A stretch of 36,144 bases of DNA. Source: Sebaldella sp. S0638 (GTDB taxonomy: Bacteria; Fusobacteriota; Fusobacteriia; Fusobacteriales; Leptotrichiaceae). Below are positions 1 to 36,144 of the stretch, piece after piece. The position numbers and the translations under genes are program-made. The notes beneath the pieces were generated by a model. The model was not told the origin of the DNA and did no database searches. It saw nothing but the letters and a program-made list of their open reading frames with translations. The DNA lies in the NCBI RefSeq assembly GCF_024158605.1, contig NZ_JAMZGM010000036.1, forward strand, positions 1 to 36,144. Reading direction: 5' to 3'. Position 1 is the first letter of the stretch, and every line of letters begins with the position of its first letter.

Positions 1-2
1 TA

Positions 3-80
3 AAAAAATATAATCCCGAGCATAAAAACTTTATCATCATAGGGAATAAATATGAAAATCCGGAATTGTTGGAGGTATAA
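3..80 (+). CDS. 3' end of an unidentified mobile-element gene (partial)
   Basis: An open frame enters from the left edge and stops at TAA 78-80. It encodes about 25 residues, ending IIIGNKYENPELLEV. The composition is protein-like, and the stop codon lies just downstream of a GGAGG ribosome site (71-75) that serves the next small ORF. That arrangement is typical of a tightly packed phage or element module. I do not recognise the family from this fragment. It could be a chance open frame, but its position directly upstream of a recombinase supports a real gene end. Confidence 0.4.
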   Translation, partial: KKYNPEHKNFIIIGNKYENPELLEV

Positions 81-83
81 ATA

Positions 84-152
84 ATGAAAGAAGAAATAAT
101 AAAAAAAATCTATCTTATAAGGGAAAAACAATTAAGCAGAAAGGCAAAATAA
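84..152 (+). CDS. 22-aa small ORF coupled to the serine recombinase
   Basis: ATG at 84 lies seven bases after a strong GGAGGT site (71-76). The product is a very basic peptide beginning MKEEIIKKIYLIREKQ, and it ends one base before the recombinase ATG. The recombinase has only a weak ribosome site of its own, so this ORF may act as a translational coupler feeding ribosomes to it. The function of the peptide itself is unknown. The strong ribosome site is the main evidence that it is translated. Confidence 0.5.
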   Translation: MKEEIIKKIYLIREKQLSRKAK

Positions 153-153
153 G

Positions 154-1536
154 ATGAGAGCTGTTATATATGCAAGGGTATCTACTATTATGCAAGAAGA
201 AGGTAGATCCCTTGAATATCAAATTAAAAAATGTCAGGACTTTTGTGAACTTAAAGGATATAGTGTATACAAAACATTTCAAGATGTTGAATCCGGTGGC
301 AAGGACGAGAGAGTAGGTTTTATTGATTTACAAAAAGAAATTGAAATTAAGAATTTTGATATTTTAGTTGTATTTGAGAGTTCAAGAATTTCAAGAGTTA
401 CAAGAACTATGCTAGACTTTGTCTTCAAGTTACAAACTAATGATATAAAATTCGTAAGTATTTCTCAACCTGAATTAGACACTACTACTCACACTGGAAT
501 GTTATTCTTTCAGATACAGGCTTCATTAGGAGAATATGAAAGAAAATTAACTTCTTCAAGAGTTAAAACCAGTAAATGGCAGAGGGTTAAAGAAGGTAAT
601 TGGCAAGGTGGCAAAATGCCACTAGGTTATGAAAATACAAAAGATGGTATTGTCATTGTTGAGGATGAGTCACAGATTGTCAGAAATATATTTGAATATT
701 ATATTGCTACAAAAAGTTTAGGGAAAACTTCTAAATTATTCAAAAAGCATATTTCATCTATAAAATGGATTCTTTCTAATGAATTTTATACTGGTATGTT
801 TCCATTTGGTAGAAAAGAAAATAATATTAATACTGGAAAAGTCAAAATACATGATACTCCTATAGAAATATTTGAAGGAAAACATGAAGCTATTATTGAT
901 AAAAATACTTTTAATATTGTTCAGGAATTTCTAAAAATTGGTAGACCTTGTACACTTAAAGGATATATCTTAATATTTAGCGGACTTATCGTATGTGAAC
1001 ATGGAAAAAAAATGTATAAAAATTCAAAGAACAAAAAAGGAAACTATTTTTATTATTATAGAGCTCATAAATGTTCATGTTCGCTTCCCAGCGAGGATAT
1101 AGAAGCTAAAGTTATACAAGAACTATTAAAAATGGAAAAGTTAAGAGATTTGAGAAAAAACGAAGTTGAAATTCAAAAAATCCTATTTCATATTAATCTT
1201 TTAACTGATAAATTAAAAGAAATTGATAATAGAAGAAAGAAATATATTGATTTATATACAAACGATATAATTAGTAATCAAGAATTGGATTCTTATATTC
1301 AAAAAATCAATAAAGAAAAAATGGATATTAATAATGATATTGAATTACAAGAAAAACTATTAATTGAGCTTGATACAGAAGGAGAAAGTGAAGTTTTAAA
1401 TACCTTAGAGGATGTGTTGGCAAATATGGAAGATATGGATAGAAAAGAGATACAAGAATTATTTAGATTATTAATAAAAAAAATTGAATTAACTTCAATT
1501 AATCCAATTTCTTTAAATGTTGTACTAAATATATAA
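154..1536 (+). CDS. Large serine recombinase (site-specific integrase)
   Basis: This 460-aa protein has the layout of large serine recombinases. The N-terminal resolvase domain (about 1-145) starts with YARVST, with the probable catalytic Ser at residue 10, and has an arginine-rich SRISRVTR stretch. It is followed by a Recombinase domain (about 155-260), a zinc-ribbon-like region with C281, H283, C307 and C309, and a C-terminal coiled coil (about 345-415) rich in Lys, Glu and Ile. Such enzymes cut both strands through a phosphoserine link to integrate or excise prophages and integrative elements. The first metal pair reads C-x-H rather than the more usual CxxC, so the ribbon may be atypical. 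It sits last before host tRNA genes, so it probably marks the end of an element that lies left of the window. Confidence 0.9.
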   Translation: MRAVIYARVSTIMQEEGRSLEYQIKKCQDFCELKGYSVYKTFQDVESGGKDERVGFIDLQKEIEIKNFDILVVFESSRISRVTRTMLDFVFKLQTNDIKFVSISQPELDTTTHTGMLFFQIQASLGEYERKLTSSRVKTSKWQRVKEGNWQGGKMPLGYENTKDGIVIVEDESQIVRNIFEYYIATKSLGKTSKLFKKHISSIKWILSNEFYTGMFPFGRKENNINTGKVKIHDTPIEIFEGKHEAIIDKNTFNIVQEFLKIGRPCTLKGYILIFSGLIVCEHGKKMYKNSKNKKGNYFYYYRAHKCSCSLPSEDIEAKVIQELLKMEKLRDLRKNEVEIQKILFHINLLTDKLKEIDNRRKKYIDLYTNDIISNQELDSYIQKINKEKMDINNDIELQEKLLIELDTEGESEVLNTLEDVLANMEDMDRKEIQELFRLLIKKIELTSINPISLNVVLNI

Positions 1537-1568
1537 TTATAACTATATCAAATAGTCGGGAATAACTC

Positions 1569-1645
1569 TGGTGCCTAGAAGAGGACTCGAACCTCCGACC
1601 CTGCGGGTATGAACCGCATGCTCTAGCCAGCTGAGCTATCTAGGC
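1569..1645 (-). tRNA. tRNA-Met (CAT), elongator
   Basis: Read on the minus strand, this is a full cloverleaf with a 7-bp acceptor stem GCCTAGA/TCTAGGC, encoded CCA (1569-1571), and an anticodon arm TGCGG-TTCATAC-CCGCA giving anticodon CAT. The loop TTCATAC and the paired first base match elongator tRNA-Met rather than initiator or tRNA-Ile2. It is the last tRNA of the cluster and lies 32 bp from the recombinase stop codon. Confidence 0.92.
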
Positions 1646-1650
1646 TTATT

Positions 1651-1727
<77 letters not shown>

Positions 1728-1750
1728 TCAACCATTGTTTATAATTAAAG

Positions 1751-1838
1751 TGGTGCCTCGGGCCGGACTTGAACCGGCACGGTGCTAATCACCACAGGAT
1801 TTTAAGTCCTGTGCGTCTACCTATTTCGCCACCAAGGC
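1751..1838 (-). tRNA. tRNA-Leu (TAA)
   Basis: This 88-nt minus-strand tRNA has a long variable arm. Its acceptor stem is GCCTTGG/CCGAGGC (one G-T pair), CCA is encoded, and the anticodon arm CAGGA-CTTAAAA-TCCTG gives anticodon TAA. The extended variable stem between the anticodon and T arms (TGGTGATTAGCACC) supports class II tRNA-Leu. It is the promoter-proximal gene of the cluster. Confidence 0.94.
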
Positions 1839-1853
1839 TAAACAACAAAAGAA

Positions 1854-1882
1854 ATTATACACTGTCTTCCATTGTTTGTCAA
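1854..1882 (-). promoter_or_regulatory. Consensus sigma-70-type promoter of the tRNA cluster
   Basis: On the minus strand TTGACA (1882-1877) and TATAAT (1859-1854) are separated by exactly 17 bp. Both hexamers match the consensus perfectly and lie 16 bp before tRNA-Leu. This is what is expected for strong stable-RNA transcription. Confidence 0.88.
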
Positions 1883-1921
1883 CACTTTTTTTTATTTTTT
1901 CTTTATTTTATAATATTTCTG

Positions 1922-2218
1922 TTAGAATACAACCTCGTCAATAGGCGTTACTATTACTGCCAAGGATATTCTGTCACTTAAATCTGATTTTACTTTTCTT
2001 ATTACATCCACTATCTCCTGTGCCTGCTCATCTTCCACTATCAGAAGAAGCATACTGTCAGTCCCCGGCCAAACATGATTATCAAAGTGTTTCAGATCTT
2101 TTCTCCACTGTCCTGTAATCTTAGATAATATCAGATATCTTTCTACACCGGATTCCTTAATTTCTGACACAATATCGTTCAAAAGGTACGAGGCAAATAA
2201 TATTTTTACTTCCTTCAT
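1922..2218 (-). CDS. Small PII-like protein linked to the RND efflux pump
   Basis: This 98-aa protein is probably an alpha/beta ferredoxin-like (PII superfamily) fold. It has a start MKEVKILFASYL, an internal GVERYLILSKITGQ segment, a W-P-G-T turn, and a C-terminal strand SLAVIVTPIDEVVF. Small PII-like proteins of the DUF3240 kind are known next to RND efflux genes, and this gene is the last of the efflux operon, 17 bp after the RND permease. The order fits a cytosolic or peripheral regulator of the pump, but no ligand or partner can be read from sequence. Family assignment is by overall pattern, not a strict motif. The start has a GGAGGAG ribosome site. No terminator is visible between it and the tRNA promoter. 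Confidence 0.6.
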   Translation of the reverse strand: MKEVKILFASYLLNDIVSEIKESGVERYLILSKITGQWRKDLKHFDNHVWPGTDSMLLLIVEDEQAQEIVDVIRKVKSDLSDRISLAVIVTPIDEVVF

Positions 2219-2235
2219 TCCTTCTCCTCCTTTAT

Positions 2236-5200
2236 TTAATCATCTTGATATTTCTTCTTTTCCAGAGCTTTCAGTTTTCTCTCTTCTACCATTGAGTAAA
2301 CTACAGGAATGAATACAAGTGTCAGCAATGTCGAACTTGAAAGTCCGAATATTACCGCAATTGACATTCCCTGATAGTATCCTGCCCCTGTTCCTATTCC
2401 CAGAGCCAGAGGTACCCATCCTAGTACTGTTGTTAATGTAGTCATCAATATCGGTCTTAGTCTTGATCTACCAGAAGCCATAATTGCTTCTCTGAGCTCT
2501 ATGCCCCGGCTCCGCAGAAGACCGATGAAATCCAGCAGGACTATGGCGTTATTAACAACCATTCCCGCAAGCATGATAAGCCCTACCAGTACGAACATAC
2601 TTATCGGTGTATTTGTTATCAGAAGTCCGAATGTCACCCCGATCAATGACAACGGCAGTGTTCCCAGAAGTATAAGCGGCAGCGAGAAAGATTCCAGCTG
2701 TGCAGCCATGATGAAATACATCAGGAATATTGACAATAGCAATGATTGCGCCAATTCTCCACCCATTTCCTGCTGACTGTCCGCATCTCCGGAAAGTCCT
2801 ATCCGATATCCTGTTGGAGGATTTTCATCTTTAAATCCTTGCTGTACTATTGCAAGAGCTTCGTTCAATCCTCTTGTACCAATGTTTGCTCCTACTTTTA
2901 TCTGCTGAAGTCCATCCTGCTTTTCTATAGCTGACGGCCCTTCTACTTCTTCTATACTTGCAAAATCTCTTAATCTTACAAATGAACCATTGCTCGATTT
3001 CATACTTAAATCCAGTATTTTGTCATTTGTATCTCTGTACTGTTCTTCTAGCTGAATTGTTACATCTATTTCATCATTTCCTTCTCTGATATTTATAGGA
3101 TCTATACCAAGAACGGACATATTTAATAATGTTGCCACATCAGTAACTGAAATTCCGTATGTTGCTGCTTTATCCCTGTCAATTACTACTCTGGCCTGCG
3201 GGTTTCCGCCTTCATATGAAGATTTTATATCCTTAAGCCAGCCTGTTTCCTGCATTTTTGCTATTATTCCCTTGGAAATTCTGTCCAGCTCGTCTATATT
3301 ATCACCTTGTACCAGAAACTCAAAATCTCTGCTTGGAGTGCTTGTACTAAAGTCTGGAGACATATTTAATTTTATATCTGGTATATCCTGAAGCTGGTCT
3401 CTTATTCTGTCCATTACTTTAAATGTACTCTCTTTAGTCTTATCTTTTATTTTTACGTTTACTATCGCATAACTTTTATCTACAACTGCTGAGTATACTC
3501 CCGTTGCCTTATCTTTGGACACTACCTGCTCTATCTGCTTTGTTACTTCATAAGACTTGGTCAAATCTAATCCTGATGATAACTCGGCAACTACAGCGTA
3601 TTCTTTATTATCTACCTGCGGGAAAAATACCATTTTTACGAATCTTAACCCGAAAATAGAAAGTACGAATAATACTAACACTGTTATTATTACTGTAGCT
3701 CTGTGATCAAGGGCAGAACCGATAAACTTATAGTAACCCTCTTTCATGCTTGTAAAGAATTTTCCTTCCGGCTTTATTCTCTTTGCATTCAGGAAAAACT
3801 TCGATGCCAAAGGTACGAATAATAATGCTACTACTATTGATGTACTGTGTGCGAACATAATTGATAATGATAAATCTTTAAATACCATTCTTGCTGCACC
3901 CTGCTGAAGCAGAATCGGGAAAAACACGCAGACTGATGTTGCCGTAGAGGCTACCAAGGCCAGTCCTACTTCATTTGCTCCGTTTACTGCTGCTGCATCT
4001 ACTGGTTCTTTTTCTTCTGTCATATGCCTGAATATATTATCCAGCACCACGACGGAGTTATCGACCAGAGATCCTACCCCTAATGAAAGACCCATTAGTG
4101 AAACCAGATTCAGTGTTACTCCTTGTGTGGTTAGCAGGAAGAACGTAAATACTATTGATATCGGCACCGCTATTGCGACTACCAATGTTGCTCTTATATC
4201 TTTAAGGAAGACCATAAGCACTATTACTGCAAGCACAAGGGCTCCTACAGCTGTATCCCTAACGTTTGCTATGGAATCTTTTATGTTTTGGCTTCCGTCA
4301 TAAATTACTTCATATTTTGAACCAGATGGGAAATATGGTTCCAGTTCTTTTAACTGTTCTTTTACTTTATCACTTATTTCCACAAGGTTACCATCACTGG
4401 TTTTACTTATGGCTATACTTACTGCATCTGTTCCGTCAAGCTTCGAATATGTTTCTCTGTCTTTTGTAGTATATGTGACTTTTGCTACATCTTTAAGTTT
4501 CAAAGTTTGTCCGCTGTTATTTCTAATAAGTATATTTTCTACCTGATCCAGTGTTTTTATTTCTCCCAGAACTCTTAAAAGGAATTCTTTTCCACCCTCT
4601 TTTACGAATCCGGAAGGAACTATTGTATTAGAACTCTGTATAAGACTGTATAACTCCACAGGAGTTAATCCAAAAGCTTCAAGTTTGTAAGGGTCTACTT
4701 CTACTCTTATTTCTCTTGTCAGCCCTCCTAAGGTATCAACCGCTCCTACACCTTTTATTCTCTTTAATCTTTGTTCCAGCATGTTTGAAGCGAATGTAGT
4801 TATCTCTACTGCGTCACTTCCTGAAAAGTTTACCAATAATACTAAGCTTCCGCTTGCTATTTCGTATGTTCCTATAATAGGGGAATCTGCATCAGTCGGT
4901 AAATCTTTTTTTATTTTATCAACTTCCGCTTGTATCTGAGTTTGTTTTATATCTGTATCCTCACCATATTCAAACTGTACTACTACTGTTGATACACCTA
5001 ACTGTGAGTTTGTCATTACTTTTTTAATACCATCTACGTTCAATACCGCATCTTCAACCTGTCTTGTGATCTGGCTGTCTACGTCTTCCGGAGAAGCCCC
5101 GCTCCATGTAACCGTTGCTACAACCACGGGTATATCAAAGTTCGGTAATAACTCCTGTTTCATATTCATCATTGAAACAAGTCCTAAAAAGAACATAACA

Positions 5201-5256
5201 ATCATTATTACAATAGTCGTAACTTTCCTCTTTAGAGCAAATTCTGCTGCTGTCAT
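2236..5256 (-). CDS. RND-family efflux permease (HAE1-like, inner membrane)
   Basis: The 1006-aa length and duplicated organisation (two halves, each one TM helix plus a large periplasmic loop plus five TM helices) are those of the AcrB/MdtB hydrophobe-amphiphile RND exporters. The N terminus has a basic cap then a TM segment (about 12-32). A VDNSVVVLDNI motif near residue 400 in TM4 carries the proton-relay Asp, and the second half has the paired NNAIVLLDFI in TM10. It is driven by proton antiport and would form a tripartite pump with the adjacent lipoprotein adaptor and TolC-type channel. The substrate cannot be predicted. The HME-type charged motif of heavy-metal pumps is not apparent. It has a ribosome site GAGGTG and lies 38 bp after the adaptor gene. 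Confidence 0.95.
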   Translation of the reverse strand: MTAAEFALKRKVTTIVIMIVMFFLGLVSMMNMKQELLPNFDIPVVVATVTWSGASPEDVDSQITRQVEDAVLNVDGIKKVMTNSQLGVSTVVVQFEYGEDTDIKQTQIQAEVDKIKKDLPTDADSPIIGTYEIASGSLVLLVNFSGSDAVEITTFASNMLEQRLKRIKGVGAVDTLGGLTREIRVEVDPYKLEAFGLTPVELYSLIQSSNTIVPSGFVKEGGKEFLLRVLGEIKTLDQVENILIRNNSGQTLKLKDVAKVTYTTKDRETYSKLDGTDAVSIAISKTSDGNLVEISDKVKEQLKELEPYFPSGSKYEVIYDGSQNIKDSIANVRDTAVGALVLAVIVLMVFLKDIRATLVVAIAVPISIVFTFFLLTTQGVTLNLVSLMGLSLGVGSLVDNSVVVLDNIFRHMTEEKEPVDAAAVNGANEVGLALVASTATSVCVFFPILLQQGAARMVFKDLSLSIMFAHSTSIVVALLFVPLASKFFLNAKRIKPEGKFFTSMKEGYYKFIGSALDHRATVIITVLVLFVLSIFGLRFVKMVFFPQVDNKEYAVVAELSSGLDLTKSYEVTKQIEQVVSKDKATGVYSAVVDKSYAIVNVKIKDKTKESTFKVMDRIRDQLQDIPDIKLNMSPDFSTSTPSRDFEFLVQGDNIDELDRISKGIIAKMQETGWLKDIKSSYEGGNPQARVVIDRDKAATYGISVTDVATLLNMSVLGIDPINIREGNDEIDVTIQLEEQYRDTNDKILDLSMKSSNGSFVRLRDFASIEEVEGPSAIEKQDGLQQIKVGANIGTRGLNEALAIVQQGFKDENPPTGYRIGLSGDADSQQEMGGELAQSLLLSIFLMYFIMAAQLESFSLPLILLGTLPLSLIGVTFGLLITNTPISMFVLVGLIMLAGMVVNNAIVLLDFIGLLRSRGIELREAIMASGRSRLRPILMTTLTTVLGWVPLALGIGTGAGYYQGMSIAVIFGLSSSTLLTLVFIPVVYSMVEERKLKALEKKKYQDD

Positions 5257-5294
5257 TATTTCACCTCTTAACTATTCTAAATTTATTATTCTGA

Positions 5295-6305
5295 CTACTG
5301 TACTACTCTTACCTTCTCACCGTTCTCTATAGTAGTTTGTCCGTCTATCAGATATTGCACGCCTGTTGTTAGTCCTTCACCTTCTACAACTGCACTTTGA
5401 TCATTTTGGTTTACTATATTTACTTTAACCTGTTTTGCTACTCCGTTATTATTAACGAATATTACTTTACTTATTCCTTTTATTACTATTGATGACTGCG
5501 GAACTACCAATCCCTGTGTAGAACCTAAATCCACACTTGCCACACCGTACATACCTTTTTTAAGTTCACGATCCGGATTAGGGATACGCACTTTAATTAA
5601 AAACTGTCTTGTAACAGGGTCTGCCGCAGGACTCACTTCGCTTACGAAGGCTTCCACTTCTTTATTTATCTCGCTTACCTTTACTTTAACCGCGCTTCCT
5701 ATATGTATCATGCTTATAGTATTCGCAGGAACTCCGATTTCCAGTTCCATTGTATCTTCACTTACAAGAGTAAACAATGTATCCCCTACTCTTATTTCCT
5801 GATATTGTTTCAAATTCAGTCCTGAAATAACACCGCTTACATCTGCACGAATAACTGTTCTGTTGACGCTGTCATTTGTTGCTGCTAAGTTCGCCGCCGC
5901 TGCATCAAATCTGCTTTTAGCCGCAAAGTAATCTGTCTCTGTCACCAGTCTTTTTTCATAAAGCGTTCTCATTTTGTCATATTCTACTTTTGAAATACTA
6001 TATTCTGATGTAGCTGCCATTTGGTTTGATCTTGTCTGCTGATCGTCTATTGCAAGTATAAGCTGACCTTTTTGAACGTAGTCTCCGTTTTTAAAATTTA
6101 TAATTTTTAGCGTACCGCTTGATGAAGCTGTATAAGGTACTTCATCTACCGGCTTTATTTCAGCATTTCCCGAATAACTTAATTCCAGTGTTTCATTTTT
6201 TAATTCTGCTACCTTTACAGGCAGGGCTAATTCTACTGCTTCTTCTTTCTTCTTACATGAAAATATAAAAACAAGAACTATCAGTAAATAACAAATCTTT
6301 TTCAT
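5295..6305 (-). CDS. RND efflux periplasmic adaptor (membrane fusion lipoprotein)
   Basis: This 336-aa HlyD/AcrA-type adaptor has a lipoprotein signal: MKKICYLL, a hydrophobic core, then IFSC with the lipidated Cys at 17 followed by KKKEE. Next comes a biotinyl-lipoyl-like half (about 55-85, NGDYVQKGQLILAIDD), a short alpha-helical hairpin (about 90-145) and the matching half (DVSGVISGLNL). The C-terminal beta-barrel and membrane-proximal region includes the GMYGVASVDL stretch. The short hairpin is typical of RND adaptors that dock to TolC tip-to-tip. It connects the inner-membrane RND permease and the outer-membrane channel encoded on either side. A GGAGGG ribosome site precedes the ATG. Confidence 0.94.
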   Translation of the reverse strand: MKKICYLLIVLVFIFSCKKKEEAVELALPVKVAELKNETLELSYSGNAEIKPVDEVPYTASSSGTLKIINFKNGDYVQKGQLILAIDDQQTRSNQMAATSEYSISKVEYDKMRTLYEKRLVTETDYFAAKSRFDAAAANLAATNDSVNRTVIRADVSGVISGLNLKQYQEIRVGDTLFTLVSEDTMELEIGVPANTISMIHIGSAVKVKVSEINKEVEAFVSEVSPAADPVTRQFLIKVRIPNPDRELKKGMYGVASVDLGSTQGLVVPQSSIVIKGISKVIFVNNNGVAKQVKVNIVNQNDQSAVVEGEGLTTGVQYLIDGQTTIENGEKVRVVQ

Positions 6306-6319
6306 TTTCCCTCCTAATT

Positions 6320-7576
6320 TTAGTTAAACATAGATTCATATTTAGATATCAAATAATAGTAATTCAGACGTGTTGATATGTAGTCTATTTTGCTTTCTCT
6401 CAGTTTTACCTCAGCATTCAGGAGATCTCTTAATGTTATCAGATTATACTGATATCTCTCTGTTTCGAGTTTATATACTTCTGCCGCTGTTTCTACTGCC
6501 TTTTGTTTAGTTTCAAGAACCTTTTCACTATGAACAATGTCCATATATGTAGATTTTAATGAAGTTCTCACATTTTCCAGTGTATCTGTCTGTTTCAGCT
6601 TGCTTATCTCGAGATTATTTTTAGCTTTTTTTACATCATCCTTGGCACTTCCCCAGTCGAATAACTGCCATTTAATTGTAAAGCCAACACTCATAAAGGA
6701 ATTCTCTCCTTTAAAACTGTCGGCAAACTCTGACTGTGAATCTGTCCCGTAAGACATATTTGCATTTACAGTGGGATAATAAATTGATTTTGCAGAATCA
6801 ATATTAAGTTTTGATATTTCAGACTGCAGTTCAGAAATTTTGTACTCTGAATTTTCATCTTCCAGTCTTATAATGTCATTGGTATAATTGATTTTACTGC
6901 TGAATTTTTCTGCTACTGTGAAAGGAACCACTTCAATATCACTTCCTACTTTCAGTCCCAGTGCTTTTACCAGATTATCCTTTGCTATATTTACCTGATT
7001 CTGATTATCCAGAATCTGTGCTTTTACCTCCAGTACAGATCTTTCAGCTTCAAGAAGATCAGGTTTCGTAGCCATACGCACATTATATTTTTCTTTTATT
7101 ATTCTCAAGTTTTCATTCAGTGATTTTTCCGAGCTCTGAAGAACTTCTGTTTTATTCTCATAATTCAGAACTACTATATACATATCTATCACATTCAGGA
7201 CTGTGTCCTTTTTAGTTTTTTCCAATTGATACATAGATAAATTCTTGGCTGTTTTAGCTGTTTTTATTCCAGATGATATCTTACCGCCCTGAAATATCGG
7301 CTGCTCCAAGCTGACTGCCTGTCCGTGTTTCCCGTCAGGAAGCTCGGAATTCGAACCTTTAGCTGTAAAAAATGTCTCGCTGGATACAAAATTCACTTTG
7401 AAAAATGAATCTTTCCATGATTTTCTTACATCCAGGTCGCTGTTTTCAAGATTTTTCATCTCTATCTTAATGTCTCTGTTGTTTTTCAAAGCCATTTCCG
7501 CTGCTTCCTGAATAGTAATTTTTTCTGCTGCTAAGGCGCTTAAGCACAGGGTTAGGTACACCGCTAACTTTTTCAT
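6320..7576 (-). CDS. TolC-family outer membrane efflux channel
   Basis: This 418-aa protein has a cleavable signal (MKKLAVYLTLCLSALAA, cleavage near 16/17). It carries the two long amphipathic repeats of the outer membrane efflux protein family: ITIQEAAEMALKNNRDIK near the start, and later coiled helices with VKLRESKIDYISTRLNYY near the end, where TolC family members usually close. It would form the trimeric exit duct for the adjacent RND pump. Its ATG overlaps the stop codon of the tetR gene (ATGA), and its GGAGG ribosome site is inside the tetR coding end, so translation of the two is probably coupled. The presence of this gene indicates a cell with an outer membrane. Confidence 0.93.
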   Translation of the reverse strand: MKKLAVYLTLCLSALAAEKITIQEAAEMALKNNRDIKIEMKNLENSDLDVRKSWKDSFFKVNFVSSETFFTAKGSNSELPDGKHGQAVSLEQPIFQGGKISSGIKTAKTAKNLSMYQLEKTKKDTVLNVIDMYIVVLNYENKTEVLQSSEKSLNENLRIIKEKYNVRMATKPDLLEAERSVLEVKAQILDNQNQVNIAKDNLVKALGLKVGSDIEVVPFTVAEKFSSKINYTNDIIRLEDENSEYKISELQSEISKLNIDSAKSIYYPTVNANMSYGTDSQSEFADSFKGENSFMSVGFTIKWQLFDWGSAKDDVKKAKNNLEISKLKQTDTLENVRTSLKSTYMDIVHSEKVLETKQKAVETAAEVYKLETERYQYNLITLRDLLNAEVKLRESKIDYISTRLNYYYLISKYESMFN

Positions 7577-8178
7577 AATTCCTCCTTTTGTATTCCGTGT
7601 AATATTAAAGATGTCAGATCTTCAATAATCCCTTCTTTATTTTGCTCCACAAATTCAGTCTCTCTCTCTTTCAGATTCATCATTATAAATGTATGTATAG
7701 ATGAAATTGTATATTCTACTACCAGGTTCTTATTAAAATATCTTTGTTTTTTACCCAATTTTTCAAATATATTTTCCCTCACGAACTTTACATCAATTTC
7801 TTTAAAGCTCGGAAGTTTTCTTTTTATTTCGTCTACTTTGAAAAAGTCATTAAATATGACCTGTTGAATTAGAGCAGTCACATTTTTATTAACCATGGTT
7901 TTCTCTATAGAGGATTTTAAATAGCATTTCAGAGTATCTTCTGCATTGAGTTTTTCTGTTTCCTCCGCAATCTTGTCCAGTATCAGACAGTGCTGATCAA
8001 ACAGATAGTTCAATATACCCAGCAATAAAGACTCTTTACTGTCAAAATATGTGTAAAAACTTCCTTTCGAGATATTCAGGGAATTGGTAATCTCCTCTAC
8101 TGTTGTTTTCAGATATCCTGCTTCACCGAATAGCTCAATTGCCTTCTCTACAATTTTTCTTTTCTTGTCTTCTTTCAT
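7573..8178 (-). CDS. TetR/AcrR-family repressor of the efflux operon
   Basis: The 201-aa protein has an N-terminal TetR helix-turn-helix (about 8-55). It reads IVEKAIELFGEAGYLKTTVE, then ISKGSFYTYFDSKESLL, which is the typical recognition helix and helix 4. The variable C-terminal half (about 60-201) would bind a ligand. It is the first gene of the efflux operon and overlaps tolC by four bases. A TGAC-N6-GTCA dyad (8207-8220) lies immediately downstream of the -10 of its own promoter. The layout suggests it represses itself and the pump until a pump substrate or related inducer binds. The ribosome site GGAGG is 11 bases from the ATG, slightly long. Confidence 0.92.
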   Translation of the reverse strand: MKEDKKRKIVEKAIELFGEAGYLKTTVEEITNSLNISKGSFYTYFDSKESLLLGILNYLFDQHCLILDKIAEETEKLNAEDTLKCYLKSSIEKTMVNKNVTALIQQVIFNDFFKVDEIKRKLPSFKEIDVKFVRENIFEKLGKKQRYFNKNLVVEYTISSIHTFIMMNLKERETEFVEQNKEGIIEDLTSLILHGIQKEEL

Positions 8179-8206
8179 TATTTGACAAACCTCCTAAAAT
8201 TTTCCA

Positions 8207-8220
8207 TGACCTGTTAGTCA
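8207..8220 (-). promoter_or_regulatory. Probable TetR operator of the efflux operon
   Basis: TGAC-TAACAG-GTCA on the minus strand is a dyad of two 4-bp arms with a 6-bp spacer. TetR-family operators often have TGAC(T)...(A)GTCA arms. It directly abuts the -10 element, covering the expected transcription start, where binding would block polymerase. Confidence 0.6.
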
Positions 8221-8249
8221 ATTTTATCTTATCTTGACTTCATTGTCAA
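8221..8249 (-). promoter_or_regulatory. Promoter of the tetR-tolC-MFP-RND operon
   Basis: On the minus strand, TTGACA (8249-8244), a 17-bp spacer and TAAAAT (8226-8221) make a near-consensus promoter. Transcription would start near 8214, giving a short leader before the tetR ATG at 8178. Confidence 0.8.
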
Positions 8250-8449
8250 TAAAAAATTTAATATTTTTGCCCTCTGGCGAATATTATTCCCAAACTCTTT
8301 CCAACTCTGCCTCTGGAACAATCATTCAAAATATTTTATAGAGCGATTATTACATCAACAACTTATTATAGCTGTATTTTCTTATTTATTCCATTTTCAT
8401 ATTTTTAAATCAACAAATGATATACTGAATATATTTTTATTATTTATAA
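8250..8449. other. Intergenic spacer between the efflux and trp operons
   Basis: This AT-rich stretch lies between the divergent efflux and trp promoters. I see no open frame with a ribosome site, no hairpin terminator and no repeat here beyond a short CCTCTGG duplication (near 8270 and 8311). Confidence 0.5.
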
Positions 8450-8485
8450 TTGATATTTGACTTTAGGGTGTAAATATAATAGAAT
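8450..8485 (+). promoter_or_regulatory. Promoter of the trp operon
   Basis: Two overlapping readings are possible: TTGACT (8457-8462) with 17 bp to TAGAAT (8480-8485), or TTGATA (8450-8455) with 19 bp to TATAAT (8475-8480). Either starts transcription around 8487-8493, some 25-30 nt before the leader-peptide ATG. No T-box or TRAP-type repeat follows. Confidence 0.7.
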
Positions 8486-8517
8486 TCAAGAAAATAAGAA
8501 AACAAAAGGAGAGAATT

Positions 8518-8589
8518 ATGAAAAGAAATTTTTGGAGCTGGTGGAATAATATTTTACAATTAAATATTTTTTCTGCTTATACCAAATAA
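8518..8589 (+). CDS. trpL: trp operon leader peptide (23 aa, three Trp codons)
   Basis: ATG at 8518 follows an AAAGGAGAG ribosome site by a normal spacing. The peptide reads MKRNFWSWWNNILQ and then nine more residues, with tandem Trp codons at 8533-8535, 8539-8541 and 8542-8544. Trp is the rarest amino acid, so three in four positions just upstream of the trp genes is the signature of ribosome-stalling attenuation. The stop codon (8587-8589) is followed within six bases by a strand (8595-8604) able to pair with the 5' arm of the terminator (8617-8626). A ribosome at the stop would cover that strand and permit termination; a ribosome stalled at the Trp codons would leave it free to antiterminate. 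The family-level mechanism is known from proteobacterial trp operons; its operation here is inferred. Confidence 0.88.
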   Translation: MKRNFWSWWNNILQLNIFSAYTK

Positions 8590-8594
8590 TTTTT

Positions 8595-8626
8595 GTGATT
8601 CTTTTATATTTATAGTAAAGAGATAT
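8595..8626 (+). promoter_or_regulatory. Possible trp antiterminator helix
   Basis: Bases 8595-8604 can pair with 8617-8626 through a core of TCTTT/AAAGA extended by G-T pairs, with one mismatch and a 12-nt loop. This competes with the 5' arm of the terminator at 8617-8654. The helix is weak and was found by eye. Confidence 0.45.
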
Positions 8627-8654
8627 TATCAAATTTGGTGATATCTCTTTTTTT
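8617..8654 (+). terminator. trp leader attenuator (terminator 1)
   Basis: A 15-bp stem (8617-8631 with 8636-8650, including two G-T pairs) closes a 4-nt AATT loop and runs into seven T residues (8648-8654). It lies 27 nt after the leader-peptide stop and upstream of trpE, where termination would keep the trp genes off. Confidence 0.88.
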
Positions 8655-8658
8655 ATAT

Positions 8659-8695
8659 AGAGTTTTTCGGTATCTGCGAAGGACTCTTTTTATTT
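8659..8695 (+). terminator. Second terminator-like hairpin before trpE
   Basis: AGAGTTTTTCG (8659-8669) pairs with CGAAGGACTCT (8677-8687) over 11 bp including two G-T pairs, with a 7-nt loop and a T-rich tail (8687-8695). It stands only a few bases after terminator 1 and about 20 bases before the trpE ribosome site GGAGG (8708-8712). Confidence 0.7.
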
Positions 8696-8717
8696 TATAA
8701 AAATTCGGAGGTTAACC

Positions 8718-9983
8718 ATGATTATAGATTTAGAATATAAAGCTGCCGACTGCTTTAATCTTATAAAAAACATATTTCAAAACAGTTATCTTGCAGAAGA
8801 TAACAGACAGGTAATTATAGGTATTGATGTTACTTATCTTGATTCGGAAAAATTTTCTTATGAAGATATACGCGGATTTATTAAGTCCCAAAAGGGCATT
8901 GCTGATTTTTCCGGACTGTTTGGCGTATTCTCATATGAAACTGTACATTATTTTGAGAAAATAATTAAAAATGATAATTCGGAATATTACTATCCAGACT
9001 TTGTATTTGCAGATGCCGGTGCATATCTTCACTTTAATAAGAAAAATTCAGTATTCAGCTTTTTCGGAGATAAAGAAAAATATTCAGATTTACTGCTTCG
9101 GTTAAAAGGAAAGATTGATACTGTAAAACCGCATAAGAACAGAGACTTTAAAATTATCAGTGATGAACAGAGAAAAAAGAAAATATTTCTTGAAAATGTC
9201 AGTAAAGCAAAAGAATATATCAAAAAAGGCGATATCTTTCAGGTAGTATTAAGCTCACAGATAGTTCTCGAATCAGACTTTGATCCTTATGACTTCTATA
9301 CTGAACTTGCAGAAAAAAATCCTTCACCTTATATGTTTTATTTTCCTTCGCCATACGGTACAGTTATCGGCTCAAGTCCGGAAATACTGTTAAAAATAGA
9401 AAACAGCCGGATTTTTATAGCGCCGATTGCAGGAACAAGACCCAGAGGAAAAGATACCGAAGAAGACAGATTTCTTGCAGATGATCTTCTGAATGATGAC
9501 AAGGAACTTGCAGAACACAGAATGCTTATTGACCTTGCACGAAACGACATAGGAAAATTCAGTATACCGGGTAGTGTCAGAGTGGAAAATCCAATGCATA
9601 TAGAATATTTTCAGCATGTTATGCATATTGTAAGTGATGTTTACGGTGAAATGAAGAAGGAAACTGACATTTTCGATGTTTTAACCACTGCATTTCCTGC
9701 GGGAACCCTAAGCGGAGCGCCAAAGATCAGGGCAATGGAAATAATATCAGAGCTGGAAAACAACAGACGCAATATCTACGGCGGCGGTACGGGCTTTCTG
9801 CATTATAACGGTGATTCCCAGATTGCCATTACTATAAGAACCGCATTTTATAAAGATAAGAGGTATTATATACAGTCAGGTGCAGGAATTGTCTATGATT
9901 CAGACCCTGAAAAAGAATACCGCGAAATACTTCACAAAAGAAAATCGCTGACTGGAATTTTTGAAAAGGAGGGAAATTTATGA
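8718..9983 (+). CDS. trpE: Anthranilate synthase component I (TrpE), short form
   Basis: TrpE converts chorismate to anthranilate using ammonia delivered by TrpG. The chorismate-binding domain is complete: PIAGTRPRGKD (PIAGT marks TrpE; PabB usually has PIKGT), LIDLARNDIG, PAGTLSGAPKIRAMEII, GGGTGFLHYNGD and a C-terminal SGAGIVYDSDPEKEY. At 421 aa it is clearly shorter than the roughly 460-520 aa of most TrpE proteins; the N-terminal domain is reduced. I do not see the LLES-type motif that contributes to the tryptophan feedback site, so feedback inhibition may be altered. The start is set by GGAGG at 8708. It overlaps trpG by four bases (ATGA). Confidence 0.94.
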   Translation: MIIDLEYKAADCFNLIKNIFQNSYLAEDNRQVIIGIDVTYLDSEKFSYEDIRGFIKSQKGIADFSGLFGVFSYETVHYFEKIIKNDNSEYYYPDFVFADAGAYLHFNKKNSVFSFFGDKEKYSDLLLRLKGKIDTVKPHKNRDFKIISDEQRKKKIFLENVSKAKEYIKKGDIFQVVLSSQIVLESDFDPYDFYTELAEKNPSPYMFYFPSPYGTVIGSSPEILLKIENSRIFIAPIAGTRPRGKDTEEDRFLADDLLNDDKELAEHRMLIDLARNDIGKFSIPGSVRVENPMHIEYFQHVMHIVSDVYGEMKKETDIFDVLTTAFPAGTLSGAPKIRAMEIISELENNRRNIYGGGTGFLHYNGDSQIAITIRTAFYKDKRYYIQSGAGIVYDSDPEKEYREILHKRKSLTGIFEKEGNL

Positions 9984-10573
9984 TTTTACTAATTGATAAC
10001 TATGATTCTTTTGTTTTCAACGTAAAACAGTACATTGAGGATATCAGCGGAAAAAGTGTCTATACTGTAAGAAACGACAGTATTACCATAAAAGATATCA
10101 GAGAACTAAAGCCTTCGGGAATTATTCTGTCTCCCGGACCAAAACACCCTTCTGACAGCAATATATGTCTTGATATTCTGAAAAACATTTCAGATATTCC
10201 CGTTCTGGGTATTTGTCTCGGACATCAGGCTGTGGGATATTCGCTTTCAGGCGAGATAAACTGTCTTGATATCCCTGTTCACGGCAAAACCAGCAATATT
10301 AATATTATAAAGAAAGAAAAATTATTTGATAATATACCTGAAAGTTTTTCTGTTATGCGGTATCACTCACTGTATATCTCTGAAAACAACTTTCCCGAAG
10401 AATTGGAAATACTTGCCAAAACAGATGACGGCATAATAATGGCAGTAAAACATAAAACAAAAGAAATATACGGTGTTCAGTTTCATCCGGAATCATATTT
10501 TACAGATTACGGGAAGGAAATTCTGAAAAACTTTATTTCAATATCATATAATCAGGAGGAAAATTTATGCTAA
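9980..10573 (+). CDS. trpG: Anthranilate synthase component II, glutamine amidotransferase
   Basis: This 197-aa class I glutamine amidotransferase hydrolyses glutamine and channels ammonia to TrpE. The nucleophile is C79 in GICLGHQ, and the catalytic His and Glu are H169 and E171 in GVQFHPES. The N-terminal LIDNYDSF and the SPGPKHP oxyanion strand are present. The same subunit can serve PabB in folate synthesis in many bacteria; no pabB is visible here. ATG overlaps the trpE stop, and its own end contains the ribosome site of trpD, so the three are coupled. Confidence 0.95.
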   Translation: MILLIDNYDSFVFNVKQYIEDISGKSVYTVRNDSITIKDIRELKPSGIILSPGPKHPSDSNICLDILKNISDIPVLGICLGHQAVGYSLSGEINCLDIPVHGKTSNINIIKKEKLFDNIPESFSVMRYHSLYISENNFPEELEILAKTDDGIIMAVKHKTKEIYGVQFHPESYFTDYGKEILKNFISISYNQEENLC

Positions 10574-11586
10574 GAAAATATATTATAAAACTACAGGATA
10601 AAGAAAGTCTTTCAAATACAGATTTTGAAGAAATAGTAAAAATCATCGCTGATAAGTCTTATGATAAAAACCAGCTCAGCGCGCTTCTTGTTCTTATATC
10701 TGAGGAAAGTCTTACACCGGAAGGATTGGCCGCCTTTGTAAAAAACATTTTAAAATACAGTTCTACATTTGAAGATACAGGAGCTATGATTGATGTGTGC
10801 GGAACAGGAGGAGACGGATTCAAAACTATTAATATCTCCACAGCAACAGCATTTATCTGCGGCGCTCTCGGTGTGACAGTGGCGAAGCACGGCAACAGAG
10901 CTGTTTCCAGCAGAAGCGGCAGCAGTGACATTCTGGATATTCTGAATGTGCCATTGGAAAGCTCTATTGACAGACAGCAGCATATCCTAAAAAATCAAAA
11001 TCTATCTTTCTTTCATGCGCCATATTTCCACAAACTTGTGGGAGAAGTAAAAACGCTCCGTGAAAAACTCGGAGTAAGAACAGTTTTCAATATTTTAGGG
11101 CCGCTTCTTCACCCAAATTTACACTTGAAATATCAGCTTGTAGGCATCTATCACAAACCTGTCCAGAGCCTTTATGCCGAAACACTCCGGCATCTGGGAA
11201 GAGAACATGCGCTTATTGTAAGGGGAAATGACGGGCTTGATGAAATATCCATAACTGCTGACACCAAGATCATAGAAGTAAAACAGGATAAAATAAAAGA
11301 ATTTTATATTTCACCTGAAGAATACGGCTTCAAAAGAACAGCCCACAGTGAAATTACCGGAGGAAATCCTGAGGAAAATGCCGAAATTCTTATTAATATA
11401 CTAAACGGCAGAGAAAAAGGGGCTAAAAGGGATATTGTCGTTCTGAACTCTATGTTTGCAGTCTATACATCAGACTTCTGCGATTCTCCTGAAAAAGCAA
11501 AGACAATAATAGAAAACGCTCTGAACAGCGGTCATATTTATGATTATTTCAGAAACTACATTAATTTTTTAAAGGAGGTAAGCTAA
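10567..11586 (+). CDS. trpD: Anthranilate phosphoribosyltransferase
   Basis: TrpD transfers phosphoribose from PRPP to anthranilate. The 339-aa protein has the family length and its signature: CGTGGDGFKTINIST (about 79-93) for PRPP, then KHGNRAVSSRSGSSDILD (about 106-123) for phosphate and anthranilate, and later the conserved LGPLLHP. It is a stand-alone TrpD rather than a TrpG-TrpD fusion. The start overlaps trpG by seven bases and uses GGAGG inside trpG. It ends TAATG with trpC, a one-base overlap. Confidence 0.96.
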   Translation: MLRKYIIKLQDKESLSNTDFEEIVKIIADKSYDKNQLSALLVLISEESLTPEGLAAFVKNILKYSSTFEDTGAMIDVCGTGGDGFKTINISTATAFICGALGVTVAKHGNRAVSSRSGSSDILDILNVPLESSIDRQQHILKNQNLSFFHAPYFHKLVGEVKTLREKLGVRTVFNILGPLLHPNLHLKYQLVGIYHKPVQSLYAETLRHLGREHALIVRGNDGLDEISITADTKIIEVKQDKIKEFYISPEEYGFKRTAHSEITGGNPEENAEILINILNGREKGAKRDIVVLNSMFAVYTSDFCDSPEKAKTIIENALNSGHIYDYFRNYINFLKEVS

Positions 11587-12314
11587 TGTCTAATATACTG
11601 CAAAAAATCAAACTGGAAAGGGAAAAACAACTTTCCGATGAAAAAAATCTTCTTTCAAAACCCTCACTTATAAAGGCTTTGAAAAAGGAAGGAATTCAGA
11701 TAATCGGTGAGATAAAAAGAGCTTCTCCATCCAAAGGAAAAATTGCCGAAAATACTTTTGACATTGAAAAACAGCTTGATTATTATGTAAAAAATAATAT
11801 TGCAGCTTTTTCCATCCTTACAGAAAACCATTTTTTCAAAGGAAAGAATGAAGACCTTAGTTTTGCCAGAGAACTTTATCCCGAAATCCCTATACTGCGT
11901 AAAGATTTTATTTTTGATCCGTTTCAGGTAGCACAGGCAAAATTTATCGGGGCAAGTGCAGTTCTCCTTATAGTAAAAATGCTTTCAGATACTGAATTGA
12001 AAAAGCTTCATAAACTCGCACTTGATCTGGAACTGGAAGTTCTTGTAGAAATACATAACGAAGAAGATTTGGAAAGAGCTTTGAAAATCCCTGATATTGC
12101 TCTTTTGGGAATTAACAACAGAAATCTCGACACTTTTGAAACTTCACTTTCTGTTACAGAAAAATTTTTTCCAAAAATTCCCGCTGACAGAAATATTACT
12201 ATTATAAGTGAAAGCGGTATACATACTCATGAAGACTTAAAATTCGTGGAATCTATCGGTGTTTCCGGGGTTCTTATAGGCGAATCCCTTATGAAAGGCG
12301 GTCTTTTAGCATAA
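11586..12314 (+). CDS. trpC: Indole-3-glycerol phosphate synthase
   Basis: The 242-aa TIM-barrel enzyme closes the ring of carboxyphenylaminodeoxyribulose phosphate. Visible signatures are EIKRASPSKG (catalytic Lys, phosphate site), LTENHFFKG, LRKDFIFDPFQ, GINNRNLDTF and SESGIHTHEDL with the terminal GVLIGESLM. It is somewhat shorter than E. coli TrpC because it is not fused to TrpF, which is a separate gene next door. Ribosome site AAAGGAGG precedes the ATG within trpD. Confidence 0.95.
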   Translation: MSNILQKIKLEREKQLSDEKNLLSKPSLIKALKKEGIQIIGEIKRASPSKGKIAENTFDIEKQLDYYVKNNIAAFSILTENHFFKGKNEDLSFARELYPEIPILRKDFIFDPFQVAQAKFIGASAVLLIVKMLSDTELKKLHKLALDLELEVLVEIHNEEDLERALKIPDIALLGINNRNLDTFETSLSVTEKFFPKIPADRNITIISESGIHTHEDLKFVESIGVSGVLIGESLMKGGLLA

Positions 12315-12347
12315 AAATAGAAAAATAAAGCAATGGAAAGGAAAACT

Positions 12348-12956
12348 ATGAGCAAACTAAAAATATGCGGAATCAGGTCTATAGAAGAGATATTGGAACT
12401 TGCAGAACTGGACATTGATTATTTCGGCTGTATTTTTGCCAACAGCCCAAGACAGGTTTCTGTGGAACTTGCTAAAAAAATAACTGAAACCGCTCATAAA
12501 TATAATAAAAAAACAGTAGGTGTTTTCGTAAATTCTTCAGCAGATGAAATAAGGGAAATAAGAAGTGTCGTAAAGCTCGATGTTATCCAGCTTCACGGCG
12601 ACGAAACCCCGGAATTCTGCAAAAAACTCGGCGGAACTATCTGGAAAGTATTCAGAGTTTTTGATGAAATACCTGATATCACACCTTACAGAGACTATAT
12701 TGAATATGCACTATTTGATACCAAAGGTAAAGATTACGGCGGAAACGGAATTATTTTTGACTGGAGTATACTTAAAAATCTCGATTTTCCATATGTTCTC
12801 GCTGGTGGTCTGTCAAAAGAAAATATAAAAAATGCCCTGAAATATAATCCGGCAGTTCTGGATATCAACAGCAAAGCAGAGATCAATAACAGAAAAGATA
12901 AAAACCTTATATTAGATATAATAGATATTGTTAAACAAGAAAGGAATGAAATATGA
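12348..12956 (+). CDS. trpF: Phosphoribosylanthranilate isomerase
   Basis: TrpF is a 202-aa TIM barrel that isomerises phosphoribosylanthranilate. The start at 12348 ([11 protein letters not shown]) is chosen over an in-frame ATG at 12333 because AAGGA sits five bases before it and family members begin right at the KICGI strand, whose Cys is catalytic. Other motifs: [20 protein letters not shown] (general acid Asp and loop) and [11 protein letters not shown]. The usual DVSSGVE phosphate loop reads DINSKAE, a mild departure. The 33-bp gap after trpC is the largest in the operon. It overlaps trpB by ATGA. Confidence 0.93.
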
Positions 12957-14134
12957 ATAAAAAATCTTATTATGGTGATTTTGGCGGACAGTTTGTTCCC
13001 GAAACTATTATGAATGCACTTATAGAACTGGAAAAAGAATATGAGAAAACCATTGATGACAAGGAGTTCAGAGATGAATTCCAGAGCCTTCTAAAAGACT
13101 TTGTGGGACGGGAAACACCTTTATACCATGCAAAAAATTTAAGCAGACATTACGGGCATAATATATTTTTGAAAAGAGAGGATCTGAATCATACAGGAGC
13201 CCATAAAATAAACAATGCACTTGGTCAGGCACTGCTTGCACAAAAAATGGGAAAAAAGAAAATAATCGCCGAAACAGGTGCAGGACAGCACGGAGTTGCC
13301 ACAGCTACAGCTGCCGCTCTTCTGGGCATGGAATGTGACGTTTATATGGGAGCTGTTGATATAGAGAGACAGAAATTAAATGTTTTCCGTATGGAACTGC
13401 TTGGTGCTAAAGTTATTTCCGTGGAAGAAGGGCTGAAAACATTAAAAGAAGCTACTACTGCTGCTATTCAGGCATGGGTTAACGAAGTGGAGAATGTGTT
13501 TTATGTCATAGGTTCAGTGGTAGGCCCTTATCCGTATCCGGAAATGGTAAAAGACTTTCAGTCTGTTATTGGTGATGAAACAAAAAAACAGATGGAAAAA
13601 TACGGGAATACAGACTGTATTATTGCCTGTGTCGGCGGCGGCAGCAATGCCATGGGAATTTTTTCAGCTTTTCTTGACGACAAAGATACCGCATTATATG
13701 GAATTGAAGCAGGAGGAAAAGGTATTGATACAGATGAACACGCCGCTACTCTCACAATGGGAAGTCCGGGAATACTTCACGGAATGAAGACTTATGTACT
13801 TCAGGACAAATACGGCCGTATAAATCCCGTTCATTCCATATCAGCGGGACTTGATTATCCCGGAGTCGGTCCGGAACACTCTTTTCTTTTTGATACAAAG
13901 AGAGTTACATATGCAGCTGTTACTGATAACGAAGCTATGGAAGCATTGCTGCTGCTTACGCAGAAAGAAGGAATAATTCCTGCTATAGAAAGTGCACATG
14001 CTGTGGCTTACCTTGAAAAGCTCTGCCCTGTTCTTGAAGGAAAGAAAAATATTGTTGTAAATATCTCAGGACGTGGTGACAAAGATATGCATACGGTATT
14101 TTCTATATTAAAAGGAGGCGAAGTCCATGAATAA
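12953..14134 (+). CDS. trpB: Tryptophan synthase beta chain
   Basis: The 393-aa TrpB1-type subunit condenses indole with serine using PLP. It has [11 protein letters not shown] at the start and [20 protein letters not shown] with the PLP-binding Lys of HKINNA at about residue 84. The glycine-rich phosphate loop GGGSNAMG, the AETGAGQHG segment and the C-terminal ISGRGDKDM follow. Its length and the full tunnel-forming region indicate the version that partners TrpA rather than the stand-alone TrpB2. ATG overlaps the trpF stop. Confidence 0.97.
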
Positions 14135-14885
14135 ACTGGAAAATATTTTTAAAGAGAAAAAAAATGTCAATATCGGATATATAGTAGGCGGTTTCCCGGA
14201 TATAAACTATACCAGAGAATTTCTTCTGAATCTGGAAAAATCACCAATTGATATATTGGAAATAGGTATTCCCTATTCTGATCCTATTGCCGACGGAAAA
14301 ATTATTTCTGAAGCTTCTTTTACTGCCGCACAGAATAATGTTACTCCTGACACTGTCTTTGATCTTTTGACTGCTGAAAAGGAAAAGATTAATACACCCC
14401 TTGTGTTTTTAATATATTACAATCTTATTTTTGCCTATGGAATTGATAACTTTATAAAAAAATCCGCCGAAGCTGGAATAACCGGACTTATAATTCCTGA
14501 CCTGCCTTATGAAGAAGCGCAGGAACTTATTGATAAACTAAATAAAAACAATATTGCCTTTATTCCTCTTGTAAGCGTTACCTCGAAAGACCGTATTCCA
14601 AAGCTGGTTTCACAGGGGAGCGGTTTTATATATGCCATTGCCTCACTTGGAGTTACGGGAACAAAACAGGTTTCCCCTGACAGGCTCACAGATTTTATAA
14701 ATGAAATAAAAGAACATACAGAACTTCCTGTAGCTATAGGCTTTGGAATAAAAAACAGAGAAGATATAAAAAAGCTGCGGGATTCTGCAGATGGATTAAT
14801 TGTAGGAACTTCCATAGTAAAATTAACAAAAAATCATAATCCTGATGAAATTCTTCCTGAATTACAGGAATTATTTACAGTATAA
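14127..14885 (+). CDS. trpA: Tryptophan synthase alpha chain
   Basis: The 252-aa TIM barrel cleaves indole-3-glycerol phosphate and passes indole to TrpB. The catalytic Glu and Asp are in [13 protein letters not shown] (about 46-58). [24 protein letters not shown] and [11 protein letters not shown] (phosphate site) follow. The ATG overlaps the end of trpB by eight bases, with GGAGG upstream inside trpB. It is the last trp gene and is followed by a strong hairpin terminator. Confidence 0.96.
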
Positions 14886-14914
14886 ATTTTATACCAAATA
14901 AATATTTTTATAAA

Positions 14915-14950
14915 AGCCGGATTACTTCCCAATTTAATCCGGCTCTTTTT
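14915..14950 (+). terminator. Terminator of the trp operon
   Basis: AGCCGGATTA (14915-14924) pairs perfectly with TAATCCGGCT (14935-14944), followed by CTTTTT. It lies 29 bp after trpA and just before the convergent tetR stop codon. Confidence 0.9.
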
Positions 14951-14964
14951 CTGCTACTTATTAT

Positions 14965-15510
14965 TTATAAAACAGGTTTCCCCTCACTTAACATCTTATA
15001 TATAAAATCTACCCTGACAGCTATGTCTTCCACACTGTGACTTTCTTCCCCCGTCATAAGACCTATCATTATATTCATTATTCCGCCCTGTAAGAATTTT
15101 AGTATAAAATCATCATGACTGTTATCCTTAAAAACCACTTTCATAAATTTTTTCAGATATTCATCAGAAGAAATAGATATCAAGTATATAAGTTTATCAC
15201 GAAAAAACAGTTTATTATCCTCCAGATGTATCATAAAGTGGGAAAACAGTATTTCAATAAGTTGTTTATAACTTATATTTTCCATTTTGATTATTCTCTC
15301 CATAATTTTTTCAAAATTATCATTGAAGTAATATAAAACAATGTCTTCCTTACTCTCAAAATTTCTGTAGTAACTCAGCCTTGATACCCCGGCTTTGTTA
15401 CATATTTCTGTTATTTTTATCTCATGAAAGGATTTTTTTCTCATTAAATACAGCAATGACTGTACTATCAAACTTTTACTGTGAAATTTCTGCATCTCTT
15501 TACTTCTCAT
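14965..15510 (-). CDS. TetR-family transcriptional regulator
   Basis: This 181-aa regulator has an N-terminal TetR helix-turn-helix (about 8-55): SLLYLMRKKSFHEIKITEI, then AGVSRLSYYRNFESKEDIV. The remaining helical domain includes TetR_C-like hydrophobic stretches (GGIMNIMIGLMTGEES). I start it at 15510 because GGGAG (15521-15517) is six bases from that ATG but touches the alternative ATG at 15516. It is transcribed away from a flavoprotein gene, with a perfect 19-bp palindrome between them, so control of the flavoprotein and itself is likely. The inducer is unknown. Confidence 0.88.
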   Translation of the reverse strand: MRSKEMQKFHSKSLIVQSLLYLMRKKSFHEIKITEICNKAGVSRLSYYRNFESKEDIVLYYFNDNFEKIMERIIKMENISYKQLIEILFSHFMIHLEDNKLFFRDKLIYLISISSDEYLKKFMKVVFKDNSHDDFILKFLQGGIMNIMIGLMTGEESHSVEDIAVRVDFIYKMLSEGKPVL

Positions 15511-15560
15511 CTTCATCTCCCAAAGTGTAAATTTTTAAAATAATATTTTATATAAAAGTA

Positions 15561-15579
15561 ACAAAACAGCAGGTTTTGT
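15561..15579. promoter_or_regulatory. Perfect 19-bp palindrome between divergent tetR and flavoprotein genes
   Basis: ACAAAAC-AGCAG-GTTTTGT has 7-bp arms and a 5-bp spacer, and lies in the middle of the 173-bp divergent spacer. A possible flavoprotein promoter (TTGTAT at 15576-15581, TATGAT at 15601-15606) starts inside its right arm. It is the best operator candidate for the adjacent TetR protein. A second inverted pair, TATGATA (15601-15607) and TATCATA (15629-15635), is nearby. Confidence 0.5.
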
Positions 15580-15689
15580 ATCTTTAAAAAGAAAATTCAG
15601 TATGATATATTATTTTATGTAACAATTGTATCATATGGAATTTTTTTCTTCCAGAAATTTTAAAACAAAAATACTAAGGAGACAACATA

Positions 15690-16625
15690 ATGAAAATACT
15701 AGGAATTTCAGCCGGGACAAGAAACGGTAACAATGATTCAATGTGTAAGGAAGCATTGATGGGAGCACAGGAGGCAGGAGCTGAAGTAGAATTTATAAGA
15801 CTGCTTGATCTTGATATAAAGCATTGTACGGGATGTATTGCCTGTGTAAGAACTTTAATGTCAGGACAGGGCGGAATATGCACACTTAAAGATGATTTTG
15901 AATGGTTAAAGGATAAAATACTGGATGCCGACGGAATTGTTTTCTCTGTTCCGATCTTTGAAAAGGGAGCTTTGGGTATGTTCAGAACTCTGCTTGACCG
16001 CTTCGGTCCGAGAATGGACAGGGCAAATAATGTTATCGGTACAAAAATCGCAAGGGAAAACGGCGGAAAAGAGCCTGACCAGAGAGTTTTGAAAAATAAA
16101 GCAGTTTCATATATGGCATTAGGCGGATCTGAATGGACTACAAGGGTTCAGTGTGATATGGAACTGTTCTCGCTGGTTCCAATGTGGAAAACAATTAATA
16201 ATGAAGTTTTTGACTGGTCTACCAATATTCTGCTTGATGAGGAAAGAATAAATAAAGTAAACAAAATTGGGAAAAATCTTGCAATGGCATCATTAGAAGC
16301 AGATAATGCTGAATATCTCGGAGATCAGGGAATCTGCCCGCACTGCCACAGCAGAAATTTTTATTTAAATAATGATTCCAGCGAAGCTGTCTGCTGTTTG
16401 TGCGGAATAATCGGAGAAATAAAAGTAACTGACGGAAAAATCAGTTTTTACTTCCCGGAAGAACAGCTTTCCCATGCTCATAATACAATGCCCGGAAAAC
16501 TTATCCATGTTAATGACATCAGAGGTACTGTGGAGACACTAAAAGATATGAAAAATTCTCCTGTCTATGCTGAAAGAATAAAAAAATACAAAGAATTTAT
16601 TCAGCCGCTCAGACCTGAAAATTAA
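15690..16625 (+). CDS. Flavodoxin-fold NAD(P)H reductase, iron-sulfur flavoprotein-like, with zinc ribbon
   Basis: The 311-aa protein begins with an FMN-reductase/flavodoxin-like fold: ILGISAGTRNGNNDSMC (FMN phosphate loop), then VPIFEKGALGMFRTLLDRF. Four cysteines, C46, C49, C52 and C64 (CX2CX2CX11C), sit where iron-sulfur flavoproteins bind a 4Fe-4S cluster. The last spacing is longer than in classical Isf (X4-7). A C-terminal part has a CxxC pair C216/C219 and C235/C238, like a rubredoxin or zinc ribbon. It probably transfers electrons to an unknown acceptor in the cytosol; such enzymes often serve oxidative or nitroaromatic stress. It is divergent from a TetR gene, has AAGGAG upstream, and ends at a bidirectional terminator. 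Confidence 0.85.
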   Translation: MKILGISAGTRNGNNDSMCKEALMGAQEAGAEVEFIRLLDLDIKHCTGCIACVRTLMSGQGGICTLKDDFEWLKDKILDADGIVFSVPIFEKGALGMFRTLLDRFGPRMDRANNVIGTKIARENGGKEPDQRVLKNKAVSYMALGGSEWTTRVQCDMELFSLVPMWKTINNEVFDWSTNILLDEERINKVNKIGKNLAMASLEADNAEYLGDQGICPHCHSRNFYLNNDSSEAVCCLCGIIGEIKVTDGKISFYFPEEQLSHAHNTMPGKLIHVNDIRGTVETLKDMKNSPVYAERIKKYKEFIQPLRPEN

Positions 16626-16647
16626 GATATTAATATTTTGATTAAAA

Positions 16648-16688
16648 ATAAAAGAGATATAGTGCTGTAATTCCTGTATCTCTTTTAT
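16648..16688. terminator. Bidirectional terminator between flavoprotein and SUKH genes
   Basis: ATAAAAGAGATA (16648-16659) pairs perfectly with TATCTCTTTTAT (16677-16688) around a 17-nt loop. A/T-rich flanks give a T-rich tail in both directions. It overlaps the stop codon of the convergent SUKH gene. Confidence 0.75.
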
Positions 16689-17374
16689 TCTAATAACTCA
16701 GATTTATTCCCTCCAATATAATTCCCATGTTCATCGTAGTATTTTCTGCCTTGATAAAAAAAATTATTTATACTATGATAAACAAACTCGTTATACTTTG
16801 GGACAGGTTCTTTAATTGCTTTCAAATCAACTGTTTTATTTCCATTATATAAAAAATATTTTTCTATAAAATCCCATATATTTTTTCCATAACAAATTAC
16901 GTCAATTCCATCATGAATTGAATAAACAGCATTATCGCTGTAATCCCCTAAAGCTAAAAATTTATTAGCTGTAATTGGTATAAACAAAGGTTTTTCTTTA
17001 ACCATTGCTTTTACTGCCTCTGCCTTTTCTTCCATAGTTTCCGGCTGTACTCCCCAGTCCTCACGCCATCCTCCCAAAGATTCCGCTGTGTACAAGACTC
17101 CGTCTATTGTCCAGTCGAACATTTTAGATTTTATATTATTTATATATTCTTCAGATAAATTTCTCCAGTTTGTGAAATTGCACCAGCAGTTATTATCGTC
17201 AAAATCATTGTCAAAAGGAAGAGCAGCCATTAAAAATGCTCTGAAATCCAAAGGAAAGTTTATACCGTAATATTTTTCAGCTGATAAAATTTCTTCCTCT
17301 GACATGCCGTCTTTCAGAGTAATTTCATATCCTTCTAATATTTTCAGACTTTTTTTAATTTCTGTTTCAAACAT
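16685..17374 (-). CDS. SMI1/KNR4 (SUKH) family protein
   Basis: This 229-aa protein carries a SUKH-type domain over about residues 20-175: SEEEILSAEKYYGINFP, LDFRAFLMAALPF, a W-rich middle (CWCNFTNWRNL), then PLFIPITANKFLALGD and the strand NAVYSIHDGIDVICYG leading into WDFIEKYFL. SUKH proteins are immunity proteins to polymorphic or contact-dependent toxins in many loci, but chromosomal orphans exist. No toxin gene or secretion partner is adjacent. The gene is between two terminators and is probably expressed alone, so immunity is only one possibility. Confidence 0.78.
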   Translation of the reverse strand: MFETEIKKSLKILEGYEITLKDGMSEEEILSAEKYYGINFPLDFRAFLMAALPFDNDFDDNNCWCNFTNWRNLSEEYINNIKSKMFDWTIDGVLYTAESLGGWREDWGVQPETMEEKAEAVKAMVKEKPLFIPITANKFLALGDYSDNAVYSIHDGIDVICYGKNIWDFIEKYFLYNGNKTVDLKAIKEPVPKYNEFVYHSINNFFYQGRKYYDEHGNYIGGNKSELLE

Positions 17375-17404
17375 ATTTTTCTGCCTCTCTCAAAAATTTT
17401 ATTA

Positions 17405-17452
17405 TAAAAAACAGTCCCCTTATATCAGTAAAGTTATAAAAAGAACTGTTTT
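17405..17452 (-). terminator. Terminator after the small secreted protein gene
   Basis: Read on the minus strand, AAAACAG (17452-17446) pairs with CTGTTTT (17414-17408), extended inward by about seven A-T and G-T pairs. A run of six T follows. It lies 21 bp after the stop at 17474. Confidence 0.7.
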
Positions 17453-17473
17453 CCATTACATTTATATTATCTT

Positions 17474-17929
17474 CTAATCCACTGCCACACCGTTTTTGAA
17501 TGTAACACTGCCTTCCAAAGTTCCGTCCTCATTAAACATAGTAATAGTCCCGTTATTTACATTACTTCCTTCAAATGTACCCATAGTAGCTATATTCCCG
17601 TTTCCGAAGAAAATAACAAGACCGTTTAAAGTATCATCGCCAGAAGGCTCGAATTCTTTTATATGGCTTTCTGTTGTTTCAAAAATATATGCCGGTTCTT
17701 TTGTATCAGCAAAATAATCTACCACTATATAAAGATTCTTTCCTTGCGAGTAGACTTTACGCTCAAATTCAGCATTTGTCTTAGTAACTGAATTTCCTTC
17801 GGCATCAAAATAGACTACTGTTTTTCCTTTGGCATACTGTAAATTGTCATACTTTGCTATTCCTGATTTTTGTGCTGCAAAAACACTTAATGCTAAAAGT
17901 AAAAATAATATCAAAGTTAGTTTTTTCAT
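17474..17929 (-). CDS. Small secreted protein with YwqK/MORN-like repeats
   Basis: The 151-aa precursor has a signal peptide MKKLTLILFLLLALSVFAA (cleavage about 18/19) and no lipobox Cys. The mature part is beta-rich, and its end has two or three short motifs of the form strand-GNGNIATMGTFEG, GTITMFNEDGTLEGSV and FKNG. These resemble the YwqK/MORN_2 type of repeats, in which the text 'NG... DG.L.G...F.NG' recurs. It is probably periplasmic. No enzyme function is suggested. The gene is monocistronic with its own terminator. Confidence 0.72.
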   Translation of the reverse strand: MKKLTLILFLLLALSVFAAQKSGIAKYDNLQYAKGKTVVYFDAEGNSVTKTNAEFERKVYSQGKNLYIVVDYFADTKEPAYIFETTESHIKEFEPSGDDTLNGLVIFFGNGNIATMGTFEGSNVNNGTITMFNEDGTLEGSVTFKNGVAVD

Positions 17930-18008
17930 AACAGCCTCCTGTTTAATTTTTCTATATTATATCATTAATTTATTATTTTAGATATAAGATTTTTAAAAAC
18001 TTTTTCTT

Positions 18009-18037
18009 TTGTAAGTAGATGTAAAAAATGCTATAAT
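18009..18037 (+). promoter_or_regulatory. Possible promoter of the glcD-like gene
   Basis: TTGTAA (18009-18014), a 17-bp spacer and TATAAT (18032-18037) give a good sigma-70-type promoter. It would leave a 5' untranslated region of about 130 nt before the ATG at 18177. I see no strong hairpin or known riboswitch in that leader. Confidence 0.6.
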
Positions 18038-18176
18038 TAGGGATATTTTATTGAATTTAGCATCCTTATTACTGAAAATTTTATAAAAAACACAAATAAT
18101 CAAAAAAAATATCTATTTTTCTGACAAAATATAAGATTTCAGCAGTGAGTATACTAAATTAAGAAGGAGTTTCAAA

Positions 18177-19589
18177 ATGTCATATAAAAAAATCGATGAC
18201 CAGATTATATCTGAGTTTTCATCTTTTCTTGATGAAAAGCAGATCATTACAATAGAAAGCGAAAAGCTGATATATGCCAAGGACAAAACAGAAGACTTTG
18301 TATATATGCCGGAATTGGTACTGATTCCTGCCAATACAGAAGAAGTTTCCCGAATACTGAAAATATGTAATGAACACCTGATTCCCGTTACTGTGAGAAG
18401 TACAGGAACAGGACTCAGCGGCGGAGCACTTCCTGTAAAAGGCGGAATTGTAATTTCCATGGAAAAGTTTAATAAAATACTGAATATTGATACTGATAAC
18501 TTTCAGATTACTACAGAGCCATTTGTTATAAATTATATTTTACAGCAGGCAGTAAAAGAAAAAGGACTTTTTTATCCTCCTGATCCTGCTAATTACAAAG
18601 ACTGCTCTATCGGCGGAAATATTTCAGAGAATTCAGGAGGCCCGAAAGCAGTAAAATATGGAACTACCAAAGATTATGTTCTCAGCCTTGAAGTGGTACT
18701 TGCCAACGGAGACATCATAAATACAGGAAGAAATCTTATAAAAGATGTTGCCGGATATAATCTTACACAGCTTTTTGTGGGAAGTGAAGGAACTTTGGGA
18801 GTTATCACCAAAGCCACACTAAAGCTTCTCCCTGAAATAAAAGAAAATGTTCTTATGCTGATGTCTTTTACCACTGTAGAAGATGCCGGAAGAGCTGTGA
18901 ACACTATCTTAAATACGGGAATTATCCCAAGTTCGCTTGAGTTCATGGAGAGAAATGCACTTATTATTTCAAAAGAACATATAAATGCCGAATTTCCTCC
19001 TGTGAGTGAGAAAACACAGGCACATCTAATAGTAGAGCTTGACGGCAATGATTATGAAAAGCTTCTGGAAGAGAGAGAAATCCTGAAAACAGCAGTGGAA
19101 AAAGCTGATAATCCTGAATTTATTCTCTTTGCCAATTCAGAAGAAGAAAAAGAACAGATATGGACACTGCGTAGAAATACGGGTACTGCTGTAGGAGATA
19201 AAGATGTCTATAAGGAACAGGACATTTCCATTCCACGTGCGAATATCCCGAAAGCAGTTAATTTCATTAATAATTGGTGCCAAAAATACGGATATACAGC
19301 TGCATGCTATGGACACGCAGGAGATGGAAATATTCACGCAAATATTTTACGTTCGGGAGTTTCTGATGATATATGGAATAATAAGCTAAAAGTACACTTG
19401 AAAGAACTTTTTGATTATATATGCAACACTCTGAACGGATCAGTAACAGGAGAACACGGAATCGGATTTGTCCAAAGAGAATACCTTCCTGTTATGATTG
19501 ATGAAACTACACTTAATATAATGAAAAGTATAAAAAATCTTCTTGATCCGAATAATATTATTAATCCCGGAAAAATCTTTCTGGATTAG
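18177..19589 (+). CDS. glcD: FAD-linked oxidase, GlcD-type (glycolate/D-lactate dehydrogenase)
   Basis: The 470-aa enzyme has the PCMH-type FAD domain (about 40-220) with VRSTGTGLSGGALPVKGGI, PPDPANYKDCSIGGNISEN and YNLTQLFVGSEGTLGVITKA. The FAD-oxidase C-terminal domain (about 230-468) has CYGHAGDGNIHANIL and VTGEHGIG, whose His residues line the substrate site in the family. Relatives oxidise 2-hydroxy acids such as glycolate, D-lactate or 2-hydroxyglutarate. No GlcE, GlcF or LldEFG partner is nearby, so the electron acceptor and substrate cannot be stated; an ETF-linked or quinone-linked role is possible. The ATG follows AAGGAG. A bidirectional terminator follows. Confidence 0.9.
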   Translation: MSYKKIDDQIISEFSSFLDEKQIITIESEKLIYAKDKTEDFVYMPELVLIPANTEEVSRILKICNEHLIPVTVRSTGTGLSGGALPVKGGIVISMEKFNKILNIDTDNFQITTEPFVINYILQQAVKEKGLFYPPDPANYKDCSIGGNISENSGGPKAVKYGTTKDYVLSLEVVLANGDIINTGRNLIKDVAGYNLTQLFVGSEGTLGVITKATLKLLPEIKENVLMLMSFTTVEDAGRAVNTILNTGIIPSSLEFMERNALIISKEHINAEFPPVSEKTQAHLIVELDGNDYEKLLEEREILKTAVEKADNPEFILFANSEEEKEQIWTLRRNTGTAVGDKDVYKEQDISIPRANIPKAVNFINNWCQKYGYTAACYGHAGDGNIHANILRSGVSDDIWNNKLKVHLKELFDYICNTLNGSVTGEHGIGFVQREYLPVMIDETTLNIMKSIKNLLDPNNIINPGKIFLD

Positions 19590-19609
19590 TTCAAAATTAA
19601 TTCAAATAA

Positions 19610-19646
19610 AAAAAGTTATGTTTACACTGAGTTTACATAACTTTTT
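19610..19646. terminator. Bidirectional terminator after glcD and the DUF4125 gene
   Basis: AAAAAGTTATGT (19610-19621) pairs with ACATAACTTTTT (19635-19646) around a 13-nt loop. T-runs on the right for the plus strand and on the left for the minus strand serve both convergent genes. Confidence 0.85.
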
Positions 19647-19665
19647 ATTATATTTAGAATAACAG

Positions 19666-20283
19666 CTACAGTTTTTTCTCTGCATCTTCAAGAGAACTGT
19701 AACCGTACATTTTTACGGTATTCATAAGATTCTCATAAACGAGATTTTTATTATCACGGACACATTCAAGAATGTATGAATAATATAATTCCAGAGTTTT
19801 TTCAGAATATGTAAGAAGTTCTCCCCTGTAGTATGTCTCCACTGAAGTTATCTCTGCTGTGTCGCTTTCTTTTTCCAGCGGTCTTCCGGCATTGGAAATC
19901 TTTGGATAATTTCTATTTACTTTCTGTCTCCACTGAAGGTATACCTCCAGAATTTTTTCAGTGAGTTCTTGTTTTTTCTCACTGACTTTCGGAAGCTTAT
20001 CCTTAATTTTGCCGTATTCTTCCGGCATTGTATATTCCATCATTCTTGCATATTTTTCAGTGAGAATATTATGACCTGCTGACTCTGCTTTTATCAGATC
20101 AGTAAGATAACTTTCAAGAACTGCTTTATTGCAGGTTTCCCACTGGCTTTTTCTCATAATCTCAAAAGTTTCCCAGTCATTTTGACATGAAGCCTGACCA
20201 CCGATATTCTGTGTGCTGTGAAACATCTCCCACTCTCTCTGTGTTATTTCACCGGCGAGTTCCTCTATATTTTTTTCAGACAT
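19666..20283 (-). CDS. DUF4125 family protein
   Basis: This 205-aa protein matches my memory of DUF4125 by its conserved start: EITQREWEMFHSTQNIGG, then QASCQNDWETFEIMRKSQ (about residues 29-46), followed by a predominantly helical body and a C-terminal ETYYRGELLTYS region. It has no signal peptide or TM segment, so it is cytosolic. No biochemical activity is established for the family that I can name. It is the third gene of a TPR - nucleotidyltransferase - DUF4125 operon, 16 bp after the nucleotidyltransferase gene with a GGAG ribosome site, so it probably works with those proteins. Confidence 0.8.
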   Translation of the reverse strand: MSEKNIEELAGEITQREWEMFHSTQNIGGQASCQNDWETFEIMRKSQWETCNKAVLESYLTDLIKAESAGHNILTEKYARMMEYTMPEEYGKIKDKLPKVSEKKQELTEKILEVYLQWRQKVNRNYPKISNAGRPLEKESDTAEITSVETYYRGELLTYSEKTLELYYSYILECVRDNKNLVYENLMNTVKMYGYSSLEDAEKKL

Positions 20284-20299
20284 GAGCTTTTCTCCTTTC

Positions 20300-21223
20300 T
20301 CAGTCTATCCACGGATTAGAATTTCTCAATTTTTCATCAGATATTTTTCTTTGAATATCAGGGCCGTGATCAAGTAAAAAATCACTTTTATTTTCAGAAA
20401 TACCCTGTAATTTCATTTCGCTGATGATCATACTGCAAATCTTTTCGACTATATCCAGTTTATCAGAATTACTGGAATCTATAAGCTGATTCAGCATACC
20501 ATGTATTTCCCTGCCTAATACCGGCAGAAACTGCATATCTTTATGCATCCATTTATAAAACGGCATATACTTTTTATTCAGAAGATAGATCATATGAATA
20601 CTCTCATTTATAAATTCCGCTTCTGCTACTCTTGCTGCTACGAATTCTTCTCTTTTCAGACATCTTCCAAGATTATACTGTCCTGATTGTGCTATTTTCA
20701 TACATCTGGCAGCTATTTTATCAAGTCTTATATCTTCGGGATAATATTCCAGCAGTCTCTCTCTTATTTTGGAAAATTCACCCAAAGGATCATAAAATAC
20801 ACTTCCGTTTGTGACTACAGAAAGATTCGCCTCAGGAATAATTCTCCATTCGTCAAGTGTTTCCGGACCATATTCCTTCCCAGTAAATTTCAGATAAAAT
20901 CTTTCAGTATTCAGAACTCCTCTTCTGCCGCCGCCCCATTCACTTATTTCCAAGGCAGGAAATAACATAAAGCTTTTCGGCAGAGATTCCAGCACTTTCA
21001 CGAGCTTTTCCCCATATTTGCCGTAATCTTTTTTTGTAAGCCAAAAACAACACGACGGTCCGAAATCATGATCTCTCGATATTTCATCATCATAACCATA
21101 GCACTCAGATCCTTCTCCTACAAGTCCTACAGCCATTCGTTCTGTAAGCTCCCCCATTTCTCTCTCTATTACAGGTCTGCATACTTCTTCATAATAGAGC
21201 CTTGATAATTCCAGCCCTTTCAT
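20300..21223 (-). CDS. DUF4037-like nucleotidyltransferase-fold protein
   Basis: The 307-aa protein has a DNA polymerase beta-type nucleotidyltransferase motif: VGEGSECYGYDDEISRDHD. This fits hG[GS]-x(9-13)-Dh[DE]h, with G38-S39, then 11 residues, then D51-H52-D53. The metal-binding acids look intact, so activity is plausible. The text that follows (FGPSCCFWLTKKDYGKYGEK) and the helical C-terminal half, with RCMKIAQSGQYNLGRC and EFVAARVAEAEFI, match DUF4037 as I recall it. The substrate (RNA, protein, or a small molecule) is unknown. It overlaps the TPR gene by four bases (ATGA), showing translational coupling. Confidence 0.8.
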   Translation of the reverse strand: MKGLELSRLYYEEVCRPVIEREMGELTERMAVGLVGEGSECYGYDDEISRDHDFGPSCCFWLTKKDYGKYGEKLVKVLESLPKSFMLFPALEISEWGGGRRGVLNTERFYLKFTGKEYGPETLDEWRIIPEANLSVVTNGSVFYDPLGEFSKIRERLLEYYPEDIRLDKIAARCMKIAQSGQYNLGRCLKREEFVAARVAEAEFINESIHMIYLLNKKYMPFYKWMHKDMQFLPVLGREIHGMLNQLIDSSNSDKLDIVEKICSMIISEMKLQGISENKSDFLLDHGPDIQRKISDEKLRNSNPWID

Positions 21224-22038
21224 ACCTCTTCACCAGTTTTCGCCCTTACAGCCTTTAGGTTTTCCTCAAGGTTTTTATAATTAACACTGTTTTTCCCAAA
21301 AGTCTTTTCACATATCAGAAGACTTTCCTCAAACAGATCCCCGGCTTTTTTATAATCTCCCTCTTCATAAGAAAATATTGCCAGATTATTCAGAGCTGCT
21401 GAATAAAGTGAATGCTCTTTTCCCACTGTTTCAGAAAATATTTGCAAAGCTTTCTCTGTACATTTTTTTGCTTTCTCCCTTGCCCCTGCTGATTTATAAG
21501 GAAGTACAAGATTATTCAGTGTTGTTCCGTATTCAAGTTTATATTCAGGAAGATTCCTTAGAATCTCAAGACTTTTTTCATGTAACTCCAGAGCTTTTTC
21601 ATACTGCTGCCTGTCCTGATACAAAAGTCCCAGATTATTGCATACACTGGCATACAGATAACCATTTTCTCCGTTCGCTGAATATATTTCCATGCTTTTC
21701 ATATAAAGCTCAAGAGCCTTGTCATACTCTCTCATAAATCTATACAGTTCTGCAAGGTTCAAAATGCATGTTGCGTATTCCTTATTATCTATACCGTATT
21801 TTTTCCTGATGAGCGACTCTCCTTCAAGTAAATAATTCTCTGCCTCGCCGTACTCACCTACATATCGCAGAATTCCGCCGAAATCATTCAGCACAGTTAT
21901 TACTTCGTTACTATCAGTACCGTAATTTTCCCTTGTTACAAGAAGCAATTCTCTGAAAACAGGAATCTGTTCCAAAATTTTCCCCTGTTTTTTTAGCTCC
22001 ATAATTGTTTTTGTTAAACTTTCCAAAGATTTATCCAT
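21220..22038 (-). CDS. Tetratricopeptide-repeat protein, kinesin-light-chain type
   Basis: The 272-aa cytosolic protein consists almost entirely of TPR units with a spacing of about 42, the kinesin-light-chain type. Examples are YGEAENYLLEGESLIRKKYG, YDKALELYMKSMEIYSANG, YEKALELHEKSLEIL, AREKAKKCTEKALQIF and YKKAGDLFEESLLICEKTFG, each preceded by an asparagine-containing ATCILNLAELY, VCNNLGLLY or ALNNLAIFSYEEG helix. Such arrays bind other proteins or peptides. As the first gene of the trio with a nucleotidyltransferase and DUF4125 it may be the sensor or scaffold. Start ATG follows AGGAA. No signal or TM segment. Confidence 0.88.
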   Translation of the reverse strand: MDKSLESLTKTIMELKKQGKILEQIPVFRELLLVTRENYGTDSNEVITVLNDFGGILRYVGEYGEAENYLLEGESLIRKKYGIDNKEYATCILNLAELYRFMREYDKALELYMKSMEIYSANGENGYLYASVCNNLGLLYQDRQQYEKALELHEKSLEILRNLPEYKLEYGTTLNNLVLPYKSAGAREKAKKCTEKALQIFSETVGKEHSLYSAALNNLAIFSYEEGDYKKAGDLFEESLLICEKTFGKNSVNYKNLEENLKAVRAKTGEEV

Positions 22039-22111
22039 CTCTATTCCTTTCGTTTACACAGTGCAACAGTAATTTCCCTTTATACATTATTGTAAAAGCA
22101 AACATAACAGG

Positions 22112-23443
22112 CTAAACTCTTTCTCTTCTGTAAAAAATCAGCCCTGCTGCTATTAATATACCTGATATCAGCATATACAACGGATTAGCTATAGCCGCAT
22201 ACACAGCTATTGTTATTCCGCTTATAGTGGCAAATATGGGAATAGCCGGATAAAGCGGCACTTTATACGGTCTTTCTATTCCAGGCGCTTTTTTTCTCAA
22301 AATGATAACTCCCATAAATAAAAATGAATAATATATCCAAAACACTGCCACAGGAATATCGCCGAATACATTAGGATTTCTTGTGATAAATATAAGCGCC
22401 AGATAAATACATGACAAAACATACATAAATATAGAAGCATTTATCGGCTGATCAAATTTTCTACTTACTTTCCCCATTATATTTTTACACGGGAATTTAT
22501 TATCCAGAGCCAGACTATACGGAATTCTGGGACTTGCTATTACGAACCCGTTTAATCCCCCGAATGCAGAAATTACTATCCCTGCAAATATAAACTTTGC
22601 TCCTTTTTCTCCGAAGAGATAAAGAGCCACTCCGAATATTCCCTGTTCCATTATCTTATTAACCGGAAAAACCGCAAGCAATGCAGTATTAAACAGCAGA
22701 TATACAAGGGTTATTATGCTTAACCCCCATATTATAGATTTGGGAAGGTCTTTTTTCAGGTTTTTCAGCTCTCCTGATATTGAACTCACATATATCCACC
22801 CGTCAAATGCAAACATAACAGGCACCAAAGCCTTTCCAAACAAAAGAAAAAAAGATTTTCCGTGACCCGCACCTGACATTCCGTATGAATTCCATGTTAC
22901 ATGCAGCATACTTCCCTTTGAAAAACCGTATATTATTATCAAAATAATAGGAACCAGTTTCGCTGTGGTAGATACTATCTGAATTATTCCGCCTGCCTTT
23001 TTGGTAAACATATTTATAAAGCTCACTGCTGTAAGTGTTCCGAAAGAGATAAAAAGCATGAGATGCATATTAGACTCTATCCCAAGAAAATTCAGCAGAA
23101 AAACTGAAAAATAATATACTATAATTGCTTCTATTGCCGGCATATAAAGGATACAAAGGCTCCAGCCCACTATATATGAAAAAAATCTTCCGTATATCTC
23201 ATCTGCATAAGCTACTATTCCACCTGTTCTTGGAATTGCAGCGCTGATTTCCGCTATTGTCAGTCCGGAAAAAATCGTTATTATCCCGCCTGTAATCCAT
23301 GCAAGAAGTGCTATTTTAGGATTTCCCCCGGCTTCACTCAAAATTACCTCTGCTTTAAAAAATATCCCTATCCCAATGACGATTCCCACGACCATTGATA
23401 ACGCCACGAATAACCCGTATTTTTTATTTAAATGTGTTTCCAT
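22112..23443 (-). CDS. APC-superfamily amino acid permease
   Basis: The 443-aa protein has about 12 TM helices and the APC start signature: KYGLFVALSMVVGIVIGIG then FKAEVILSEAGGN. The following TM3 text has ISAAIPRTGGIVAYADEIYG, typical of the LAT/SteT-like branch (serine/threonine exchangers and relatives). The substrate is therefore likely an amino acid, type undetermined. It lies 21 bp after rseP on the same strand, so it is probably co-transcribed; its ribosome site (AGGA, distant) is weak, which may give lower expression than rseP. No signal of local regulation is visible. Confidence 0.9.
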   Translation of the reverse strand: METHLNKKYGLFVALSMVVGIVIGIGIFFKAEVILSEAGGNPKIALLAWITGGIITIFSGLTIAEISAAIPRTGGIVAYADEIYGRFFSYIVGWSLCILYMPAIEAIIVYYFSVFLLNFLGIESNMHLMLFISFGTLTAVSFINMFTKKAGGIIQIVSTTAKLVPIILIIIYGFSKGSMLHVTWNSYGMSGAGHGKSFFLLFGKALVPVMFAFDGWIYVSSISGELKNLKKDLPKSIIWGLSIITLVYLLFNTALLAVFPVNKIMEQGIFGVALYLFGEKGAKFIFAGIVISAFGGLNGFVIASPRIPYSLALDNKFPCKNIMGKVSRKFDQPINASIFMYVLSCIYLALIFITRNPNVFGDIPVAVFWIYYSFLFMGVIILRKKAPGIERPYKVPLYPAIPIFATISGITIAVYAAIANPLYMLISGILIAAGLIFYRRERV

Positions 23444-23464
23444 ATCTTTGTAATTCCTATTCTC

Positions 23465-24493
23465 TTAAAAATTTTTTATATCATTAAATACCACAAAGAC
23501 CATTAATCCTATGAGAAGACTGAAACCTACTATATGGAATTTTTCTTCAAGTTTTTTATTTATTTTTATACCTATCATTTCCAAAAATACAAAGATAATT
23601 CTTCCCCCGTCCAGAGCCGGAAACGGCAAAAGGTTCAAAAGTCCTATATTCAGTGATATCAGTACAAAAAAATTCAGCAGTATTATAAATCCTTCGCTTG
23701 AGTAAGCCTCACCTACTACTTTGGTAAGTCCTACCGGTCCTGTAAGGTTGTTTAATCCTACTTTTCCTGTTACAAGTCCCGCGAGTCCCTTTATCATTTC
23801 TTCCATTATCTTGAAAAATGAGAGAAATGAAAGCTTTGCCCTGTCTAAAGGATTCATCTTCGGCGCATCTACTTCCACACCTAGTATATAGCTGTTTCCT
23901 TCACCCTGAGTCAGTTTTGTTTTCAAATCTATTTCTTTATTGTCTCTTAAAACTTTTATATCTACATCCTGTCCTTTATATCCGCTGGTATTCAGTTCTA
24001 TAATATTTTTTGTAAGTTCCTGCCAGTTATTTATTTTATTCCCGTTAAAAGAAGTAATAATGTCTCCCTTTTGCAAAACGCTGTTTGCTTCTGCAGATAC
24101 CGCAACATTTTTTATTTTTGCCGGTATATCTTTAGTTGAAATTACACCTGTTATAGAAAATAAAATGAATAATGCTATTATCCCTGACAAAAAATTCATA
24201 AAAACTCCTGCACTTAGGACTATCAGTCTTTTTAGGGGATTTTGCGTATTAAAACCGTTCTCTACTTCGTTTTCTGTCTCCACTTCCATACCATCTATAC
24301 TCACAAATCCTCCAAAAGGAATTGCTCTTATAGAATAGACTGTTGTTTTCACCTTTTTTGATATTAGTTTTGGTCCCATACCCACTGCAAATTCCAATAC
24401 AGGCATGTGAAACATCTTAGCTGTTATAAAATGTCCAAATTCGTGGATAAATACAATTATCCCCAATAAAAGCACTGTTATTATTATACTCAT
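23465..24493 (-). CDS. rseP: Site-2 protease RseP (RIP metalloprotease)
   Basis: The 342-aa inner-membrane zinc protease cuts transmembrane segments of anti-sigma factors and leftover signal peptides. TM1 carries the zinc motif H17-E18-F-G-H21 (FIHEFGHFITAK). A PDZ domain (about 120-205) includes ANSVLQKGDIITSFNG. The second metal motif is in NLLPFPALDGGRI (Asp as third ligand). Four TM segments are expected. It has one PDZ domain, whereas E. coli RseP has two. Ribosome site AAAGGAGAG precedes the ATG. No anti-sigma factor lies nearby. Confidence 0.95.
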   Translation of the reverse strand: MSIIITVLLLGIIVFIHEFGHFITAKMFHMPVLEFAVGMGPKLISKKVKTTVYSIRAIPFGGFVSIDGMEVETENEVENGFNTQNPLKRLIVLSAGVFMNFLSGIIALFILFSITGVISTKDIPAKIKNVAVSAEANSVLQKGDIITSFNGNKINNWQELTKNIIELNTSGYKGQDVDIKVLRDNKEIDLKTKLTQGEGNSYILGVEVDAPKMNPLDRAKLSFLSFFKIMEEMIKGLAGLVTGKVGLNNLTGPVGLTKVVGEAYSSEGFIILLNFFVLISLNIGLLNLLPFPALDGGRIIFVFLEMIGIKINKKLEEKFHIVGFSLLIGLMVFVVFNDIKNF

Positions 24494-24551
24494 AATCTCT
24501 CCTTTTATCTGAATGTTATTATATTATATAACAGATTTGAAATTATTACTA

Positions 24552-24580
24552 TTGACATTTTTTATCAGAAATTATATGAT
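24552..24580 (+). promoter_or_regulatory. Promoter of the FMN-riboswitch transporter
   Basis: TTGACA (24552-24557), a 17-bp spacer and TATGAT (24575-24580) place the start near 24587, just ahead of the riboswitch P1 stem. Confidence 0.85.
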
Positions 24581-24590
24581 AGGATTATAC

Positions 24591-24704
24591 TCTTCGGGGC
24601 AGGGTGCGATTCCCTACCGGCGGTAAAGTCCGCAAGCTTATTTTTTTATAAGCACGAACCGGTTAAATTCCGGTACCGACAGTTATAGTCTGGATGAAAG
24701 AAGA
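24591..24704 (+). ncRNA. FMN riboswitch (RFN element)
   Basis: The conserved RFN landmarks are present in order: TCTTCGGGGCAGGGTG at 24591-24606, the GATTCCCTACCGGCGGTAAAG helix region, AAGTCCGC, a variable stem, CGAACCGG, AATTCCGGTACCGACAG and GTCTGGATGAAAGAAGA. P1 closes TCTTC (24591-24595) with GAAGA (24700-24704). It binds FMN and controls the downstream transporter by transcription termination. Confidence 0.96.
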
Positions 24705-24747
24705 TTTTATGCTGCTTTCTTTCATTGCTTGATGAAAGTTTTTTTAT
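24694..24747 (+). terminator. Expression platform of the FMN riboswitch
   Basis: CTTTCAT (24719-24725) pairs with ATGAAAG (24732-24738) and runs into a T tract from 24739: the terminator. The same CTTTCAT can instead pair with ATGAAAG at 24694-24700, in the 3' strand of P1. FMN binding holds P1 and leaves the terminator free to form; without FMN the alternative pairing should antiterminate. Confidence 0.85.
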
Positions 24748-24766
24748 TTTGGGAGGACTTCATATT

Positions 24767-25711
24767 ATGGATAAGAAATTCAGGTTTTTCAGCAATATCC
24801 TTATAATTATTGCAGCAGCTATGTGGGGAATAGACGGCGTTCTTCTTACTCCGTCATATTTTTCGGTATTTCACTTTTATAACGTGGAATTTATTGTATT
24901 TGTGGCACATTTTATTCCTTTTATATTTTTAAGTATCTTTATGTTTAAAAAGTATAAATATTTAAAGGTGTTTACATTAAGTGATCTGACTTACTTTTTT
25001 CTGATTGCTCTTTTCGGAGGAGTTATCGGTACGCTTTCTATGGTAAAAGCACTGCAGCTGAGCGAGTTCAGCCAGTACAGTGTTGTCATTCTTCTTCAGA
25101 AATTACAGCCTGTTTTTGCTATTCTGCTTGCAGCTGTATTACTAAAAGAAAAGCCCGGGAAAAAGTTTTACCTTTTGGCTTTAGTAGCGGTATGTTCCAG
25201 CTATGTTCTGGCTTTTGGCTTTAAGAGCCCTTCACTTCTGGAAAAGAATAATGTACAGGCATGTTTATACTCTGTCCTTGCTGCTTTTTCTTTTGGAAGC
25301 GGTACTGTATTCGGAAGAAAAGTTCTGAATAAATATGATTTTTCCACAAGTACTTTTTACAGATTTACATTTACAGCACTGATTATGTTTGTAATACTTC
25401 TGTTCAAAAAAGATCTTGGTACTGTATATGCATTCACTGCAAATAAAAACATGGTTATTCTTGCTTTATTCATTGCATTTTTTGGTCTTTTGGCAATATT
25501 TATATACTATTTAGGGCTGAAAGGAACTTCTGCATCTGTGGCTACTCTTTGTGAGCTTGCTTTTCCGCTGACTTCAGTGGCGCTGGAAGGCATACTCAGA
25601 CACAGGATTCTCAGCCCGGTTCAGATTATTGCCGCTTTGATTCTTATTTCTTCGATTTTATATCTGAATTTTTCTAATATTAATTCCGAGGAAAAATTTG
25701 AAAAAAGCTGA
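24767..25711 (+). CDS. impX: DMT/EamA-family riboflavin transporter (ImpX-like)
   Basis: The 314-aa membrane protein has about ten TM helices in two EamA-like halves (about 5-145 and 155-305), including FSNILIIIAAAMWGIDGVLL at the start and an ending ALILISSILYLNFSNI. Start 24767 has GGGAGG ten bases upstream; a longer frame from 24725 begins inside the terminator hairpin and is unlikely. The FMN riboswitch upstream makes uptake of riboflavin or a flavin the most probable role, like ImpX of Fusobacterium nucleatum. That name is by context and recalled family resemblance. No riboflavin biosynthesis genes are in the window. Confidence 0.88.
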   Translation: MDKKFRFFSNILIIIAAAMWGIDGVLLTPSYFSVFHFYNVEFIVFVAHFIPFIFLSIFMFKKYKYLKVFTLSDLTYFFLIALFGGVIGTLSMVKALQLSEFSQYSVVILLQKLQPVFAILLAAVLLKEKPGKKFYLLALVAVCSSYVLAFGFKSPSLLEKNNVQACLYSVLAAFSFGSGTVFGRKVLNKYDFSTSTFYRFTFTALIMFVILLFKKDLGTVYAFTANKNMVILALFIAFFGLLAIFIYYLGLKGTSASVATLCELAFPLTSVALEGILRHRILSPVQIIAALILISSILYLNFSNINSEEKFEKS

Positions 25712-25734
25712 TAAATATAAAAATTTAAATCAAA

Positions 25735-25770
25735 AAACGGAGTTTTATCCCTAAAGGATCTACTCCGTTT
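25735..25770. terminator. Bidirectional terminator between impX and the HAD gene
   Basis: AAACGGAGT (25735-25743) pairs with ACTCCGTTT (25762-25770). An inner ATCC/GGAT helix closes a small loop. The minus strand has a run of six T after it (for the HAD gene). Confidence 0.8.
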
Positions 25771-25772
25771 CA

Positions 25773-26543
25773 TTATATAAGTCCTAATTTTACCAATGCT
25801 TTGTACACTCCGTCATCATCAATGGAATCTGTTACCATATCTGCATAACTTTTTAGAATATCGCTTCCGTTTCCCATAGCAATCCCTAGTTTAGAAGCCT
25901 GTAAAAGCTCTATATCATTATCCCCGTCTCCTATGGAAACTACTTCCGAGAAGTCTATACCAAGATTTTCCAAAAGAATTTTTACACCTGTCTGTTTTGA
26001 TACTGTTTTTGAGATAATGTCCACTCCCGCTTCATTCCATCTAAGGATACGCATATTATTTCTTTCTGCGGTATCTGTAAGAATATTGTCATATCTGCTT
26101 CCTGCGAATATCCACAGGCAATTTCCGGGAATATATCTCTCGCCGAGTTCCTGAGGCATGTATTCTTTATCCACGACATCCAGATCACTCATTTTTTCAG
26201 GATGTAAATTCAGATAAGTACCGTCATTATTCAAAAGTCCGTAAGAAAAATCATTTCTTTTTGCGAGATCAAACATGGCTCTTGCTCTTTCTTCGTCAAT
26301 AGTCTTATCATATACTACTTTTTCCTCATGCCATACAGTATGACCATTTAAAAATACTGCATTTTTTATTGAAAGTCTTTCAAGGTAATCATTTATTGTA
26401 TACTTAGGTCTCCCGGTTGCAATAACAGGAATTATCCCTGATTTCTCCAGTAATTTTATTGCTTTTTCCGTATTTTCCCTCATTGTGTGATCTTTTTTTG
26501 ATACAAGTGTATCATCAAAATCAAAAAATACTGCCTTTATCAT
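25773..26543 (-). CDS. Cof-type HAD-IIB phosphatase
   Basis: The 256-aa haloacid dehalogenase-type hydrolase has motif I FFDFDDTLVS (nucleophile Asp near residue 8), motif II VIATGRP, and motifs III and IV with Lys in SKTVSKQTGVK and the acid pair in SIGDGDNDIELLQASKLGIAMGNG. The cap is of the alpha/beta C2B kind. Substrates for the Cof family are diverse sugar phosphates or cofactor phosphates. The start at 26543 uses GGAGG (about eight bases before); an in-frame ATG at 26582 lacks a site and lies in the preceding terminator. It follows sepF but is separated by a terminator. Confidence 0.9.
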   Translation of the reverse strand: MIKAVFFDFDDTLVSKKDHTMRENTEKAIKLLEKSGIIPVIATGRPKYTINDYLERLSIKNAVFLNGHTVWHEEKVVYDKTIDEERARAMFDLAKRNDFSYGLLNNDGTYLNLHPEKMSDLDVVDKEYMPQELGERYIPGNCLWIFAGSRYDNILTDTAERNNMRILRWNEAGVDIISKTVSKQTGVKILLENLGIDFSEVVSIGDGDNDIELLQASKLGIAMGNGSDILKSYADMVTDSIDDDGVYKALVKLGLI

Positions 26544-26570
26544 TTTAAAGCCTCCAATGTAATTAAACAC

Positions 26571-26621
26571 AAAAAGGTTCAATCATATTAAATTTTTAAT
26601 AAAAATTGAACTATAGTTTCT
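26571..26621 (-). terminator. Terminator of the pgm-hemW-yggS-sepF operon
   Basis: On the minus strand GTTCAAT (26621-26615) pairs with ATTGAAC (26583-26577), followed by CTTTTT. The AT-rich interior (TTTTTATTAAAAA) can add pairs. It lies 36 bp after the sepF stop. Confidence 0.6.
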
Positions 26622-26656
26622 GTATTAATTTGTATAAAATTTATAAAACTTCGATT

Positions 26657-27115
26657 TTAAAAGTCTTTTTCTTCAAACATAGCGTCATCCATATCTTCAT
26701 ATCCAATTCCGCTTGGTATAATCGTAAATACTTTATCAGTAATTTTAGAGAGCTGTGCATCCATGGCATAAGCAGTTCCACTCACAAAATCTATTACCCT
26801 CTGTCCTATTTCAAAACCTAAAAATTCCAAACTAAAAGTAACCACTTTTTTCTCTTTTATGGAATCTGCAATTAATCTCGAATCCTCAAAAGTCTTCGGC
26901 CTTATTATCGATACTGAACTCACTCTCATCTTACCACCTTCTTCTCTTCTTGCACCACCAAAAATATTTACGATCTTTCGGTTTTCATCGTTTATATTAG
27001 TCTCTATAGGCTGAGATTTTATCTGTACGTGTTTCTTAGGCTCGTAGTACTCCTCTTCAAACTCGTCTTTTTCATCATAATTCATACCTATCATCTCTAA
27101 AATCTTTTTAAACAC
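26657..27115 (-). CDS. sepF: Cell division protein SepF
   Basis: The 152-aa protein has the SepF layout: a short N-terminal amphipathic helix (MFKKILEMIGM) that would tether it to the membrane, an acidic linker, and the C-terminal SepF domain (about 62-145) with VSIIRPKTFEDSRLIADSI, VVTFSLEFL and RVIDFVSGTAYAMDAQLSKI. It crosslinks FtsZ filaments at the division site. It is the last gene of the operon, 11 bp after yggS. In many Gram-positives sepF also lies beside yggS, which supports the call. Confidence 0.94.
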   Translation of the reverse strand: MFKKILEMIGMNYDEKDEFEEEYYEPKKHVQIKSQPIETNINDENRKIVNIFGGARREEGGKMRVSSVSIIRPKTFEDSRLIADSIKEKKVVTFSLEFLGFEIGQRVIDFVSGTAYAMDAQLSKITDKVFTIIPSGIGYEDMDDAMFEEKDF

Positions 27116-27126
27116 CTTTTTCCCTC

Positions 27127-27798
27127 CTATTCAAACAGCTTGCTGCCGATCCTTACTATTGTAGCACCTTCTATTAAGGCTTCCCTGTAGTCATTTGACA
27201 TTCCCATTGATAATTCATCTAAATTCAGATTATATTTTTTATTTATATCATTCTTAATCTCAAACGTTTCCCTGAAATATTTCCTTAGTTTATTTTCATC
27301 ATCTGTTAAAGGGGCCATTGTCATAAGACCTCTTATATTTACATTATCAGCTTTTATTTTAAATACGTCTGATAACTCTGATACACTAAAACCCGTTTTT
27401 GATTCTTCGTGGCTTACATTTACCTGTATCAGTACATCTACTTTTCTTCCAATTTCGCAGGCTTTTTCATTTACCTCCTCAAGTAAAGATATTGTATCTA
27501 TCGAGTGTATTAAATTAACACGCTTAATTATATACTTTATTTTATTTTTTTGCAAGCGTCCGATGAAATCCCACGTTAATTCAGGATTATCAATAGTTTT
27601 AATCTTATCTCTAAATAGCTGTGCCTTATTTTCTCCAAAATAATTAAATCCCATGTTAACTATTTTCTGATGTTCTTCAAGATCAAAATACTTTGTTACA
27701 AATAAAATTTTAACTTTTTCAGGATAAGGTGAATATTTTTTTATGTCATTTTCTATGTCGCTATAATTTTTTAAGATTTTTTCTTTATTAAGTTCCAT
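27127..27798 (-). CDS. PLP homeostasis protein (YggS/PLPBP family)
   Basis: The 223-aa fold type III barrel keeps free pyridoxal phosphate low. The PLP lysine is K36 in LFVTKYFD. The conserved FGENKAQ, WDFIGRLQKNKIK, LIHSID, QVNVSHEESKTGF, RGLMTMAP and the phosphate-binding SMGMSNDY are all visible. It lacks any separate catalytic domain. Neighbours hemW and sepF are 9 and 11 bp away, giving an operon. A GGAG ribosome site precedes the ATG. Confidence 0.94.
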   Translation of the reverse strand: MELNKEKILKNYSDIENDIKKYSPYPEKVKILFVTKYFDLEEHQKIVNMGFNYFGENKAQLFRDKIKTIDNPELTWDFIGRLQKNKIKYIIKRVNLIHSIDTISLLEEVNEKACEIGRKVDVLIQVNVSHEESKTGFSVSELSDVFKIKADNVNIRGLMTMAPLTDDENKLRKYFRETFEIKNDINKKYNLNLDELSMGMSNDYREALIEGATIVRIGSKLFE

Positions 27799-27807
27799 GC
27801 CGTCTCC

Positions 27808-28881
27808 TTATATAAATTCCACGAATACCTCATTAGCTAGCATTATACCCTTTTTGGTCAGTATTATTCTGTCTCCTGTTTTCTCAAGAAGTCCGTTTTC
27901 TATTAATTTTTCCACTCTGCTGTCAGTAAAATACTCTGTTCCGGTATCCAGAAGCCTAAGCCCCAGTATTATTTTCATTTTTTCTTTTTCAGTTTCGTCT
28001 ATCTCTTCTATACTGCTGATATCTACAGGTAATTCGCCGCTGTCTATCATTTTGTAATATTTATACAGATTTTTCAGATTTTTATATCTCCGGTCACTGC
28101 AATAACTGGATGAATTCACACCCAATCCTATGAATTCTTTATTTTCCCAGTACTTTGTATTATGTCTGGCTTTTTTCCCGGGTTTTGCAAAATTAGATAT
28201 TTCATAATGAATATATCCGGCTTTTGTCAGCTCTTCTATTATTGTTTCATACATAACTGCTTCCAGATCTGTGTCAGTCTCCTCTATAAGACCTTTTTCC
28301 CTTTGCTTCCAGAATAATGTCCCTTCTTCCCATATAAGGGAATAGATTGAAATATGATCGGGATTTATTTCCTTTATTATTCTGATATCGCTGTAAACAT
28401 CTTCAAGAGTCTGACCCGGTATTCCAAACATCAGATCTATGGTTATATTTTCAAATCCTGCTTCTCTTGCTTTTCTGTATGTCTCCAGTGCCTGAGCGGC
28501 ATTATGATTTCTCCCTGCGGTTTTCAGCACATGATCCTGAAAACTCTGTATTCCGATGCTAAGCCTGTTTATCCCGGCTTTTATATATTCCTGAAAATCT
28601 TTGATGCTGTAATCCAGTGGATTTATTTCAGCTGTCACCTCTGCATTATCTCTTATTTTCAACTCGGATAATATTCTAGCAAAGTTCCCAGCACCGATCA
28701 ATCCGGGAGTCCCCCCGCCAAAATAGACTGTATCGTAGTAGTACACCGGATACAGTCTGCTTTCCTTTATTATGTAATCTGTATATCTGTCTATTTCATG
28801 TCCCATATTTATAAATGTCCAAAAATCGCAGTAAAAACATTTTTTGTCACAAAACGGGATATGAATATATAATGCATCCAT
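27808..28881 (-). CDS. hemW: Radical SAM heme chaperone HemW (HemN-like)
   Basis: The 357-aa protein has the radical SAM cluster motif C11-xxx-C15-xx-C18 in IPFCDKKCFYCDF. GGGTPGLI and the HemN-type signature RLSIGIQSFQDHVLKTAGR are present, with a C-terminal HemN_C wing (about 285-355). HemW binds heme and hands it to proteins; this family is often misnamed coproporphyrinogen dehydrogenase. The full HemN N-terminal extension is missing, as expected of HemW. It lies 8 bp after pgm. Confidence 0.93.
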   Translation of the reverse strand: MDALYIHIPFCDKKCFYCDFWTFINMGHEIDRYTDYIIKESRLYPVYYYDTVYFGGGTPGLIGAGNFARILSELKIRDNAEVTAEINPLDYSIKDFQEYIKAGINRLSIGIQSFQDHVLKTAGRNHNAAQALETYRKAREAGFENITIDLMFGIPGQTLEDVYSDIRIIKEINPDHISIYSLIWEEGTLFWKQREKGLIEETDTDLEAVMYETIIEELTKAGYIHYEISNFAKPGKKARHNTKYWENKEFIGLGVNSSSYCSDRRYKNLKNLYKYYKMIDSGELPVDISSIEEIDETEKEKMKIILGLRLLDTGTEYFTDSRVEKLIENGLLEKTGDRIILTKKGIMLANEVFVEFI

Positions 28882-28889
28882 AAAATTAC

Positions 28890-30611
28890 CTATATTTCCA
28901 AAGTTTTTGTAAAATCTTTCATAGTTTTATCCAGTTTATCCTGCACTGCTTTTTCAGATTTTTCATTTACACTGAAATAAAACTTGATTTTCGGCTCAGT
29001 TCCTGAAGGTCTTGCCGTAATGTATGTATCATCTTCAAGAATAAACTGTATTACATTTTCCACAGGAAGATTAATATCTTTCTCTTCATTTGTTTCATAA
29101 TTATACTCTTTTTTCAGCTTAAAATCTTTTTTGATTTTTATTTTTTTATCCAGCAGTGTATCTTTTACATTTTCACGAAGATCTGTCATAAGGGCTCCCA
29201 TTTTTTCTATCCCGTCTTTTCCAGCGAGAGTCACCGATTCTATTCCTTCAAGATAAAAACCATGTTTTTCATAGAATTTTTCCAGCTCTTCTGGAATACT
29301 TGTACCTTCTGAATGATAAAAAGCCGCCATTTCTGCTATAATAAGGCTTGTTACTATGGCATCCTTATCTCTTGCATGTGTACCTATAAGATAACCGTAG
29401 CTCTCCTCAAAGCCGAACAGATATGTTCCGTCGATTTCCTTTGATTCAAACTGTCTTATTTTTTCACCTATATACTTGAAACCTGTAAGTGTCTTAATCA
29501 CTCCTACATTTTCTGCAGCTCCTATTTTATCTATCATTGGTGTAGAAACTACTGTTGTTATTACCTTTGCGTTAGACGGAATATTCTTTTTATTATTTAA
29601 CAAATATTGCAAAATCAAAAGTCCCATTTGATTCCCGTTTGGATAATACCATTCTCCGGCTTTTGTTTTTACAGCTATTCCAATTCTGTCTGCATCAGGA
29701 TCATTTGCCATTACAAGGTTAGCCCCTATACTGTCTGCGAGCTTTATTCCCAATTCAAAAACAGGTTTTTCTTCAGGATTGGCATACTTTACAGTAGGAA
29801 AAGTCCCGTCAGGCTCTATCTGCTCTTTTACAGCGGTTACATCAAAATTCAGTTCTCCCAGCACTCTCATTACAGGTCTTCCCCCTGTACCATGAAGCGG
29901 TGTGTAAACTATTTTGAAATTTTCTTTTCCTTTTATATCTTTATTTATTACCTGAGTTTTTATTGCATCTATGTATAAGTCGTCTATTTTTTCATCTAAA
30001 ACAATAATAAGTCCTTTTTCTTTGGCTTCTTTTTCTGACATAAGCTTAATCTCATCAAAGCCATTTATTTTATTTACTTCATTAACTATTCCAGAAGCAT
30101 GAGGTTCTACTACCTGAGCACCATCTTCCCAATATGCTTTATATCCGTTATATTCTACCGGATTATGACTCGCAGTAACTACTACTCCAGCCATACATCC
30201 CATTTCTCTTACACCAAACGAAAGTTCCGGTGTTGATCTGAGACTTTTATAAATATATGCTTTTATTCCATTGCCTGCCATAACTCTCGCTGTATTCATC
30301 GCATATTCCACAGAACCAATTCTACAGTCATGTGCTATTATTATCCCTTTTTTTACAGCTTCTTCCTTATTCACTGACATCATATAGTTCGCCAGTCCCT
30401 GAGTTGCTTTTCTTATCACATATTTATTAATTCTGTTAGTTCCTACTCCTCTGATCCCTCTGATTCCACCTGTACCAAATGTAAGATCCTTATAAAATCT
30501 TTCCTCTATTTCTTTGGCGTCATCTTTTATATTCTCCAATTCCTTTTTGTCTTCCTCATCAATAAAGTCTGAATGAAGCCACTCGTTATATCTTTGAATA
30601 TAATTTTCCAT
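28890..30611 (-). CDS. pgm: Phosphoglucomutase/phosphomannomutase (alpha-D-phosphohexomutase)
   Basis: The 573-aa enzyme interconverts hexose 1- and 6-phosphates. The phosphoserine is S148 in TASHNPVEYNGYKAYW, the metal loop is DPDADRIGIAV, the sugar loop is FGFEESYGYLIG and the phosphate loop RPSGTEPKIKF. Length and the N-terminal helix fit the Firmicutes PgcA-type branch. Start at 30611 (MENYIQRYNE) is set by GGAGG nine bases before; the longer frame from 30656 has no site. It opens the operon with hemW, yggS and sepF. With the malB-malH genes it could route glucose 6-phosphate into polysaccharide synthesis. Confidence 0.94.
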   Translation of the reverse strand: MENYIQRYNEWLHSDFIDEEDKKELENIKDDAKEIEERFYKDLTFGTGGIRGIRGVGTNRINKYVIRKATQGLANYMMSVNKEEAVKKGIIIAHDCRIGSVEYAMNTARVMAGNGIKAYIYKSLRSTPELSFGVREMGCMAGVVVTASHNPVEYNGYKAYWEDGAQVVEPHASGIVNEVNKINGFDEIKLMSEKEAKEKGLIIVLDEKIDDLYIDAIKTQVINKDIKGKENFKIVYTPLHGTGGRPVMRVLGELNFDVTAVKEQIEPDGTFPTVKYANPEEKPVFELGIKLADSIGANLVMANDPDADRIGIAVKTKAGEWYYPNGNQMGLLILQYLLNNKKNIPSNAKVITTVVSTPMIDKIGAAENVGVIKTLTGFKYIGEKIRQFESKEIDGTYLFGFEESYGYLIGTHARDKDAIVTSLIIAEMAAFYHSEGTSIPEELEKFYEKHGFYLEGIESVTLAGKDGIEKMGALMTDLRENVKDTLLDKKIKIKKDFKLKKEYNYETNEEKDINLPVENVIQFILEDDTYITARPSGTEPKIKFYFSVNEKSEKAVQDKLDKTMKDFTKTLEI

Positions 30612-30845
30612 GTTATCCTCCTGAATTCTAATTCTCTTTCTTTTTAATTCTACCACATTTTTATGAATCTACAAAGATTTTTATAGTTCAAAAAATAAAA
30701 TGAAAGCTGCCCCTGCTTTTCCCGTTTATTTCTTCTCTGCTTTTCCCTTGTATTTATCACTTTTTCTTAAATGTCTGTAAAAATTATTCTATATAGTTTT
30801 CATGCGCAGCACCCTGTTTACTTAATTTTTTTATGATTAAAATAA
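30612..30845. other. Spacer upstream of pgm
   Basis: No coding frame with a ribosome site is apparent. An 11-nt direct repeat CTGCTTTTCCC is at 30713-30723 and 30737-30747. A weak pgm promoter (TTGTAG-16-TAGAAT, minus strand, -10 at 30652-30647) may lie here. Confidence 0.4.
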
Positions 30846-30881
30846 AAACGGACTTTTCACTATTACATAAAAAATCCGTTT
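30846..30881 (-). terminator. Terminator of malB-malH
   Basis: AAACGGA (30846-30852) pairs with TCCGTTT (30875-30881), extended inside by four A-T pairs after one mismatch. On the minus strand it is followed by a short T tract. It lies 49 bp after the malH stop. Confidence 0.7.
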
Positions 30882-30930
30882 CTGTTTTAGAAATTGAAAT
30901 ATTCTTAATTTTTTGCGGGTTATATACTTA

Positions 30931-32262
<1,332 letters not shown>

Positions 32263-32337
32263 TTATTCCTCCTAAATTTTTTTTATAAATTAATTTTTTG
32301 TCTCAAAATTTTTACAATATGCTCATTTTTATATGTT

Positions 32338-33909
32338 CTATTCTTTTATCAGTGCTTCAAACCGTTCTCTTACCTGAGGTACTGATAAACCTACCACTAT
32401 CTGAAATGCTTTTCCGTTCCTTACTACACCGTGTGCCCCGCCTTCTCTGAAAGCAGCATCTGATTTTACCATTGCTTCGTCATTTACGCTTACTCTCAGT
32501 CTTGTTGCACAGTTATTAACTTCCTGAATATTCTCTTTTCCTCCGAGAGCATCTAGAAATATCAATGCCTGATCCATAAATGCATCTTTAGTGTTAAGTT
32601 CCCCTTTTTTAGCTTTGTAATCCACTTTTGAATAAAGTTTTACTTCCGCATCTTCTTCTTCACGTCCCGGTGTTGCAATATTGAATTTTAGTATAAGAAA
32701 TCTGAATACAAAAAAGTATATTACAGTAAATATTAATCCTATTATTATCTGGGCAAATACAGTCCCTGAATGATTCTTAAACAGCGGGATCCAGTTTTGC
32801 GTCATTATTTCTATAAGTCCTCCGCCCATATTTCCTACTACACCGAAAGCATACATTACAGTGGCCATTGTAGCTGCCAGTACGGCATGCACTGCAAATA
32901 ATGCCGGCGCTATAAATAAAAACGTGAATTCAAGCGGTTCTGTGATACCTGCTACTATAGCTGTCAAAGTTGCCGACACAAGGAGACCCAGAACCATTTT
33001 TTTCTTTTCAGGCTTGGCAGTAACATATATTGCAGCTGCTATTCCCGGAATACCAAATATTTTTGAATTCCCGTGCAGTGCAAATCCTCCCTGAGGAAAC
33101 AGATTCTTTACCGGCTCTGTTGCTGCTGCAAACTGCGGAAGATGCTCTGCCCAGTATTTTGCAATACCGCCTTCCACCACAGCAGGGCCAAATATAAACG
33201 GACCGTATATAAAGTGATGAAGACCTGTAGGTATGAGTATTCTTTCCAAAAATGTATAAAGCCATACACCAAGTAACTGTGATGATATCAGAAATCCCTG
33301 CATCGAAGCTATCAGATTCTGAATTACAGGCCATACAAGTGCTGTAATCAAAGCACATGGTATCATAGCAAAAAACGCTATTATTGCTACAAATGACGAC
33401 CCCTGAAATATTCCCAGAAAATCTGGAAGCTTCGTATCAAAATATCTGTTATGTATGGCTATAATAATAGCTGATATTGCTATAGCCCCTACTATGCTGG
33501 TATCAAGTGTTTTTATTCCTGCTATATCAGTAAGACCGCTTACTCCTCCTATATCCTGAGTCATATCCACTCCGAATCTTCCGCCCCATAAAGTAAGTAT
33601 AGCACTTAGAAAGTAATTAAATGTAAGATACGACACCAATGTTTCCAAACATGCTCTTGCATGTGCTTTTTTTGCCAGTCCTATAGGAAGTCCCACTGCG
33701 AATAACAGAGGCATCTGCCTGAAAACTGTCCATCCTCCTTCTTCTATCACCTGAAATATTTTGTACCATAGATGACCGGGAGTTGCCATAGCTCCAAATA
33801 TATCCTGATTTTTGAATAATATTGTGAGCCCTACAACCATACCGGCAAAAGCAAACAACATTACCGGCGTAAACATTGCTCCTCCAAATCTCTGTAAATG
33901 TTTTAACAT
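32338..33909 (-). CDS. malB: PTS alpha-glucoside transporter EIICB (MalB-like)
   Basis: The 523-aa protein couples uptake and phosphorylation of maltose-type alpha-glucosides. The IIC membrane domain (about 1-420) has roughly 8-10 TM segments with FIYGPFIFGPAVVEGGIAKYW and ALHGNSKIFGIPGIAAAIY, and GITEPLEFTFLFIAP, the PTS glucose/glucoside signature. The IIB domain (about 435-523) has the phosphorylated Cys467 in NNCATRLRVSV. EIIA is not fused and must come from elsewhere. It precedes malH, which would split the phosphorylated product. The ATG has GAGGTGG upstream. Confidence 0.94.
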   Translation of the reverse strand: MLKHLQRFGGAMFTPVMLFAFAGMVVGLTILFKNQDIFGAMATPGHLWYKIFQVIEEGGWTVFRQMPLLFAVGLPIGLAKKAHARACLETLVSYLTFNYFLSAILTLWGGRFGVDMTQDIGGVSGLTDIAGIKTLDTSIVGAIAISAIIIAIHNRYFDTKLPDFLGIFQGSSFVAIIAFFAMIPCALITALVWPVIQNLIASMQGFLISSQLLGVWLYTFLERILIPTGLHHFIYGPFIFGPAVVEGGIAKYWAEHLPQFAAATEPVKNLFPQGGFALHGNSKIFGIPGIAAAIYVTAKPEKKKMVLGLLVSATLTAIVAGITEPLEFTFLFIAPALFAVHAVLAATMATVMYAFGVVGNMGGGLIEIMTQNWIPLFKNHSGTVFAQIIIGLIFTVIYFFVFRFLILKFNIATPGREEEDAEVKLYSKVDYKAKKGELNTKDAFMDQALIFLDALGGKENIQEVNNCATRLRVSVNDEAMVKSDAAFREGGAHGVVRNGKAFQIVVGLSVPQVRERFEALIKE

Positions 33910-34011
33910 ACTACCACCTCTAAAAAGTTTTATTATATTATTTTAAAATTAATTAATATATAATTTTATAGTTAATGTTTCATTTTTATTCGATTTGTGA
34001 TTTTCAATTTT

Positions 34012-34040
34012 AGTCTACCTTTATTTTATTATTCTGTCAA
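34012..34040 (-). promoter_or_regulatory. Possible promoter of malB-malH
   Basis: On the minus strand TTGACA (34040-34035), a 17-bp spacer and TAGACT (34017-34012). The leader to the malB ATG is about 95 nt and AT-rich. I saw no catabolite-response element of good match. Confidence 0.55.
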
Positions 34041-34148
34041 TGACCAAAACCTAAAATTATTTTTATATATTTAAATAATGATTATTTTTAAATTTGTTAT
34101 AAATAAATAAAAAATAAATCGAAAAGAAAATAATTTACGAATTAATTT

Positions 34149-34177
34149 TTGTTTTTCTTCGTCAAAAATGATATAAT
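34149..34177 (+). promoter_or_regulatory. Promoter of the Rep-like gene
   Basis: TTGTTT (34149-34154), a 17-bp spacer and TATAAT (34172-34177) give a start near 34184, about 77 nt before the ATG. Confidence 0.6.
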
Positions 34178-34260
34178 TAGTAAAAATTGTATTTTTGAAT
34201 ATTTTTTTGATAGAAAATAATAATAAAAAATTTCGTTTTTCTTTTACTGGTGAGGTGTTT

Positions 34261-35442
34261 ATGGAAGCAATTATAGAAAATATTTTTGAAAAAAATTTTG
34301 AAAATTTTGTTGTAAATATAGATTTAGACCGAAATTTTTCAAAAAATGAGAAGAAATTTTTGGAGATTTTATACTTCAATTTTGATTCTGATTCATTTTA
34401 TTTATTTTTTGATACAGAAAATCTGAAAAAAGTCCTTAATTACAAAGATGATTTGCAGATAACCGTCTTCTTTGAAAAACTAATGTCAAAGAAGATCAGG
34501 TACGCTATTTCCGATGGAGACAATACACTTTACTCTGGATTCTTTTCAATAATAAATTCATACTTTCAGGGAAATGACAAAACGGGAGTTTCTGTATCGC
34601 AGGAATTAAAAATGTCTTTTAGGGAAAATAATTTCTTTTCCTGTTATAATTTTGAAAAGTATATATTTATGGAAGAGCCTGCCTCTCTGAAGCTCTATGA
34701 ATATATTAACTCCACTGCGCCGCGAGATTTCCTCTCACTGTCTCTGACTGAACTTAAAGATATTCTGGAACTGAAAGACACCTACATAAGATTTTTTGAT
34801 TTTGAAAAACATATCCTGAAAAAAATCATAAAAGATATAAATTTGTTTTCTGATATAAAAATAGAATATCAAAGACATAAATCTTCCAATACTCTGATAA
34901 ACTTTTTCTTCACTAAAAATGAAAACAGCATATATAACACAAGCTACAATCTTGCCAAAAAAGTAATCAGGTCTTTGAAAAACAAGGTAAACGACCAAAA
35001 ATTCACTGCTAACCTTATTTCCAGCTACATTATAAAAAAAGGCTATGATTATGTATGTGTTAACTCTGCTTTTGCCGATACCGTAAAAGATGACGGAAAC
35101 TTTGATTACTTATTAAAAAAAGCCTTAATGTATGATTCGGCAGACTTTGAAAAGAATAAAAGAGAAAATTTTGTACTGTTTTTTGAAAAATATGAAATGT
35201 ATAAAAATTCACTGGTATTATATAATGATCTTTATAAATATCTGAACAAAATTCTTTATGTAACACCGCTCCTTGAAGAGCTGTATTCACTGGATATTGT
35301 CACAGATATAAGAAATCTCCGTGATAATGAAATTTTTGAATACAAGAATTCTGACTTAAAAATTATTATCAGGTACCATGTAAATAAAAAAAGTCTCGTA
35401 CAGTTATTTTTTAAAGAAAAGCTTATAAATGCACCTGTTTAG
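34261..35442 (+). CDS. Rep_3-like replication initiator-type protein (orphan)
   Basis: The 393-aa protein has a central text close to plasmid Rep_3/RepB initiators: SLKLYEYINSTAPRDF, then LSLSLTELKDILELKDTYI, a FDFEKHILKKIIKDI helix and DIKIEYQRHKSSNTLINF. That is the winged-helix pattern of helix, LEEL-type helix, helix and beta hairpin. The N-terminal part (about 1-150) may hold the first winged helix, and the C-terminal part is lysine-rich and unrecognised. I start at 34261, where GAGGTG is six bases upstream; a frame from 34195 lacks a site. No iterons, partition genes or dso are visible. It could be a domesticated plasmid relic or a regulator. A strong terminator follows. Confidence 0.68.
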   Translation: MEAIIENIFEKNFENFVVNIDLDRNFSKNEKKFLEILYFNFDSDSFYLFFDTENLKKVLNYKDDLQITVFFEKLMSKKIRYAISDGDNTLYSGFFSIINSYFQGNDKTGVSVSQELKMSFRENNFFSCYNFEKYIFMEEPASLKLYEYINSTAPRDFLSLSLTELKDILELKDTYIRFFDFEKHILKKIIKDINLFSDIKIEYQRHKSSNTLINFFFTKNENSIYNTSYNLAKKVIRSLKNKVNDQKFTANLISSYIIKKGYDYVCVNSAFADTVKDDGNFDYLLKKALMYDSADFEKNKRENFVLFFEKYEMYKNSLVLYNDLYKYLNKILYVTPLLEELYSLDIVTDIRNLRDNEIFEYKNSDLKIIIRYHVNKKSLVQLFFKEKLINAPV

Positions 35443-35510
35443 CATTTTTTCATTTCTACATCTTGAAAAAATACATCCTTTTCTTTAAAATATTACTGTT
35501 TTCAAAACAG

Positions 35511-35539
35511 GGCTTCCCTTGATTTCGGGAAGCCTTTTT
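35511..35539 (+). terminator. Terminator of the Rep-like gene
   Basis: GGCTTCCC (35511-35518) pairs perfectly with GGGAAGCC (35527-35534) around an 8-nt loop, followed by TTTTT. It lies 68 bp after the stop at 35442. Confidence 0.92.
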
Positions 35540-35627
35540 ATATGCTGTGATTTTATACTAATACTTTCTGAATTACCTGAATTTCTATTCCCTGTAAAAT
35601 CACAACACCCCTTTACATAATGACAAA

Positions 35628-36065
35628 CTATAATTTCCCTGTTACTTCCTGCCAGTCTACAAAAAGATTATATTTTTGTGTTTTAAACTCCAAAACACAA
35701 AAATCAGGATCTTCAGGCCCGCTGAAATGATGTGACAGACCCTCGTACTACATTTCTTTTTTTACTTCAGGGTCTGTAATTATCTCTATTGTTCCTGTTA
35801 GAGTTATATTGTATTCAAGATTTGAAAAACACAGACCTGCACGGTTACATTTTTTTATTCTTTCAGCCTTATTACTGCTGAGTCCGGTACAAAGACTTAT
35901 CTTTTCTATGCCTTCAGCCTGTGACGGCGTAATTGCAGACGCCGTAGGATAACCCTCCAGATCAATAAGAGCAAGAATGCAGTACGGCTCGGAACCTGCC
36001 GCCGCATTTTTGCCGACATGTTTCTGAATGATTTTTCCGGCTTTTTCGATTATTTCTTTACTCAT
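35628..36065 (-). pseudogene. Pyridoxamine 5'-phosphate oxidase-like protein, broken by an in-frame TAG
   Basis: A 105-codon frame (MSKEIIEKAGKIIQ, then PYCILALIDLEGYPTAS and LCTGLSSNKAERI) ends at TAG 35750-35748. The same frame continues without another stop for 39 codons to TAG 35630-35628, reading YEGLSHHFSGPED, DPDFCVLEFKT and YNLFVDWQEVTGKL. This is the characteristic C terminus of the general-stress PNPOx-like family, where the position of the TAG is normally Trp (WYEGL). A single TGG-to-TAG change explains it. The intact product would be 145 aa, the usual length. The cause may be a real nonsense mutation or a sequencing error. Ribosome site AAGGAGG is intact. Confidence 0.85.
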
Positions 36066-36091
36066 TAAATACCTCCTTGTATAATATGTTT

Positions 36092-36117
36092 GTAGTTAAA
36101 AAAGCTAAATTAACTAC
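36092..36117. promoter_or_regulatory. Inverted repeat upstream of the PNPOx-like gene
   Basis: GTAGTTAA (36092-36099) and TTAACTAC (36110-36117) are perfect 8-bp arms with a 10-bp spacer, lying in the -35 region of a leftward promoter whose -10 is TATTAT (36086-36081). It may be an operator for an unseen regulator. Confidence 0.4.
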
Positions 36118-36144
36118 TTAAAATCTTTGTTACTTTATGTAATA

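Follow-up and report, generated by a model that had tools for sequence, protein, structure and literature searches.

A candidate leader-peptide attenuator with two tandem terminators upstream of the trp operon of Sebaldella sp. S0638

Architecture of the trp leader

In the E. coli trpL-type attenuator, a leader peptide with neighbouring Trp codons, a 1:2 hairpin, an antiterminator and a terminator lie before trpE. The trp locus of Sebaldella sp. S0638 raises the question of whether a leader of this kind also governs tryptophan synthesis in Fusobacteriota, and whether a single leader peptide can there answer for two terminators. The locus lies in a stretch of 36,144 nucleotides (the window), which is contig 36 of a 4.27-Mb genome and carries a complete trp operon in the order trpEGDCFBA, with starts at 8718 (trpE), 9980 (trpG), 10567 (trpD), 11586 (trpC), 12333 (trpF), 12953 (trpB) and 14127 (trpA). 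In NCBIfam, trpG, trpD, trpB and trpA exceed a curated cut-off, while trpC and trpF are best matches below cut-off. Elsewhere in the window, a serine recombinase at 154-1838 (best models CcrB and XisF, below cut-off) adjoins three tRNA genes, together perhaps the end of an integrated element, and an FMN riboswitch at 24586-24709 (109 bits) lies directly 5′ of an ORF at 24725-25711. The features of the leader and operon are as follows.

8457..8485, + strand: promoter-like site TTGACT-17-TAGAAT, from a consensus scan only (10/12)
8507..8513, + strand: Shine-Dalgarno sequence AGGAGAG of the leader ORF (core AGGAG, 8507-8511), from the sequence
8518..8589, + strand: leader peptide ORF MKRNFWSWWNNILQLNIFSAYTK, 23 codons with an ATG start, from ORF reading, relatives and a shuffle test
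8533..8544, + strand: Trp codons 6, 8 and 9, forming region 1 (8533-8535, 8539-8541, 8542-8544), from the sequence and the 1:2 helix of the minimum free energy (MFE) fold
8571..8605, + strand: region 2, the putative switch strand, comprising 8581-8587 (ACCAAAU) and 8593-8605, from folding and complementarity statistics in 19 leaders
8617..8650, + strand: terminator 1 (T1), a 15-bp hairpin then a U tract, from sequence and folding
8633..8639, + strand: AUUUGGU in the T1 loop and 3′ arm, predicted partner of 8581-8587, from folding
8659..8687, + strand: terminator 2 (T2), an 11-bp hairpin then a U tract, from a hairpin-plus-U-tract finder
8660..8673, + strand: T2 5′ arm and loop GAGUUUUUCGGUAU, predicted partner of 8579-8593 in antiterminator 2, from the MFE fold
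8718..9983, + strand: trpE, from anthranilate synthase component I models (best 4.9e-124, below curated cut-offs) and Chorismate_bind (8.7e-90)
9980..14885, + strand: trpG, trpD, trpC, trpF, trpB and trpA, from NCBIfam matches

An earlier note on this DNA had described a Shine-Dalgarno-preceded ORF of 23 codons with three Trp codons in four positions, and this ORF is indeed present at 8518-8589. On both strands of the window it is the sole such ORF of 8-45 codons with at least three Trp codons in four, and comparable ORFs occurred at a mean of 0.02 per dinucleotide shuffle of the window, with 2 of 100 shuffles having any. The strong terminator placed by the same note before trpE corresponds to T1, and the leader RNA from 8500 to 8655 folds with a z-score of -5.8. 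The extent given there, 8518..8654, encloses the ORF and T1 and is too short, as the element reaches further and T2 at 8659-8687 was missed. Upstream, the consensus scan for promoters is weak alone (five promoter-like sites in the region, compared with 5.2 in shuffles), and the same TTGACT-17-TAGAAT stands at the equivalent place in a leader of the same genus (L003).

Trp-rich leaders across Fusobacteriota and beyond

Searching 98 Fusobacteriota genomes for TrpE (E up to 1e-40) returned 64 places in 47 genomes, from which 37 TrpE-type places were taken at E ≤2e-74, a cut chosen after inspection of the table. Families were labelled f1, taken as Leptotrichiaceae (the family of Sebaldella), and f4, taken as Fusobacteriaceae. 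Conservation in relatives had been named earlier as a check on the reading, and a Trp-rich short ORF was found upstream of 32 of the 37 TrpE-type genes: 19/19 in the organism's own family, 13/16 in f4 and 0/2 in two further families. Within the 19, one trpE is broken and one genome (G004) has an ABC substrate-binding gene between leader and trpE. The five TrpE-type loci lacking such a leader are in G034 (f3), G033 (f2) and the f4 genomes G076, G054 and G093, with only ~175 nt of upstream sequence on the contig in G054. Of the 27 weaker TrpE rows, which are PabB-like or second copies, 11 were inspected (L026-L031, L045-L049), and none of these 11 had a credible Trp-rich leader. Across relatives, the leader peptides have a basic start followed by a retained TW-x-WW, WWW or WW motif.

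Two side observations concern a Leptotrichia-like genus (g3). In L020 (G005), the Trp-rich leader and both terminators are intact, and trpE appears as two pieces, one with internal stops. Between attenuator and trpE in G032 (L050:2840-3700), and at the same place in G022, there are about 850 nt without an ORF longer than 200 aa; pieces of this spacer gave 49-110 matches per genome in the four genomes searched, in modular blocks, and the spacer resembles a large family of mosaic intergenic repeats.

Similar leaders occur before genes for TrpX-like proteins (PF04392), which have places in at least 73 of the 98 genomes. Thirty of these loci were fetched, nine of which have a Trp-rich leader upstream, all in f4. 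A contig scan, covering the 77 of 79 loci with enough upstream sequence, found a Trp-rich ORF in nine, against one in the antisense control. Seven of these nine are plausible (four Fusobacteriaceae, one Leptotrichiaceae and two clostridial metagenome-assembled genomes (MAGs), Clostridiales/Eubacteriales), and those of L143 and L154 are probably chance. The two clostridial MAGs (L087, L089) carry a Trp leader MNWRWQMN...GQVRLFAV and tandem terminators before a TrpX relative. Most Firmicutes TrpX relatives examined have no Trp-rich leader. A wide clostridial version was sought and rejected: a 17-base pattern from the clostridial leader matched in 9 of 391 genomes of the class, where only the query's own leader was real and the other eight matches lay in or beside unrelated coding sequence, outside any arrangement of Shine-Dalgarno sequence, terminator and transporter. 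Rfam models on 20 Firmicutes TrpX-relative loci found one T-box upstream of the gene (L091), SAM riboswitches 3′ of the gene and two group II intron pieces far upstream in L095.

Together these loci gave 47 leaders, which come partly from near-identical genomes and which, because they were chosen by their Trp codons, are not usable as evidence for the Trp-rich ORF itself. An SD-like stretch lies within 20 nt 5′ of the start used in 45 of the 47, and in L087 and L089 it precedes a start further upstream. Two terminators 3′ of the ORF were called by the hairpin-plus-U-tract finder in 36/47 leaders: 18/19 in f1, 9/13 before f4 trpE, 7/13 before f4 trpX and 2/2 in the clostridial MAGs. By reading, the finder had merged the two hairpins of L057, and the T1 U tract of L005 is poor; a single terminator is present in L033, L036, L038, L039 and five L068-type leaders.

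Complementarity and folding of the leader and its terminators

For the pairing statistics, 19 of the 47 leaders were hand-picked so as to exclude close relatives and any leader that lacked two usable terminators. In-silico hybridisation then matched each terminator arm against the stretch running from the last Trp codon up to T1. The 5′ arms of both terminators are complementary to their leaders beyond dinucleotide shuffles (Fisher p = 0.008 for T1 and 1.5e-6 for T2; median p per leader 0.29 and 0.09, respectively), although these combined p-values are inflated because the leaders are related. The 3′ arms show no such complementarity in the same 19 leaders (p = 0.44 and 0.37). When arms were swapped between genera, a leader's own 5′ arms beat those of other genera (p = 0.002 for T1, 0.0005 for T2), while own 3′ arms gave no excess (p = 0.74 and 0.54). 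In only 8/19 leaders do the best footprints of the two terminators share at least 4 nt of the leader.

Folding of the same leaders points in the same direction. With the ribosome modelled as stalled, the mean probability that the T1 and T2 arms are paired to the leader is 0.75 and 0.55, compared with 0.23 and 0.20 with the ribosome at the stop codon and 0.52 and 0.32 when the leader is shuffled, and the excess of stalled over shuffled is significant for both terminators (Wilcoxon p = 9.5e-6 for T1, 3.2e-4 for T2). This effect is not one of length, because the untranslated RNA, which is longer, gives means of 0.29 and 0.17. Varying the ribosome footprint from 12 to 18 nt and the decision point among three positions left the order of the means unchanged. 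The T1 arm is mostly paired to the leader in 18/19 leaders at the T1 decision point; at the T2 decision point the MFE fold of 15/19, the window included, keeps T1 intact within a helix between leader and T2. Both counts were made without a shuffle control. Stalled T2 pairing is low in the ensembles of L006 (0.26), L034 (0.11), L041 (0.30), L063 (0.13) and L087 (0.05); in L006, L041 and L087 the MFE fold nevertheless shows T2-leader pairing, so that MFE and ensemble disagree.

In the window, folding gives region 2 three alternative partners, namely region 1 with the SD region, T1, or T2. In the resting MFE fold, 8581-8587 is paired with the region of the first Trp codon. The antiterminator at T1 joins 8581-8587 to 8633-8639 and 8593-8605 to the T1 5′ arm, and amounts to -10.7 or -10.0 kcal/mol with the RNA upstream of 8548 or 8558 omitted, mimicking a stalled ribosome, and the 3′ end at 8640; with everything before 8602 omitted and the same 3′ end, only -1.1 kcal/mol is left. 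Thus the pairing of 8595-8604 with the T1 5′ arm, proposed in the earlier note, does appear in the folds with region 2 unoccupied, where it contributes to a more extensive antiterminator. That note had also called the antiterminator weak: it is stronger once the stop-codon region at 8581-8587 is included, and in the window alone it stays below significance. When the transcript is ended at 8675 or 8680, 8579-8593 is paired with the T2 5′ arm and loop in the best fold, and this helix encloses a formed T1. The T1 antiterminator is absent from the MFE fold once the 3′ end reaches 8645, where T1 wins, and antiterminator 2 is gone by 8687, where T2 wins; therefore, antitermination would have to act by timing.

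Mutually exclusive 1:2, 2:3 and 3:4 pairings are thus present in the window folds and in the set-wide folding, while the window alone is not significant. Its probability of T2-leader pairing is 0.68 stalled, 0.29 at the stop codon and 0.46 untranslated, the last still reaching 0.60 at the earliest decision point. Against shuffled leaders, the window's own folding tests give p = 0.18 for T1 and 0.066 for T2, and the complementarity of its T1 5′ arm to the leader gives p = 0.45, none of them significant.

The registers of these pairings differ between genera. A single antiterminator helix conserved across the family was looked for and not found, because the GGUG element of T1 lies in the 3′ arm in Sebaldella and in the 5′ arm in Leptotrichia, and registers drift between genera. 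When 15 family leaders are folded jointly with RNAalifold, the consensus pairs GGUGG, which belongs to the final two Trp codons, and compensatory changes are few (2/7 consensus pairs, covariation term -0.44); one compensatory case is CACCGG/UCGGUG in L016 versus CACCAG/UUGGUG in L005. The Leptotrichia strand UUUUGCC is complementary to both T1 UUGGUGAAA and T2 GGUAAAA. Many Fusobacteriaceae leaders end in CAGGT(T), frequently encoding (N/D/G)QV, and carry (A/G)CCTG in the 5′ arm of T1 and in some cases in that of T2 as well. Four Fusobacteriaceae trpX leaders (L067, L069, L072, L081) have two CAGGT copies in their C-terminal codons, apparently one per terminator to judge from the sequences; in L067, one copy fits T1 and the other, as AGACAGG, fits T2 CCTGTCT. 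The mean leader MFE z-score is -4.05 in nine family leaders and -1.99 in ten others. Occlusion of the Shine-Dalgarno sequence by the 1:2 rod was considered as a special feature and rejected, since it is seen in the MFE fold but is matched by shuffles (0.66 versus 0.66 shuffled in the nine family leaders, 0.61 versus 0.57 in the ten others).

Mechanism, rival readings and known systems

The ORF with its Trp codons, the terminator, the trp operon downstream and the conservation of the Trp-rich ORF all argue, at the level of sequence, for the leader-peptide trp attenuator that the earlier note had proposed, and the element is very probably a ribosome-mediated transcription attenuator of trpEGDCFBA that senses charged tRNA-Trp through the Trp-rich leader peptide and acts on two tandem terminators. 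We infer the switching in cells and the ribosome positions as follows. With enough tryptophan, the ribosome would reach the stop codon (8587-8589) and cover most of region 2 (8581-8605), so that T1 forms and transcription ends, and polymerases past T1 would meet T2. In the absence of translation, the 1:2 hairpin with the Trp-codon region would hold region 2, and both T1 and T2 would form. During tryptophan starvation, the ribosome would stall on codons 6-9, leaving region 2 free to bind the 5′ arm and loop of T1 while the 3′ arm of that hairpin is still incomplete. Once the polymerase has passed T1, T1 would re-form and release region 2, which could then pair with the T2 5′ arm and loop and allow the polymerase to reach trpE. 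This last hand-over from T1 to T2, the relay step, is drawn from equilibrium folds of chosen 3′ ends, and we consider its chances evenly poised. In its widest form, the proposal is that a relay attenuator, in which one strand disarms both terminators with T1 nested, is ancestral to Fusobacteriota, governs both tryptophan synthesis and a TrpX-type importer, and accounts for the published "trpB motif", in its Fusobacteria branch if not more widely; this we advance tentatively, with its chances somewhat below even.

The reading that competes most directly places attenuation at T1 only and treats T2 as a plain second terminator, for back-up or insulation, with constant read-through and no antitermination by the leader. 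It is a real possibility, if one that falls short of an even chance. T1 alone suffices for a classic attenuator, as is generally known; 11/47 leaders lack two called terminators, stalled T2 pairing is low in 5/19, and only 8/19 have coinciding leader footprints for the two terminators. What speaks for an active T2 is that the T2 5′ arms are complementary to their own leaders beyond shuffled or other-genus arms while the 3′ arms are not, that T2-leader pairing differs between stalled leaders and those at the stop codon or untranslated, and that the nested MFE fold recurs in 15/19; moreover, an unregulated serial terminator would be expected to cap expression.

Two further readings would deny the ORF its role altogether. 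In the first, the short ORF is incidental and the leader is bound by a metabolite, as a riboswitch, or by a protein, along the lines suggested for the trpB motif; that strong riboswitch candidate, found in Firmicutes and Fusobacteria upstream of ABC transporters and occasionally of trpB, combines two hairpins with a terminator, according to the accessible portion of its description (PMC11109978). This reading seems improbable, given a Trp-rich ORF that recurs at 32/37 TrpE-type genes and 19/19 in the family with SD and start kept, and given that no Rfam family matches the leader at gathering score (8440-8720; with the limit relaxed to E 10, 11 matches appear, the best at E = 0.51). The Rfam Trp_leader family, which we take to be RF00513, likewise has no match in 8440-8720 at gathering score or at E up to 10. 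Control of trp by TRAP, T-box or TrpR, with the leader a relic, is very improbable, and as controls of the trp operon all three were searched for and found unsupported. The genome does have one T-box-like element and a weak, partial TrpR-like match; however, the TrpR match covers 30/88 positions and none lies above cut-off, the TRAP protein (PF02081) has no match in the genome, and the T-box (RF00230) is absent from the window at gathering score and from 8440-8720 at E up to 10. The T-box-like element (L161:1500-1800, contig 32 of the same genome; 74.7 bits, gathering 93), which is the genome's only T-box match at E up to 0.001, stands directly 5′ of an asparagine synthase B gene; so T-box control seems to exist in this organism, though not for trp.

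The attenuator reading is best placed by comparison with known leaders. The Sebaldella leader shares with the Proteobacterial trp attenuator of the E. coli trpL type the Trp-codon leader peptide, 1:2 hairpin, antiterminator, terminator and trpE. It differs in lying in another phylum, in its long AU-rich 1:2 rod, in an additional terminator that is itself complementary to the leader, and in the place of region 2, which is around or after the stop codon in the Leptotrichiaceae examined and inside the ORF (as CAGGT) in many Fusobacteriaceae leaders. Tandem terminators are also found in the rimP leader, which has antiterminator potential; unlike the Sebaldella leader it is gammaproteobacterial, and no amino-acid-rich leader peptide is described for it in the sections available (PMC2965389). 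Actinobacterial leader-peptide attenuators, on the available text, share with the Sebaldella leader the RNA-based attenuation of amino acid genes beyond the Proteobacteria and Firmicutes, and belong to another phylum (PMC1262725). In the parts of PMC2965389, PMC8632094 and PMC4833913 available to us, an element of the Sebaldella type is not described; the last cites a 2010 comparative paper on attenuation by Lopatovskaya and others. Our full-text literature search found no leader-peptide trp attenuation in Fusobacteriota; subscription journals fell mostly outside it and an earlier mention is possible. The new part is the second terminator, together with a likely relay.

The closest counterpart in the literature covered is the trpB motif (SRC-39-1; PMC11109978). 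As far as the accessible text goes, it occurs in Firmicutes and Fusobacteria before ABC transporter genes with homology to amino acid transporters, and sometimes before trpB; it has two hairpins, the second a terminator, with an antiterminator in the right shoulder of P1, and was published as a riboswitch candidate for which the authors allow a classic attenuator (PMC11109978). That text describes no leader peptide, unlike the Sebaldella leader, the two being compared by description only, and the Trp-rich leaders before TrpX-like genes fit its description, but such a leader is missing from most of the Firmicutes TrpX relatives examined. The Sebaldella element may be the Fusobacteria branch of this riboswitch candidate.

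If this reading holds, leader-peptide control of trp would extend to Fusobacteriota, and a testable solution would be offered for an orphan riboswitch candidate, the trpB motif. The leaders before TrpX-like genes suggest tryptophan import as the function of an uncharacterised ABC transporter family in Fusobacteriaceae. The locus may also serve as a simple example of one ribosome commanding two terminators in series: if the relay is true, the operon has two serial checkpoints on one tRNA signal.
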